Part shown: positions 1 through 58,664 of the stretch, piece after piece
Layout: every line of letters starts with the position of its first letter
Position numbering within the stretch: the first letter of the stretch is position 1
Assembly: GCA_902573085.1 (NCBI GenBank)
Contig: CACGHY010000004.1
Coordinates: forward strand, 1-58,664
DNA length: 58,664 nucleotides
Direction of reading: 5' to 3'
DNA from: an uncultured Candidatus Poseidoniales archaeon
GTDB lineage: Archaea > Thermoplasmatota > Poseidoniia > Poseidoniales > Thalassarchaeaceae
Notes under the pieces: generated by a model
Databases searched by the model: none
Told to the model about the DNA's origin: nothing
What the model saw: the letters and a program-made list of their open reading frames with translations, nothing else
Position numbers and translations under genes: made by a program

Positions 1-302
1 ACCTTCCCAATAGAGGCAGATTGTCTAGAGAGATAGAAGACCGTCCCTCCCTCATGAGCCTTCATTGCCATGGCATCCAGTGCGGTGTCTAGGACTCTAT
101 TTTCCCTTAGGATAGATAGAAGACCATCAATAGACTGAATTTCTGCAGAAATGATCTCAGAACTTCTTTTTACGGGAAATGAGGATCTCCCTGGGTAATT
201 ACTAGGTTCCCAGTCAGGAAAAATCGACCTTACAGAGTCTCTGACCTTATCTGGATCGTCATGACTTCGGATTAATGTAGAAACACGCACCTTGGGATCC
301 AT
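1..302 (-). CDS. UPF0201 family protein, partial (C-terminus outside window)
   Basis: An open frame runs from an ATG at 302 to the window edge, about 100 codons, starting MDPKVRVSTLIRSHDDPD. The pattern fits the archaeal UPF0201 family (Pfam RNA_binding, PF01877): a short strand, a DDPDKV helix, a proline/tryptophan-rich turn (FPDWEPSNYP), and a later LSILRENRVLDTALDAM stretch that matches the family's typical LR-x-x-R-x-LDTAR helix. The family is conserved in archaea and is structurally related to ribosomal L5-like folds; its cellular role is not established. It is divergent from the next gene, with about 90 nt between the two proposed starts. Confidence is moderate to good because the LDTA helix is recognisable, but the gene is cut by the window. 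Confidence 0.7.
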   Translation of the reverse strand, partial: MDPKVRVSTLIRSHDDPDKVRDSVRSIFPDWEPSNYPGRSSFPVKRSSEIISAEIQSIDGLLSILRENRVLDTALDAMAMKAHEGGTVFYLSRQSASIGK

Positions 303-391
303 ACACTTCCGAATTGCTGAGCATTAATAGTGATAACCAGACCTGTCCATTTATCACGAAAATTCAAACCATTTCTAACTCACGTTTGTAC

Positions 392-1150
392 ATGGTCCAA
401 CGTTCTGGCCTAGTCTCACTAGCACTAATTATGATTCCAAATATCATTGTAATTGCATTTAGAACCCTTTCTCCTGAACTAGATGAAGCGCTTGCAAATG
501 ACAATTTAGGGCAAATCCTGACTCATTTATTCGCTACGGTAATTGGGATAATTCTAGCCTTTAGGTACTCCCGAGTGCATGATCACGAATTCCGTCGCTC
601 CAAGGCCATAGATGCCCTGTCTAGAACCTACAAATTGGAAGATAAGGGGCTCTGGGAAAAGGGGGAAGTAGCTATCCAGAGGCTGGAGGCGAGGGCGCAT
701 TCCGACTTCAAAGGTAGAAAGGCATCACGCTCGAGGATGAGAATGCAAGGAAATATAGGGCAACTCAACAGAGAATTGGAAGAATTAGAGCACAATGAGG
801 ATGACTCCGAATATTCTGTTTCTGTGGACGGAATTGAAATCACCCAGGAAAAAAAGGGGGAGCAAAAAATGCCCGAGAAATCTCTTTTCCAATTAATAGC
901 AAATTTCTTATCTTCTTTGGTCGATAAATCAGCAAACAAAAGAGCGGAAAAGCATAATCAAGAAGTAAAGAAAAAACAATCCATTACGAAAGAGAGAATC
1001 GATGATTTTCAATCGTTTAGCTCTGCTGGAGGCTCTCAGTGGGTAATTCCAGATGGTACACAAAGGAAAACAAGGTTCTGTAACTCATGCTCTACATATA
1101 ATGACGCAGTTTCAGATTATTGCACATCATGTGGTTCTTTCATGGGTTGA
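392..1150 (+). CDS. Membrane protein with C-terminal zinc ribbon
   Basis: I do not recognise the family. The frame is open from a TTG at 314, but the ATG at 392 is preferred because it leaves room for divergent promoters. The product (about 252 residues) has two N-terminal hydrophobic segments (around residues 5-22 and 43-57), then a long charged, partly helical cytoplasmic region rich in Lys and Glu, and ends in a four-cysteine zinc ribbon, CNSC-x8-...-CTSC, close to the C-terminus. Such membrane-anchored zinc ribbons are common in Poseidoniales-like genomes but have no assigned role. The gene ends 45 nt before the dnaJ start on the same strand, so the two may be co-transcribed. Expression and topology are inferred. 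Confidence 0.6.
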   Translation: MVQRSGLVSLALIMIPNIIVIAFRTLSPELDEALANDNLGQILTHLFATVIGIILAFRYSRVHDHEFRRSKAIDALSRTYKLEDKGLWEKGEVAIQRLEARAHSDFKGRKASRSRMRMQGNIGQLNRELEELEHNEDDSEYSVSVDGIEITQEKKGEQKMPEKSLFQLIANFLSSLVDKSANKRAEKHNQEVKKKQSITKERIDDFQSFSSAGGSQWVIPDGTQRKTRFCNSCSTYNDAVSDYCTSCGSFMG

Positions 1151-1195
1151 TGGGGAACGGTTGATATGACTCCTTTCGAGGCCAAAGTCAGACCT

Positions 1196-2338
1196 ATGTC
1201 TGGTAAGCGAGACTATTACGATGTTCTTGGCATTTCCAAGGATGCTTCTGAGGATCAAATAAAACAGTCATTCCGTTCATTGGCTAGAAAATACCACCCT
1301 GACAAGAACCCGGATAACCCTGAGGCAGAATCTATGTTTAAGGAGATCCAAGAGGCATATGCAATACTTTCCAATCCAGAAGAAAGGAGGAAGTACGATG
1401 TCTTTGGGCACGAAAGACCGGGAGGATCACCATTCGGATCTCGTGGCTTCCAGGGCGTAGATATCAATTTCGATGACCTTTTCGGAGGAGGGTTTGAATC
1501 TATTTTCAGTCAATTCTTCGGTGGTCAGCAGCAAGACAGATCGCGTGGATCCGACCTATTGGTCAGACATTCAGTCCCATTTCAGGCTGCGATGGATGGT
1601 ATGGATGATGATTTAGAAATTGAGGTATTGAAGAATTGCCCTTCATGTAATGGCTCCGGATCTAATATCGAAGGCGGATCTAGAACTTGCCCCTCTTGCG
1701 AGGGAAGGGGTAGGATAGATGAGATTTCGATGATAGGTCCATTCAGACAGCGAGTAAGGAAGGATTGCGCACCATGCAGGGGTTCCGGGAGGCTTGTCAC
1801 AGACCCCTGCTCCGAATGCAACGGAGATGGTAGGTCACTGCAGTCATTTCAGGTAAAATTCTCTGTCAGCCCGGGAATCACATCTGGCAATCGTCTTAGA
1901 ATGCGCGGACAGGGAGAAGCTCCAAACTCTCAAAACGGACATCCAGGAGATTTATACATCGAGATAGAGGTACAAAAACACCAATGGTTCGAAAGAGATG
2001 GGGCGGATCTTCTAATGGCACTTCCGCTGAGTTTCGCCGATCTAACACTGGGCACTACAGTAGAGATTCCCCACATCGATTCTGAAAATCTGTCAATAAA
2101 GGTCCCCCCTAGCTCTAATCCTGGTGAAACAATCACCATTCATGGGAGGGGCTTGCCATTCAATGGAGACTCTCTCAGAAGAGGATCAGTTACTGTAGTT
2201 CTAAGACTACAATCGCCAAAAAAGACTACTCGTTCTCTCAAGAATAAAATCAAAGAAATCAGAGCTGAACTTGAAGATTCAATTCCTCCGATAGAAGAGA
2301 GAATTAGGGATGAAGCCAACTCTAGAAGGAGCCGTTAG
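1196..2338 (+). CDS. dnaJ: Chaperone protein DnaJ (type I Hsp40)
   Basis: Co-chaperone that delivers unfolded clients to DnaK and stimulates its ATPase. The J domain begins right after the chosen ATG (MSGKRDYYDVLGISKDAS) and holds the HPD motif in YHPDKNP. A Gly/Phe-rich linker follows (FGSRGFQG, FGGGFES). Four zinc-binding CxxCxGxG repeats lie at about residues 150-215: CPSCNGSG, CPSCEGRG, CAPCRGSG, CSECNGDG. The C-terminal substrate-binding domains follow. Length (380 residues) is normal for type I DnaJ. An upstream in-frame ATG at 1166 would add ten residues with no family support. dnaK and grpE are not in this window. Archaeal dnaJ is thought to derive from bacteria. The stop abuts the convergent gene by 2 nt. 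Confidence 0.95.
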   Translation: MSGKRDYYDVLGISKDASEDQIKQSFRSLARKYHPDKNPDNPEAESMFKEIQEAYAILSNPEERRKYDVFGHERPGGSPFGSRGFQGVDINFDDLFGGGFESIFSQFFGGQQQDRSRGSDLLVRHSVPFQAAMDGMDDDLEIEVLKNCPSCNGSGSNIEGGSRTCPSCEGRGRIDEISMIGPFRQRVRKDCAPCRGSGRLVTDPCSECNGDGRSLQSFQVKFSVSPGITSGNRLRMRGQGEAPNSQNGHPGDLYIEIEVQKHQWFERDGADLLMALPLSFADLTLGTTVEIPHIDSENLSIKVPPSSNPGETITIHGRGLPFNGDSLRRGSVTVVLRLQSPKKTTRSLKNKIKEIRAELEDSIPPIEERIRDEANSRRSR

Positions 2339-2340
2339 AG

Positions 2341-3441
2341 TCATTCTTCCTCCATTGCTATGGTCTTTGCCGGAACCGCTGCAATCGGGGCCCCCTCAAG
2401 AATTCCTGAGATGTGTATTGCTGCCTCCGGAGCTTTACCAAACACTTCTAACCGAACAAAGGTAGTAGTTCCCTCTTCCAGGTTTCCAAGGTATATTTCA
2501 TCATCCTGAAACATCATTTCAGGAACGACGCTGTCAATTTTTATGGGCTCACCAAGTGGAGTATTGATCCTAATCGCCGCCATTTCCCATTTCGACCGGT
2601 CTGTTTTTATTCCTATTAGAAATGATCCAGAACCCCTCTTCACTCGCCACAATGAAATATCTACATTGTCCGTGAAATGTCTTATTTCTGGTTTTCCGAA
2701 CTCTTCAGAAATTGCATTCCAAGAATCTCCACCCAAGGTTGAAAGTGCTTCATTAATTTCTTCAATATCCAAGCTACTCCTATCGGCAGAGAATCTTTGC
2801 CTCAGTAAACTCAAAACCTGTAACTCACTTTCATCCAATTCACTACTTCCAAAGGACGATGTTAGGATATTTTCCCTATTCCACCATATAACTACCAGCA
2901 TTGGAAGGATCAGGAACAAACCAGCGAATACATAGAAAGGAGCGAACATCCAAGCCAGATTAACATACTCTCCCGATTCATCGAAGTTTCCCATGTTCCT
3001 AATGATAAATCGATAATCCACTTCCTCCTCGTAACTTCCTAGCCTCTCAAGTCTTATTGCATGGAATCCTTGATCAAGTGTAATCTCGCCCATGTTTTCA
3101 TTTGCATACTCTTCTATCGACCAAGTACTTTGATTGAGCCTCTGTATGCTAATGCTCACCGAGTCGTTACCAGACACAGAGAATCTAATTGTTGTCCAGT
3201 TTGAAGATGAAATCTCAATAGCATACAGATCTACGGAGTCATTCAATTCGAAGGTTCCTAGGATGGTAGAATTATTTTCTGGCACTATAATCCAATTGTC
3301 CCCTACTCCTTCTGAACCCCATATTGTATCAGGCGAGTCTAAGTCCTCTTCAATCAGAAACTCCGATTCAGCAAAAACACCCTTTGTCAAGGAAATCATC
3401 GCAAATATTGCTAAAGAAATCGCGAGATTCCGGCCCTCCAT
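2341..3441 (-). CDS. Secreted/membrane protein with PPC-like domain
   Basis: Unrecognised as a named gene. Residues 1-24 look like a signal peptide (LAISLAIFAMISLTKGVFA). Residues about 35-160 resemble a PPC-type beta domain (pre-peptidase C-terminal), with the pattern ELNDSVDLYAIEISS followed by a strand-rich stretch and DQGFHAIRLERLGS. A single strong membrane helix lies near 167-190 (WMFAPFYVFAGLFLILPMLVVIWW). The last 175 residues would be cytoplasmic and include a mixed alpha/beta region without a known signature. The layout suggests a surface domain tethered to an intracellular module, possibly for sensing or scaffolding, but this is inference. The start codon sits 62 nt from the divergent arcS start. 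Confidence 0.6.
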   Translation of the reverse strand: MEGRNLAISLAIFAMISLTKGVFAESEFLIEEDLDSPDTIWGSEGVGDNWIIVPENNSTILGTFELNDSVDLYAIEISSSNWTTIRFSVSGNDSVSISIQRLNQSTWSIEEYANENMGEITLDQGFHAIRLERLGSYEEEVDYRFIIRNMGNFDESGEYVNLAWMFAPFYVFAGLFLILPMLVVIWWNRENILTSSFGSSELDESELQVLSLLRQRFSADRSSLDIEEINEALSTLGGDSWNAISEEFGKPEIRHFTDNVDISLWRVKRGSGSFLIGIKTDRSKWEMAAIRINTPLGEPIKIDSVVPEMMFQDDEIYLGNLEEGTTTFVRLEVFGKAPEAAIHISGILEGAPIAAVPAKTIAMEEE

Positions 3442-3503
3442 TGTTATCGCGAGAACGACTAGGCCTTAGAATCCTTCAAGCGAAATGCTTCCATCGACAG
3501 CCG

Positions 3504-5282
3504 ATGGAAGAGCGGCCCCTAGCTAGGAGCACTATCTCCAGAGATAGGTTCTCCAGACTATTCTCTATTGGAGACAGGAATTCTCCCGAATCATATTCTC
3601 CATGCCTTATCATCGGCGAAAATGACCCTGAATTGCCAATTTCCATCGCTCCGTTGAATCTGAAATTAGATAGCTCTGTGATTCCGTCTTCAATGGAAAT
3701 ATCTACACGTGCAAAATTATGCTACCCATTCGATAGAAAAGACACATGGACAGCTTCTCAGGGCTTATCCCTTCCACCCAGCCTAATTGACTCAAACTCT
3801 GGCGAATTCCCTTCTGGAACCGAGTTTTTGCCTGTAACTTGGAGCTCATTGCACCATGACCCATCCTTGCTAAAAACGATCTTCCAGCCATCCATAATTG
3901 CGTTAATGGACGCCCCACAGCTTTCGAATAATACTGGATTGATTGAAAAAGCACTCTTTACCATCAGAACCCACTTCCCATCCTCATTGATTTGGGCCCC
4001 AGGGATATCAGGACCTGACAATTGCGCCCTACTTTCTTGGATGGGGGTAGACATTTTTGATCTGGCAAGATCCAGACAAGCCTCATCGCTTGGCGTACTA
4101 CTTACTGAATCCGGACCAAGACTTCCCGAGGCTTCAACCAAGGAGGACTGTTCAATGGTCTCCCAATGTCAAATGTGGACACAATCAATTTCATCCACTA
4201 GGTCTGCAATTAGGGCAGGTTCATTGAGGGAGTTAGCAGAACTACAGAGTAAATCTAGTCCTAGGTCCGTGGAGCATCTTAGGCGACACGATCAACTTAC
4301 ACTCGAGAAGTCCGAGAAACTTGGTATGACACAAAGCTCTGTACAGTTTGGAACACAATTACGATGTCACTCATTCGAAAGTAGGAACGATGTAACAATC
4401 CGTCTTTGGAGGGAGCAGATTTCAGAGAAATATGAGCCCCCTACGAGAATGAGAGACGTTTTGGTATTACTTCCTTGTTCTGCCAAGAAACCATACAGGC
4501 TATCAAAAAGTCACTCCAGATTTAGGAAATCAATAGGTAATCGTAGAGTGCATGAGATCATGGTCACATCCCCTCTGGGATTAGTTCCTAGAGAATTGGA
4601 GGATATTTGGCCTGCTGCACACTACGACATCCCTGTAACGGGAGATTGGGATGAAGATGAACTATCGATAATCAGACAGATGCTAAGTAGACTTGTTGAA
4701 AGGGTAGGCTACTCTTCTATTGTAAATCACTCTGGGATAGAAACTGGCTTAGATGGAATAAATGAAATCGATACTAGGAAGGGAGAATCGGCGGGGTCAA
4801 AGGACTCCCTAGGTAGACTGAAGGAGGCCGTATCTTCCTCGTTCGGAAATGAGTCTGGGGAATTAGATTTCAGCCCTAGGGAGGAGAAGATGAAATCTAT
4901 TTCTAGGTTCAAATTAGGCTCCGATGAATGGCTAGAAGGTTGTCAGATACGTGGGAGGCCACCAATATTCACAATCTTGAGAAATGGAGAACAGATGGCA
5001 AAATGGGACCCTCGAAGGGGTAGGTTCCTATTCTCAAAGGCCAGCCTCAAGAATCTGTGGAGCCTTGGTATACTTAGGAAAGTAGAACTTATTCCTGGAA
5101 TTGAGTGGACGGGGGATATCTTCCCGAACATGATTGAGGATTATGACGCCTCTATCCTTATTGGTGACGAATTGGCTGTAATTCAGGATGGTGAACTAAT
5201 GGGCTCTGCCAGGGCAGTTGCACCAGGGTGGGAATGGCCATTTGGTCCAGGAAAACTAGCAAAGTCGAGACACAGGCTTTGA
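3504..5282 (+). CDS. arcS: Archaeosine synthase (TgtA2-like)
   Basis: Converts preQ0 at position 15 of archaeal tRNA toward archaeosine (G+). The diagnostic stretch is LLPCSAKKPYRLSKSHSRF near residue 340, which matches the conserved PCS-x-KPYS-x-S-SH motif of the ArcS central domain (DUF5591-like). The N-terminal 300 residues would be the tRNA-guanine transglycosylase-like half, strongly diverged here. The C-terminal 110 residues fit a PUA-type RNA-binding domain, ending with GDELAVIQDGELMGSARAV. The frame is open upstream to 3324, but that part overlaps the divergent gene; the ATG at 3504 gives a 592-residue protein of normal family size. The tgtA partner is not in the window. Confidence is good because the motif is distinctive; the N-terminal half alone would not identify it. 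Confidence 0.8.
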   Translation: MEERPLARSTISRDRFSRLFSIGDRNSPESYSPCLIIGENDPELPISIAPLNLKLDSSVIPSSMEISTRAKLCYPFDRKDTWTASQGLSLPPSLIDSNSGEFPSGTEFLPVTWSSLHHDPSLLKTIFQPSIIALMDAPQLSNNTGLIEKALFTIRTHFPSSLIWAPGISGPDNCALLSWMGVDIFDLARSRQASSLGVLLTESGPRLPEASTKEDCSMVSQCQMWTQSISSTRSAIRAGSLRELAELQSKSSPRSVEHLRRHDQLTLEKSEKLGMTQSSVQFGTQLRCHSFESRNDVTIRLWREQISEKYEPPTRMRDVLVLLPCSAKKPYRLSKSHSRFRKSIGNRRVHEIMVTSPLGLVPRELEDIWPAAHYDIPVTGDWDEDELSIIRQMLSRLVERVGYSSIVNHSGIETGLDGINEIDTRKGESAGSKDSLGRLKEAVSSSFGNESGELDFSPREEKMKSISRFKLGSDEWLEGCQIRGRPPIFTILRNGEQMAKWDPRRGRFLFSKASLKNLWSLGILRKVELIPGIEWTGDIFPNMIEDYDASILIGDELAVIQDGELMGSARAVAPGWEWPFGPGKLAKSRHRL

Positions 5283-5355
5283 TCCAATATCAATGCCATC
5301 CACGGCGTAGCGGTTAAAGAGGGACAGCAGGTCGCCGGGCTCCTGAGGAATACAA

Positions 5356-5811
5356 TTGTCTAGGATGCACAGTAAGGGAAAGGGAGCCAGCGGTTCCAGA
5401 AAACCCCATTCTCAAACTCCTCCAGAGTGGTCAAATTATGATAAGAAGGAAGTCGAGGAACTAATTCTTCAACTCTCCGAAGAAGGAAACTCAAACGCAT
5501 CAATTGGCACAATCCTCAGGGATAAACATGGAGTTCCTAACGTAAGACTGGTGACCGGAGAAAGAATATCTCAAACTCTGGAGAGAATGGGCAAGTCCGG
5601 AAAGCTCCCGGAAGATCTCATGAGCCTGATGAGAAGAGCCCTGAGATTGATTGACCACCTCTCTCAGAATTCCAAGGATATCCATAATAGAAGGCAGCTA
5701 GAACTGTGTGAATCCAAGATTAGACGTCTTTCTAGATATTACAGGGAGAACAACCAGATTGACTCAGAATGGACCTACAAGAGGGACCAGCTAAGGCTAA
5801 TGGTCGAGTAA
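5356..5811 (+). CDS. rps15: 30S ribosomal protein S15 (uS15)
   Basis: Primary 16S rRNA-binding protein of the small subunit. Residues 1-20 carry the archaeal/eukaryal extension (MSRMHSKGKGASGSRKP), which closely matches the typical MARMHARKRG start; this argues for the TTG at 5356 as start rather than the ATG at 5365. The core follows (LRRALRLIDHLSQNSKDIHNR, then the C-terminal helix with LSRYYRENNQ). Length of 151 residues is normal for the archaeal family. The following gene begins 37 nt downstream on the same strand; in many euryarchaea a DHH/RecJ-like gene follows rps15, which bears on how that gene is read here. Confidence 0.95.
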   Translation: MSRMHSKGKGASGSRKPHSQTPPEWSNYDKKEVEELILQLSEEGNSNASIGTILRDKHGVPNVRLVTGERISQTLERMGKSGKLPEDLMSLMRRALRLIDHLSQNSKDIHNRRQLELCESKIRRLSRYYRENNQIDSEWTYKRDQLRLMVE

Positions 5812-5848
5812 TCACTAGAGATTTGTACTCCCTCTCTACCGAGGTATT

Positions 5849-6694
5849 GTGAGAGATATATCGGAGCTCGACGTTTTCTCTTCTGTTAGGGAACCATTTC
5901 GTAACTTCGCTGGAGAAGTTTGTAACAGAAAGAAGAAGATAGTCCTAATTTCTGAAGCAAATATCAGAGGGGCATTAACTCTAGCTCCCATCGAGGCTGC
6001 ACTTCTTGATTCGGGACTTCCTTACCGTAGGAGATTCACAGATCAAAGTCCAGATTCAGAGACATTTGTCCGCGTCGCCGAAGACTCAGGTAAAGGAAGA
6101 CCCTCGAATAATGGGATTGTAATCTCCGAGTTCGTTGTTGAGGGACTTAGGGGTAGTTCCGGAGATTCCAGAAAGGGCCCACTATGCACTGTAGCACAAG
6201 CGCATTTTCTAGCTACTGAGATCAATCCAAGCAGTGAAAGGCTCAGAAGGTTAAGGCCTTGGATCCTGTCAGGGAATTTGATTGGCGACTCACTTGATAG
6301 GGGATACGATCCAGTTTATTCCTTCCTCCGAGACTATCTTTCTGAACAAGGAGTAATCAAGGTAGTTCCTGTGACTGAGGTAAAATCTCCGGAATCTGGT
6401 AATTACCCTTGGATTGAAGAGGCTGAACTATGGAGAGTAACTGATCTTTGGCAAGATTCCAATTTAGAAAAAAAAGAACTAATAATGGGAGAACTGGCTA
6501 TGCCAATTTTCAATTCAAAAGTCCCATCAACGTCTAGAGTCGAGGAACTTCTCTGGCATTGCGTAGTTGCTCCAAATTGGGAATCTGATCTATCATCTCA
6601 GATTTTCAGGGCTAAGTCATTTTGGGATACAAAAAAGCCCATAGAAGCAGCCAACGAGATTGCAGATTTGCTTGTCTCAATAGGACAGATATGA
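5849..6694 (+). CDS. Unknown protein, possible degenerate DHH/RecJ-like homolog
   Basis: No confident family match. It starts with GTG and encodes 281 residues. Near residues 28-60 the pattern KKKIVLISEANIRGALTLAP followed by IEAALLDSGLPYRRRF has the shape of the first DHH-phosphoesterase strand and helix (usually SHxDxDGxxSAAxxxxAL then a basic strand), but the metal-binding His and Asp residues are absent. The position directly after rps15 is where GAN/RecJ-like DHH proteins often sit in euryarchaea (established context), so an inactive DHH/Cdc45-like replisome protein is a reasonable guess. Against it, no second DHHA1-type glycine motif is visible. The stop codon directly abuts the stop of the convergent gene. 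Treat as hypothetical. Confidence 0.4.
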   Translation: MRDISELDVFSSVREPFRNFAGEVCNRKKKIVLISEANIRGALTLAPIEAALLDSGLPYRRRFTDQSPDSETFVRVAEDSGKGRPSNNGIVISEFVVEGLRGSSGDSRKGPLCTVAQAHFLATEINPSSERLRRLRPWILSGNLIGDSLDRGYDPVYSFLRDYLSEQGVIKVVPVTEVKSPESGNYPWIEEAELWRVTDLWQDSNLEKKELIMGELAMPIFNSKVPSTSRVEELLWHCVVAPNWESDLSSQIFRAKSFWDTKKPIEAANEIADLLVSIGQI

Positions 6695-7987
6695 CTATTC
6701 GATCCTCAGGGTACTTTCACATGCAGGGCAATCAATCCTCAGTGGCCGAATATCTGACTCGACAGGAACTTTCTTTCCACACGAAGGACATCTAACCATT
6801 CCGCCCTTATTCGAATTTCTCTGAACCCCAGAATCTTCAACAACCGGAGAAATTACTGAAGCAGGGAAAACAAGGAGTATGCTGGAACTAACTACCCCTA
6901 GAACTATTGGCATAGGTAAACCGAACCAGTAAATGGATAGCGATAGAACGCCCAAAACTCCAATCATAATCATACTTGGTGCTCTTGTCCTCCTCCTAGT
7001 CAGAGCCATACCAATTCCCAGTGCCAAGCAAAGAGCAAACACTGAAATCATTGCTGATATCAGTGGACTGAAGAGAAGGGCGTTTTCGGCCCCAAACTCC
7101 ATTCTGAAGTCTGTATCGGATTCGATATCGGAACTCTCCATAGTGATTATTTCCATCAATATCCACCTCCTATGGCTATAGTCTATCTCTTCATTGTCTA
7201 GGTATATCCCTCCAAAGCCAGAAAGCATTCCTGTTCTTATCTCAAATGAGAGTCCCACCTTATCCCAGAAATCATATCCCCCCGGCCTCACAAAATCCTC
7301 AATCAGTGCTTGTCTGGAGCCACTATCGGAGACATAGTATGTCGACGAAACTCTTAATGAAATAGAGTCTGAATTAAATGCTCTAGAAGCCCCTAGATCT
7401 ATGCTAATCTCAAGAGGGCCAAAGTCGACTGGATCCACTCCAAAAACAGCTTCTGGGTCAATCATCAAGCCACTGGAAAGGAATGATTTCAGATCGGACT
7501 TCGAACCTCTTAGATGGGTTTCTAGAGAAGACAGCTCTGAGTTATCCACTCTCCCGTTCTGCTTCTCCGAAGAGCTAACCTGATCTGAAAATGTGTTCAG
7601 ATTTCTCCACCAACTGTTTGATCCCAGGCTCTTATTCCCTATATTGTCTAGTCCCCACCTCATCCATTGAGACATAGCACCGTCGAACGATATGATCGTC
7701 TTTCTCTCGATCGAGTTGCCGTCATATTTGCAGTTGATTTCAACATCAAGTATCGAGCCTCCAGTCCGCGGAGGCTCTTCCTCTGGATACCAACTATTGT
7801 CTCCTGTGTCCTGGCCTAGCGTAATATCGTGAATTTTACTAGCTTCAATCACTAGTGACCCTTGAAGAGATATATGAAAATCCGTCCTAACCGAGCCCCC
7901 CCCCGCTCTCGCTGGGATCCCACACAAATGTGACATCCACCCAGTCTTCATTGGAGTTAACAATCGGACTTTCTGTGATCTCAACAT
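6695..7987 (-). CDS. Membrane protein with C-terminal zinc ribbon, 3' part of frameshifted gene
   Basis: This open frame is the downstream half of a gene broken at a nine-G run (7896-7904, read on the minus strand). Genuine coding begins around the run; the first 30 or so residues of the frame before it are out-of-frame read-through. The visible protein has a large beta-rich extracytoplasmic region with a CKYDGN stretch, then several membrane helices (around ALLFSPLISAMISVFALCL and MIMIGVLGVLSLSIYWFG), and ends in a zinc ribbon CPSCGKKV-...-CPACESTL. Family unknown. If one G is removed, the frame joins smoothly with the upstream ORF as SESGGGSVRTDF, giving one protein of about 675 residues. 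Confidence 0.6.
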   Translation of the reverse strand: MLRSQKVRLLTPMKTGWMSHLCGIPARAGGGSVRTDFHISLQGSLVIEASKIHDITLGQDTGDNSWYPEEEPPRTGGSILDVEINCKYDGNSIERKTIISFDGAMSQWMRWGLDNIGNKSLGSNSWWRNLNTFSDQVSSSEKQNGRVDNSELSSLETHLRGSKSDLKSFLSSGLMIDPEAVFGVDPVDFGPLEISIDLGASRAFNSDSISLRVSSTYYVSDSGSRQALIEDFVRPGGYDFWDKVGLSFEIRTGMLSGFGGIYLDNEEIDYSHRRWILMEIITMESSDIESDTDFRMEFGAENALLFSPLISAMISVFALCLALGIGMALTRRRTRAPSMIMIGVLGVLSLSIYWFGLPMPIVLGVVSSSILLVFPASVISPVVEDSGVQRNSNKGGMVRCPSCGKKVPVESDIRPLRIDCPACESTLRIE

Positions 7988-8720
7988 TCTGAACCATTAG
8001 ACCACCAGATGAAGAGGTCCATATCCTGTCGCCGAAGCCAGAACTCAGTCTAACTGGAAAGAAAACAAGGCTTCCCTTAACACTAGCATCACGAATTTCG
8101 ACATTTATTAGCGGGAATGACATGGACATCGCAGCCGGATATTCTTCTGAGCCCCAGTAGAAGCTTATTCCAGACTCACTTCCCGGATTTGAAAAAATCA
8201 AACTTCTGACTGAAAATGTAATTTCGATTTTGTCATCTTTGGAGAATTGACCGTCTTGCACCTCTATCGGGATAGAAAGCTCACCCGAATCGCTGACATA
8301 AACTGCCGGGAGCTGTCCCGAGCTTTCGTAGGTATTTCCCCCGACCTTTACTACAACTGTTGCGTTCGCAGAAACCCCGGAAGAGTCCTTCACCTCATAT
8401 GGTATGGTGAAAGTCCATGTCCCCGAAGAATAACTGCCAGATTCCCCCCATATAATCGTCCAAGTACCGATTTCAACTTCCCCAAAAACTGATGAAGTCA
8501 CCTCCATGGACTTTTCCTCCTCTAATTCATTAGAGAATGGGGTCAGTTGCCCACTGTCTGCATCTCCAATCAAGAATAGATCAAATTCATCCGGAGATTC
8601 ACAGCAATCATTGTTCTCTTGGGCATTAGCCATCATGGGAGAAAAAACTACCATTATCATCATCAAGGAAAAAATGACTGCGAATCTTGAACTGGCGGCT
8701 TCCACGTTACTCTGATTCAC
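7887..8720 (-). CDS. Secreted-domain 5' part of frameshifted membrane protein gene
   Basis: Upstream half of the gene described at 6695-7987. The start is uncertain: a GTG at 8720 places a basic/polar stretch before a good signal peptide (FAVIFSLMMIMVVFSPMMANA), whereas the open frame extends to 8861 inside the 3' end of gltX. After the signal peptide come Asp/Ser-rich beta-sandwich regions (for example TWTIIWGESGSYSSGTWTF) typical of adhesin or Ig-like surface domains. The frame terminates at 7887 just after DPSESGGGLG, directly past the nine-G run, while the other frame continues the same kind of sequence. This is either a sequencing or assembly error or a real slippery tract. No function can be assigned. 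Confidence 0.55.
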   Translation of the reverse strand: MNQSNVEAASSRFAVIFSLMMIMVVFSPMMANAQENNDCCESPDEFDLFLIGDADSGQLTPFSNELEEEKSMEVTSSVFGEVEIGTWTIIWGESGSYSSGTWTFTIPYEVKDSSGVSANATVVVKVGGNTYESSGQLPAVYVSDSGELSIPIEVQDGQFSKDDKIEITFSVRSLIFSNPGSESGISFYWGSEEYPAAMSMSFPLINVEIRDASVKGSLVFFPVRLSSGFGDRIWTSSSGGLMVQNVEITESPIVNSNEDWVDVTFVWDPSESGGGLG

Positions 8721-8787
8721 ACTGGCCCCTTCAATGCCACGTAAACTTTCAGTGAAAATATGCCGGTTTAAACGCAATTCAACTTTG

Positions 8788-10497
8788 CTAATTATGTAGC
8801 CATAGGAGCCTAGCAAACCCATCTTGAAAACCCTCGAATCTAGCAAAACCGACTCGCTCAAGTTGGTATATTTCTCCCTCTATTAGTTCAAAATTCTCTA
8901 CAACCCCCTTTACCTCATGAATCTCCTCACCTTTGGGTACTGCCAGTATCGCTTCTAGGGACAACCTCTCTGGAATCCAATGTACTATTTTTCGATCATC
9001 GCTCCTCTCAACCGACTCTATGGTCGCAGACGAACCTGAAATTATGATATCGGCGAAGTCTTTCAGTCTCAGCTTTCCTTCAACAAAATCACTATCCTGA
9101 ATTGATACAGTCGTCCCTACTTCCCACGCCCTGGAACCTTCAATTTCTCCATCCGGATGTCTTGCCATCATCACTCTTGAGGGGATATTTTCGGTACTAA
9201 GATCCAGATTTTTCGGATTTGACACGAACACCCTTCTTTCACAATTCCCGTCTATTATTCTAGAATTAAATGACTCCAATGTCTTCAGCGAGATTGAGAT
9301 ATCCTTCTGAGTAAGACCAACTTCTTCCCAAAGCTCTGCTAGAGAGCGAGGATCAAATCCGCGACGCCGCATTGCTCTGAGTGTAGGAAGCCTCGGATCG
9401 TCCCATCCCGAGAATTTACCCGAATCAATGGATGAAGACATCCCAGAGGTAGAGAAACCCCCAAACTCATGGATCTTCACCCTGCCCCAATACAATGGCT
9501 CAGGATATTCCCAACCGAAGTGTTCGTAAAGAATAGTCTGCTTCCTCGTGCTGTCCATCAAATCCTTTCCTCTGATGATGTGGCTTACTCCTTGCAGATG
9601 ATCCTCAATGGCGCTTTGGAAATCTAAGAGAGGCCAGACCTTGTACGTGTCGCCAACTATAGGATGCGGGGCATGCTGAATCCTTAGTGCGGGCCAGTCT
9701 CTCAAAGCGGGATTCGGCAGATCCATTTCGGTCTTTACCCTAACAACAGCTCTCCCCTCATCAATCTCTCCAGAGTTCATTTTGCTCCAATCGTCCATGT
9801 TCTGCTGGACCAACTTATCTCTACATGGACATTCAGTCTTTGAAACTCTGTACTCACGAAAATCCTCAGCAGTACATTCGCAAACATAGCCAAAACCCCC
9901 AATCAACATCTTCTCAGCGTGTTGGAGATATATTGGCATCCGTTCGCTAGCTCTAATCACAACATCTGCAGCCTTTCCTGTCATCCATTCGAACTCTTCT
10001 TCTATCCAAGCATAGGCATCAATAATTGGAGGTTTTACCTTAGTATCGGTATCGTCAAACCTGAGTACTATTTTGCCTTGGTATTTGTCTGCGTACAGGG
10101 AATTAATAGTCACTCCTCTTGAATGTCCTATGGTTAAAGGGCCATTGGGATTGGGAGCGAATCTCAGGATTACTTCTGATGTATTTCCTGGAAGATCCCT
10201 CAAACCCTCATTTTTCTTATGCCTCTCCCTATCTAGGGCCTCTGGAGCCAAACTCTCCAACTCTTTACGAACCCCTTCGATTCCATCTTCACGAGCTATA
10301 GAATTAGCCCTTGTGACCTCTTTCTCTACAAACGGTAGCAGGCTCTTGACACGGGTTCTCAGTTGTTCTCTCTCTGCAAGAACTCTACCTAGAACGCTTC
10401 CAGACTGCCCTTTGCCGCTGTACTCTATAGCGTTCTGTAATGCATACTTGCGAACTGCTTCCCGATCTTCCAGACCGAAAACTTCCTCGTCAGTCAT
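8788..10497 (-). CDS. gltX: Glutamyl-tRNA synthetase, archaeal type
   Basis: Charges tRNA-Glu (and, in archaea lacking GlnRS, also tRNA-Gln for GatDE) with glutamate. The class I HIGH motif is seen as PLTIGHSRG following FAPNPNG, near residue 115-125, with LRFDDTDTKVKPP shortly after; the KMSKS-equivalent is STSGMSSS near residue 350. The N-terminal 100-residue helical extension (MTDEEVFGLEDREAV) and the all-beta C-terminal anticodon domain are those of the archaeal/eukaryal GlxRS branch rather than bacterial GltX. At 569 residues it has normal length. It lies between the frameshifted surface protein gene and rnhB on the same strand, 44 nt downstream of the rnhB stop. Confidence 0.95.
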   Translation of the reverse strand: MTDEEVFGLEDREAVRKYALQNAIEYSGKGQSGSVLGRVLAEREQLRTRVKSLLPFVEKEVTRANSIAREDGIEGVRKELESLAPEALDRERHKKNEGLRDLPGNTSEVILRFAPNPNGPLTIGHSRGVTINSLYADKYQGKIVLRFDDTDTKVKPPIIDAYAWIEEEFEWMTGKAADVVIRASERMPIYLQHAEKMLIGGFGYVCECTAEDFREYRVSKTECPCRDKLVQQNMDDWSKMNSGEIDEGRAVVRVKTEMDLPNPALRDWPALRIQHAPHPIVGDTYKVWPLLDFQSAIEDHLQGVSHIIRGKDLMDSTRKQTILYEHFGWEYPEPLYWGRVKIHEFGGFSTSGMSSSIDSGKFSGWDDPRLPTLRAMRRRGFDPRSLAELWEEVGLTQKDISISLKTLESFNSRIIDGNCERRVFVSNPKNLDLSTENIPSRVMMARHPDGEIEGSRAWEVGTTVSIQDSDFVEGKLRLKDFADIIISGSSATIESVERSDDRKIVHWIPERLSLEAILAVPKGEEIHEVKGVVENFELIEGEIYQLERVGFARFEGFQDGFARLLWLHN

Positions 10498-10541
10498 ATT
10501 TTACATCAGAACCAGACATTGGTTACATTTCACCATTCTTA

Positions 10542-11279
10542 TTATTCCCATTCATCTAGAGCCGATTGAAACACTCCGTTTCGTTCATTCGCCCTTGTTT
10601 GAATGGGACGATTGTGGCTCCTGCTCCAGGTTCTCTTAACATTCGCCCATTTTCTTCTGATACAATCCGCAAGAACTTCTTCCTGACACAATATCTCTAG
10701 GGCCTCCTTGGTCTTGGGGTCCGAGGGATATCCAGAACCTAGATCAATATTCAATTCCTGTGACAGCTCTTCCATTGCTGAGTCCCTACTTACTTTGGCG
10801 ATAATGCTTGCCGCTGCGACGACTTCATCTCTGGAATCCATCTTGTGCTCTGAATAAATCTTACAATCATGCCAACCATCTCCAAGAGTCTTGGACACCA
10901 TCCTACCGAACCTCTCCTCATCAACGTCACATGCATCGAGATAAATCTCTAGATTTCCCCCGGGTTCAGCGACATCTCCTATTGCTTCGGAAAAGAGGAG
11001 CACCTCTAACGAATTCAGGTTCTCGTCATCCATCCACTCGTCTATTCTTCTTGCATCACAAATTACCAAACCAATGGTCCAATCTAATGATTCAGTATAT
11101 GACAAAATCTCCTTATAGAGGCGATTCCTATTCTTTTTACTGAGATTCTTCGAATCATCGACTCCCAAATCTCTGAGAATCGACCTGTCTCTCTCAGGAA
11201 TATTAAGCGCTGAAACAACTAGTGGCCCAATGGCGGGACCCCTTCCGGCCTCGTCCACCCCTATATGCCGTGCAAGCAT
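10542..11279 (-). CDS. rnhB: Ribonuclease HII
   Basis: Removes RNA from RNA-DNA hybrids and single ribonucleotides from DNA. The chosen ATG gives MLARHIGVDEAGRGPAIGP, with the first catalytic Asp-Glu pair in GVDEAGRG; further acidic active-site residues are in YLDACDVDEE and in the SRDEVVAAASIIAKVSRD region. The C-terminal GSGYPSDPKTKEAL is characteristic of RNase HII. An open frame runs upstream to 11351, but the extra 24 residues are not family-like and would leave only 20 nt to the divergent small gene. About 245 residues is a normal size for archaeal RNase HII. Confidence 0.95.
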   Translation of the reverse strand: MLARHIGVDEAGRGPAIGPLVVSALNIPERDRSILRDLGVDDSKNLSKKNRNRLYKEILSYTESLDWTIGLVICDARRIDEWMDDENLNSLEVLLFSEAIGDVAEPGGNLEIYLDACDVDEERFGRMVSKTLGDGWHDCKIYSEHKMDSRDEVVAAASIIAKVSRDSAMEELSQELNIDLGSGYPSDPKTKEALEILCQEEVLADCIRRKWANVKRTWSRSHNRPIQTRANERNGVFQSALDEWE

Positions 11280-11370
11280 GCCCACTCCAACAGAACTAAT
11301 TCCATCAAAACTACTGTTTAACGACTCAAAATAGGGAAAATATGATGCCATAATTCTCCGCTAACGGCAC

Positions 11371-11568
11371 ATGGGACCCGTATGGCCCTTCAAGAAGAAG
11401 AAACCCTCGAAATCGAAAGTATCTCGTACGAATTACATGAGGAATTTGGTTGAGTATGAGAAAAAATCAGGAAAGAAAGAGGAAAAAAAGGATGACAAAA
11501 GCCATCTGAAGAATAAGCAGTTCTTGAACGCGATGAAACTTCTCTCTGAAGAGGAAGATGAGAACTAG
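11371..11568 (+). CDS. Small lysine-rich hypothetical protein
   Basis: A 65-codon frame with ATG start, divergent from rnhB and overlapping the 3' end of pheT by 4 nt tail to tail. The product is very charged: a basic N-terminal half (WPFKKKKPSKSKVSR) followed by an alternating Lys/Glu helix and an acidic tail. No domain is recognised. It fills an otherwise empty gap between two oppositely oriented genes, which supports it weakly. A short alternative frame from the ATG at 11382 ends after 23 codons and is less likely. Confidence 0.45.
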   Translation: MGPVWPFKKKKPSKSKVSRTNYMRNLVEYEKKSGKKEEKKDDKSHLKNKQFLNAMKLLSEEEDEN

Positions 11569-13319
11569 GATATCGGATCAGGGACTAACCTGTATATTGC
11601 CTCTAAGTCGATCTCTCCTGCTTGAATTGGAGATTTAATTCCGAAAAAGCCGCTAACTTTCGGATCAATCTCTCCGAACTCCCCAATCTTCTCTTCTTGA
11701 ATAAAAACATGGCTCCCCCTTCCACTTATCCAAGGTCCATCCTCAGCATCTGTAGGCCTGAATTCAACATCATCTTTAATCGCCCCCATATCTCGAAGAA
11801 GGGCTTGGACAATGCCCTTTGAAGAAGTAAATCCACTGCCTACTTCTGCACACGCCCACGCCGCTCGTTGGAAGTTCTTTGAATCTCGGATGACATCTCC
11901 TAGTTCGTAAATCCTCTGTGGGAGCTCATGATGGCGATTGGCTGCAAGCAGTCTTAGTAGCGAAGGCAGGATGTATTGTCTTAGAAGAGTGTGATCTGAT
12001 GTTATTGGATTTGCTATCTCTGTAACATATCCTTCATTTGGCCATCTAACATTTTCGAACTGATCTCTTTCGTTTGAAAGGGTCAGGCTCTGCACTTCTT
12101 GGAGGCCGCACGCCCTCATGCTTTCACCAACCCTCCTCTTCAGGTTAGAGCTCTTCAATGGGAGTGCATCAAGATGTGTTGTAGAAAGCTTCAGCGGAAG
12201 ATTCTGGAAACCGAAACCGATTGCGATATCTTCCACAATATCAACTGGGTGCATGATGTCGCTCCTCCATCGAGGCATTTTGATTAGATGCTCGACCTCT
12301 CCAACCACACAGTCGGACCACCTCCCACTCTGGTTAGGGCCATCTGTAACTGTACGGCTCTCTTCCAATGAACCGCCCATTTTTTTGATTGAAGATGACA
12401 ATTCTTCTGAGCTCAATTTTATTCCCAGAATTTTCTCAATTAGGCCGTCTGGAACCCGATGAGTTATGGCTTCTCCTTTTGGAGTAAAATGCTGCTCTCC
12501 GTCAGTGTCATTTAGTTGGATACTCTCAATTTCTCCTCCTCTCTCGGACATAGATAGACAGACGAGTAGTAGCGATGCTTCACACGCTCTTCTGTCCCAA
12601 CCCGTTACATCGATGAAAAAGTCAGTAGTTTCTTCGCTTACTGTGGTGTGACTTCCATTGATTATTGGGGGGAATGATAGCACCTTGTCATCAGAGTCCA
12701 GAATTACTGGAAACTCCTTCAGATCTTGCATGAGATGGGCATATTCTATTCCCTTGGGATGATCTGTAAGTATTTTCTCAATGCTCATCTCCTCCATACT
12801 AGCTAGAGGGGTGAAGGAAAATTCTGAGGATACAGTCGTTACTCGAAACGGAGGTCTGAGTGTATTGAGATCATGGACTCCGATCGAGGCGAATCTTCGC
12901 TTTCTCCCAAGCGTCATATGCAACTTTTCTTGATGATCCATCAGGCTCTGGATGAAATCTCCCCTTTCGTCAGAATCAGCACCCGTATCTACGGCTCTAA
13001 CAACTGCACCCATTACAATAGGCCTCACACTTGTTAGTTGAGGCTCTACTGTTAGAGAAATTTCACCCGTTGTTACAGCCATGTCCGCAGCTTCCTCGCT
13101 CAGATTAAGGAATGATCTACACGCCCTACTCATAGTCTCATGACTTAGTAAGTCTGGACGATCTGGAAACACCTCCACTTCTACCGACTGTTCTTCATTT
13201 TTATCAACAGGGCAACCAATATCGGGGAGCCAATAAGACCATTCTTCCCATCTGTGATCAATTCCATTGATCTTCTGAACAAATTCAAGAATAGAGTGTT
13301 TGAAGTCCAAGGTAGGCAT
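11565..13319 (-). CDS. pheT: Phenylalanyl-tRNA synthetase beta subunit, archaeal type
   Basis: Forms the alpha2-beta2 PheRS with PheS and carries the editing domain and part of the tRNA-binding surface. The N-terminus (MPTLDFKHSILEFV) and the FPDRPDLLSHETMSRACRSF stretch are typical of archaeal/eukaryal PheT, as is the region with FRVTTVSSEFSFTPL. The B5 and catalytic-like core domains follow (PRWRSDIMHPVDIVEDIAIG; ANPITSDHTLLRQYILPSLL). Length of 584 residues fits the archaeal form, which lacks the bacterial EMAP-like N-terminal and anticodon-binding C-terminal domains. It follows the GXGXG gene by 4 nt, so the two form an operon. pheS is not in the window. Confidence 0.95.
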   Translation of the reverse strand: MPTLDFKHSILEFVQKINGIDHRWEEWSYWLPDIGCPVDKNEEQSVEVEVFPDRPDLLSHETMSRACRSFLNLSEEAADMAVTTGEISLTVEPQLTSVRPIVMGAVVRAVDTGADSDERGDFIQSLMDHQEKLHMTLGRKRRFASIGVHDLNTLRPPFRVTTVSSEFSFTPLASMEEMSIEKILTDHPKGIEYAHLMQDLKEFPVILDSDDKVLSFPPIINGSHTTVSEETTDFFIDVTGWDRRACEASLLLVCLSMSERGGEIESIQLNDTDGEQHFTPKGEAITHRVPDGLIEKILGIKLSSEELSSSIKKMGGSLEESRTVTDGPNQSGRWSDCVVGEVEHLIKMPRWRSDIMHPVDIVEDIAIGFGFQNLPLKLSTTHLDALPLKSSNLKRRVGESMRACGLQEVQSLTLSNERDQFENVRWPNEGYVTEIANPITSDHTLLRQYILPSLLRLLAANRHHELPQRIYELGDVIRDSKNFQRAAWACAEVGSGFTSSKGIVQALLRDMGAIKDDVEFRPTDAEDGPWISGRGSHVFIQEEKIGEFGEIDPKVSGFFGIKSPIQAGEIDLEAIYRLVPDPIS

Positions 13320-13323
13320 TAAT

Positions 13324-14865
13324 TCACCCTAGTTCTAACCACATTTTCAGCGGACGTTCATATCCAATAAGCCTCAGTCCGGATATTGCAGCGGTATCGT
13401 AGTCGTTGGCTCTGAGATTCCTCCTTCCAATCCTATCTATTCGATCAACTCCTATGTCTCTCATCAAGCCTCGTATTTCTTTTCCAAGATTCTCAATCTT
13501 TGAATGTACGCTCCCACCCATATTAGGAGAAACTATCGCAGTAAAACCAGATGCTGCAGCGATTAGCATATCCTTGGCTTTCGGCTCAAAGTCGACCTCC
13601 AGCATCACGAACTTACCCGTCTCACCGATTCCCATTGCCTTTGATGCAAGGCCTATCCTCGGGAGGGTAGATGCAAGTCTTGAACCACTGGGCGTTGAAC
13701 AGATTACTACTGCACCGTCCAGCTCCAGGTCCATCACTAATCTGAACACCCTCTCAATTCTGTCAATTCTTCCCCTGAGCAGAATTATTGCGTTATTTTC
13801 CATCCTACTTCTCAAAGAAATCACCATAGCCTCTATTTCTGAATCATTAAGACCAGGAAAATCAGTAATGTCCAAAATTAGTCCAGAGCAATTCCTAACA
13901 AAGTCAATTGACTCTGCGAACTCTTTCTTACCAACTAGAAGCAAATCATTAGTCCTGGTATCGGAGCGAACAATTGCTGGCGCTGCTACCCCGTCCCATT
14001 CTTCTGAACCAAATGTGGTCTGGCAGCTAATTAGCCAGGGAATTTCAAGTAACGCACCTTCTGAATCCGAGTCATCCTTTACAAGAAGTGTATAGTGATC
14101 CAGTATGGCATTATCTGACAGAGAGTCTTCATTGGGGTGCAAGGAAATTTTTCCAAATGCTTCTAGGATTGAACTCTTTGGGAGTTTATCCTCCAAATTT
14201 TTTTTCTCTCCCGGTTCTAGAACCAATGCGTCTTCATTTAGTTCAAGTCCCATCGGTTCTAGGATTTTTTCGAATTCTTTGATTTCTGATTTCTTTATCG
14301 ATCTCATCTCCACACCATCGGGAGGGGGAGGACAGCTCCCTGAGACAATAATCCTCCCTCCAGTCATTCCTGTTCCAGGATCCGACCCTACTGAACCCAT
14401 AACAATAACAGATCCTCCAGACATTCTAGAACCCAGGTAGTCTCCTGCGTGTCCTCTGACTAACAAGACTCCCCCGCTCATGCCTGAACCTGTCTCATTA
14501 CCAGAAGACCCTTGGATGCTTATTTCTCCGCCCTGCATCCAAAACCCAGCTTTATCTCCTACATCCTTCTCAATTACTGTCTTTCCTTTGACATGGAATG
14601 ACGCAACCATTGAACCAGTACTTCCCCTAACAGTCAGGGTTCCCCCTCTATTTGCTGCTCCTACTAATGGCCCTAGATTGCCTAGACATAGTACCTTGGC
14701 CCCTTCCGGCAAGTGCGTTAGTACGCCAAACTCTCCATCCTTCGGCCTCTCATCTCCCGCTCTTCCCCATCCTATTTTCACTGGCCTACCCTGCTCAAGA
14801 GCCTGTTCGACGTATCTATCCAGATCTTTGTTGAGTTTCATACTCTTGATTGCCAACTCCTTCAC
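13324..14865 (-). CDS. GXGXG-domain protein fused to glutamate-synthase-like domain
   Basis: Residues about 60-195 are a GXGXG beta-helix, with repeats such as GNETGSGMSGG, GDYLGSRMSGG and DPGTGMTGG, as in the glutamate synthase alpha-subunit C-terminal domain (GltB3) and FwdC. The segment PPPPDGVEM closes it. The C-terminal 270 residues resemble the glutamate synthase FMN/Fe-S barrel (for example GLASKAMGIGETGKFV and a tail IGRRNLRANDYDTAAISG) but I do not see the cysteine cluster that binds the 3Fe-4S centre. It therefore probably does not catalyse glutamate synthesis alone. It is first in a two-gene operon with pheT. A downstream ATG would drop eight residues. Confidence 0.65.
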   Translation of the reverse strand: MKELAIKSMKLNKDLDRYVEQALEQGRPVKIGWGRAGDERPKDGEFGVLTHLPEGAKVLCLGNLGPLVGAANRGGTLTVRGSTGSMVASFHVKGKTVIEKDVGDKAGFWMQGGEISIQGSSGNETGSGMSGGVLLVRGHAGDYLGSRMSGGSVIVMGSVGSDPGTGMTGGRIIVSGSCPPPPDGVEMRSIKKSEIKEFEKILEPMGLELNEDALVLEPGEKKNLEDKLPKSSILEAFGKISLHPNEDSLSDNAILDHYTLLVKDDSDSEGALLEIPWLISCQTTFGSEEWDGVAAPAIVRSDTRTNDLLLVGKKEFAESIDFVRNCSGLILDITDFPGLNDSEIEAMVISLRSRMENNAIILLRGRIDRIERVFRLVMDLELDGAVVICSTPSGSRLASTLPRIGLASKAMGIGETGKFVMLEVDFEPKAKDMLIAAASGFTAIVSPNMGGSVHSKIENLGKEIRGLMRDIGVDRIDRIGRRNLRANDYDTAAISGLRLIGYERPLKMWLELG

Positions 14866-14995
14866 TTTGGTCCCCCCTTTGTAATATTCTGTAATCAGAA
14901 AGAGGCGACCCGTTATTGACTCTTCCCGAATTCGCTATGTTCATAGGCATCCTTCAGACTAGGTTATTCGTAGGCAACAACATGGGGATTCGATA

Positions 14996-16036
14996 ATGGG
15001 AACCATAAAAGTGGCAATCAATGGATTCGGTACGATAGGAAAACGAGTAGCCGATGCGGTAGACGCACAAGATGACATGGAAATTGTTGGTGTTACCAAG
15101 ACTGGCCCGAGCTTCGGTTGTGAACTGGCAATAAAGAAAGCCTTCCCTCTATATTGCACGTTCGACGACAAAGAAAGAATATCCCTCTTTGAAAAAAAGG
15201 GGTACGGTTGCTCAGGAGGACTTTCCGATTTGCTTTCGATCGCGGATGTGGTTGTAGATTGCGCTCCTGGTAAATTGGGTGCTGAGAACCTTGAGAAATA
15301 TCGCTCTGCCGGAGTTAAACATATATTCCAAGGTGGAGAAAAACACAATCTCACCGGACTATCCTACACATCTTCCGCTAATCATAAGGAGAATTTGAAT
15401 GCCGAAGGAACAAGGGTGGTTTCATGCAATACTACAGGCCTATCTAGAACACTTGTGCCACTATTCGAGCACTGTGGCTCGCTGAAAGTTGAGTGTACAA
15501 TGGTTAGGCGTGCGGCAGATCCAGGAGACTCCGGCAAGGGCCCGATTAATGCGATCAAACCTGTTCTAAAGGTCCCTAGCCATCATGGACCAGATGTCAT
15601 GACGGTCAAACCCCAGATTCAGATAAATAGCCTAGCAGTAGCAGTCCCTACCACAATAATGCATGTTCACTGTATTATTGCAGATTTACCAAAGGGCCAC
15701 GGCTTATCCACAGAGTCGATAATCGAAATGTGGTCAAACACTCCTAGGGTTATTATCATGAATGGCGCCGATGACAGAATCCCTACTACTGCAGAGGTGA
15801 TGGAGATGGCTAGAGATATAGGTAGAAAGTGGGGAGACTTGCACGAAATATTCGTCTGGGAAGACGGAGTGAAACTCGTGGGAGACCGGCTATATTACTT
15901 TCAGGCCATACACCAAGAGAGTGACGTAATCCCGGAGAACGTAGATTGCATCAGGGCACTCATGGGTACCGAAGAAGACTGGAAGAAATCCGTCGAAAAG
16001 ACCGATTCAGCAATCAGTACCTATTATTCTACATGA
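14996..16036 (+). CDS. gap: Glyceraldehyde-3-phosphate dehydrogenase, archaeal type II
   Basis: Phosphorylating NAD(P)-dependent GAPDH of lower glycolysis/gluconeogenesis. The Rossmann motif is at the N-terminus (VAINGFGTIGKRVADAV), the catalytic Cys is in VSCNTTGLSR near residue 142, and the archaeal type II signature regions follow (RRAADPGDSGKGPINAI; VPTTIMHVHCI). Length of 346 residues matches archaeal type II enzymes rather than the shorter bacterial class I. Its promoter must lie in the 130-nt divergent gap shared with the GXGXG gene. Confidence 0.95.
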   Translation: MGTIKVAINGFGTIGKRVADAVDAQDDMEIVGVTKTGPSFGCELAIKKAFPLYCTFDDKERISLFEKKGYGCSGGLSDLLSIADVVVDCAPGKLGAENLEKYRSAGVKHIFQGGEKHNLTGLSYTSSANHKENLNAEGTRVVSCNTTGLSRTLVPLFEHCGSLKVECTMVRRAADPGDSGKGPINAIKPVLKVPSHHGPDVMTVKPQIQINSLAVAVPTTIMHVHCIIADLPKGHGLSTESIIEMWSNTPRVIIMNGADDRIPTTAEVMEMARDIGRKWGDLHEIFVWEDGVKLVGDRLYYFQAIHQESDVIPENVDCIRALMGTEEDWKKSVEKTDSAISTYYST

Positions 16037-16090
16037 CTTGATTGCCAGCCCGGTAAGAGTCAATAGTCAAAAGAGGTCATAGCCTCCCAA

Positions 16091-19000
16091 ATGTTGATGA
16101 CTCCTAGAAGAGCAATTTACTTTGCTATTTCGTTAATTTTGCTATCACCTATTTCTTCTACAGTTTTGATGGAAAATAATGACGAGAAAAGGGCACAATC
16201 TAATTCCTCGCCGACAACAGAAAATAACTGGGTAGTTCTTCGTAATCCATCAATTGGCTATCATCCAATTAGCGAGACTTCTGGATTAATACATTCACCA
16301 TTCGGAATATTCGATCCTTTGAATGAATCCCCTCCTGTAGGACCATGGGAAAAGGCAGGTCTCTCCAGTTCCAGTGATGGAAGGCTATTCATCGTACAGT
16401 CACATAGTTCTGACCTACAGGAATTGGAGGACTCCTTAAACTTCCTAGGAATACAAATTATTGATCATTTTCCAGATGATTCCGTCGTCATTAGCATTGC
16501 ACCGTGGAGAACAAGTGAGCAAATCGACACCATCAAAGAATTGAATCAAGTTAGGTGGGTCGGTCAGTTTCCCGCAATGTGGAAGATTTCCGAGACACTG
16601 TACCCGTTAATTGATCTGGATGGGAGCTTAGTCGACCTCGATGTCACCCTTTCTCCCTCTAACACTCCTGACGACCTATCAAATCTTGAAAGGGAACTTT
16701 TCGAGAAAACCGGAGAATTACATTCCCAGTCTCACTGCGACATATATCTATGTAAGATAAAATCCGCTAAAACGTCCCTTATCGACTCTCTTGTTTCCGA
16801 TTTCCGCGTTCTTAGGGTGGAGATGGGGGCTGTCTTGACAATACACAATTCAAATGCTAGCATAATCTCGGGAGTAGACTATGCAAGATCACTGTCTGAA
16901 TTAGATTTACGCGGAGACGGTGAAGTCATAGGAATTTCAGACACAGGCCTTGACGTAGATCATGGAGACTTCGGAAATCGTCTCCGAAACCCGATCTACA
17001 ACTTATTTGGCCCAGACAGCTCTGGTGCTGACTCCAATACTGGCCACGGCACTCACGTTACCGCCACCCTTCTGGGGGACGGATCGGGAGACTCAAATTC
17101 TACGGGCATTGTACCCGAGTCTACATTTCATTTCTACCAGTTAGAAGTGGATAGTTCTGGAATACTAGCACGCTGGGGTTCTCTATACGATATGTTCGAA
17201 CACTCTTTCCTGAATGACGCAACTATCCACACAAACAGCTGGGGTAGCGAGAACCTGGTCGGCGAGTACACTTCCGATGCCAGATCAATTGATTTATTCG
17301 CGGATGACTATCCAGGGATGTTAGTTATTTTTTCATCGGGAGATATGTCAGACATGGGTGTCGCATCTCCTAGCACTGCAAAGAATTCCCTCACTGTTGG
17401 CGCTTCCACAACAGGTGCATTCGATTCTGAATCTCTTGGCCAAGTCTCTAACGAATCATCATCGGGCCCTACTTCCGACGGCCGAATCAAGCCCGAATTG
17501 GTTGCACCCGGTGTTATGATATGCTCTGCTAGAGCCCAAGAGGCCGTTCTATCCACAGGAGGGAGTTGCTCAGATTCGATGCATACGGATGGAACAACTC
17601 CACTCTACATGACCCTAAGCGGGTCTTCTATGGCTACTCCGGTGGTCGCAGGCGCTTCAGCAATGGCTCGGCAATTCCTGAGAGAGGAAGTCGGCCTTAT
17701 GTCCCCCAACTCTGATTTGCTTAGGGCAATACTCGTTAACGGTGCCGAAGATATTGGCGAATTAGATGTCCCAAACCCGCGAGAGGGCTGGGGGCAACTA
17801 AACATCTCAAACAGTATATTCCCCCAAAGCAACGGAATAAACCAAACCCTATTTTTAGATCAGGATAGAAATCTCCTACCCGGTCATAGTTTCATCTATA
17901 CCTTCGAAGTCTCCGGGAATAACGAACTCGATGCTACTCTATCTTGGAATGACAGGGAAGGGTCGGCATCAGCAGACCAGAATACGAGTAGGCTGGTAAA
18001 CGACCTAGACTTAGTCGTAACCTCACCTTCGGGAGAGCAATTCAACGGCAATGACTTCGCTGGCGGTTATAGTCAATCAACTGGCAATATAGACATATTG
18101 AATAACCTAGAGAGGGTCAAAATCGGTTCTACTGAATCAGGAATTTGGACAGTCAAGATAGGACATTCCGGAGGCTTCTCCCAAGACTTCTCACTGGTCG
18201 TTTCTTCCAATGCAATCGAGTTGCAAGAGGCCGATTTAACAGTAGTTCCCAATTCCATATTCAGTTCAGAAACAAGTCCTCTAAAGGGGGACACAATTTC
18301 TTTACAACTTTCCTGGATAAATCAGGCTGCAGCACCAACCGGGCAGTATTCAATATCACTTGAAGATGTGACAGATGGAAACGAGATTGGGACATACTCA
18401 ATGCCCTCATTACCGGGGGGTCAGATAGAGACGTTCTCCATTTACCATTCATTCCAGTCGACCGGGACACACTTGGTCAGACTGAGACTAGATTACCTTT
18501 CTCAAGTTGATGAATTGAATGACGAAACCATAGGGACAGATAATAACATCTTCGATCTGGAATTCAATGTTACAGAGATTGGTGTAAGAATCATACCGCT
18601 AATGGAAGACGGTTCTTATCCTACTGATTTCGTCGAGTCTCAGTCTGCCAGGAATAGGGACATCAACCCCAGCACCGAGAGCTGGGCAAACTTCCAGTTA
18701 GAGTTAGTTAACGAAGGAACTTCGGAAACCACCCTAGAACTTTCGATTTCTGCAGTCCAGGAAATAAGCGAGACCGGAATCATGTCGTCCCCCCAGGATG
18801 AGTGGTCCGGGACCCTCAGCGATCCAGGACCGTGGGTTCTGTCTCCATCGGGAGAGTCTGGAGATAGAGTCCTAATCTCTCTGAATTTAACAGACGAAGA
18901 TGCAGACGTAGAGAGTCGATTCGCACTCCCCGGACATTTTGTGACCGACCTCATTCTATACGACAAGATGGCACCAACAATTTCTCATTCTGTTCGACTT

Positions 19001-20857
19001 TCTGTCGATATTGACCGGGTCGAGGGACTCTACACAGTGTCTGCCGGGACAGAAGATCTAGGGGCCGAACCAAACGAATTCGCGCTTTTCACACTCTCAG
19101 TTAGGAACATAGGTAATGGCCCCACAGAATACGCAATTTCGTGTGAAACAGAAGATAGGTGGATTGTTCACGTAGGAAGCAGCCAAGTTCCGGAAGTAAC
19201 AATTGGTCCGCTCAGCAGACTCCAATTCGTCCCTGTTCCGATTCGTGTAAAGGTCCCACCAGCCTCGTCTGGTATCCTCGCAGGGTATACAAATCTAGTA
19301 ACCTGTGTCACAACTTCGGTAAACGACCCAAATCTGCAAACTACGGAGACAGCCACAGTCGAAGTTCTAGAGAGCAAGGCTTTCTCAACTCAGATTTCAG
19401 ATATAGAAGGAAACGAATTTGGGCCCGTAGCCATATCTGAATCTCGTGCAGTACAAAACGGCGACACAATTTCTACAATACTGACAATTTCTAACAGGGG
19501 GAATATTCCACTAAATTTCGACGTAAGGGCACTATCATCTAGCAATACCTGGCCAATTCAGGTTTACCTGTTCGACGAAGACCCTCCATTGGGAGAGTCC
19601 ACAACAATACAAACAGATATCGATCCCGGTTCAGAATCCAGAATAATCATCAGGACTATTGTTCCCCTAGCCTCGGTAAAAGGCGATAGAAACACCGTTA
19701 CTATCAAGACTACTTTAGACGACAATATTGTCACGAACGCGACGGTCCTAGAAGTGAAAGAAATCACAACTCTGGATGTACAGGCAGAAGAAGGGTTCTC
19801 AATCTCTCTGGGTAGAGATGGGAATGCCAATATTTTCTTGCACAATTCTGGAAACGTACCTCTGTTAATTGAGCTCACACTAGGCACTCTTCCTGAGGGA
19901 TGGTCTGGAGGCTTCCTGACAGGAAGCACATTCTCCATGGACATGAATCGAGACTCTGTAGTCAAAATCGCACTGCAGTTGCCTAGCGGCACCCCTCCAG
20001 GAACTCTAGTAAATAAGGTTCCAGTGATAATACAGTCTACATCGCCCAGCCTTTCCACTGAAACAATCACGATAGATATGGATGTAATCGTCCTACCCTC
20101 AGTTTGGCTGGAAGTTCAATCTGAAACCCCCAGCATTCAGGGGATTGGCGTGGGCGAGGAAACAACTCTGGTATTGGAAGTGCGAAACAAGGGCAACACT
20201 GAATCCCCGATTTTAATCGGCCATCAAGAACTTGATGGTTGGACTGTAAAATACCAATGGCCAGCAGAGGAATTAGCGCCAGGGGATCATTACGAAATTA
20301 CAGTTTCATTAACCCCTAGAAAATCGGCAGAGGACGGACTCACTCAGTTGCGATTCTATGCCAATTCAACAGCCCAGGACAGCATAGCAACCTTGACTAA
20401 CTCGTCCTTTGTTTTTGAAGTCAGCAAATCTAAATCTTCCAACCAGGGAGGATTGTCCGGGTTTTTCGATACTTTAGGACTCCCAGCTTGGACTCTAGCA
20501 GTACTGTTCGTGGTTGCATTGGGCGCACTAATTTCACTAGGGGTTAGGGCCAGACAGGAATTCTCCCCTGTCGATTCAGATGAAGAACTGATTCCTCGAG
20601 GATCAGCTCTACAGGCAGGGACAAAGGAAGAAAGAAGAGCGGCTGCTCTAGATACCTACACAACTGGGGACGTTGTTACCGGGGGAGTTTCGGAGTCCGA
20701 GATCAATGAAACGCTTCAGGCAACTATCCCCACTCTCCCTACTCATCAAGTACCCGAAGGAGCGATGCCGCTACCAATCACCGGACTTCCAGATGGGTGG
20801 TCAATGGAACAATGGGCGGCATATGGGCACCTTTGGTGGGAACAAAACGGCCCCTGA
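16091..20857 (+). CDS. Large cell-surface subtilisin-like (S8) serine protease
   Basis: A secreted, membrane-anchored protease of 1588 residues. After a signal peptide (RRAIYFAISLILLSPISS) and a propeptide-like region, the catalytic triad is clear: Asp in IGISDTGLDVDHGDF (about 283), His in NTGHGTHVTA (about 320) and Ser in LSGSSMATPVVAGAS (about 512); the oxyanion Asn is in HTNSWGS. A P-domain-like region (about 590-710) and several CARDB/NEW-like beta repeats follow. A single membrane helix lies near 1465-1487 (WTLAVLFVVALGALISLGV). The short cytoplasmic tail ends with LPDGWSMEQWAAYGHLWW, a Trp/Tyr-rich motif also seen at the ends of other proteins of this kind of archaeon. Likely role: extracellular protein degradation for nutrition. 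Confidence 0.9.
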   Translation: MLMTPRRAIYFAISLILLSPISSTVLMENNDEKRAQSNSSPTTENNWVVLRNPSIGYHPISETSGLIHSPFGIFDPLNESPPVGPWEKAGLSSSSDGRLFIVQSHSSDLQELEDSLNFLGIQIIDHFPDDSVVISIAPWRTSEQIDTIKELNQVRWVGQFPAMWKISETLYPLIDLDGSLVDLDVTLSPSNTPDDLSNLERELFEKTGELHSQSHCDIYLCKIKSAKTSLIDSLVSDFRVLRVEMGAVLTIHNSNASIISGVDYARSLSELDLRGDGEVIGISDTGLDVDHGDFGNRLRNPIYNLFGPDSSGADSNTGHGTHVTATLLGDGSGDSNSTGIVPESTFHFYQLEVDSSGILARWGSLYDMFEHSFLNDATIHTNSWGSENLVGEYTSDARSIDLFADDYPGMLVIFSSGDMSDMGVASPSTAKNSLTVGASTTGAFDSESLGQVSNESSSGPTSDGRIKPELVAPGVMICSARAQEAVLSTGGSCSDSMHTDGTTPLYMTLSGSSMATPVVAGASAMARQFLREEVGLMSPNSDLLRAILVNGAEDIGELDVPNPREGWGQLNISNSIFPQSNGINQTLFLDQDRNLLPGHSFIYTFEVSGNNELDATLSWNDREGSASADQNTSRLVNDLDLVVTSPSGEQFNGNDFAGGYSQSTGNIDILNNLERVKIGSTESGIWTVKIGHSGGFSQDFSLVVSSNAIELQEADLTVVPNSIFSSETSPLKGDTISLQLSWINQAAAPTGQYSISLEDVTDGNEIGTYSMPSLPGGQIETFSIYHSFQSTGTHLVRLRLDYLSQVDELNDETIGTDNNIFDLEFNVTEIGVRIIPLMEDGSYPTDFVESQSARNRDINPSTESWANFQLELVNEGTSETTLELSISAVQEISETGIMSSPQDEWSGTLSDPGPWVLSPSGESGDRVLISLNLTDEDADVESRFALPGHFVTDLILYDKMAPTISHSVRLSVDIDRVEGLYTVSAGTEDLGAEPNEFALFTLSVRNIGNGPTEYAISCETEDRWIVHVGSSQVPEVTIGPLSRLQFVPVPIRVKVPPASSGILAGYTNLVTCVTTSVNDPNLQTTETATVEVLESKAFSTQISDIEGNEFGPVAISESRAVQNGDTISTILTISNRGNIPLNFDVRALSSSNTWPIQVYLFDEDPPLGESTTIQTDIDPGSESRIIIRTIVPLASVKGDRNTVTIKTTLDDNIVTNATVLEVKEITTLDVQAEEGFSISLGRDGNANIFLHNSGNVPLLIELTLGTLPEGWSGGFLTGSTFSMDMNRDSVVKIALQLPSGTPPGTLVNKVPVIIQSTSPSLSTETITIDMDVIVLPSVWLEVQSETPSIQGIGVGEETTLVLEVRNKGNTESPILIGHQELDGWTVKYQWPAEELAPGDHYEITVSLTPRKSAEDGLTQLRFYANSTAQDSIATLTNSSFVFEVSKSKSSNQGGLSGFFDTLGLPAWTLAVLFVVALGALISLGVRARQEFSPVDSDEELIPRGSALQAGTKEERRAAALDTYTTGDVVTGGVSESEINETLQATIPTLPTHQVPEGAMPLPITGLPDGWSMEQWAAYGHLWWEQNGP

Positions 20858-20896
20858 GCCGGTTCATTTTTCTGTGGCTCCTCGCGCCGTAGATCC

Positions 20897-21520
20897 ATGA
20901 CAGGCTCGATAGTATTGTTCGGACCTCCCGGAGCGGGCAAGGGAACTCAGGCCGATAAGATTGTACAGTTGACTAGTAAGCCCCAGGTTTCAACCGGGGA
21001 TATGCTTAGATCGGCCCTATCGGAGGAGACGGAGCTGGGTTTAGAGGCCAAGAGATATATGGAGTCAGGACAACTAGTACCAGATATTGTGATTATTGGA
21101 CTAATAAAGGACAGAATGCATGAATCTGACGCCAGCAATGGGGTCTTATTCGATGGTTTTCCAAGGACAATTCCTCAAGCAGAGGCCCTCGAATCAATTA
21201 CTGAGGTATCGGCCGTCATCTCCATAGAGGTTCCAGATGAAGACATAGTAAACAGGATTGTAGGAAGAAGGATGGACCCCGAAACCGGTGAAATCTACCA
21301 TGTCAGTTTCAAACCCCCTCCAACTGAAATCGCACATCGTCTCGTACAGAGGGAGGACGACAACGAAGAAACAGTAAGGATGCGGCTATTATCCTATCAC
21401 GAACAAACAAAGCCACTCGGCGATTGGTACATGAAAAAAGGTATACTACATTCTGTAGAAGGAACTGGTTCCATTGACGAAGTGGCACGTTCCATTTCCA
21501 AGATATTTACTTATCTTTAA
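20897..21520 (+). CDS. adk: Adenylate kinase, bacterial/eukaryal type
   Basis: Interconverts ATP+AMP and 2 ADP. The P-loop GPPGAGKGTQADKI is at residues 9-22, the AMP-binding STGDMLRSAL region follows, then LFDGFPRTIPQAEAL and the LID region GRRMDPETGEIYHVSFKPP with downstream RLVQREDD. This is the monomeric Adk of bacteria and eukaryotes; many other archaea use the unrelated short AdkA. The LID has no zinc cysteines. At 207 residues it has normal length. It starts 39 nt after the protease stop and ends 10 nt before rnp4, so it probably belongs to an operon with the RNA-processing genes. Confidence 0.95.
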   Translation: MTGSIVLFGPPGAGKGTQADKIVQLTSKPQVSTGDMLRSALSEETELGLEAKRYMESGQLVPDIVIIGLIKDRMHESDASNGVLFDGFPRTIPQAEALESITEVSAVISIEVPDEDIVNRIVGRRMDPETGEIYHVSFKPPPTEIAHRLVQREDDNEETVRMRLLSYHEQTKPLGDWYMKKGILHSVEGTGSIDEVARSISKIFTYL

Positions 21521-21530
21521 GGTGGAAAAA

Positions 21531-21860
21531 ATGGCCAAAAGAAGTCGACGAATAAGGCCAAACAAAAACGAACAAGCAAAAGAATCAATCGATTTCCTGG
21601 AGAAAATATTTGACATATCTCCACCTCACAATTTGAAAATCCTCGATACGGCCGCTAAGCAAATTCTGGCTATCGGAAAGAAACACGGAAAAAGGCCAAC
21701 CCGCGAAATAAAAAAAATGATTTGTCGGTCTTGTAAAAAATCTCTATTGCCGGGACAAACATCCAGAATCAGAGCCACATCAAAAGTTATTTTCAGAACA
21801 TGCCTTAGGTGTGGGCGAGTGAACCGAGAGATTCTGAGCATTAATGGTGATAAAAAATGA
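21531..21860 (+). CDS. rnp4: Ribonuclease P protein subunit Rpp21 (Rnp4)
   Basis: Protein subunit of archaeal RNase P, which removes 5' leaders from pre-tRNA. The 109-residue product has a basic helical N-terminus (MAKRSRRIRPNKNEQAK), and a zinc ribbon with CRSC near residue 64 and CLRCG near residue 90, as in the Rpr2/Rpp21/SNM1 family; SLLPGQTSRIR between them is typical (family LxPGxSxRVR). The open frame extends upstream into adk, but the ATG at 21531 follows a GGTGG ribosome-binding-like sequence and gives the family N-terminus. Its stop overlaps the next start by 4 nt (ATGA), so translation of the pair is probably coupled. Confidence 0.85.
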   Translation: MAKRSRRIRPNKNEQAKESIDFLEKIFDISPPHNLKILDTAAKQILAIGKKHGKRPTREIKKMICRSCKKSLLPGQTSRIRATSKVIFRTCLRCGRVNREILSINGDKK

Positions 21861-22138
21861 AGAAACGACCATCGTCACATCTGATTAGATTGGCAAAAAG
21901 TGAGTCGTTGCGAGTCTCCATTAGAATCGGCAAAGATGGGGTCAATACCAGTTTGATTTCTGAGTTAGAGAACCAACTGGAAAAAAGGAACGTTGTCAAG
22001 CTCAAAATAAACAAAGGAATGGCACAAAAAAAGGAGGATAGAAACCAGATTTTCAAGAGGATTGCGGCTGAATCTAAATCTTCTCTGATATTTCAAAGAG
22101 GTAATGTTGCAGTCTTTTGTAAGGACCGAGGCCAGTAG
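21857..22138 (+). CDS. CRS1/YhbY (CRM) domain RNA-binding protein
   Basis: Single-domain CRM protein of 93 residues. The family pattern is visible: an N-terminal helix with LIRLAKSES, then the strand-loop VSIRIGKDGVNTSLISEL that begins the KH-like fold, then VVKLKINKGM and a C-terminal FQRGNVAVFCKD strand. Bacterial YhbY associates with pre-50S particles, and archaeal members are commonly paired with the Rpp21 gene. Here it overlaps rnp4 by 4 nt. Likely role: RNA binding in ribosome or tRNA biogenesis, by homology only. Confidence 0.85.
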   Translation: MKKRPSSHLIRLAKSESLRVSIRIGKDGVNTSLISELENQLEKRNVVKLKINKGMAQKKEDRNQIFKRIAAESKSSLIFQRGNVAVFCKDRGQ

Positions 22139-22170
22139 CTTTCATATTCATCACATAAGAGGAGACCATA

Positions 22171-22866
22171 ATGAACATCTTCAGTATGCCTAGAAGCCGC
22201 ATTTCTTTGGTGACCTACTCTCTAATATTGCTAACAATATTGTTACCATCCGTAATGGCGGCATCCTCTAGCTCTGGAATTTGGGAGCCGCCAGAGATGC
22301 CCAGCTGGGCAGTGCCTGCATCTTTCGCTATTCTAATCGCGGTCTACACGCTGATTATTTTCGAGGTCGTCCACAGAGCACTTGCTGCTGCACTAGGGGG
22401 GATAGCGGCCGTCGTAACCCTACACGTTGTAGGCGATGGGCCCGACCTTGGAACTATCGTTACCTGGATCGATGAGGAAACAATCGGATTATTGATCGGC
22501 ATGATGGTGATAGTCGACATACTTGGGAAAACAGGAGTATTCGAGTGGGCCGCCGTGCAAGCCTATGCACTTAGTGGGGGTTCCATATGGCGTCTTTCGG
22601 TCATACTCTGTACCATAACAGCTGTGTTTTCCGCCTTCTTAGACAACGTAACGACAATTTTGCTTATCGTTCCAGTTACCATCCAGATTGCCAAGGTCCT
22701 GGACCTAGAACCCGTGCCACTCATTATCGCAGAAGTAATGTTTTCCAACATTGGGGGGGGCAGCAACACAAATCGGGGATCCTCCGAACATCATAATCGG
22801 CGCCCAACTATCTTCACAGGCCCTATCTGGAACCGGTTTAGCAGATCAGGGCATTACGTTCCTTGA
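22171..22866 (+). CDS. ArsB/NhaD/P-protein family permease, 5' part of frameshifted gene
   Basis: N-terminal half of an ion-transporter superfamily permease. It has a signal-like or first hydrophobic segment, then helices near SFAILIAVYTLIIFEVVHRAL and IGLLIGMMVIVDILGKTGVF, and FSAFLDNVTTILLIVPVT, the typical DN-containing re-entrant motif. The frame is genuine to about 22753-22760, an eight-G run; after it the reading becomes SNTNRGSSEHH and stops at 22866. Removing one G restores NIGGAATQIGDPPN, the conserved motif of this family, and joins the frame at 22751-23779. Substrate (Na+/H+ exchange, arsenite or organic anion) cannot be told. Confidence 0.75.
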   Translation: MNIFSMPRSRISLVTYSLILLTILLPSVMAASSSSGIWEPPEMPSWAVPASFAILIAVYTLIIFEVVHRALAAALGGIAAVVTLHVVGDGPDLGTIVTWIDEETIGLLIGMMVIVDILGKTGVFEWAAVQAYALSGGSIWRLSVILCTITAVFSAFLDNVTTILLIVPVTIQIAKVLDLEPVPLIIAEVMFSNIGGGSNTNRGSSEHHNRRPTIFTGPIWNRFSRSGHYVP

Positions 22867-23779
22867 TTTCATCATCCATGTTGGACCAGCTGTGGTAATC
22901 GCGATGGCTCCTTCCTTCTGGTTGCTATCTAAGTTGGAGTCCGACGGACTCTCCGGCGAGAAACATCGGAACGTGGACCTACTGAGGCTCAGATATGGCA
23001 TAAAGGATGTGAATTTGCTGAAGAAATCAGGTTTGATTTTGTCACTAGTCATCATTGCCTTCTTTGCACACTCCGCATTCCACCACCCATTACTTACGGT
23101 CGCAACAATAGCATTGGGAGGTGCGGTTCTGATGCTTTTGGTAACTTCGCCTCACCATGTTGAGGAACAATTAGATGGAGTCGAATGGACAACAATAATT
23201 TTCTTCGCTGGATTATTTATCATGATACACGGTCTTGAAAACATGGGAATGATTGACACTATAGCAGATGGAATTTCTGATACCATAAAGGGAGCCTCAG
23301 AGGAAAACAGACTAATGATATCTGTGCTTCTGCTACTATGGGTGTCAGCGATTGCCTCGGCTTTTATTGATAATATACCATACACGGCTACTATGGTTCC
23401 TGTGGTAATCAAGCTAGCAGAAGATCCAGAATTAGGCTTGCAACTGGGGCCTCTTGCATGGGCATTGGCACTGGGAGCCTGCTTGGGTGGAAACGGCACC
23501 ATAATCGGGGCTTCTGCAAACGTTGTTGCTGCTGGACTCGCGGAGGAATCTGGTCATGACATATCTTTCAATAGATTCTTCAAAACAGGTTATCCAATAA
23601 TGCTCCTGAGTGTAGCTCTGGCGACAGTTTACTGCGTTGTCCGATATGCAATTCAATGGGACAATGGACTAATTCCAGCAACTATCATTGGGGCGATGAT
23701 GTTGGCATCCTTATCCCTAACGCCAATGATATATGGGCCACCGCCAAGAGAGTCTAAGATTGATTATGAGTTGGAGTGA
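22751..23779 (+). CDS. ArsB/NhaD/P-protein family permease, 3' part of frameshifted gene
   Basis: C-terminal half of the permease that begins at 22171. It opens inside the conserved signature (ATQIGDPPNIIIGAQLS) and continues with about seven membrane helices, a second DN motif (SAFIDNIPYTATMVPVVI) and the family signature LGACLGGNGTIIGASANVV, which is especially close to the P-protein (OCA2)/ArsB-NhaD branch. The ORF start codon is incidental; there is no independent initiation signal. Together the two parts would make a protein of about 535 residues, a normal size for the family. The stop overlaps the next small gene by 14 nt. Confidence 0.8.
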   Translation: MGGAATQIGDPPNIIIGAQLSSQALSGTGLADQGITFLDFIIHVGPAVVIAMAPSFWLLSKLESDGLSGEKHRNVDLLRLRYGIKDVNLLKKSGLILSLVIIAFFAHSAFHHPLLTVATIALGGAVLMLLVTSPHHVEEQLDGVEWTTIIFFAGLFIMIHGLENMGMIDTIADGISDTIKGASEENRLMISVLLLLWVSAIASAFIDNIPYTATMVPVVIKLAEDPELGLQLGPLAWALALGACLGGNGTIIGASANVVAAGLAEESGHDISFNRFFKTGYPIMLLSVALATVYCVVRYAIQWDNGLIPATIIGAMMLASLSLTPMIYGPPPRESKIDYELE

Positions 23780-23996
23780 ACAGACGGTGGACACATCAAT
23801 CACTAAATGTGCTGTCTGTGGGATGGAACTCCTTCAAATCGGAATATGCCCTGCTTGTGGTCATAACCAAAAAAAGGTTGAAAATCAAGAAGATGAAGAC
23901 AGAGAAGAAGAATTTGTTTTACCATACGGCATTGATTTTGCTCCTCGTGCAGTCGAAAAGATACGCATACCTTTCGGAATAAATCACGCCCCATAA
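23766..23996 (+). CDS. Small zinc-ribbon protein
   Basis: A 76-residue frame starting at an ATG inside the last codons of the permease gene. It has a CAVC-x10-CPAC zinc ribbon near the N-terminus (residues about 14-31), an acidic middle, and two similar short C-terminal strings, LPYGIDFAP and IPFGINHAP. No family is recognised. It is the last protein gene before the 23S rRNA promoter. The overlap with the permease suggests co-translation. It may be a small regulatory or metal-binding protein; this is a guess. Confidence 0.5.
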   Translation: MSWSEQTVDTSITKCAVCGMELLQIGICPACGHNQKKVENQEDEDREEEFVLPYGIDFAPRAVEKIRIPFGINHAP

Positions 23997-24020
23997 CACC
24001 AATAATTCGTTAATTTGCAC

Positions 24021-24030
24021 TTTATTTATG
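24021..24030 (+). promoter_or_regulatory. Putative TATA box of the 23S-5S rRNA unit
   Basis: The sequence TTTATTTATG lies in the AT-rich gap after the zinc-ribbon gene and about 205 nt before the 23S rRNA 5' end. Archaeal TATA boxes of this sort sit about 25 nt upstream of the transcription start, which would put initiation near 24050. A similar CTTTATG element precedes the structured RNA/tRNA-Lys region at 45287. Not tested; TATA assignment in AT-rich DNA is easily wrong. Confidence 0.4.
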
Positions 24031-24102
24031 CTATATCCAATGTGGCTAGTCTCCCGTTTTGTTCAAATACCATAGGTTGGTCGCAAGCTTGCTTTGTGCG
24101 CT

Positions 24103-24121
24103 CTGATAGGTTGACTATCAG
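24103..24121 (+). other. Hairpin in the pre-23S leader
   Basis: A perfect 7-bp inverted repeat, CTGATAG and CTATCAG, encloses a GTTGA loop. It lies in the transcribed leader between the putative promoter and the processing stem. It may help fold the leader or mark a processing intermediate. No protein gene is seen in the leader (23997-24234). Confidence 0.5.
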
Positions 24122-24178
24122 GGTAAGTGGTTGAGGCTGCTGCGCCCTGCGGGGAGACGTAGTGGCCTGAGAAACCAG

Positions 24179-24216
24179 AATTGATATGCCTGGACACCAG
24201 AGGCCTCACATTAGTG
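24179..24216 (+). other. 5' strand of pre-23S processing stem (bulge-helix-bulge)
   Basis: This segment pairs with 27130-27168 across the whole 23S gene. Paired blocks in order: AATTGATATGC (24179-24189) with GCATATCAATT (27158-27168); CT (24190-24191) with AG (27155-27156); GGAC (24192-24195) with GTCC (27148-27151); AGAG (24199-24202) with CTCT (27144-27147); CTCACAT (24205-24211) with ATGTGAG (27136-27142); TAGTG (24212-24216) with CACTA (27130-27134). The 4-bp GGAC/GTCC helix is flanked by 3-nt bulges ACC (24196-24198) and AAA (27152-27154) on opposite strands. That is the canonical substrate of the archaeal tRNA-splicing endonuclease. Confidence 0.85.
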
Positions 24217-24234
24217 AGTACAAAAAGAAATAAT

Positions 24235-27113
<2,879 letters not shown>

Positions 27114-27129
27114 TAAATTTCGAGATACA

Positions 27130-27168
27130 CACTACATGTGAGTCTCTGTCCAAAAGAGCATATCAATT
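27130..27168 (+). other. 3' strand of pre-23S processing stem (bulge-helix-bulge)
   Basis: Partner of 24179-24216, located between 23S and 5S rRNA. It contributes the AAA bulge at 27152-27154. Cleavage in the two bulges would release the pre-23S and, by the known archaeal route, ligate it into a circular intermediate before final trimming. The 5S gene starts 21 nt downstream, so this cut also frees the 5S precursor. Confidence 0.85.
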
Positions 27169-27189
27169 CACATTCGAAGGAAGAGTTGT

Positions 27190-27305
27190 GCACGGCCACA
27201 GCGGAGGGGCCCTACCCGGTCCCATATCGAACCCGGAAGTCAAGCCCTCCTGCGTCGGTTCCGGTACTGTGGTGCGAAAGCCCACGGGAAAGACCGTCGC
27301 TGTGC
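27190..27305 (+). rRNA. 5S ribosomal RNA
   Basis: About 116 nt. Helix I is GCACGGC (27190-27196) with GCTGTGC (27299-27305). The loop A-B region and the conserved CCCATATCGAACCCGGAAGT (around 27221) and GGTACTGTGGTGCGAAAGCC segments are typical of archaeal 5S. It lies 76 nt after the 23S end and is probably part of the same transcript. Ends may differ by one to three nucleotides. Confidence 0.95.
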
Positions 27306-27337
27306 CACTCTCCTTCATCTCCCCGCAACAAATTTTA

Positions 27338-28030
27338 ATGATGGACGTAGTCAATTTAGGTGCCAAGATGCCAATTTCCACCGGTGATATACTCGGGCAC
27401 TCTCAAGTCGGAGTATATCTTAGTGTCGTCGGAGATGTAATTTTCATACCCAGTACATTGGAAGAGGAGATAGCAAACGAGATCGAGCAATCATTCGACA
27501 TGGAATCTCATAGGATTACACTCGGCGGGTCTGCACTTCTGGGGAGTCTGATTAGTGGAAACAAGAAGGGATTGGCGGTGGCAGATATCGCAACACAAGA
27601 TGACTTAGACGAATTATCAAGCTTTGGAGATGTGGTAATTCTGGAGAGCGGGGTCAATGCCGCTGGCAATCTAATCGAATGTAATGACAAAGGGGCCATA
27701 GTAAGTCCAACAATTCCGGTAGCAGGAGCAGAGATGGTATCAGACGTGTTGGATGTGACGGCAATTCGCTCTGAGGTTGCAGGCCATGGAACGGTTGGAA
27801 GTATGATGGTGGCAAACAATAACGGAGTGCTGATACATCCTGATGTTAAGAGCGCGGAAGCCAAGGCGATTGAGCAAGCAATGCAGGCTCCTGTTGTGGT
27901 TGGAACTGTGACCTTCGGATCTCCGTTCGTTGGCGCTGGATGCTGTGCAAGCGATACACACGCGTTAGTTGGTTCAGGTTCAACTGGTCCAGAATTAAAT
28001 AGGATAGAGGATGCACTAGGACTCATTTAG
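27338..28030 (+). CDS. eif6: Translation initiation factor 6 (aIF6)
   Basis: Binds the large ribosomal subunit and blocks joining to the small subunit until recycled. The 230-residue product shows the pentein-fold repeats typical of eIF6: GNPYIGVYL-like HSQVGVYLSVVGDVIFIP, GGSALLGSLISGNKKGLAV, NAAGNLIECNDKGAIVSP, AGHGTVGSMMVANNNGVLIHP and a last VGTVTFGSPFVGAGCCASD. Length matches the family. The frame is open back into the 5S gene, but the ATG at 27338 (or 27341) gives the true N-terminus. The gene begins only 32 nt after the 5S rRNA with no room for a separate archaeal promoter, so it may be expressed from the rRNA transcript. Its stop overlaps the convergent thrC by 8 nt. Confidence 0.95.
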   Translation: MMDVVNLGAKMPISTGDILGHSQVGVYLSVVGDVIFIPSTLEEEIANEIEQSFDMESHRITLGGSALLGSLISGNKKGLAVADIATQDDLDELSSFGDVVILESGVNAAGNLIECNDKGAIVSPTIPVAGAEMVSDVLDVTAIRSEVAGHGTVGSMMVANNNGVLIHPDVKSAEAKAIEQAMQAPVVVGTVTFGSPFVGAGCCASDTHALVGSGSTGPELNRIEDALGLI

Positions 28031-29246
28031 AAAATATTGAGTAATCGACATTATTCTTATCAATAGACGAGACAACCTCTGGCATTGGATATTTCAGTCC
28101 TGTCGCAGTGTTGAAAAGAACTACAGAATCATTCGTAGAGACGGAACCAGTCTTGATACATTCTCGGTAAGCTGCCACCACAGCAGCACCCTCTGGACAC
28201 AGAAGCAAACCCTCGGTTTTTCCAACTTGTTCCTGTATTTCCAAAGTCTCCTCGTCAGACACTGCCATAGCTAATCCTCCCGATGATCTCACAGCATCTA
28301 AAATCAGGAAATCACCGAGAGCCGATGGTACTCTAATGCCAGAGGAAACCGTCTCCGCATTTTCCCAGAATTCTGCGAATTCAGCGCCCTCTTCCCATGC
28401 CTTGACTATTGGCGCACATCCTGTTGATTGTACTGATACCATCTTGGGTAAATTACAGTCAATCCACCCAAGCTCTCTTAATTCGTGGAAGCATTTCCAC
28501 ATCCCAATAATTCCAGTCCCCCCTCCCGTTGGATAGAATATTACATCAGGAAGAGTCCAATTCATCTGCTCAGCAAGCTCAAGTCCCATGGTTTTCTTAC
28601 CTTCGATTCTGTATGGCTCTTTCAATGTCGAAACTGCGAACCAGTCTATCTCTTCCATGCCCTCCGAAATTATGTTTCCGCATTCGCCGATTAAACCATT
28701 TACAATATGAGTCGCAGCGCCTTGGATTTGGGTTTCTCTTATGTTGATCTCTGGAGTATTGTCCGGGCAAAGAACCGTGCAACGTATCCCCGCTCTGGAT
28801 GCATATGCCGCCAAGGCTGATCCCGCATTACCATTGGTTGGAATTGATAGATGCTTAATTCCTAGCTCTTTTGCCATCGAGACTGCCATACCAAGTCCTC
28901 TTGCCTTGAATGACCCAGTGGGGAGCCTCGACTCATCCTTGATGAAAACCGATTCAGCCTCGAATCCTAAAATATCAGGGAGATTTTCAAGTCTGATCAA
29001 AGGAGTAATTACCTCTCCGAGAGAGACCATGTTCTCCTCCGAGGTAACTGGTAGAAGTGGCATATACCTCCAGAAACCGGGATATTTGGAATCTTCAATA
29101 GAACCTCTGGAGACCTCTTTAGACAGTCTCTTTAAATCATATTTTACGACTATTGGCTTCCCTATTGTGGATATGGTGTGTACTATCCCCTGATCAAACC
29201 GCTCTCCCGAATACGCGCATTCTAGATGACTAACGTAACTTCTCAT
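28023..29246 (-). CDS. thrC: Threonine synthase
   Basis: PLP enzyme converting O-phosphohomoserine to threonine. The PLP lysine is in LPTGSFKARGLGMAVS; the Asn contact in PTNGNAGSALAAYA and the phosphate-binding loop YPTGGGTGIIGMW follow. The N-terminus (SHLECAYSGERFDQG) is the short domain of the archaeal/plant ThrC branch, where a CxxC zinc pair is reduced to a single Cys here. About 407 residues, normal. The ATG at 29246 is chosen over the upstream in-frame TTG. It lies on the minus strand, convergent with aIF6. Confidence 0.9.
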   Translation of the reverse strand: MRSYVSHLECAYSGERFDQGIVHTISTIGKPIVVKYDLKRLSKEVSRGSIEDSKYPGFWRYMPLLPVTSEENMVSLGEVITPLIRLENLPDILGFEAESVFIKDESRLPTGSFKARGLGMAVSMAKELGIKHLSIPTNGNAGSALAAYASRAGIRCTVLCPDNTPEINIRETQIQGAATHIVNGLIGECGNIISEGMEEIDWFAVSTLKEPYRIEGKKTMGLELAEQMNWTLPDVIFYPTGGGTGIIGMWKCFHELRELGWIDCNLPKMVSVQSTGCAPIVKAWEEGAEFAEFWENAETVSSGIRVPSALGDFLILDAVRSSGGLAMAVSDEETLEIQEQVGKTEGLLLCPEGAAVVAAYRECIKTGSVSTNDSVVLFNTATGLKYPMPEVVSSIDKNNVDYSIFSK

Positions 29247-29284
29247 GAAACCCAATTAGAAAGATGTTCAATGAACATGCCGCT

Positions 29285-29518
29285 CTAAACCGCAGTTGGG
29301 GCAATGTGATCATCATTTTTTGAGCCTGAACTCCTCACTCTGTTCCATGCTTCTTTCATGAGGTTATCATGACAGTCCTTGCAATAGTTGAATCGTTTGT
29401 ATGCCTCTCTGAAAGAATATGCCTTCTTTCCGCTTGAGACAAGATAACCATTAGGAGACAGCCTGCTGACAAGTGTTGCTTTGGAATAGCAATCATTGAA
29501 ATCGCAAGCAGCCATCAT
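29285..29518 (-). CDS. Small cysteine-rich protein at end of carboxylase operon
   Basis: A 77-residue protein with two cysteine pairs: CDFNDC near the N-terminus and CKDCH near residue 46-50, a plausible zinc site. The rest is charged and helical. It overlaps the biotin carrier gene by 4 nt and is therefore very likely part of the same operon and co-translated. No family is recognised and I cannot assign a role in carboxylation; it could equally be a passenger gene. Confidence 0.55.
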   Translation of the reverse strand: MMAACDFNDCYSKATLVSRLSPNGYLVSSGKKAYSFREAYKRFNYCKDCHDNLMKEAWNRVRSSGSKNDDHIAPTAV

Positions 29519-29934
29519 TCTACCTCCTTTTTGTTACCCAAAATTTCCATCATTGGTACATTTGCCTCGATTCTCTCCCCGGGCTGGCACATGATTTTCT
29601 CAATTCTGCCGTCAATACCTGCCTTAATTTCGTTTTGCATCTTCATTGCTTCAAGTACGATTACAACACTGTCGCTGCTTACTTTGTCACCCTCAGAAAC
29701 TAGTACTGACACTATTTTACCGGGAATCGCTGAGGATATGATCCCCGAACTAGGCGTAATCCCTTTGTTTGGATCACGCTTCTTCCTCTGATGTCGGCTC
29801 GGTTGTTGATCTATCTCGACTTCGAATACATTCCCTTCTAAGGAAACCTCCCACTTCCCATTATCGTAATGAATATCAACTTCGTACTCTACACCATTAA
29901 CGGTTACTTTCCTCTTCTCAGACAAACTACTCAC
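29515..29934 (-). CDS. Biotin carboxyl carrier protein of acyl-CoA carboxylase
   Basis: Carries carboxybiotin between the biotin carboxylase and the carboxyltransferase. The biotinyl-lysine motif EAMKM is at about residue 100, in VVIVLEAMKMQNEIKAGIDG, with a typical barrel-sandwich fold around it (SAIPGKIVSVLVSEGDKV and a C-terminal PGERIEANVPMMEI). The N-terminal 60 residues form a separate small strand-rich domain, then a basic linker (RHQRKKRDP). Length of 139 residues is normal for a stand-alone carrier. It overlaps both neighbours by 4 nt. A biotin carboxylase gene is not in the window; the ligase that could biotinylate it is at 43878-45221. Confidence 0.92.
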   Translation of the reverse strand: MSSLSEKRKVTVNGVEYEVDIHYDNGKWEVSLEGNVFEVEIDQQPSRHQRKKRDPNKGITPSSGIISSAIPGKIVSVLVSEGDKVSSDSVVIVLEAMKMQNEIKAGIDGRIEKIMCQPGERIEANVPMMEILGNKKEVE

Positions 29935-30128
29935 CTCTTTGAGCTCCTTTTCGCTTTTGAGTTTAGCAATGAGGAGTTTCCTGTTGCCATCATTCTGTGA
30001 GAAATCGACCAGTTACTACCTGGTTCTCTCCCCTTAGAAGGAGCAATTACATCCCCCGACTCGACGCTCAATAGTACTGCTGAAATAACTGCGATTATTT
30101 CTTCAGGCTGTATTTTCTGAACACTCAT
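29931..30128 (-). CDS. Small accessory subunit of acyl-CoA carboxylase (epsilon/PccX-like)
   Basis: A 65-residue product (MSVQKIQPEEIIAVISAV) between the carboxyltransferase and carrier genes. The pattern of an EEIIAVISAVLLSV helix, a central loop, then NWSISHRMM resembles the small epsilon-type subunits of actinobacterial acyl-CoA carboxylases, PccX of haloarchaea, and the soluble end of OadG. I could not verify homology. The upstream open frame to 30194 overlaps the carboxyltransferase 3' end, so the ATG at 30128 is preferred, 4 nt after that gene's stop. Confidence 0.5.
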   Translation of the reverse strand: MSVQKIQPEEIIAVISAVLLSVESGDVIAPSKGREPGSNWSISHRMMATGNSSLLNSKAKRSSKR

Positions 30129-30132
30129 AATC

Positions 30133-31686
30133 TCACAACGGGATATTTCCATGCTTCTTCTCGGGCCTGGGCTCTTCTTTCTCCAGAATAGCACCTAATG
30201 CCCTGACTAGGGCAGACCTAGTTTCAGAAGGTACGATTACATCGTCTAAATATCCCAATGCAGCAGCTTTGTATGGGTTAGCGAATGAATCCTCATAATC
30301 GTCAACTAGCCTCTGCCTCTCCTGATCGGGATTTTTGGCACTTTCTATTCTTCTTCTATGGATAATTTGAACCGCGCCCTTTGCACCCATTACTGCGAGT
30401 TCAGCAGTCGGCCAAGCAATATTGTAATCCCCTCTTATGTGCTTTGATGACATTACATCATAGGCGCCACCATACGCCTTTCTTGTAATAACCGTCATCT
30501 TTGGGACTGTTGCCTCGGCGAAGGCATAGAGTAGCTTGGCACCATGCCTGATTATACCCCCCCACTCCTGGCTGGCACCGGGTAGAAATCCAGGTACATC
30601 GACAAAAGTCAACAGTGGTATGTTGAATGCGTCGCAAAACCGTACAAATCTCGCTGCTTTGACCGACGCATCGATATCTAAACAACCTGCAAGATGCATT
30701 GGTTGGTTTGCAACTACTCCAATGGACTGCCCTCCAAGCCTACCTAGTCCAATTATTATATTAGGTGCAAAACCATCCTGAATTTCTAGAAAACTATCCA
30801 AGTCTAGAATCTCCTGAATTACATCACCCATATCGTAGGGTCGGCTGGGATCTTCGGGAACAAGGGAGTCGAGAGAATCACAACTTCTGTCTAGGGGATC
30901 GCTAGTTTCAATTGAAGGGGCAATATCAAGATTGTTGGATGGAATTAGTGATACCAGATCCCTAACTATGTCCAATGCTGCATGATCATCCTTTGCCGTG
31001 AAGTGAGTAACTCCCGATTTTGTTGCATGTGTGGTCGCCCCTCCTAAATCTTCGAAACCTACTTCTTCATTAGTAACGGTTTTGATAACTTCCGGACCAG
31101 TAATGAACATGTGTGAGGTCTCTTCAACCATTACAACAAAATCAGTAATTGCCGGAGAATATACTGCTCCTCCAGCACATGGTCCCATGATGACAGAAAT
31201 CTGAGGGATGACTCCACTAGATCTGACATTTCTAAAGAAAATCTCAGCATAGGAACCCAAGCTTGCGACCCCTTCCTGTATCCTTGCACCGCCACTATCA
31301 TTCAGGCCAATTACTGGGGCTCCTGTTTTCAGTGCCATGTCTAGAATTTTGCATATCTTAAGCCCATGCATCTCACCTAGGGAGCCTCCGTACACAGTGA
31401 AATCCTGAGCGAAGCAGTAAACCAATTTACCATCGATATTGCCGTAACCACATACTACTCCATCTCCTGGGATTACATTCCTATCCATATCGAAATCTCT
31501 GCACCTGTGCTCCACCAAAGCATCAATTTCTGTGAATGAGTCATCATCCAGCAATTCGTGGATTCTCTCTCTCGCAGTCATCTTTCCTTTAGCGTGTTGG
31601 GCAGAAATCCTCTTCTGGCCACCTCCTGATAGGGACTTCGCCTTCCGACGTCTAAGCTCGTCAATCTTGTCAGAGTTTCCACTCAC
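30133..31686 (-). CDS. pccB: Propionyl-CoA carboxylase beta chain / acyl-CoA carboxyltransferase
   Basis: Transfers the carboxyl group from biotin to an acyl-CoA, most likely propionyl-CoA (or acetyl-CoA), giving methylmalonyl-CoA. Both crotonase-like halves are complete: the N-terminal part with [20 protein letters not shown], the oxyanion-hole glycines in [18 protein letters not shown] and [13 protein letters not shown]; the C-terminal part with [18 protein letters not shown] and [15 protein letters not shown]. The GTG at 31686 gives [15 protein letters not shown], matching the family start; the open frame to 31761 has no support. The neighbouring divergent mutase gene favours propionyl-CoA as substrate, but the sequence alone does not exclude methylmalonyl-CoA decarboxylase. 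Confidence 0.92.
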
Positions 31687-31786
31687 GATTGGTAGTGGGA
31701 ATAGGCCGCACATGAGCATTCCTGAAAAAATACAATTTGACATGCGGTTGCTTGAAGTCATATTACCACTTGCAACTTACATAAAC

Positions 31787-32227
31787 ATGCGAATTGTGAT
31801 TGCTAAACCTGGACTAGATGGGCACGATCGAGGGGCCAAAGTAGTATCTAGGGCATTGAGAGATGGGGGTCATGATGTCATATATACTGGTCTCAGAAAG
31901 ACTCCAGAGGAGATTGTGCGCATTGTAAACGATGAAGATGCAGAAGTACTCGGTCTATCCACGCTCTCTGGAGCCCATAATTCTCTAATACCAAAGATTT
32001 GCGAAGAGTTAATCGAGAATAGACTAGGAGGAGTGATTGTCTTCGCGGGAGGAATTATTCCGGAAAGAGACATGGAAAACCTATTTCGTTCGGGCGTCAG
32101 GGCGGTTTTTGGGCCCGGAACGCCCACTTCTCAGGTTATTGATTTCTTGAACGAGGCCCTAATACGAAAACAAAATGGGAATCCAATTGGAGTCGGAGAC
32201 GATTCGGGATGGAATTGGAATGACTGA
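31787..32227 (+). CDS. mcmA2: Methylmalonyl-CoA mutase, small (cobalamin-binding) subunit
   Basis: A 146-residue B12-binding subunit that pairs with a separate large catalytic subunit to isomerise methylmalonyl-CoA to succinyl-CoA. The cobalamin-binding DxHxxG motif appears in KPGLDGHDRGAKVV at residues about 8-20, followed by STLSGAH, VFAGGIIPERD and GPGTPTSQVIDFL, all typical of the family. The ATG at 31787 is the natural start; the long upstream frame overlaps the divergent pccB. It overlaps meaB by 8 nt. The large subunit gene is not in the window. Confidence 0.93.
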   Translation: MRIVIAKPGLDGHDRGAKVVSRALRDGGHDVIYTGLRKTPEEIVRIVNDEDAEVLGLSTLSGAHNSLIPKICEELIENRLGGVIVFAGGIIPERDMENLFRSGVRAVFGPGTPTSQVIDFLNEALIRKQNGNPIGVGDDSGWNWND

Positions 32228-33104
32228 CATCAGTGAGCTATTAGAATCAGCAAAATTAGGCGATCGAAGAAGCCTATCAAAACTAATTTCCGCAATTTCA
32301 GAATCCGATGACCCTCCAAGAATTAACTCCAATGCAGGGTGGATTCTTGGAGTAACCGGGCCTCCTGGATCGGGTAAATCAACTCTTATCGGACAGATGG
32401 TCAGAGCATGGGCATCGACTGGTGAGTACGTTGCAGTGCTAGCCCTAGACCCCACCTCTCCATTGTCTGGTGGTTCTTTGCTCGCTGATAGAATAAGAAT
32501 GGAGGGCGATGACTTGAGGGAGAACGTGTTTGTCAGGTCTATACCGTCTGGTAAAACTCCGGGTGCCATCTCCCCAATTCTCTGGCCGATATGTGGCGCC
32601 CTCTCTGAGTGCGGGTGGACTCGAATAATTGTAGAGACCGTTGGAACTGGACAGTCTGAGTACAGAATAGCCGCTTTAGTAGACCGATTACTTCTCGTTG
32701 ACGGACCGGACAGGGGAGATATCATCCAAGCAGAGAAAGCGGGGATTCTTGAGTTGGCTGATGTGATTGCTGTAAACAAATCAGATTTGCCAGGTGCATC
32801 TTCAGCAGCACAACATATACGCTCTTCATTGAGTCTCGCAAGCGACGATAATCGCGAGGTTGTCTTAGTCTCCGCAAAAGAGAGACGTGGTATCCAAGAA
32901 CTTATTGAGATAATTGAGAACTCCAAACCTCAGAAAACGCGAGATAAGATGATGGCGATGGAGAGATTAATCTCTGAATGGGATTCGTTCCTAGTTTCCC
33001 ATCCTGAAATAGACAATATCTTATTGGAATTATGTAACGGTTCTATAACTACTAAAGAAGCCATCGAAGTATTGGTTTCGTCCATTAAGGATGGTGTTTT
33101 GTAA
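32220..33104 (+). CDS. meaB: Methylmalonyl-CoA mutase-associated GTPase MeaB
   Basis: G3E-family GTPase that protects and reloads methylmalonyl-CoA mutase with cobalamin. The P-loop is GVTGPPGSGKSTLIGQ near residue 43-58, switch regions include VLALDPTSPLSGGSLLADR and IVETVGTGQSE, and the base-specificity motif NKSD is in VIAVNKSDLPGA. The Asp and Glu metal-binding residues are conserved. The 294-residue length is slightly short for the family, lacking part of the C-terminal dimerisation arm. The start codon lies inside the end of mcmA2, indicating coupled expression. Confidence 0.93.
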   Translation: MTDISELLESAKLGDRRSLSKLISAISESDDPPRINSNAGWILGVTGPPGSGKSTLIGQMVRAWASTGEYVAVLALDPTSPLSGGSLLADRIRMEGDDLRENVFVRSIPSGKTPGAISPILWPICGALSECGWTRIIVETVGTGQSEYRIAALVDRLLLVDGPDRGDIIQAEKAGILELADVIAVNKSDLPGASSAAQHIRSSLSLASDDNREVVLVSAKERRGIQELIEIIENSKPQKTRDKMMAMERLISEWDSFLVSHPEIDNILLELCNGSITTKEAIEVLVSSIKDGVL

Positions 33105-33749
33105 ATGTCATCAGATGGAAATAATATTTTCGTAGATCATGTAAATCACTCAATTGGTGGTTTTGGAGGTCATGCCTTCAGAAGACTTACACACATCTCC
33201 ATGGCTTGTATACCCTATCTATACTATGTCCATGGAGAAGATATAGCATCATTTTTTGGTCTAGAGATGAGGGCACTAGTTAGCGTAGTTTGCATCATGA
33301 TCCTGGTTATTGAGGCTATAAGACTTAGAACAGGAATTGTAATTGTGGGACAGAGGGAGTACGAGTCCAGACAGATTTCCGCGCTAGCATGGGGGGCTCT
33401 AGCAGTAGCATTGGCCTTGCTAATTTCTCCCAGGGGAGAGGGAGACGGAATGGAGGCAGGGCTGTATGGAGCACCAATTGTCCTAGGGATGACTCTAGTC
33501 GATCCAACAATGGGCGAGGTGAAGAGGAAGATGATGGACCTTAGATTGGCAATAATCGCAGGGCTAGTTGTTTCTTACTGCGTGTGGCTTGGATGTTATT
33601 TCTGGATTGGTACTGATTTAATTGTAGCAATCTTGCTAGCACCTCTGACCGTCCTTGGTGAGTTGCCCTCAACGAGGGTAATTGATGACAATGCCACAAT
33701 GGTTCTTTTCCCTCTCTGTGGTCTTGTGATTCTATTGCCATTGTTGTGA
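33105..33749 (+). CDS. Polytopic membrane protein, dolichol/phytol kinase-like
   Basis: Begins directly after the meaB stop. The 214-residue product has about six membrane helices. Two family-type patterns suggest a CTP-dependent polyprenol or phytol kinase / CDP-diglyceride synthetase-like protein: an early RRLTHISMACIPYLYY (family R-K-x2-H) and a late LGELPSTRVIDDNATMVLF, matching the E-x8-DDN-x3-P pattern of the Sec59/VTE5/DGK1 family. The family is short and variable, so this is only a reasonable assignment. In archaea such an enzyme could serve lipid or glycan-carrier metabolism. Confidence 0.5.
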   Translation: MSSDGNNIFVDHVNHSIGGFGGHAFRRLTHISMACIPYLYYVHGEDIASFFGLEMRALVSVVCIMILVIEAIRLRTGIVIVGQREYESRQISALAWGALAVALALLISPRGEGDGMEAGLYGAPIVLGMTLVDPTMGEVKRKMMDLRLAIIAGLVVSYCVWLGCYFWIGTDLIVAILLAPLTVLGELPSTRVIDDNATMVLFPLCGLVILLPLL

Positions 33750-33799
33750 TTCTGCTCCCGTCATGTTTACATTCTAATTTCAAATCCAAGAGGCATAAT

Positions 33800-33913
33800 A
33801 TGAGTGAACAGGATTCAGATTTGTGGGAATCCCCTCTGAAACAGAGCACGTACATGTTCATCTGGGCGATAGCTTCAGTAGCATCATTCGCTGTTTTCAT
33901 CAAGTATTTTTAG
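33800..33913 (+). CDS. Very small single-TM protein (37 aa)
   Basis: An ATG frame of 37 residues starting MSEQDSDLWESPLKQS, followed by one hydrophobic helix (TYMFIWAIASVASFAVFIKY) and ending with Phe-stop. The acidic N-terminus and a hydrophobic segment with terminal Lys-Tyr-Phe fit a C-tail-anchored miniprotein or small subunit of a membrane complex. It fills the gap between the kinase-like gene and the convergent methyltransferase gene, overlapping the latter's 3' end by 14 nt. No family identified; coding status rests on start, composition and position only. Confidence 0.45.
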   Translation: MSEQDSDLWESPLKQSTYMFIWAIASVASFAVFIKYF

Positions 33914-34181
33914 ATCCAATTTCCCTTTCCGAGGAAATTAGTGCACTTTTCCGAGAGGTTCCTCCCGGACCACTGTATCCTCCATAGCTACCATCGGAAC
34001 GAATTACTCTATGGCATGGTACTATGATTGGATTTGGGTTGGCAGCGCAAGCATTGGCAACAGCTCTTGATGATCCAGGATTTCCGATAGAAATTGCTAT
34101 TTCTTTGTATGTCCGGGTTTGACCTGCGGGGATTTTTTTGATTTCCTTCCATACTCTGTTCTGGAATGGTGTCCCTGCCAT
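33900..34181 (-). CDS. ogt: Methylated-DNA-protein cysteine methyltransferase, catalytic domain only
   Basis: Suicide repair protein for O6-alkylguanine. The acceptor cysteine is in the strict motif PIIVPCHRVIRSDGSYGGYSGP, preceded by the DNA-recognition helix GSSRAVANACAANPN with the Arg finger. Only the C-terminal DNA-binding/active-site domain is present (93 residues); the usual N-terminal ribonuclease H-like domain is missing. Because Cys is retained this is not an alkyltransferase-like (ATL) protein, which carry Trp in place of the Cys. Stop/start spacing to the next gene is a single base. Confidence 0.88.
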   Translation of the reverse strand: MAGTPFQNRVWKEIKKIPAGQTRTYKEIAISIGNPGSSRAVANACAANPNPIIVPCHRVIRSDGSYGGYSGPGGTSRKSALISSEREIGSKNT

Positions 34182-34481
34182 TTATTCTTCTTCCCCCGAC
34201 CACGTCCCTTCATCTATTTCCTCCATCCCAACTATCTCGTAGTTTGATGGGAAGAGTGCAATGGCCACTCCAATTACTATGCAAGAGATTCCGAACCAGA
34301 ATGACCCTCTTATCATCAACTCCATTCCAATTGCGAATAGAAAGAGGCCGCCGAGATTAGAAACCCAAACAAGGGTCTTGAAAGTAGACAATGAAACCCC
34401 ACTCGCCCTCTTTGTTCTATGTGGGCCGAATTCTGCCCCGAATCTCAATGGATCATCCTTGCCCATTATATCACCGGTCAA
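34182..34481 (-). CDS. Small two-TM membrane protein
   Basis: About 99 residues (or 94 from the internal ATG). It has two hydrophobic segments, roughly FKTLVWVSNLGGLFLFAIGM and FWFGISCIVIGVAIALF, with an acidic C-terminal tail (EEIDEGTWSGEEE). No family recognised. It sits between the ogt and ferredoxin genes and overlaps the ferredoxin stop by 11 nt, so it is probably co-transcribed with it. Confidence 0.5.
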   Translation of the reverse strand: MTGDIMGKDDPLRFGAEFGPHRTKRASGVSLSTFKTLVWVSNLGGLFLFAIGMELMIRGSFWFGISCIVIGVAIALFPSNYEIVGMEEIDEGTWSGEEE

Positions 34482-34803
34482 TCATAATTATCGCATCGGT
34501 GGGGCAAGCTAATACACAAATCTTGCAACCTGTGCACGGGTCCCTCAGAATTTTCGCTTTTTTATTTACATCCACATCCATAACAGGACTGAGCAGTGGT
34601 GTATCGTACAACTCTATGGCATCGTCCTCACATACTATCGTGCACTGATCGCATCCAATACACAATTCTTCTTTTACCCAAGCAACTGTATCTTCTCCGC
34701 CTTTCAGAAGGGCTTCTTCTTCTGCCCTAACCGAGTTTAATTGCTTCCTGATTCTTGACTGTTCAACAGCCCTTCTCTTGAGCACCTCCTCGGTTTTGGT
34801 CAT
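34471..34803 (-). CDS. Ferredoxin with two [4Fe-4S] clusters
   Basis: Two complete cluster motifs, CIGCDQCTIVCEDD and CTGCKICVLACPTD, in the C-terminal half; the N-terminal 45 residues are a charged helix (MTKTEEVLKRRAVEQSRIR). About 110 residues from the ATG at 34803. The double-cluster fold is that of bacterial-type electron carriers. It lies near the respiratory operon, on the same strand but separated by a convergent small gene, so a partnership with that complex is possible but unproven. Confidence 0.85.
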   Translation of the reverse strand: MTKTEEVLKRRAVEQSRIRKQLNSVRAEEEALLKGGEDTVAWVKEELCIGCDQCTIVCEDDAIELYDTPLLSPVMDVDVNKKAKILRDPCTGCKICVLACPTDAIIMIDR

Positions 34804-34875
34804 GTTACTCGGCCTTTGCATCCAGTCCACCCTTATCATAGTGAGTTTGATTCGCGCGCCTTAAGTCACGGTTAC

Positions 34876-35151
34876 ATGAAACCTAGCTACCCACAGACGT
34901 GGTGGCGCGACCCAATGGTTTGGCTAGGCCTTCTTCACGGCGCTGCAATATGGGCCTTTATGGCATCCTTACTCAGCATTTCATCCGCTTGGATTTCCCT
35001 TGCTTGTGGCTTCTTCATAGGGTTCTTCCTGTACTTGGTAGCCTTGGGATATCAGGACTATCGCTTTGCGAGGGCTATACTTGTAGGCCTCGCGATCAAT
35101 CTCTTCCTTTCTTCGCTCTCTGCTATCATCGCTCTTATGGACCAGTCCTAG
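34876..35151 (+). CDS. Small three-helix membrane protein
   Basis: Frame of 91 residues starting MKPSYPQTWWRDPMVW, divergent from the ferredoxin gene and convergent with the large cytochrome b/Hdr-like gene (4-nt overlap of stops). Three hydrophobic stretches are visible, for example LGLLHGAAIWAFMASLL and FARAILVGLAINLFLSSL. No family recognised. The chosen ATG leaves about 72 nt for a divergent promoter. Confidence 0.5.
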   Translation: MKPSYPQTWWRDPMVWLGLLHGAAIWAFMASLLSISSAWISLACGFFIGFFLYLVALGYQDYRFARAILVGLAINLFLSSLSAIIALMDQS

Positions 35152-37961
35152 TTTTTGGATTCCTCTATCTGCCTGGCCAGGAAGCTCACAACATCAAGAA
35201 TCTCAAAGTCGTGTCTTGGGTCACCCTCGAATTTCAGACACTCGAAGTGTGCAACGCACTTTGGGCATGAGGTGAGCATTATGTCCGCTCCAGTTTCCCT
35301 GACTTCATCGAATCTCTGAACCCTCAGTGCCCTGCTATTCTCGTTGCAGGACATCATGCTTGAGACTCCACAGCATAAGGCATCTTCACCGGTATGCTCC
35401 ATCTCTACCAGATTTACCCCTTCTACAGAGCCTACCAGATCTCGTGGCTCATCGTAGATGTTCATCTGTCTACCCAACCTGCACGGGTCATGGTATGTCA
35501 CAGTGACTTCGTCGTTTGACTTCAGATTCATGTCGAATCCATTCTCAACTAGGAACTCTGTGGTGTGCATCACTTTCATGTCATCCAACTCATAGTCCAG
35601 AGCGAACGTCCTGAAACACTCAGCGCAAGAAGTGACCAATGTTTCAATCCCACTCTCTCCGAGCTTCTTTTGGTTGTATGCCTTTAATTTCTCGAATACC
35701 TCACTCATCCCTTGCCACTTCTGGTCGTGCCCACAGCACTTCAAGAAATCTCGACCCAGGTAGGTGACATCCTCTCCCATTTCCTCGAAAATCGTGAAAG
35801 CTGAAGTCGTAGCATCTCCAAGATCCATCGTTCCTTTGTTCACATGGCTGAAAACCATCTCCTGGTCGATATAATCAACACATCCAGGATAGTATCCTAT
35901 GCTTGAGTCCAACGGGTAATCTTCCACAGGGATGAAAGAATCGTCTGCATCTTCTTCCGCCTCAGCGGCTAATACTGCTTGCAACACCGTGTGCGGTATC
36001 TCCGTGGCAGGAGGCCCACCTACCACAAGGTTCCTTCTTATATCGATGTAAGAGTCGTAATCAACTAATTGTGGACATGCGTTTGTACATGCCGTGCAGG
36101 TCAGGCAGGAGTAAAGTGGAACCCCGTCATCTTCGTTGTTCCACGTATTGTAGATTATGTTGAGTTTATCCCCCGCATTGAACAATCTCACAGGGCAGGC
36201 GTCATCGCACAAATCGCATCCATAGCACTTGTTCATCTCCCACTCGTAGCCACGAGCCATGCTTCTGAGGAACATGAATACCATCGCGCCTACACCGAGG
36301 CACGGTATGAACATCGAGTAAATCAGTTTGGCATCAAGGCTCAGCGGGTTCTTTTGGAAAGTCGGATTTGTCAATGTTAACGAAGCAAGCTCCTCATCGC
36401 TGAGGCTGACTTCAGATCTAACTAGTGCCGTTCCATCTTCTTTGAGAAGTAGAGGCTGGTAGGAAATTGCTGAGAAGTCTGAGATCATTGTGACCGTGTC
36501 ATTGACTTGCTCTGAGATAGTGGTGAAGGAAATCGTGTAAGATCTCCCAGATTCAAGGTAGATTGTGTCAGACTCGCAAGTAGAACCGGAATTCGACCAA
36601 ATTTCTCGGCCCAAATCATCGGTAAGAGTTAGACTCTGAGTGTGGTAACCTGCATTTCGGACGGTTGTCCTGAAGTTGCAACCTATGTCTGTCTGAACTT
36701 CCGAAATTCCGAGGTCTTCAACCTCGAACTGGATGGATTCCGAAATCGAGATAGGGCTGCCGTCTTCCTCTCCTTGGTAGATGATTTCATTGGCCCCTAT
36801 ATTTCTGGATGTTTGCGTATCGGCGTGCCCATTAACCCCGCTGAAGTCTATTATCTGACTACGAGTAGGTTGGAAGATCCCCCAGTTGACAAAATGCTTC
36901 GCGGGTAATACACACCATTCAGAATGCGTCGTACCCTCTTCCATAGTTTCCCAGACAGACAAGGAATCTGTCTCCTCGTATGATAGGCATTCTTCCTCCC
37001 AGTCGTCCCACACAGGTCCCTTTTCAACGTGTATTAAAGAGTCTGCAGGCTGACCTCTTATCCTATCCAACTCGTCGAGCTTGGCATCGTATTGGTACTC
37101 CCAGAATCCCATTGTCCCCAGTCCCCTTTGATTCCAGAAACCATTCTCGTAGACCGGCCAAGTGACCGTGCAGAGTAGAACAGTTGCGATCAAAGATCCG
37201 ACGGCCACCTGTCTACCGAGAATTGGAGTCAACCGAGAACCCATCGGACCGATCAAGAATTTCCTAACCGAGAAATAAAGCACAACGAAGACGAAGACGC
37301 CAGTAAGGATCCATGGAACCGCATTGAAAACTTCGGCAGTCCATGGTGGCTGAGTACCGCAGTTGAATGTTCCATGAGGGCCAATCCAGCAGTAGTCCGT
37401 TCGATTCTGACCATACATTTCCAGGAAGATGTTTATCGAGAATACAGAAATAAACCACACATGCGCTAAGTATACGGCTCCCGCTGTAGCGAACCACGGA
37501 TCCTCGACACCCCTCTTCTCCCTTTTTCCGATAATGAATGGTGGAAGTGCGAGAATGGCCACAGGAACCCCAGTGATCATCGCACCCCACACCCCCGCAT
37601 TCCAAGAAACGATAGGCTGTCCGAAGAACTCACCTATCGGACCAGCAGGGATGTCGAACTGCGGCAAATACTCGCCCCACCTAAGGTATCCGTAAGAGAA
37701 CAGAACGTACCAATCAGGGAAGACGAAACCAGCCTGAGCGTAGGGATCTGCAGCGTTGTGTAAGGGCGGGGGGATGATCCAAGAATAGAATGCTATGACC
37801 ATTACTATCGAGGCGAAAATAATCGTATCTCTGAGAACTTCAGTAGGCCAGAAACCATGACCTGTGTGCACTCTTCTCCTTTCTTCCTCAGCACCAAGCA
37901 ATTGCTCTTTCTCGCTGACATAAGTGTCGGCAATCCTTCCAAATCTTTCAATCAGACCCAT
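35148..37961 (-). CDS. Cytochrome b C-terminal domain fused to HdrD/GlpC-like Fe-S protein
   Basis: A 937-residue chimera. Residues about 45-250 are membrane helices related to the C-terminal half of cytochrome b / subunit IV: FPDWYVLFSYGYLRW at about 81-95 corresponds to the PEWY quinol-site motif. An extracytoplasmic beta-rich insertion of about 290 residues follows, then another helix (about 548-566). The C-terminal 365 residues are cytoplasmic and HdrD/GlpC-like: two 4Fe-4S motifs (CYGCDLCDDACP, CLTCTACTNACP) and two CCG domains (GYYPGCVDY with FLKCCGHD; YHDPCRLGR with ALCCGVSS). It is the last of five genes in a respiratory operon and follows cytochrome b by 9 nt. It may couple membrane quinol chemistry to a soluble electron carrier; direction is unknown. 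Confidence 0.85.
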   Translation of the reverse strand: MGLIERFGRIADTYVSEKEQLLGAEEERRRVHTGHGFWPTEVLRDTIIFASIVMVIAFYSWIIPPPLHNAADPYAQAGFVFPDWYVLFSYGYLRWGEYLPQFDIPAGPIGEFFGQPIVSWNAGVWGAMITGVPVAILALPPFIIGKREKRGVEDPWFATAGAVYLAHVWFISVFSINIFLEMYGQNRTDYCWIGPHGTFNCGTQPPWTAEVFNAVPWILTGVFVFVVLYFSVRKFLIGPMGSRLTPILGRQVAVGSLIATVLLCTVTWPVYENGFWNQRGLGTMGFWEYQYDAKLDELDRIRGQPADSLIHVEKGPVWDDWEEECLSYEETDSLSVWETMEEGTTHSEWCVLPAKHFVNWGIFQPTRSQIIDFSGVNGHADTQTSRNIGANEIIYQGEEDGSPISISESIQFEVEDLGISEVQTDIGCNFRTTVRNAGYHTQSLTLTDDLGREIWSNSGSTCESDTIYLESGRSYTISFTTISEQVNDTVTMISDFSAISYQPLLLKEDGTALVRSEVSLSDEELASLTLTNPTFQKNPLSLDAKLIYSMFIPCLGVGAMVFMFLRSMARGYEWEMNKCYGCDLCDDACPVRLFNAGDKLNIIYNTWNNEDDGVPLYSCLTCTACTNACPQLVDYDSYIDIRRNLVVGGPPATEIPHTVLQAVLAAEAEEDADDSFIPVEDYPLDSSIGYYPGCVDYIDQEMVFSHVNKGTMDLGDATTSAFTIFEEMGEDVTYLGRDFLKCCGHDQKWQGMSEVFEKLKAYNQKKLGESGIETLVTSCAECFRTFALDYELDDMKVMHTTEFLVENGFDMNLKSNDEVTVTYHDPCRLGRQMNIYDEPRDLVGSVEGVNLVEMEHTGEDALCCGVSSMMSCNENSRALRVQRFDEVRETGADIMLTSCPKCVAHFECLKFEGDPRHDFEILDVVSFLARQIEESKN

Positions 37962-37970
37962 TCAATCACC

Positions 37971-38852
37971 TCAGTGCGGCTCCGCAATCCCTTGAACCCA
38001 GACGATGAATAGGTGGGTCAGAATAAGAACTGTAACAATTAGCGGTAGTACGAAAACGTGTAGGAAGTACATCCTGACAACTGTCTGGCCCGTCAGTGTC
38101 GTCCCACCAAACATAGCATTAGCCACCCATTCCCCAATCAGCGGAGTAGCCATTGCCATGTTGATTCCTATGGTGGCAGCTCCGAAGGCCAGGCTGTCCC
38201 AAGGCAACAAATAACCTGAGTAACCGAAGAATATCGAGAAAAACATTAGAGCTACTCCGATCAACCAATTGAGCTCTCTAGGGTTTCTATATGCCCCAGT
38301 GAAATAGACTCTGCACATGTGCAGAAATACCGCGGCCACGAAAAAGTGCGTGGTCCAATGGTGGACAGATCTGATGATGTATCCGAAGGGAAGCTCTAGC
38401 ATGATAAACTCCATTGATGCGTAGGCTGGGGTTGGATCTGAGTCCAAATCCCCTCCTGGTACGTAGTAAAATCCTAGAATGGTGCCGCTAATGACCAAGA
38501 TTATGAATGCCAAGAATGAAATTCCGCCCAAGCAATACAGGGGGTACCAATACCAGATTATTCTCAGTTTATACTTCTCAGCGTGGGTCAATGGCATCTG
38601 GCGATGCATGCTGTAATAGGAGTCTTTGGACATGCCCCAGTAGTCCTGAATCCTGAATCTAGTATCTAGCCAAGAGAAAGCCCACAGGAACAACTTCTCG
38701 GCAAGACCCATGCTACCAGCATTTGTTTCCACGGCCCTTAGAATGTCCTTTCTCGGCATGTCATCCCTCTCTCTTCTGAGCGTGAAGGCTACAATTACGA
38801 CCACGAAGGCTATGAAGATCCACAGGAACCAGAATTGAATCATTTTTATCAC
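37971..38852 (-). CDS. Cytochrome b, N-terminal (b6-type)
   Basis: Di-heme membrane subunit of a Rieske/cytochrome b complex. The four heme ligands are visible in two helices: HHWTTHFFVAAVFLHM (first His of the pair to the last is H-x13-H) and LHVFVLPLIVTVLILTH (H-x14-H). The 14-residue spacing in the second helix is the cytochrome b6 pattern. GYSGYLLPWDSLAFGA is the conserved helix C-cd region. An additional hydrophobic helix (residues about 5-23) precedes the core. At 293 residues only the heme-bearing half is present; the quinol-site half is in the following gene. The stop of the Rieske gene directly abuts this start. Confidence 0.93.
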   Translation of the reverse strand: MIKMIQFWFLWIFIAFVVVIVAFTLRRERDDMPRKDILRAVETNAGSMGLAEKLFLWAFSWLDTRFRIQDYWGMSKDSYYSMHRQMPLTHAEKYKLRIIWYWYPLYCLGGISFLAFIILVISGTILGFYYVPGGDLDSDPTPAYASMEFIMLELPFGYIIRSVHHWTTHFFVAAVFLHMCRVYFTGAYRNPRELNWLIGVALMFFSIFFGYSGYLLPWDSLAFGAATIGINMAMATPLIGEWVANAMFGGTTLTGQTVVRMYFLHVFVLPLIVTVLILTHLFIVWVQGIAEPH

Positions 38853-39701
38853 CTAACCGCAGAACGTGTACCAATCCATAAAATCCGGAAGCGCCTCTAT
38901 CAATCCATCATTCACTTTGAATGGGATCAGCGGCATTCCATACGGAGCCGGACCACCGGTCTTCTTTACACCTATGAAGTCGAATTCTTGTCCATTTGAC
39001 CTGTTTCTTGCTGTATTTTTCTCTATTACGGTGTGGTCATACCTGCTGGAGTGACAGATGCAGAATGATTTGTTTCCGCTAGTGTCGGTCCCACCAGGTA
39101 ACCAGGTATCCGCTGTGTAGTCGTTACTAACGAGTTGCCACCCTGGAATGCAACACAAGTGAGGGCATCTGGCGAAAGCAATAATCAAGTTGTCATGGAT
39201 GTTCAATGATGCGTATTCTTCTTTTTCTTCGATTTCAAAGCCGGATCCTACGTATGCGCCACCAGCGGTGTATCCATCCATCAACTGGAACCTTGGGGTG
39301 CCTGCTTCTAATGGCTTGTTTTTGTTTTCCTCATGCGGGACGTATGTGGCTATGATGGGTAAGCCGGACCAAAGCCCCGCAGCTCCGACCATTCCGGTGG
39401 TCGTGTTCGCGGACTCGTCTACGAAAGATTGCAATGTCATGGGCTGTTTGTCCATGCTGCTGTACCACACATCAGAACCCTTGGGGACATAGAATTTTAC
39501 CGCAGAGTCAGACGCCCCTCCCTCTGCTTGACCCATTAAGAAGGAAGCGAATCCCACAGAGCCTAGTGCAGCTGTAGTAATCAGTCCTGCCGATGTATTG
39601 AAAGATAGCCTCATGAACTCCCTTCTGTCTATTCCGCCGCTCCTCTCGTGAATAGCATCACTCTGGGAGGAGATAGGACGTAGCTTAAATTTCCTTGCCA
39701 T
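38853..39701 (-). CDS. Rieske iron-sulfur protein
   Basis: High-potential [2Fe-2S] subunit taking electrons from quinol. The cluster motifs are CPHLCCIPGW and CICHSSRYD, with two Cys and two His ligands and the extra Cys pair that forms the stabilising disulfide. The N-terminus has a twin-arginine-type signal/anchor (DRREFMRLSFNTSAGLITTA), as normal for Rieske proteins. The region between the motifs is long (about 45 residues, containing TWLPGGTDTSGN). The ATG at 39701 is preferred over the upstream TTG at 39725, which overlaps the preceding gene. About 282 residues. Located between the two-TM protein and cytochrome b genes. Confidence 0.92.
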   Translation of the reverse strand: MARKFKLRPISSQSDAIHERSGGIDRREFMRLSFNTSAGLITTAALGSVGFASFLMGQAEGGASDSAVKFYVPKGSDVWYSSMDKQPMTLQSFVDESANTTTGMVGAAGLWSGLPIIATYVPHEENKNKPLEAGTPRFQLMDGYTAGGAYVGSGFEIEEKEEYASLNIHDNLIIAFARCPHLCCIPGWQLVSNDYTADTWLPGGTDTSGNKSFCICHSSRYDHTVIEKNTARNRSNGQEFDFIGVKKTGGPAPYGMPLIPFKVNDGLIEALPDFMDWYTFCG

Positions 39702-39703
39702 TT

Positions 39704-40153
39704 TCAGACCTCGTACTTTTTCCAAGAATTAGTGTCATGATTAGTTATGTATTTGTTTCTCCTATGCTTGACAATCACCACATCAGGCAGGACGTATTTT
39801 AGGTACACAATCCCCAAGATTATCAGTGTAAGTAGCGTCATTGCCAAATTAAATGCAAGCAATTGTTGATCCCACTCCTGATACAATCCATATGCTAATG
39901 CGCCAGCCCAATAGAGGGTCCATAGAATGCCCCAAAGACCCACTATTATGATCAGCCAAGAATCCCCAGAAGGCGCCAGACTTGCTCTTACAATAGTCCC
40001 GGGCTTGACTTCATTGAATACTCCGTGATTCACGGCAGCTTCGAAGGACTCCTCTGTTAATGAAGCATCTTCGAGTGCCACTCTTGCGTCTTCGACACTG
40101 ACCTTTCCGGCCTTTACCTCTCGTAGCAGCCTCATAACTACATCGTCTTTCAT
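39704..40153 (-). CDS. Two-TM protein of the Rieske/cytochrome b operon
   Basis: 149 residues. The N-terminal 55 residues are soluble and helical (MKDDVVMRLLREVKAGKVS), followed by two membrane helices (SWLIIIVGLWGILWTLYWAGAL and AFNLAMTLLTLIILGIVYL) and a basic tail (KHRRNKY). No cofactor motif is seen. Overlaps the upstream gene by 4 nt and is adjacent to the Rieske gene, so it is probably a structural or assembly subunit of the complex. Unrecognised family. Confidence 0.55.
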   Translation of the reverse strand: MKDDVVMRLLREVKAGKVSVEDARVALEDASLTEESFEAAVNHGVFNEVKPGTIVRASLAPSGDSWLIIIVGLWGILWTLYWAGALAYGLYQEWDQQLLAFNLAMTLLTLIILGIVYLKYVLPDVVIVKHRRNKYITNHDTNSWKKYEV

Positions 40154-40953
40154 AGTTGATCACCTCTTCTCAGATGTTTAATCCTAAGTTTTAGTAAGTT
40201 GCTTCTTCCTTTGTAGTTCCTGGAGAAACCGTATCTAAGGAATAGGCCGCAGAAGAAGATCACCAGTATAACTGCCCCAAAGCCAAGGATTCCCAACCAG
40301 TGGGCTTTGAGCTTAGCTCCCATTTTGTGGATGTCTTTCTTTCCTTCAATCGGTGCTGGTGGATTTATGTCACCGTTTCCTGAAAAAACGGTTTTTGTTC
40401 TTCCGCTATCTTCACCCTCGTCAATGCTGGTCGTTAGACGATTCCAACGGTCTAGACTAGATGGGGCTAAATCTCCGTTTACCGAGTTGCCTGCAACATT
40501 GAAAACCACTGATCCCGAGCCTTCGGACGGACTGGTCCAGACAAACATCCACGACCTATCGGGGGTTCTCGAGCCTGCATCGGTGTGTGTTAAGCTGGAT
40601 GCATCTCCCTCCCAATTCTCAACCATTGACTCGAATCCTTCCGAGGCGCTGAGCGACCCTTGGGTAACAGTCATTGCAAATCCGGCCGTGTGCGAATCGA
40701 GATTCGCGTCCGGACCGCCGATTAATTGCAACTTCATTTCGTAGGAAGTATCTGGGGCATAGTGGAACGGTACCCCATCGATGATGACGGTAACAGAATT
40801 GTCAGGCTCCTCGGCATGACAAGTGCATCCGGCGATTGAAACTTCTCCCTGTCCGTTTGCGTTTCCGCCAACTCCACTGTGCAGAGCTTCACTAGACCCC
40901 GCCACGAATAACGATAGGATTATCAGAGTGAATATCTTACGTTGTGTAGCCAT
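40150..40953 (-). CDS. Exported Reeler-like domain protein with C-x-C-H motif
   Basis: First gene of the operon. Signal peptide (RKIFTLIILSLFVAGSSEA), then a domain resembling Reeler/choice-of-anchor-V sequences: GCTCHAEEPDNSVTV near the start, FHYAPDTSYEMKLQLIGG, a SLTHTDAGSR segment and WMFVWTSPSEGSGSVVF, NVAGNSVNGD. A C-terminal membrane helix (LGILGFGAVILVIFFCGLFL) and basic tail follow. The Cys-Thr-Cys-His string is not a standard CxxCH heme site, so a covalent c-type heme is uncertain. As the exported, lead gene of a Rieske/cytochrome b operon it could be an electron acceptor or structural subunit. The ATG at 40971 would add six residues. Confidence 0.6.
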   Translation of the reverse strand: MATQRKIFTLIILSLFVAGSSEALHSGVGGNANGQGEVSIAGCTCHAEEPDNSVTVIIDGVPFHYAPDTSYEMKLQLIGGPDANLDSHTAGFAMTVTQGSLSASEGFESMVENWEGDASSLTHTDAGSRTPDRSWMFVWTSPSEGSGSVVFNVAGNSVNGDLAPSSLDRWNRLTTSIDEGEDSGRTKTVFSGNGDINPPAPIEGKKDIHKMGAKLKAHWLGILGFGAVILVIFFCGLFLRYGFSRNYKGRSNLLKLRIKHLRRGDQL

Positions 40954-41087
40954 TTTTGCCCCCCCAGCCATTTGTTAATATTCACCAGAAAAAAGGGGGA
41001 TATGAACCTTACACTACAGCCCCTTCGGAGCTGCGTAGTAATATCGTTTTTCAAAAAATTCAAAGGCATCGCTCGACATTAGAGAAT

Positions 41088-41393
41088 ATGGCATCCCCAA
41101 TGTGGAAGAACACATACTCGCTGAACCCAGGACAGATCGATAAACTCGAGGAGGCAGAGAATAAGATGGAATCTATGGAAATAAGCCAAGCAGAGGAAAT
41201 TCTCCTTTCGATGATTAAGTCCGATCCGGATTGTATTCCAGCCTTGAATGTACTCGGTCACCTCAATGGAAGGCACCTCTCAGATTTCGAAATTGCTATT
41301 GAGTACTATGACAAGGTACTACTGCTCGAACCCGATAATGCTTGGGCTAGAGATGAAAGAAGGAGATACCGAAGATACTTGGATTACGATTAG
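41088..41393 (+). CDS. Small TPR-repeat protein
   Basis: 101 residues from the ATG at 41088. Two tetratricopeptide-like repeats are visible, EAENKMESMEISQAEEILLS and ALNVLGHLNGRHLSDFEIAI followed by YYDKVLLLEPDNAWARDERR, with the typical A/G and P positions. TPR proteins mediate protein contacts; no specific role is evident. Divergent from the Reeler-like gene across a 134-nt gap and 34 nt upstream of the FtsZ-like gene on the same strand. Confidence 0.65.
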   Translation: MASPMWKNTYSLNPGQIDKLEEAENKMESMEISQAEEILLSMIKSDPDCIPALNVLGHLNGRHLSDFEIAIEYYDKVLLLEPDNAWARDERRRYRRYLDYD

Positions 41394-41427
41394 AACAGTA
41401 TAAACTGGATACCCAGGTTTGGATTTC

Positions 41428-42333
41428 ATGGAACCCGGATCCATACTAATTGTAGGAGTCGGTGGGATAGGTTGTAGTTGGTCTTCTCGTGCACATGCGA
41501 GATGTCAACAGCTCTCCGAGCTGTTACTTGTTGACGCCGATGAAACCTCTTTCTCTTCCGAATTTGAAGCCCACTGCCTTCATCTGGACGCATCCGGAAG
41601 TGGAAGAGGGACCGCCGCTCTGCCAAATTTGGCTGCACACCGACTCAATGAGGGAGTGGCTAACATCCAAGAGATGCTAAAAAACAGCGAACTTGTGATC
41701 ATCCTAACCGCGTTAGGGGGGGGAACCGGTTCAGGCGCGGCTGCAGAACTCGCTGCTCGATCATCAGAGACAGGAAGCCTTGTCATTAGTATCGTTGGAA
41801 TGCCCTTCGCTGAACAACCTCTGCGATCTGCTATTGCAGACAAGGCTCTGCCTGCAATAGAGAGGAATTCAGATCTGTGCATTCGAGTCAGCCTAGAGAG
41901 ACTTGCATGGCAGGCAAGGCATCGAGAATCTGACTGGAAGATGGGGTCTGAATGGATAGGAGAGTTAATCGAAGGTCTGGTAACAACACTAGCGAGGGTT
42001 GGGAAGATGAATCTAGATTTGATGGACCTTCGGACTATAATTGGTAGACCTGGCAACGCCACTTTGATAGTCGGTAATGGGACTACTTCGAACCCTGACG
42101 AGGTCGTTAGGATTGCTAGAAACTCTCCACTGTCAGAAATATCGATCGATGGGGCCAAAGGTTGTATGATACAAGTGGAGGGGGGGCCAGACATGACGCT
42201 CGGTCACCTGAACATGGTTTCAGAAGCATTCGTGTCAGCCCTGGATGAGGATTGCCAGGTTATTCTTGGTGCGAGAGCAACCGATGACTTAGCCGGAAGA
42301 TTGCGGCTCGTTGCTGTGGTTAGCGGCCTTTAA
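41428..42333 (+). CDS. ftsZ: FtsZ/tubulin-family GTPase
   Basis: 301-residue homolog of the bacterial/archaeal division GTPase. The N-terminal nucleotide loop is ILIVGVGGIGCSW, the tubulin signature is ALGGGTGSGAAAELA, and the C-terminal part shows the FtsZ features LMDLRTIIGRPGNATLI, NSPLSEISIDGAKGCMIQV followed by GGPDMTL, and VILGARATDDLAGRLRLVAVV. It ends directly after the GTPase and activation domains, without the long linker and conserved C-terminal peptide of classical FtsZ, and the T1-T4 interval looks shortened. So it is a true family member, but whether it is the main division ring protein cannot be told. An 8-G run at the signature motif is in frame. Confidence 0.8.
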   Translation: MEPGSILIVGVGGIGCSWSSRAHARCQQLSELLLVDADETSFSSEFEAHCLHLDASGSGRGTAALPNLAAHRLNEGVANIQEMLKNSELVIILTALGGGTGSGAAAELAARSSETGSLVISIVGMPFAEQPLRSAIADKALPAIERNSDLCIRVSLERLAWQARHRESDWKMGSEWIGELIEGLVTTLARVGKMNLDLMDLRTIIGRPGNATLIVGNGTTSNPDEVVRIARNSPLSEISIDGAKGCMIQVEGGPDMTLGHLNMVSEAFVSALDEDCQVILGARATDDLAGRLRLVAVVSGL

Positions 42334-43562
42334 CTCACTATTTCAACAATATCGTCGTCATCAGATTCCTGAACTACAGCAGCTTGATCATAAGGTACAG
42401 TCTCAGGATTTAGTGAAGGTTCTGTAATCTCAAGTTGTTCTTCAAATTCCTCTAATATTCCTACTCTAGAAAGCGCAATTGGACACATTGCTAACATCAC
42501 AGTGGCGGTAATAGCATGTCCGATAGCAGTTGTAGTCATTAGGCTGCCCTCTGAAAGCACAGTCAAAGAAGATACACTACCGGAATACGCAAGTCCGAAA
42601 CACACCCCCCAGTAAACTGCCGATTGCCCTTGAAAAATCTTCAAACCCCTTTTATTGCCTTTCTTTGTTAAGGACCAGACTGTTAAAATAACAGTAATTG
42701 CCATCAAAATGCCCTCTTCTAGCAAGAGGCCGAATGAAGACTGATCCAATGTGAACGGAACCCTTCTCCACGAACTTAGAATATGCCAACAGGAAGTTAT
42801 GAAGATAAGAAAAAAAACCCTGTCACGAGCTACTCCATCTACTCCTGGTTCCTCTCTTGACGATTTAGTGTAACGCTCCATCAGTACTCCCAGAAGAACA
42901 ATTGTAAGCAAGAAAACGAACCATACCAAGTTTGTCAAGAAGTCGGCATTTAACGGATTGACAGCGCCATATCCAAACCACCAGACTAGAGGCGTAAACA
43001 ACAGTAAAGAAATTACTATTCTGAACACGGATGAATAGACTCCAGACTTACTGCCCCTAGGGCGACCTCGGTTTTTCTTTCCATACTCAATCCAACCTAG
43101 ATTTAGAGTAAGACCCTGAAACAACGACATTGCAATGAACAAAAATGCTAGAATAATCTTCAAGTCATTCAGATTTTCATTGGTCAGAATGGCATTTAGG
43201 CCGTACCAGATTATGCTCGCTACTGCAATAACCGGTAGCGTTTTGATCGCACCTCTAATTATGTAATTCCTGTTCACAACGCCTTCAATATCGTCTTCGA
43301 CTGATAGTAGCAATCTCCCTAGTCTGGTTGGTCGGATTAATGCCGCTAAAAAATAAGACAATGATAGGGATACAAACATTGCGGAGCCTTGCCTTTCTGA
43401 TCCAAACACATCGATATTCATTGCGACATAAAGCGAACCCGAAAATATCACGAGTAACGCGATGTGCGGAAGGGTTGACGGGTCAGAAATTATTGTGAGC
43501 GCATTATCAGACTGGCGAAGATCGTCAGGGCCATCGTTCTCCACACATCCGCGTGAACCCAC
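42330..43562 (-). CDS. Polytopic membrane protein of unknown function
   Basis: A 410-residue protein with roughly nine to ten hydrophobic helices and a short acidic C-terminal tail (ESDDDDIVEIVS). No signature recognised. The GTG at 43562 is the first start; a second GTG lies 18 nt downstream, and no ATG is near. The positively charged loop KKNRGRPRGSKSG between helices is a clear cytoplasmic segment. Convergent with the FtsZ-like gene (4-nt overlap) and divergent from rnp2. Confidence 0.55.
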   Translation of the reverse strand: MGSRGCVENDGPDDLRQSDNALTIISDPSTLPHIALLVIFSGSLYVAMNIDVFGSERQGSAMFVSLSLSYFLAALIRPTRLGRLLLSVEDDIEGVVNRNYIIRGAIKTLPVIAVASIIWYGLNAILTNENLNDLKIILAFLFIAMSLFQGLTLNLGWIEYGKKNRGRPRGSKSGVYSSVFRIVISLLLFTPLVWWFGYGAVNPLNADFLTNLVWFVFLLTIVLLGVLMERYTKSSREEPGVDGVARDRVFFLIFITSCWHILSSWRRVPFTLDQSSFGLLLEEGILMAITVILTVWSLTKKGNKRGLKIFQGQSAVYWGVCFGLAYSGSVSSLTVLSEGSLMTTTAIGHAITATVMLAMCPIALSRVGILEEFEEQLEITEPSLNPETVPYDQAAVVQESDDDDIVEIVS

Positions 43563-43593
43563 TATTGGTTAAGGTAAACCCCTTCGGGACACC

Positions 43594-43887
43594 ATGCCGA
43601 GGCAAAAAAAGGCAGCAAGAGGCAAACACCGCTGGGTTGCAATCCGAATTAATGGATCGATAAATAGAGATAGTTTGAAGAAACTACTAGGAGAAAGTCT
43701 GGACGGGTTAGAATGGCGACTATTCGACATGGATAAACAGTCTAAAAGAACATTTGCCATACTCAAAACAACTCTATCGGACTATCGATTGACTCTGACA
43801 ACATTGAACAAAATTTCCGGTTTAGAAACTATCACAAGTTCTGGAAAGATCAGAATAGTAAGGGAACGGATTAACTCTTACCTGTAA
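43594..43887 (+). CDS. rnp2: Probable ribonuclease P protein subunit Pop5 (Rnp2)
   Basis: 97 residues with a basic N-terminus (MPRQKKAARGKHRWVAIRI) that fits the Pop5 start R-Y-I/V-x-F, a central helix, the strand FAILKTTLSDYRLTLTTL, and an end SSGKIRIVRERI comparable to the family's VSGTIKxLRxK. The identification is by pattern, not by a strong motif, so it is moderate. With Rpp21 (21531-21860) this would give two of the four or five archaeal RNase P proteins in this window. Its 3' end overlaps the methyltransferase-ligase gene. Confidence 0.6.
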   Translation: MPRQKKAARGKHRWVAIRINGSINRDSLKKLLGESLDGLEWRLFDMDKQSKRTFAILKTTLSDYRLTLTTLNKISGLETITSSGKIRIVRERINSYL

Positions 43888-45221
43888 CCCAGCCACTCAA
43901 TTATGTCGAGATCTCCAATATTCACACTCCCAACAGACCCTCCGGTAACCCTGAGCTCCCCTAGCTCGTTCAATCCTGAGGGCCTGACTACTTCATTGCC
44001 AAGTCTTACGGCAACACCTCTGGATAGAGATCTTGATAGAGAAACCCAGGATTGAACGACGAGGCTACGTTTGCTGGGGAGGGGTAAGAAATCTTTCTTC
44101 TCAAAGATAGAAGAAATCCCCCTGTCTATTTTGTTGAAGACCTGCCTCGCATCCACGTCCCCCAGAGTCTCTTCCCATCCACTAGCTAGGATTTCAGTAC
44201 CTACCGGGAAACCAAATCGATTAATTCCAATCCCAATCCGAATTCCGCTAACTTGGTCATTCGAAGATTCAACAAGGACCCCCCCCATCTTCTCCCCCTT
44301 TCTAGAGAGGATATCGTTCGGCCATTTCATTTCTGCTTCCAGAACACTGGAGACAACAGCCCCGATACTAGTTTGGATTAATCCAGGTGAGAATTCGGCA
44401 ATTAGGTTCGACCCTATTTTCCACGTTGCGAAAACCCCGCCTTGCTCTGAGATCCACTCTGAATTTTTCCTCCCTCTCCCATTTGTCTGGTTCCTAGACA
44501 TGACTCTGACCCAGTCTCCATCCGGCATTTTCAATACTTCTTCCATTGTCGAAGAGCAGGTATCAATGATATTCGGAGTGCGACCTGACCCGGTCTTCCA
44601 AAAGGCCACAACCTCGATCTTTTCTTCCCCTAGTCTCTCCGAACCAAGGGTACGGGAGGTCCACCCTCTTCTCTCCCAGTCAATGACCTTACTTTTCCCC
44701 TCGGGCTCCGTCTTAACTACCATCAATGCCAATAGTTCATTCACGTTATGCTGTGATTCCAAGAAATTTAGAAGCTCTCCACCCCAACCCTTACTCGGGA
44801 TGTCTGACCACGCCATTTCTTCTATTTTCTCAAACTCACTGTCCTCATCCCCCCTTCCAAGATAGGGGAGATTCCATATGACTAATTTAGTTCCAGTTGG
44901 TAATACTAAATTTTCTCCCACGCCAGACTCTGAAATACGCTGACTACCGGGAATTCCGTTTTTCTCCATATTCCCTCTTGTTGCAGAAACTGCAAATGGA
45001 TTCAAGTCGCAAGCTGAAACTTCCCACCCAAGAGTCGCTAAGACCATCGTAACTATTCCCGATCCACACCCAATTTCAAATGCCTTAAATCCAAGGCCGG
45101 GAACAAATTCTCCAAGGACTCTACACAATAACAACGAATCTTCTCTTGGAGGATAAACTGTATGGGGGGAGAACACATCCCACTCGCCAATTCCTTCCAA
45201 TGAAACTTTGGTCTTCACCAT
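43878..45221 (-). CDS. HemK/Mtq2-like methyltransferase fused to biotin-protein ligase
   Basis: About 447 residues with two recognisable enzymes. Residues about 1-200: SAM methyltransferase of the archaeal PrmC/Mtq2 type, with HTVYPPREDSLLLCRVL, the SAM loop FEIGCGSGIVTMVLA, acidic DLNPFAVSATRGN, and NLPY as motif IV (NPPY in most). Such enzymes methylate the GGQ glutamine of release factor. Residues about 205-447: BirA-type ligase with GRGRKNSEW, KWPND, MGGVLVES, and a small C-terminal domain with GELRVTGG. It would biotinylate the carrier at 29515-29934. I know of no standard fusion of these two. The ATG at 45221 is chosen; the frame is open to 45248. Confidence 0.85.
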   Translation of the reverse strand: MVKTKVSLEGIGEWDVFSPHTVYPPREDSLLLCRVLGEFVPGLGFKAFEIGCGSGIVTMVLATLGWEVSACDLNPFAVSATRGNMEKNGIPGSQRISESGVGENLVLPTGTKLVIWNLPYLGRGDEDSEFEKIEEMAWSDIPSKGWGGELLNFLESQHNVNELLALMVVKTEPEGKSKVIDWERRGWTSRTLGSERLGEEKIEVVAFWKTGSGRTPNIIDTCSSTMEEVLKMPDGDWVRVMSRNQTNGRGRKNSEWISEQGGVFATWKIGSNLIAEFSPGLIQTSIGAVVSSVLEAEMKWPNDILSRKGEKMGGVLVESSNDQVSGIRIGIGINRFGFPVGTEILASGWEETLGDVDARQVFNKIDRGISSIFEKKDFLPLPSKRSLVVQSWVSLSRSLSRGVAVRLGNEVVRPSGLNELGELRVTGGSVGSVNIGDLDIIEWLGYR

Positions 45222-45286
45222 GATTATTTTCAATGCGGTTAGAGACAAAATAGTTGTGTTCGTTGACTAGCTGTGGCTTCAATAAC

Positions 45287-45293
45287 CTTTATG
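45287..45293 (+). promoter_or_regulatory. Putative TATA box for the structured RNA/tRNA-Lys region
   Basis: CTTTATG, 24 nt before the first base of the long imperfect hairpin at 45317, which is the spacing expected between an archaeal TATA box and a transcription start. The same CTTTAT core precedes the 23S leader. Supports an RNA starting at or near 45317. Confidence 0.35.
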
Positions 45294-45316
45294 TTGTCAA
45301 TCAAATAACTCAACTC

Positions 45317-45408
45317 GGGCCGCTCCTCCACCTGCGGACCGCGGACCCACTTGCGAGAGCTTTGGCATAGCAAGTCTTTTGAACACCCCTCAGGTCGCAG
45401 GAAGGCCC
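45317..45408 (+). ncRNA. Candidate structured RNA upstream of tRNA-Lys
   Basis: A GC-rich 92-nt segment in a non-coding gap. The two ends pair: GGGCC (45317-45321) with GGCCC (45404-45408); TCCT (45324-45327) with AGGA (45399-45402); ACCTG (45330-45334) with CAGGT (45391-45395); GG (45336-45337) with CC (45388-45389). Small internal loops separate the blocks. Inside lies a 6-bp hairpin, ACTTGC (45349-45354) with GCAAGT (45370-45375). A TATA-like element sits 24 nt upstream. It does not match tRNA, SRP RNA or RNase P RNA consensus by eye. It may be an independent small RNA or a structured leader of tRNA-Lys/rpoH. Confidence 0.4.
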
Positions 45409-45420
45409 AGCATCAGCCAT

Positions 45421-45497
45421 GGGCCTGTAGCTTAGTCAGGTAGAGCGCCGGGCTTTTAACCCGGTGGCCGGGGGTTCGAATCCCCTCAGGCCCGCCA
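45421..45497 (+). tRNA. tRNA-Lys (anticodon UUU), CCA encoded
   Basis: Acceptor stem GGGCCTG/CAGGCCC, D arm with AGTCAGGTAG, anticodon stem CCGGG/CCCGG enclosing CTTTTAA (anticodon TTT), variable region TGGCC, T arm GGGGG-TTCGAAT-CCCCT, discriminator G at 45494 and an encoded CCA at 45495-45497. No intron. It lies 46 nt upstream of rpoH on the same strand. Confidence 0.96.
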
Positions 45498-45518
45498 GAC
45501 AGCTTCTCAGGCCCTCGG

Positions 45519-45524
45519 TTTTTT
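45519..45524 (+). terminator. Possible oligo-T terminator after tRNA-Lys
   Basis: Six T residues follow the tRNA by 21 nt, just before a GGAAGGGG ribosome-binding-like element of rpoH. Archaeal polymerases can terminate at T-runs; six is short and read-through into rpoH is possible. Confidence 0.3.
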
Positions 45525-45543
45525 CTGGGAAGGGGAATAAATC

Positions 45544-46131
45544 ATGGCAGTAAAGAGCTCAACAAAAAAGAGACTGATAGAGCTAGGGATCCCAGAGGAT
45601 CACGCACACAGGTTGGCGGACGACGCTAATCTGGACACAATCAAGAGGATGTCTAGAGAACAGGTTGCAAAAAAAGTCGGCCTTGAGGATGGGGTTTCGG
45701 AACTAGAACACATCATGGGTGTGATCAGTGAACATGTAGGCTCTCGGAAGAGGAGTAAGAGTAACAGAATCACGATTTCACGGAAAGCACTCTTGGACGA
45801 GGATATCCCTACTGGGGACTACAGGTTCAATGTGCTTAACCATGTACTTGTGCCACACCATGAATTAGTCCCTATCGAAGATGAGGCAGAGGTTCTTAAG
45901 CCCTGGGGGCTCATAACTGATGATGCTTTTGGGAAGGACAGGCTAGCCAAGGAACTGCTTCCGAAAATACTGATTACCGATCCTGCTATCCAAGTTATCA
46001 AGGAAATCGAAGAATCCGAGAATGATGAGCTTCCAGCAGGGTGGCTAGCAAACAGAGTTGTCAAAATTGTTCGATACAGCAGGTCTGCAGGACAATCAGT
46101 GGCATTCAGGCTAATAGTGGAGAGCGCATAA
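45544..46131 (+). CDS. rpoH: RNA polymerase subunit H (Rpb5-like) with N-terminal HhH-like extension
   Basis: The C-terminal 85 residues are archaeal RpoH: FNVLNHVLVPHHELVP, LKPWGLITDDAFG and the end AGQSVAFRLIVES. The protein is 195 residues, more than twice the usual 75-85. The N-terminal 60 residues (starting MAVKSSTKKRLIELG, then AHRLADDANLDTIKRMS and AKKVGL) are clearly similar to the N-terminus of RpoA'' in this window ([32 protein letters not shown]). The shape is that of a helix-hairpin-helix module. A basic linker (GSRKRSKSNRITISRK) joins the two parts. First gene of the polymerase operon, 13 nt upstream of rpoB. Confidence 0.92.
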   Translation: MAVKSSTKKRLIELGIPEDHAHRLADDANLDTIKRMSREQVAKKVGLEDGVSELEHIMGVISEHVGSRKRSKSNRITISRKALLDEDIPTGDYRFNVLNHVLVPHHELVPIEDEAEVLKPWGLITDDAFGKDRLAKELLPKILITDPAIQVIKEIEESENDELPAGWLANRVVKIVRYSRSAGQSVAFRLIVESA

Positions 46132-46136
46132 GGAGG
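46132..46136 (+). promoter_or_regulatory. Shine-Dalgarno site of rpoB
   Basis: GGAGG seven bases before the rpoB ATG and immediately after the rpoH stop. It is a strong internal ribosome-binding site for rpoB within the polymerase operon. Confidence 0.6.
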
Positions 46137-46143
46137 AATTAAA

Positions 46144-49100
46144 ATGAGAGAGATTGTAGAGAGTTATTTCAAGCATAGAAGCCTAGTGAATCACCAACTT
46201 GCTTCGTACAACGACTGCATCCCCATCGGAGACGGTAGGGAAAGTAGGATGGAGAATATCGTGAGGAACATTAGGATTGGTAGTGACGAACCAGTAGAAG
46301 ATGATGAGGGTGGAATGGTCAAACTCGATCTTCTTGACAAAGAAATCATCGTTCGACTTAAGAATCTCAGGCTAGGTAGGCCCACAATAAAGGAAGCCAA
46401 TGGAGCAGAACATCACGCAACTCCAATGGAATGCAGACTAAGGAAGCTTACTTATTTCTCACCAGTCTATCTAGACTTCAAGATTTTTCGTGACGATTTG
46501 CCCCCAACCCCCGGTTCTGAGATGGGATTCCAGGAGGAAACTAGCGTCCATATCGGAAATTTGCCGATAATGGTTAGATCTGCCAGGTGTAATCTTAATC
46601 CTAACCATGCAGATGAAAATCGGCGACTCTCCCCGGAAACCTCCACTGAGGATTCGGCTAGATATACCCACCTTCTTAGGAAGTACGGCGAAGATCCTAT
46701 TGATCCCGGGGGGTACTTCATTATCAACGGGACCGAGAGAGTTCTAATTTCTATGGAAGACCTCGCGCCAAACAGGGTAACAGTAGAGAAAAACAAGAAG
46801 TATGCCCATGAGACCCAGGTCGCGAAAATATTCTCCCAAAAAGACGGCGTAAGGAAGCCACTGAACGTCGAAAAGAGAAGAGATGGGATGCTCATGGTCA
46901 AAATTCCCAGTGCGGGAACTAGTCCTATTCCTTTGGTGCTTCTGATGAGGGCACTCGGAGTATCCAAGGATATGGACATCTTCGCCTCAATTGCAGGCCC
47001 CCCGGAGGCGATGAAGTACACTGTGGCCAACCTCAACGATCTCAGGGATAATGAGGAGTATGGTGTAGAAACATCTGAGGAGGCCCTAGCTTGGCTGGAG
47101 AAGAAGTTCGCGGCGGGACAGCAGAAGGAGTACAGAGAATCGAGAATACAAAACTTACTTGATAACGAACTACTACCTCACTTAGGATCTAAATACGACA
47201 ACAGGGAGAAGAAAGCGATTTTCCTAGGCCGTATTGCTAGACAAGTTCTAGAGATGGCTATCATGGACAAGGATCCTAATGACAAGGATCACTATGCAAA
47301 CAAGCGTGTACGTCTGGCTGGCGATCTGGTGGAGGATCTTTTTAGGGTAAGCTTACAACAACTAGCTCGAGACTTGAAGTACCAATTGGAGAGACATCAC
47401 AACAGAAAAAGGGAACTGAGAATTTCCTCTTGCCTTCGTCCTGACGTCCTTACAACCAAGATTATGCATGCTCTTGCGACAGGCAACTGGGTCGGAGGTA
47501 GGTCGGGAGTAAGCCAGCTCCTTGATAGGACAACATATTTGTCCGCACTGTCTCACATGAGGAGGGTCACGAGCCCACTTGTTCGAAGTCAGCCCCACTT
47601 CGAGGCAAGAGATTTGCACCCTACACAGTGGGGTAGGTTGTGTCCAAACGAGACTCCTGAGGGACAAAATTGCGGCCTTGTAAAGAATGCAGCACAAATG
47701 ATTGACGTCTCAGAGGAAGTTCCCGAAGAGGATGTCAAGGCACTGTTGAAAGAAGCAGGGGTTGACGATAATCCTGAGGGCTGGGCAGACGGCTCGAGGA
47801 TACATGTTAACGGGGATATCTTCGGCCTTCACAAGAGACCACACAAGCTGGTCAGTCAATTCAAGAGGAGACGCAGATCAGGTAGGATTAGGCCAGAAGT
47901 TAGCATAAGGCATGACAATGAAAATCGTGACGTTTACATAAACACCGACAGGGGGAGGATGTTACGCCCACTACTAATAATCGATCATGGTAGCCTCCAA
48001 ATTACCAAGATGCACTTGGAGGCATTAAACTCGGGGGAGATCACATTCGCAGATCTTGTGTCTGGAGGTGTTGTAGAATGGGTAGATGCCGAAGAAGAGG
48101 AAGATCTCTTGATAGCCCCGAGACCTTTCGATTTGCCCGCAGTCTCCCCGAAGAACAAACGCCCCATTAATCCAGCAAAGGTGGAGTGGACCAACCTTGG
48201 GGAGCATGGAATATCCCATGCCGAGCTATCTGCAGAAGTAACTATGCCCAACGGCGAGTCAAAAACAGAGAAATTCAAGGTCCCTCTAAATTACTACCAA
48301 GATAACATGGACGCTCTCAAGAGGAAAGAGAAAAAGGACCACACAGTTTTGGTATACACTCACGTAGAGATCGACCCTCAACTCATTATGGGGGTTTGTG
48401 CCTCCCTAGTCCCATATCCTGAACACAACTCAACTCCGAGGGTTACAGGTGGGACAGCCATGGTAAAACAGAGCCTGGGAGTGGCCAGTGCAAATTTCAG
48501 ACTTAGGCCCGACACCCGTGCGCACGTAATGCACTACCCCCAAAGATCAATTGTAGGGACGCGGGCTATGGAGTCCACTAAATTCGATGAAAGACCCGGG
48601 GGTCAGAACTTTGTCGTCGCAATAGTAAGCCATCATGGTTACAACATGCAAGACGCCGTGATTATGAACAAAGCTTCTGTTGAGAGGGCTCTTGGTAGAT
48701 CTGCGTTCATAAGGACATACAACGCAGAGAACAAGAGATTCCCCGGCGGACAAGAGGAGAGAATCGAGGTTCCAGGGACGGGTCTCGATGAAATCAAGGG
48801 ACTAAAGTCATGGGATTCCTATTCTCATCTTGAAAGAGACGGATTACCTGTTCCAGAAATTGAGCTAACTAGCCAAGAAGGCGGCAGGTCTATCCTAGTA
48901 GGTAAAACCAGCCCACCCAGGTTCCTGGAAGAATCACATGGGGCATTCTTACAGGCTCAGGAACGGAGGGAGTCCTCCATGCTAGTTCGTCACGGTGAGA
49001 AAGGTTGGGTAGACAATATCTTCGTCACTGAGTCACTCGATTCAGGCAGGCTAGTCCGAATAACTCTGAGGACAAACAAGGTTCCAGAACTTGGAGACAA

Positions 49101-49836
49101 GTTCGCCAGTAGACACGGGCAAAAGGGAATAATTGGTAGACTGGTAAATGAGGAGGACATGCCATTCACAGAAGACGGCGTGATACCTGATTTACTCATC
49201 AACCCTCATGCTATCCCGTCCAGAATGACCGTAGCCCACGTTTTGGAGATGATCGGAGGAAAGGTGGGGTCCATGGAGGGAAGAAGAATAGATGGAACCG
49301 CGTTCACTGGAGAAAAGGAAGAGTCCCTAAGGTCGGGACTGCTCAGAAACGGTCTGAGGCACACCGGCAGGGAGCCGATGATCAATGGAGAAACAGGAGA
49401 GAGTTTCCCAGTCGATACATTCGTCGGTGTCATCTATTACCAGCGACTTCACCATCTGGTTAGCAGCAAACTCCACGCCAGAAGCAGAGGAAGAGTGCAA
49501 ATCCTCACTAGGCAACCAACGGAAGGTAGAGCAAGGCAGGGCGGCCTCAGATTCGGAGAGATGGAGCGAGACTGCCTAATTTCCCACGGAGCTTCCATGG
49601 TAATCAAAGACCGTCTTCTTGATGAGTCAGATGGCTGGAACCTAATGGTCTGCAACACTCCTAGATGCGGCCATATCGCATATTATGACTGGAAGAGAAG
49701 GACTACGATTTGTCCTGTTTGCGGGGATAGGTCAGACGTACATAGTGTCCAGACCTCCTATGCATTCAAACTTCTCCTCGACGAAATGAAGAGTCTTGGA
49801 GTAGCAATGAGACTAGAACTGGAGGATAGAAGATGA
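46144..49836 (+). CDS. rpoB: RNA polymerase subunit B (RpoB, unsplit)
   Basis: Second-largest subunit, 1230 residues, covering both the B'' and B' halves in one chain as in Thermoplasmata (split in some methanogens and halophiles). Landmarks: start MREIVESYFKHRSLVNHQL; GGYFIINGTERVLISMEDLAPN; RLCPNETPEGQNCGLVKN; the active-site lobe with HHGYNMQDAVIMNKAS; KVPELGDKFASRHGQKGIIG; and the clamp end with the zinc site CNTPRCGHIAY and CPVCGDRSD. The stop overlaps the rpoA' ATG by 4 nt. Confidence 0.97.
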   Translation: MREIVESYFKHRSLVNHQLASYNDCIPIGDGRESRMENIVRNIRIGSDEPVEDDEGGMVKLDLLDKEIIVRLKNLRLGRPTIKEANGAEHHATPMECRLRKLTYFSPVYLDFKIFRDDLPPTPGSEMGFQEETSVHIGNLPIMVRSARCNLNPNHADENRRLSPETSTEDSARYTHLLRKYGEDPIDPGGYFIINGTERVLISMEDLAPNRVTVEKNKKYAHETQVAKIFSQKDGVRKPLNVEKRRDGMLMVKIPSAGTSPIPLVLLMRALGVSKDMDIFASIAGPPEAMKYTVANLNDLRDNEEYGVETSEEALAWLEKKFAAGQQKEYRESRIQNLLDNELLPHLGSKYDNREKKAIFLGRIARQVLEMAIMDKDPNDKDHYANKRVRLAGDLVEDLFRVSLQQLARDLKYQLERHHNRKRELRISSCLRPDVLTTKIMHALATGNWVGGRSGVSQLLDRTTYLSALSHMRRVTSPLVRSQPHFEARDLHPTQWGRLCPNETPEGQNCGLVKNAAQMIDVSEEVPEEDVKALLKEAGVDDNPEGWADGSRIHVNGDIFGLHKRPHKLVSQFKRRRRSGRIRPEVSIRHDNENRDVYINTDRGRMLRPLLIIDHGSLQITKMHLEALNSGEITFADLVSGGVVEWVDAEEEEDLLIAPRPFDLPAVSPKNKRPINPAKVEWTNLGEHGISHAELSAEVTMPNGESKTEKFKVPLNYYQDNMDALKRKEKKDHTVLVYTHVEIDPQLIMGVCASLVPYPEHNSTPRVTGGTAMVKQSLGVASANFRLRPDTRAHVMHYPQRSIVGTRAMESTKFDERPGGQNFVVAIVSHHGYNMQDAVIMNKASVERALGRSAFIRTYNAENKRFPGGQEERIEVPGTGLDEIKGLKSWDSYSHLERDGLPVPEIELTSQEGGRSILVGKTSPPRFLEESHGAFLQAQERRESSMLVRHGEKGWVDNIFVTESLDSGRLVRITLRTNKVPELGDKFASRHGQKGIIGRLVNEEDMPFTEDGVIPDLLINPHAIPSRMTVAHVLEMIGGKVGSMEGRRIDGTAFTGEKEESLRSGLLRNGLRHTGREPMINGETGESFPVDTFVGVIYYQRLHHLVSSKLHARSRGRVQILTRQPTEGRARQGGLRFGEMERDCLISHGASMVIKDRLLDESDGWNLMVCNTPRCGHIAYYDWKRRTTICPVCGDRSDVHSVQTSYAFKLLLDEMKSLGVAMRLELEDRR

Positions 49837-52800
49837 GCGCTCGAGATGCAGCAAAGATACCAAAGAGGATAGACTCGATTAGATTCACACTGATGGATCC
49901 AAATGAGATTAGGAAAATGTCATCTGTTGAAGTGAAAACAGCTGACACCTACAAGGACGATGGTCATGCCTTCAAACAAGGGCTTATGGACCCGAAGATG
50001 GGAGTAATTGATCCCGGCATTAGGTGTGAAACCTGCGGGAACAAACACGAAGAGTGCCCAAGCCACTTCGGTCACATAGCTCTTGAATTGCCTGTAATGC
50101 ACATAGGATTCACTGGGTTGATCAAGACGTGCCTTAAGACAACCTGCAACTCATGCAGCAAGGCTTTGCTGCACGATGCTCCCCAAACGCACCCTATTGA
50201 TCCAGAGAAGTCCGAGCAGGATTACTACAGAGACAGGGTGAACGACATCATTCTAAAGCATGGAGTTGGTGGAAGGGAATTTAAGAAAATAATCAAGGAT
50301 ATTGAGAATATTTGCGCTGGCCCGAAGCGTGCAATATGCATGCATTGTGGTGCAGAGCAGGGCAAGATAATTCTGGATAAGCCCACGACTTTCAAAGAAA
50401 AGAAGGCAGATAAGGGTGAGCACAAACTAAACGCTCGGGACATCCGCGAATGGCTCGAAAAGATACCCGATGAGCACCTAATTTTCCTCGGGATGGAGAG
50501 AGACGTTAGTAGGCCAGAATGGACAATCATGAAGGTACTTCCAGTCCCCCCGATTACAGTAAGGCCATCTATTACACTGGAAAGTGGAGATAGATCAGAG
50601 GATGACCTCACGCACAAGTTAGTCGACGTTCTAAGGATTAACCAGAGGCTGCGGGAAAACCGCGATTCGGGAGCTCCGCAACTAATCGTTGAAGATCTCT
50701 GGGAACTGTTACAATATCATTGCACGACATATTTCGATAATCAGACCAGTGGCATTCCGCCAGCTCGACACAGATCTGGAAGGCCACTGAAGACCCTATC
50801 TCAGAGACTAAAGGGGAAGGAGGGTCGCTTCAGGAGCAATTTGTCCGGTAAGAGAGTTAACTTCTGTGCTAGAACAGTTATCAGCCCGGACCCAAATCTT
50901 GGAATCAATGAAGTGGGAGTCCCTGTGAAGACGGCCAAAGAACTTACAGTACCTATCAGAGCTACAAGTAGAAACAGGGAGCAACTCAGACAGATGATCC
51001 TAAGGGGCCCGGATGTTCATCCCGGGGTTAACTACATTATCAGAGGAGATAGGTTTAGGGTTAGGATTACAGATAGAACGAAGTATATCTGGGCAGGATT
51101 TAGGTGCCTGAATCCAGATTGTCATTGTGGTAGTGAAGAGGAGCCCTACATGGGTTATAGGCCTGATTTGAATGAGGTCCTTCCAGCTCCAAACTTCCTT
51201 CCAGGACTTGTTTTGAAGGAGCAAATGAGAAGGGACCCAATGACCGACGAGCTTCTCCCAGAGTGGAGCGTAGATTTGGATAAGACCCTATCAAACTTAA
51301 GGGGAGAGGGAGGAGATGGAAAACCCCTGGCCGAAAACAATCCAGATGCGGCAATACATCACCGCTGGAAGTGGGAAGTAGAAAATCCGGACGAGTACCT
51401 CCCCGATTATCTCGAGGTCAAGTGCCCACACTGCGGAAGCCCAGATATCGAGGACGAACACGGAAACCTCTACCCTACAGAAGTAGAGGACCGACTGAGC
51501 ACATACGATAGAGACGGCAACCCAAAGCCAGGGGTTGTTGTAGAGAGGCACCTTATTGACGGTGATGTAACTATTTTCAATCGACAACCATCACTCCACA
51601 GGATGTCGATGCTAGTTCACGAAATAAGAGTCATGGATGGCAAGACATTCAGGTTCAACCTTGCTGACTGCACTCCCTACAATGCAGACTTTGACGGAGA
51701 CGAAATGAACCTACACGTTATTCAGAGTGAGGAAGCCAGAGCCGAGGCCAGAATACTCATGAGGGTCCAGGAGCACATCATATCTCCCAGATATGGGGGC
51801 AGCGTCATTGGTGGGATACATGATCACATCACAGGTGCTTACCTTCTGACGCACGGCGAGGCCTTCCTTCCAATGCCAGTCGCAATGGATGTCCTCAGCT
51901 CTATTGGATGGGAAGGCGAAATACCTCCATCAGTAGAGAGAGATGGACAGGTCGGATTGTTGGGCAACGATGTGTTCAGCCTTCTTGTGAAGGGGGGCTT
52001 CACTCTGAACTTCAAAAATCGAGCGGGAGAAGAAGTTCAGGTATCCCAAGGAGATGTCTCTGGTTCTATCGACAAAAGAGGAATTGGAGCGGAAGATGGT
52101 CGACTTCTAGATGCCGTAGTACAGACCCATGGAACTGATAGGGGGGCTGACTTCATCAATAAGATGACAAAGATGACAATAGCCATCTGTACAGCAATGG
52201 GATTCACCACCGGAATTGATGATGAAGACCTACCTCCCGAGGCTAAGGAAGAGATCGTTAGAATCAACTCTGAGGCTAGTGCTAGTGTTGACTCCGAACT
52301 GGAAAAGTTCGGGAAGGACGGAAGGAAGTATGAGGCTAGACCAGGCAGAACACCGCATGAAACTCTCGAGGAGAACATATTGACAATCTTAGACGCTGCG
52401 AAGGCGGAAACTGGAAACGTCGCTAAGGCACAACTCGGGGATGACAATTCAGCCGTCCTCATGGCGACCTCTGGAGCAAGGGGTTCAATGGACAATCTAG
52501 CAATGATGGCCGGATCCATCGGCCAGCCTAAAGTCAGAGGTAAGCGCCTTGAGAGGGGCTATCAAGACAGAGTCCTTTCTCACTTCCCTAGGAAGGTTAA
52601 GGGATCAAAAGAGAAGGGTTTCGTGTCTTCTTCTTTCAAGCGAGGCCTCGAACCAACAGAATTCTTCATGCTTTCTGTTTCTGGTAGAGAATCACTGGTC
52701 GATACCGCAGTCAGAACGAGTAAGTCAGGTTACATGCAGAGAAGGCTGATTAATGCCATGGACGATCTCAAGGTCTCCAATGATGCAAAGGCCTCCGTGA

Positions 52801-52928
52801 GAAACACCGCGAACCGCATTATCCAGTTCGAGTATGGAGAGGATGGGACCGATCCCGCTAGAAGCAGAAAGGGAAGTCCATTCGATGTCGATCAGGTCCT
52901 CAACGATGCCCTAGGGGGTGCTAACTGA
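49833..52928 (+). CDS. rpoA1: RNA polymerase subunit A' (RpoA1) with Cys-rich insertion
   Basis: N-terminal part of the largest subunit. Zinc sites at the start ([27 protein letters not shown]), the switch/lid region [20 protein letters not shown], and the catalytic Mg loop [13 protein letters not shown] near residue 616. 1031 residues is longer than the usual 870-900. Most of the excess lies at about residues 415-565, between [11 protein letters not shown] and [11 protein letters not shown], where other archaea have about 15 residues; this piece holds CLNPDCHCG and CPHCGS. The C-terminus ([17 protein letters not shown]) is normal for the A'/A'' split. It overlaps rpoA'' by one nucleotide. 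Confidence 0.96.
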
Positions 52929-54508
52929 TGGTAGTTAAGAGTGCAACAAAAAAGAAGTTAATGGATCTTGGAATAGAAGAAGAGTATGCTCACAAGTTAG
53001 CGGATGATCGAAAATGGGATGATGTCAAGGGACTCTCTCCTGGCCAAATCGCCCAGATATGCGGAATCGACTCTGGAACCTCTCAGAGGATCCATGATGT
53101 TATGGCCAGCTCAGTAAAGTCAAGCAGAGCCTCTGCAGCGAGTACCGAGAAGACCATTGTTCGCAGAAGAACAGTCTCAAGAGCTAGAAGGACAAAGCGG
53201 TCACTACCCCTGCAGGACTACGACTATGGGACCAAAATGAAGCAACTCTTCCGTGATGTTGATAGCGATGACGAGTTGTTTATCCAACTGGACAAGGCTG
53301 CTAAGGAAAACGACTCAAACCTGACTCCAAGGATGTTAGACCAACTCGTCCAGGGTTTGCATAGCAGGGGCGAGAAGAAGGTCACACCAGCCAAGGCCAA
53401 GAAAATAATTGAATCTGCAACCAACTTCTACAATGACGCAAAAGCGGTTCCTCATGAGGCAGTAGGAATTACAACCGCCCAGTCCATTGGCGAACCCGGT
53501 ACACAGATGACGATGCGGACATTCCACTATGCAGGTGTGGCTACAGTCAACGTTACCCAAGGTCTACCAAGGATAATCGAGATTGTCGATGCCAGGAAGG
53601 TGCCTCAAACGCCAACCATGATAATTTACATGGACGAGAAAAACTCCAAGGGAAAACCACTGAGGACAAACGAAAAACTAGTACGAGACTTAGCCGCTTC
53701 CATAGAGACAACCACCGCTATAGACATAGCAACTATAGACGTCGATGTAGCTCAGAGGAACATATTACTCCAGCTCAACAACAAAAACATGAAGCTGAAG
53801 AAAATGACGGGGGCTGAGGTAAGGGACAAGCTTTCACGTGCTCTGAGGCTCTACGTTCAAGCTGATGATGATGATCGTCCAAAGTCTCTTAGGATTATTC
53901 CTGGCATATCTAAAGAAGAAGATCTTGCGTCTCTTGCAGCCGACCCCCCTACTTACACCGCTCTTCTGCAACTCGAAGACAAAATCAAGAAATTACGATT
54001 GAAAGGCCTTCCAGGAATCAGCAGAGCAACGGTCCAAGGCCCGATGTCTGAAACAGGTGAATATTACATATCGACAATCGGCTCAAACCTCTCAAAGGTC
54101 AGTGAGTTCGACGGGGTTGACCGATCGAGGACGTACACGAACAATATCAATGAGATACATGACTACCTAGGTATAGAAGCAGCTAGACAAGCTATAATTA
54201 ACGAAATGTGGGATACTCTTGAGGGCGCGGGTCTTGATGTTGACGTCAGACATCTGATTATGGTCTCAGATGTGATGACTACTGGTGGAGAGGTTAGGGC
54301 GATCGGACGTCACGGTGTAAGCGGAACAAAGCACTCCATCCTTGCTCGTTCCGCTTTCGAGGTTACAGTTACCCATCTACTGAAGGCCGGAGTAATTGGC
54401 GAAAGAGACAATCTATCTGGAGTCACTGAGAACATCATCGTAGGTCAACCAGTTTCACTAGGAACGGGCAGTGTCGAACTATTCTACATACCCGAGGAAA
54501 ACAACTGA
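52928..54508 (+). CDS. rpoA2: RNA polymerase subunit A'' (RpoA2) with N-terminal HhH-like extension
   Basis: C-terminal part of the largest subunit: bridge helix/trigger-loop region [20 protein letters not shown] with [17 protein letters not shown], and the end region [21 protein letters not shown]. It has 526 residues against about 390 in most archaea. The first 60 residues ([15 protein letters not shown] to [12 protein letters not shown]) are the same HhH-like module as at the start of RpoH in this operon. A basic linker ([15 protein letters not shown]) follows. Overlaps rpoA' by one nucleotide and precedes rpl30e by 9 nt. Confidence 0.96.
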
Positions 54509-54517
54509 GGTGTTAAG

Positions 54518-54814
54518 GTGGACATTGCAAGGCAACTGAAGCAAGGAATTAGCTCCGGAGAATTGGTATTCGGACAAAGACAGACAGTTTCACGTTGCAT
54601 CAAAGGAGGTGCGAAATTGGTATTGGTCGCATCTAATTGCCCCGAGTCGTTTATAGATAATTTGAGGAATTCACATCCCTCAGTACCAATTCACCAAGTT
54701 ACCCTGGTAAACAGCCAGCTTGGAGCTGCATGTGGTAAGCCATTTCCCGTCAGTTCTCTTTGCATAATCGATCCAGGACAAAGCGATCTAATGCAACTAG
54801 CTCCGAACGTCTGA
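54518..54814 (+). CDS. rpl30e: 50S ribosomal protein L30e
   Basis: 98 residues from a GTG start. Typical L7Ae/L30e fold: MDIARQLKQGISSGELVFG, GGAKLVLVASNCPESFIDNL, and AACGKPFPVSSLCIIDPGQS. In many archaea rpl30e-nusA-rps12-rps7 follow rpoA''; here only rpl30e remains attached and the next gene is unrelated. The start lies 9 nt after rpoA''. Confidence 0.92.
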   Translation: MDIARQLKQGISSGELVFGQRQTVSRCIKGGAKLVLVASNCPESFIDNLRNSHPSVPIHQVTLVNSQLGAACGKPFPVSSLCIIDPGQSDLMQLAPNV

Positions 54815-54883
54815 GTCATAAATCAAGGTCTTGGCCTAATATATTGGCGTTCCATTGAAAGACGTAGCCATGTGCCTAGACCC

Positions 54884-55822
54884 ATGGAGGTCTTATTTCG
54901 AGAGCTACTTAGTATAAGGTCAATTGACTTCGACTCATCAAATATAGAGATCCCTCAGTCTCCATTCAAACCAATCGGTCAAGCAAAAGCTGTCCCCGAC
55001 TTCGGTATTGTTTCTGGAAAGACCTTCATCTGGCATGCTCCTCCTGAAATTCTACCAATTACCAGAAGCGAACTAGACAGATTCGAGATGGATGCCCCCG
55101 ATGGTTTTCACCTAATCCTTAGTGAGCGACCAACTCATTCTGATTGTGATCCGATTGATAGAACAAAATTTCAGATTGTCACCCCAAAACAGATTTCACA
55201 GTGGATAGGAAGCGCAATACTTTCCGGGGAGCTTCGTGCCTCGGCTGTTCCGAAAGACTCGGATGATGCAGAATCTAGTGTTTACCCGACTTATTCCAAT
55301 GAAGGAGAGATTAATGTTCTAAGTTCGAAGATTGACATAAACACTTGGAGCGCTAGCAGGGGCATTGAGGGTTTCTCATCATCACCAATGTTACTAGAGG
55401 CTCGATTATGGAGGGTATCAGGCGATCTGCACGGACCTAGTGGCAGTAGTGAAAAGGGTGAATGGACAATACTTGAGGACCCCTGGTCCCAGAGGCTCAG
55501 TGTCATTTTGGAGTCAGAAACTATGCTTAAATCCCCGCAAATCAGGTCAATAGCTCCTCCAAATGAGAATTGGCTCAGCGAAGACAGCCTTAAAATCAAA
55601 ATCTCCAAGATAGTTGAGGAGAGGAGAAGGGGAGACTCTGGTGAGATGAGCCTCTCTGGCACTGTTAGGAGCATGCTACTAGAAAAGTGGGTTTTGGATG
55701 TACAAATGGCATTGATCGAGCATTACAGAATATTCATCCCCGGCTGGTTGATAAATCTCGAATCAGACAAAATCCTGCATGGAAGAAACGGCCGTTTGTA
55801 TGATTCAGTTTCTCTGAAGTAA
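54884..55822 (+). CDS. Unknown soluble protein downstream of rpl30e
   Basis: About 312 residues from the ATG at 54884 (GTG at 54872 would add four). No transmembrane segment and no recognised motif. It has an FRELLSIRSIDFDSSN start, an FHLILSERPTHSDCDPIDR stretch in the middle, and a C-terminal helical region (LEKWVLDVQMALIEHYRIF). It lies where nusA often occurs after rpl30e but does not look like NusA (no KH or S1 features). A 69-nt gap separates it from rpl30e, enough for its own promoter. Convergent with the COG1340 genes (18-nt overlap). Confidence 0.5.
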   Translation: MEVLFRELLSIRSIDFDSSNIEIPQSPFKPIGQAKAVPDFGIVSGKTFIWHAPPEILPITRSELDRFEMDAPDGFHLILSERPTHSDCDPIDRTKFQIVTPKQISQWIGSAILSGELRASAVPKDSDDAESSVYPTYSNEGEINVLSSKIDINTWSASRGIEGFSSSPMLLEARLWRVSGDLHGPSGSSEKGEWTILEDPWSQRLSVILESETMLKSPQIRSIAPPNENWLSEDSLKIKISKIVEERRRGDSGEMSLSGTVRSMLLEKWVLDVQMALIEHYRIFIPGWLINLESDKILHGRNGRLYDSVSLK

Positions 55823-56701
55823 CATCATGTCCTCATCAGAGAGCGTGTCGCCACTCATTAGTCTGGACATTAAGTCGGAAACCTCCACTCTCTCCTCTTC
55901 GTGGTCTTTCTTGGAACCAGATAGCTTCAAAATGTCCTGCATAGAATGTATGCACCTTAGGGAAATGATATATTTGTTATGTAACTCATCAGCATCAGAC
56001 TTGGTTGAAGTTAGGCCCAAGTGTTCAGAATTTGCCATTCCTCTCAGCCTGTCAACCTCATTTGATAATTCCATCATTAGTGAATGGGCTTCTTCGGATT
56101 TCTCTGATGCATCAGTGACTGCATCATGAGCTTTTTGCTGCCTCTTTTCCGCCTGTCTAACTTCTTTCAAAACACTTGAGCTACTAGTTTCTTCTTCTTT
56201 TCTGAGCCTTTTGAAATCTGCCTGAAGCCTCTTCATCTTTGCAAAAAAGTCCTTCTCTTTACTCGGGCTAATTTGGCCAGTTGTATGTCGCCACTCAAGC
56301 TTGTTCATCTGTTCTCTAATACTCCGAGAACTCGGCCCACTCCTCTTCTTTCCCGACTCTCTACCGTTCTGCTCTACAGAACTCCTTAGTTTCGACCTAA
56401 TATCCTTCAACTCTTTAGTTCTCTCGAGTCTTATTTTCCTCAATTCAGCAACCTTGCTGTTAGCCTCATTTCTTAGGCTCTTCTGCTTTTGAACTTCGGT
56501 GATTAATTGCTTTACCTGGAGGTTAATTTCGTTCCTTTTGTCCAACTGACTTCTTACTTTGACGTTCAACTCATCACGACGATCTTTGTATTCAGCAAGC
56601 TTCTTACTGACCAGTTTCGAATTCTGTTCAAAAACAGATGAGATATTCGACTGATTCAGTTCCAAAGTTAACCCTCTGGCACATCGAATTTGGAGTTCCA
56701 T
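55805..56701 (-). CDS. COG1340-family archaeal coiled-coil protein
   Basis: 298 residues, almost wholly coiled coil (heptad-rich Lys/Glu/Leu). The repeating RDELNVKVRSQLDKRNEINL and the downstream MNKLEWRHTTGQISPSKEKDFF segment match the archaeal COG1340 family, whose members carry EELEWRQQT-...-LSPEEEREL. Function of the family is unknown; a structural or chromosome-associated role has been suggested. It is the third of three tandem coiled-coil genes, 25 nt after the second. Confidence 0.75.
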   Translation of the reverse strand: MELQIRCARGLTLELNQSNISSVFEQNSKLVSKKLAEYKDRRDELNVKVRSQLDKRNEINLQVKQLITEVQKQKSLRNEANSKVAELRKIRLERTKELKDIRSKLRSSVEQNGRESGKKRSGPSSRSIREQMNKLEWRHTTGQISPSKEKDFFAKMKRLQADFKRLRKEEETSSSSVLKEVRQAEKRQQKAHDAVTDASEKSEEAHSLMMELSNEVDRLRGMANSEHLGLTSTKSDADELHNKYIISLRCIHSMQDILKLSGSKKDHEEERVEVSDLMSRLMSGDTLSDEDMMLLQRN

Positions 56702-56726
56702 TTAAGCCATACCGAGTATTTACCTT

Positions 56727-57686
56727 CTAGTCCCTACGACTCGCAAGCTTTCCTTTCCTTCCTCCTCTCCTAGAAATACCAAGTTTTCTAGCCTTCTTTT
56801 TTGGTATCTGGTTCTGTTTTGTTGCCTTTTTTAGTGGAGCTTTGGAGTCGTTGATCGACGAAAAGCCGCCAGTCTCTAGTATCAGCCCTAACTCTGCAGA
56901 GCTGAGAGAACCACCCGTTGCGGCAATTCCGCGAATATCATCTATGCTGTAGGAACCCCTTAAGTCAGATACTCTCGAGTATTTCTGGAGTTTTTTTAGA
57001 AGATTTCTTTCGCTATTTGATTCTATTTTGAGGGCCTCAATTCTCTTATCAATGGACGAAATACTATTACTCAGCTTACGTATGTCTTTCCTGCTGATCT
57101 TGTCCCCTTCAATTTCACTACTTTCCATTAGCTCAGTTTTCACCTTACCAATTTCTTCTTTGTTTTGATCTAGTTTGTTTGAGATGATCCTCATCTCACT
57201 TAATTTGGCAATATATCTTGAATGAGCCTTCTCCGCCTCCTTCTTCTTCTTGATCGAAGCCTGGATCTCGAAGAATCTGCTAAATGCCGATAGTTCCGGA
57301 TTTAGCATTGGTACTGTGGTCAGGTCATTGTCTATTCGCGTTAATGTGAGGTAGGTCTCACCAAGCCACTCCTCCAGAATTTTAGAAGGAGGAGGTACTC
57401 TTTTGTTAATTTCATCCCTTTTATCTCTTTGAATCTTGGCTTGTTTCCTTAGAGAATGAAACTCCCCCAGCAGCTTCTTTCGGCCAGTCCCTGAGCGTTC
57501 TATTCCAAAAACTGCAGATCTTAGCGCCTTTACAATCTGTACTTGCTCTTTCCTTTCCGCTTGTAGATCTTTTTTCTCTGAATCCAATGACCTCAATATT
57601 CTCTTCTTTTCAGAGACCATCGCCTTCATTTCATCTTTAGATAAGTCCTTGAAATTGGGTTGGAAATCCTTTGGGGGATCATTCAT
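56727..57686 (-). CDS. COG1340-like coiled-coil protein (paralog 2)
   Basis: 319 residues, mainly coiled coil (SEKKRILRSLDSEKKDLQAE), with the heptad-type KQAKIQRDKRDEINKRV. The central EEWLGETYLTLTRIDNDL takes the place of the EWRQQT motif and is degenerate. The C-terminus adds a small globular-looking region (YSRVSDLRGSYSIDDIRGI) and a very basic end (KKARKLGISRRGGRKGKLA), suggesting nucleic-acid contact. Overlaps the preceding gene by 4 nt. Confidence 0.65.
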   Translation of the reverse strand: MNDPPKDFQPNFKDLSKDEMKAMVSEKKRILRSLDSEKKDLQAERKEQVQIVKALRSAVFGIERSGTGRKKLLGEFHSLRKQAKIQRDKRDEINKRVPPPSKILEEWLGETYLTLTRIDNDLTTVPMLNPELSAFSRFFEIQASIKKKKEAEKAHSRYIAKLSEMRIISNKLDQNKEEIGKVKTELMESSEIEGDKISRKDIRKLSNSISSIDKRIEALKIESNSERNLLKKLQKYSRVSDLRGSYSIDDIRGIAATGGSLSSAELGLILETGGFSSINDSKAPLKKATKQNQIPKKKARKLGISRRGGRKGKLASRRD

Positions 57687-58510
57687 TCCTCTTCACCTCT
57701 AGCATTCTTATCTTTCAATTTTCTAGAACTTTTGGCAAAAGATGAATTGCCCCCCTCATCAACGTTTTTTTGCCCGCTGAGGAGATCTCTAAAACCAACT
57801 CCCAAATCTCCAAATCCATTTTCTATCCTCTTCTCCCAATAGCTAATCGCTTTATCGCTCTGTGCAAGCAACTCCCTCGCTCGATCCAATTGGCTCCTAA
57901 TTTCTTTAATCTCTTCTGAGGCAATGGTCAACTTCTCATAGATCGGTTGTGCCTTTGAAACTGCTTCTATCATCGAAGAATGTAACTTATCCGCTTTCTT
58001 GAAAAGTTTAGACATCTCCTTACTCTTTTGCAGATAATCTGTCATTTCCGGGTTAGAAGCCTTCCTATCCCTAATCCATTTGTCATTCTCGGAAATTAAA
58101 GCTCTTCTCTTTTCTATTAGTTTCCTTTCGGACACGTGGTCCAACGCTGATGTCTGGATGTTTATCTCAATCTCTTCTAATTGCTCCAGTAATTTCATTT
58201 TCTTCCATTTAGGGTCAAGATTGATCATTCCTCCGGATTCATCTAGCTTTGTCCTAATACGTTTCACTTCCGGGATTAAGGATCGGGCTCTGGTCTGAAA
58301 TTGGTCTCTCTCGGCTTTTAATTTGGCAACCTTGTCATTGGCTTCATCGAAGGATTTCTTCAACCTATCTAACTTTGGAGATATACTATCTTCTTCCGCC
58401 TCAAGATTCCTAATTACTCCCGGTAGGCTATCCTTGAGCAGTATTCTCCTTTTTAGTAGAGCAGATGAAAGCTCATCCGGAGTCACATTCATCAGTTCAT
58501 TGGTGTCCAT
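57683..58510 (-). CDS. COG1340-like coiled-coil protein (paralog 1)
   Basis: 275 residues from MDTNELMNVTPDELSS, mostly coiled coil. LEEIEINIQTSALDHVSERK corresponds to the COG1340 EELEWRQQT-...-LSPEEER motif. It ends with an acidic and Ser/Lys-rich tail. It is first of the three tandem genes and overlaps the second by 4 nt, so all three are probably one transcript. Confidence 0.65.
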   Translation of the reverse strand: MDTNELMNVTPDELSSALLKRRILLKDSLPGVIRNLEAEEDSISPKLDRLKKSFDEANDKVAKLKAERDQFQTRARSLIPEVKRIRTKLDESGGMINLDPKWKKMKLLEQLEEIEINIQTSALDHVSERKLIEKRRALISENDKWIRDRKASNPEMTDYLQKSKEMSKLFKKADKLHSSMIEAVSKAQPIYEKLTIASEEIKEIRSQLDRARELLAQSDKAISYWEKRIENGFGDLGVGFRDLLSGQKNVDEGGNSSFAKSSRKLKDKNARGEEE

Positions 58511-58603
58511 TTCTGATTGAATCGAGTAAATGCCCCCATTATAGCACTATGCAGAGTGTTTTTTTGCGTTTGATTCATACGATGCCTATTCGAGCCGTCA
58601 TAC

Positions 58604-58664
58604 ATGAAGGTGACAATGAGGCACTCAATCCTCATTTCTGTTATGGCAATTATTCTTCAAATTC
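58604..58664 (+). CDS. Start of a probable exported protein, partial
   Basis: An ATG frame open to the window edge (MKVTMRHSILISVMAIILQI). The basic start followed by a hydrophobic run looks like a signal peptide or membrane anchor. Only 20 residues are visible, so coding status is tentative. The gap from 58511 to 58603 holds a T7 run but no other feature I can support. Confidence 0.35.
   Translation, partial: MKVTMRHSILISVMAIILQI

Follow-up and report, generated by a model that had tools for sequence, protein, structure and literature searches.

A Rieske/cytochrome b complex of Poseidoniales with a predicted cytoplasmic Hdr-like arm and a probable link to the ferredoxin pool

The Rieske/cytochrome b6-type complex is the only complex III of Poseidoniales, an abundant order of marine archaea, and gene order, topology, ligands and phylogeny lend good support to the view that it carries a cytoplasmic Hdr-like iron-sulfur arm, to which it would be hard-wired in one chain. 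The arm probably connects the respiratory chain to the ferredoxin pool of the cell. In our judgement the balance is even on the more specific proposal that the fused chain is the large subunit of a quinol-oxidising complex of this type and its arm a ferredoxin wire to cytochrome b. In the textbook complex III, electrons pass only between quinone and an extracytoplasmic acceptor. We know of no link to the ferredoxin pool in an ordinary complex III and of no cytoplasmic arm in the canonical bc1 and b6f complexes. In the literature searched, the one-chain form appears not to have been described.

The gene cluster lies in a window of 58,664 nucleotides (contig CACGHY010000004.1, the whole stretch that was analysed), and its features are listed in Table 1. 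The fused chain starts with an ATG at position 37961 of the minus strand and is composed, from the N- to the C-terminus, of a cytochrome b C-terminal half, an extracytoplasmic insert, a domain with two [4Fe-4S] motifs and two CCG domains; its gene is preceded in the same cluster by those of the Rieske protein and the b6-type cytochrome b. This fusion and its location had been recognised in a preliminary description of the DNA and were borne out here, as were the motif FPDWYVLF in the membrane domain (residues 81-88) and, by Pfam, the iron-sulfur and CCG domains in the same chain; the extracytoplasmic insertion, earlier put at about 290 residues, was seen in the hydropathy profile as a ~277-residue loop that separates helices 5 and 6.

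Table 1. Features of the Rieske/cytochrome b gene cluster and of the fused chain (positions in the window)
Feature	Position	Strand	Support
937-aa fused chain (subunit IV-like cytochrome b C-terminal half + extracytoplasmic insert + HdrCB/HdrD-like cytoplasmic arm, predicted)	35148..37961	-	single ORF
Cytochrome b C-terminal half, residues 36-236, helices E-H	37254..37856	-	family profile vs PDB; Pfam Cytochrom_B_C
PDWY motif, Qo/Qp quinol oxidation site, residues 82-85	37707..37718	-	invariant in all five lineages; predicted extracytoplasmic loop
Poseidoniales-specific extracytoplasmic insert, residues 271-545	36327..37151	-	absent from MGIII/nzgw66/CSMAG homologues; hydropathy; AF2 model
Two [4Fe-4S] motifs, HdrC-like, residues 575-632	36066..36239	-	Pfam Fer4_9/Fer4_8; 8 Cys conserved in all lineages
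First CCG domain, C694, C742, C743, C779, C782	35604..35894	-	Pfam CCG; ligand table
Second CCG domain, C827, C863, C864, C899, C902	35244..35501	-	Pfam CCG; ligand table
Cytochrome b N-terminal half, b6 type	37971..38852	-	Pfam Cytochrome_B E 5e-41; PDB cytochrome b6 E 6e-41; ligand columns
Rieske iron-sulfur protein, CPHLCC...CICHSS	38853..39725	-	TIGR01416 E 3e-8; ligands conserved in all lineages
Small membrane protein, DUF7318-like	39704..40153	-	Pfam DUF7318 E 1e-5, just below cut-off; conserved in cluster
Membrane-anchored extracytoplasmic choice_anch_V protein, GCxCH	40150..40971	-	NCBIfam choice_anch_V E 1e-23; motif conserved
RnfB-like 2[4Fe-4S] ferredoxin	34471..34839	-	Pfam Fer4; top NCBIfam match RnfB
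Small membrane protein after RnfB-like gene	34182..34481	-	homologue at same place in most Poseidoniales loci

The assignment of the membrane half was based on profiles of the family. Against the PDB, the profile matched the C-terminal half of cytochrome b (best E 8.8e-9) and subunit IV of b6f (E 8.8e-5); Pfam Cytochrom_B_C matched 7 of 9 family members (best 1.1e-10) and the 937-aa protein alone weakly (E 0.038). The C-terminal half with PE/PDWY is a subunit separate from the cytochrome b N-half, as in the b6 type. Six TM helices were found by hydropathy, which together with positive-inside loops predicts that the Fe-S part faces the cytoplasm. The insert (about 275-277 aa), present only in Poseidoniales, forms a beta-sandwich at residues 391-501 in the AF2 model, and a fold search with it returned generic beta-sandwiches and no informative match. 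When an alignment of 55 sequences was supplied, AF2 gave a usable CCG part (pLDDT ~90) and insert sandwich, a membrane part of middling quality and a poor Fe-S dicluster part, while prediction from the single sequence was unusable (mean pLDDT 37).

The four haem-b histidines (H164, H178, H265 and H280) are present in every aligned cytochrome b N-half, with the 15-residue step of the b6 type between H265 and H280 on helix D, and C107 aligns with the haem-ci cysteine of b6. Profile support for the Rieske protein is weak, with no Pfam match and only the TIGR01416 hit; its [2Fe-2S] ligands CxH and CxxH are conserved in all lineages. The haem, Rieske, PDWY and Fer4 ligands are likewise conserved throughout, and the haem-ci cysteine is kept in all but one clade, surface MGIII, where it is replaced by Ser (16 MGIII sequences), so that haem ci cannot form there, the arm being kept nonetheless. 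The search of the cluster for a cytochrome c1/f returned only the choice_anch_V protein, with GCxCH rather than CxxCH, and this protein is a candidate electron acceptor of the Rieske protein. The complex resembles b6f in the split b6/subunit IV, the haem-ci cysteine, PDWY and the Rieske protein; however, b6f lacks the arm, and no cytochrome f was recognised in the Poseidoniales cluster.

A search for this domain order in Poseidoniales and other genomes, which the preliminary description had recommended, found the fused frame uninterrupted in 55 of the 64 sampled Poseidoniales genomes (identity 61-94%), including the single-contig genome G015, and the full fusion also in two further lineages, nzgw66 and CSMAG. 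In Poseidoniales the fused gene adjoins the sole cytochrome b of the genome. The same complex occurs in MGIII and in soil Thermoplasmatota (EA_*, RBG_16_67_27), where a gene of its own encodes the CCG part; the full fusion is therefore a lineage trait. The scan of viral contigs gave no match, and no cytochrome b was found in family f16.

Pfam placed the 4Fe-4S dicluster at residues 575-631 and recognised two CCG domains (E 9.4e-23). That the CCG region might lack cluster ligands had been raised earlier; in the ligand table all 10 CCG cysteines are kept in Poseidoniales, nzgw66 and CSMAG. The ligands of the second CCG domain are invariant in all complete bc-linked sequences, and in the first, C743 is lost in surface MGIII and C782, at the bridging-Cys position of HdrB, in soil Thermoplasmatota and deep MGIII, the complex being kept in each case. 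The fold of the CCG region matches HdrB (5odc_B, E 3e-7) and EtfD (9ojn, E 2e-12), and EtfD is the best PDB match of the arm both by sequence (E 2e-21) and by fold. In the tree, the CCG module falls together with ANME-2 HdrD-like proteins and not with EtfD (support 100/99); by phylogeny, the arm is Hdr-type. It shares with these proteins and with HdrDE/HdrBC an HdrC-like dicluster and an HdrB-like double CCG, but has neither an HdrE partner nor a soluble HdrABC assembly, and its membrane part is a cytochrome b subunit IV tied to Rieske/cytochrome b.

The gene after the arm usually encodes a low-potential carrier module, which is an RnfB-like ferredoxin, a polyferredoxin, a flavodoxin-ferredoxin or HdrA-FlpD, depending on the lineage; the HdrA-FlpD-like gene adjoins the arm in CSMAG only, and the flavodoxin domain is found in MGIII. 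An RnfB-like gene lies within 1.5 kb of the arm in 26 of 30 Poseidoniales loci, and its 2[4Fe-4S] product is the candidate redox partner. No FAD/NAD domain was detected by Pfam in the fused chain or the adjacent Poseidoniales genes. 2-Oxoacid:ferredoxin oxidoreductase is encoded in 39 of 40 Poseidoniales genomes, and NuoF is rare (3 of 40). The preliminary description had linked quinol chemistry to a cytoplasmic carrier and offered several: the complex with an Hdr-like arm is well supported, ferredoxin is favoured by the genes that adjoin the arm across the lineages and by the ferredoxin-centred metabolism, and thiol/disulfide is weakened since the first CCG cluster is one cysteine short in MGIII and the soil relatives.

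In the mechanism that we propose, the arm would conduct electrons one at a time between a low-potential ferredoxin, which would be the RnfB-like protein encoded beside it, and haem bH/ci and the Qn site on the cytoplasmic side of cytochrome b. Net flow would most likely run from ferredoxin through the arm and haem ci/bH to menaquinone, each quinone reduced at Qn receiving one electron from ferredoxin and one from the quinol oxidised at Qo, a split that would resemble the proposal for ferredoxin-dependent cyclic flow through b6f, and the Rieske branch would feed the extracytoplasmic acceptor and oxygen. Ferredoxin entry is consistent with the fusion and synteny throughout Poseidoniales, the split or fused cluster in other lineages, the conserved ligands, the predicted cytoplasmic position of the Fe-S part, the partner gene and the oxidoreductase counts, as well as with the Hdr-type phylogeny of the arm and a separate EtfD-like protein that could serve ETF. 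It was proposed independently for complex III of Ca. Angelarchaeales, where hdrD-like and rnfB-like genes lie beside complex III (PMC9038741). Against it, in several f2 genomes the RnfB-like gene either lies on the other strand (L026, L029, L030) or is missing from the 1.5 kb around the arm (L025, L027, L028), a simple ferredoxin wire needs less than two complete CCG clusters, surface MGIII keeps the arm without a haem ci, and complex I pumping would be bypassed by ferredoxin feeding complex III.

The gene set of Rieske, cytochrome b, HdrD-like and RnfB-like proteins is common to Angelarchaeales and Poseidoniales, and the soil Thermoplasmatota loci with this set (L101, L107, L111, L112, L133) likely represent the Angelarchaeales lineage. 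They differ from Poseidoniales in the separate CCG part, Gly in place of C782 and the lack of the ~275-aa insert; moreover, the earlier paper reports the nearness of the genes in a single genome, and neither a fused subunit nor a family (PMC9038741). The anammox complexes Kuste4569-4574 and Kustd1480-1485 also have a b6-type cytochrome b, an enlarged subunit IV and a cytoplasmic FeS-containing arm, and electrons from quinol oxidation were proposed to branch off to a cytoplasmic acceptor in them; their arm, however, is an FAD/NAD(P) oxidoreductase whose genes are separate, and multihaem cytochromes are located on the positive side (PMC12954380), whereas that of Poseidoniales is a flavin-free HdrCB module within the subunit IV chain.

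The odds that quinone-based electron bifurcation or confurcation takes place in complex III, with the covalently attached Hdr arm as the link to ferredoxin, are to us about even, and bifurcation between Rieske and Hdr branches, suggested earlier, may occur. As a route from quinol to a low-potential acceptor it seems unlikely: quinol would be oxidised at Qo, one electron passing to Rieske and oxygen and the other via bL, bH and the Hdr arm to ferredoxin, with the exergonic branch and the proton-motive force (also that generated by proteorhodopsin in the light) as the driving forces. The same parts as for ferredoxin entry would serve, an HdrA-FlpD-like gene adjoins the arm in CSMAG genomes, and NAD(P)H was proposed to be produced in a like manner by the anammox Rieske/cytochrome b complexes, whose cytoplasmic arms contain FeS and FAD (PMC12954380); however, transfer from menaquinol (about -70 mV, PMC12954380) to ferredoxin is strongly uphill. 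The need for it is also less evident, as 2-oxoacid:ferredoxin oxidoreductase of Poseidoniales already yields reduced ferredoxin, and a working Qn site would compete.

HdrD/HdrB reduces CoM-S-S-CoB. A quinol-dependent disulfide reductase, in which cytochrome b electrons would pass to the two non-cubane clusters and there reduce a protein disulfide or one of low molecular weight, fits the complete set of CCG cysteines in the fused lineages, the HdrB- and EtfD-like fold and the grouping with ANME-2 HdrD-like proteins, but we regard it as improbable, given that the complex is kept where C743 or C782 is lost and that the cluster contains no recognisable thiol-pathway gene. A CoM-S-S-CoB-type heterodisulfide is not expected as the substrate.

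An ETF:quinone oxidoreductase, with an EtfD-like arm passing acyl-CoA dehydrogenase electrons via ETF to cytochrome b, was at first the favourite, since EtfD tops the PDB matches and canonical ETF-QO is all but missing (3-4 of 50 Poseidoniales genomes, with ETF in 48 of 50). Mycobacterial EtfD, a cytoplasmic electron wire to menaquinone, likewise joins a membrane domain, two cubane [4Fe-4S] clusters and two CCG domains in one chain, but its membrane part is a 5-TM haem b domain of its own, it has a linear [3Fe-4S] cluster with Thr replacing the second Cys, and His583 serves as a cluster ligand (PMC13083937), a position taken by Glu in the arm; the fused chain begins instead with cytochrome b subunit IV, and its CCG motifs are Hdr-type. 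This reading was demoted, and is now very improbable, on account of the tree split and a separate EtfD-like protein of ~665 aa with residues CSG and CPHC in three Poseidoniales genomes (similar matches of ~665-680 aa occur in further ones), which falls in another clade than the arm (100/99), has CS and CPHC where the fused chain has CC and CAEC, and means that the arm is not required for ETF oxidation. A wrong joining of two neighbouring genes by assembly or annotation, a doubt already voiced in the preliminary description, was rejected as having a negligible chance: the chain lies in two frames in G078 and G209 and MGIII has two genes, but the frame is uninterrupted in the 55 genomes noted above.

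Two puzzles have stood in the MGII literature, an orphan RnfB and the presence of cytochrome b and a Rieske protein "without a canonical complex III" (PMC6336850); a complex III with an Hdr arm would account for both. The ferredoxin-dependent cyclic route of plants is still unidentified (PMC10931702), and the Poseidoniales complex offers a natural, testable model of how ferredoxin could feed a b6-type complex, which is still an open question in plant cyclic electron flow, and likewise of the bifurcation by bc-type complexes towards a low-potential carrier that was proposed for anammox bacteria. If quinone-based bifurcation or confurcation with ferredoxin does take place, the sole complex III of an abundant order of aerobic marine archaea would exchange electrons directly with the low-potential cytoplasmic pool.

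The fused chain, which joins a subunit IV-like cytochrome b C-terminal half to an extracytoplasmic insert and an HdrD-like Fe-S arm, is encoded by a single uninterrupted frame. Pfam searches placed a 4Fe-4S dicluster at residues 575-631 and also recovered a pair of CCG domains (E 9e-23); the two 4Fe-4S motifs and two CCG domains noted in the preliminary description do lie in one chain without a stop. Residues 1-570 gave no Pfam match at the gathering score, and a profile of the membrane part was therefore built from an alignment of nine diverse homologues. Against PDB, this profile matched cytochrome b from actinobacteria in its C-terminal half (E 9e-9) and also subunit IV of b6f (E 9e-5), and Pfam Cytochrom_B_C was matched by seven of the nine homologues, the window protein by itself reaching just E 0.038; the proposed cytochrome b C-terminal half was thus confirmed. 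Hydropathy analysis revealed six helices, with the Lys/Arg-rich loops 144-158 and 232-252 facing one way and both the PDWY loop and a 277-residue insert facing the other, a pattern that predicts a cytoplasmic location for the Fe-S part. In homologues without the insert, the alignment suggests that the helices ahead of the Fe-S part are again even in number, the automatic helix count being noisy there. Only Poseidoniales have the insert, within which a beta-sandwich is predicted at 391-501.

As had been described, b6-type cytochrome b and Rieske genes directly precede the fused chain. The cytochrome b (PDB b6, E 6e-41) has a Cys107 that aligns with the haem-ci-binding cysteine of b6 and helix D histidines with a spacing of 15; the preceding Rieske-type protein has weak profile scores and conserved ligands. 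The choice_anch_V protein encoded before it carries an invariant GC-x-CH motif (window, L035, L042, L104 and other loci), one residue shorter than the canonical CxxCH c-haem site, and CcmF/CcsA-type proteins were found in 30/30 Poseidoniales; an unusual haem or metal site and a role as Rieske partner are possible. In the CSMAG and nzgw66 lineages, the cytochrome b N-terminal half bears a long N-terminal extracytoplasmic extension of repeated Ig-like-looking domains, which perhaps replaces a separate extracytoplasmic subunit.

Coordinates of features in the window and in loci (L) of related genomes (G)
Feature	Location	Strand	Remarks
Fused chain	window 37961 to 35148	-	ATG start; 937 residues; zero internal stops
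Hydrophobic ORF, ~91 aa	window 34879-35151	+	tail-to-tail between fused chain and RnfB-like gene
choice_anch_V protein	window 40150-40971	-	before Rieske gene
Two overlapping ORFs in different frames	window 22171-23779	+	read like one NhaD/CitM-type antiporter gene split by frameshift or sequencing error
EtfD-like protein	L150:4723-6723		ligand changes of EtfD type (CSG, CPHC)
EtfD-like protein	L151:3992-5980		as L150
EtfD-like protein	L154:4576-6582		as L150
Putative ETF-Hdr gene cluster	L152:605-9001		G206
Putative ETF-Hdr gene cluster	L034:2129-10001		G003
Extended cytochrome b N-half	L032/L064 413-3610	+	CSMAG and nzgw66 (with next row)
Extended cytochrome b N-half	L031/L067		

The domain order was searched for in 243 Thermoplasmatota genomes, 64 of them from the window's order. 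In 55 of these 64 the fused chain is one uninterrupted frame (61-94% identity); the other nine are mostly cut by contig ends, with a frame break in two (G078, G209) and a few partial matches. The frame shared by these genomes shows that the fusion is no assembly artefact. In Marine Group III (MGIII) and soil/sediment Thermoplasmatota (EA_*, RBG_16_67_27), the cluster recurs with subunit IV fused to the dicluster alone and the CCG part as an adjoining gene. Nzgw66 and CSMAG_327/707 have full fusions of their own, in which the insert is missing. The cluster order is [choice_anch_V protein]-[DUF7318-like]-[Rieske]-[cytochrome b]-[subunit IV + 4Fe-4S]-[CCG]-[carrier]. When 82 CCG modules were compared by maximum likelihood, the resulting tree had fused and split lineages interleaved, and the cytochrome-linked modules form one clade (100/99) with soluble HdrD-like proteins of ANME-2/Methanoperedens, far from EtfD-like sequences; in predicted fold, the CCG part is matched by EtfD 9ojn (E 2e-12), LutA and HdrB.

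In each lineage the gene that follows the arm usually encodes a low-potential carrier module: a 2[4Fe-4S] RnfB-like protein in Poseidoniales and soil genomes, a polyferredoxin in nzgw66 and deep MGIII, a flavodoxin-2[4Fe-4S] protein in surface MGIII (L037) and an HdrA-FlpD-like protein in CSMAG. The RnfB-like gene lies within 1.5 kb of the arm in 26/30 Poseidoniales loci and shares its strand in 23 of them; in the f2 loci it is on the opposite strand or absent. Parts, order and conservation are read directly and the topology is predicted; the arm would be a wire from ferredoxin to haem ci/bH. The favoured reading is that ferredoxin supplies electrons to the quinone site on the cytoplasmic face, because metabolism produces reduced ferredoxin, because the haem pair of the n-side is where this site sits, and because the same idea was put forward for Angelarchaeales, in which hdrD-like and rnfB-like genes lie near complex III (Diamond 2022, PMC9038741). 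The first rival is reverse flow, in which quinol would drive ferredoxin reduction, as in the branch proposed for anammox complexes (PMC12954380). For MGII, cytochrome b and Rieske had been noted in the absence of a canonical complex III, together with an orphan RnfB (Tully 2019, PMC6336850); neither the fused chain nor the wider family was found described in the literature searched, which held few subscription papers, and this is weak evidence of absence.

The four haem histidines, the Rieske CxH/CxxH motifs and PDWY are kept family-wide, as are the eight dicluster cysteines in all but one sequence, which lies at a frame break. The second CCG domain has five cysteines in all complete sequences, and the first in Poseidoniales, nzgw66 and CSMAG, so the cluster ligands hold in both CCG domains of Poseidoniales. 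In the first domain, surface MGIII has Ser in place of C743, and Gly replaces C782 in soil Thermoplasmatota and deep MGIII. By motif, C782 corresponds to the bridging cysteine C81 of HdrB (PMC13083937), and its loss in some lineages makes disulfide chemistry unlikely as the family-wide function of the arm. In surface MGIII (L035, L036, L100, L113, L118 and others) the haem-ci cysteine is likewise Ser, hinting, in this one clade, that haem ci is functionally linked to the first non-cubane cluster.

Input from ETF was also considered. ETF occurs in 48/50 genomes and canonical ETF-QO in 3-4/50; an EtfD-like protein of ~665 residues, read in three genomes with similar second matches elsewhere, is probably the ETF:quinone oxidoreductase of Poseidoniales, and given this separate protein, ETF does not require the arm. 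Two genomes, one from Poseidoniales and one from MGIII, have HdrA-, HdrB- and HdrD-like genes beside EtfB/EtfA-like genes and a further Fe-S membrane protein; the HdrD-like protein has lost its first-CCG ligands, and the cluster resembles an ETF-Hdr system in its own right.

2-Oxoacid:ferredoxin oxidoreductase is present in 39/40 Poseidoniales genomes and NuoF, the NADH-binding 51-kDa subunit, in just 3/40, so that ferredoxin looks like a main carrier. The absence of NuoF from 37/40 is at odds with the canonical NADH dehydrogenase described for MGII (PMC6336850), and complex I of Poseidoniales may be ferredoxin-driven. Cytochrome b was found in 39/40 genomes, as a single copy in 38, and adjoins the fused chain wherever both are listed; the complex containing the fused chain is therefore the only complex III of Poseidoniales.
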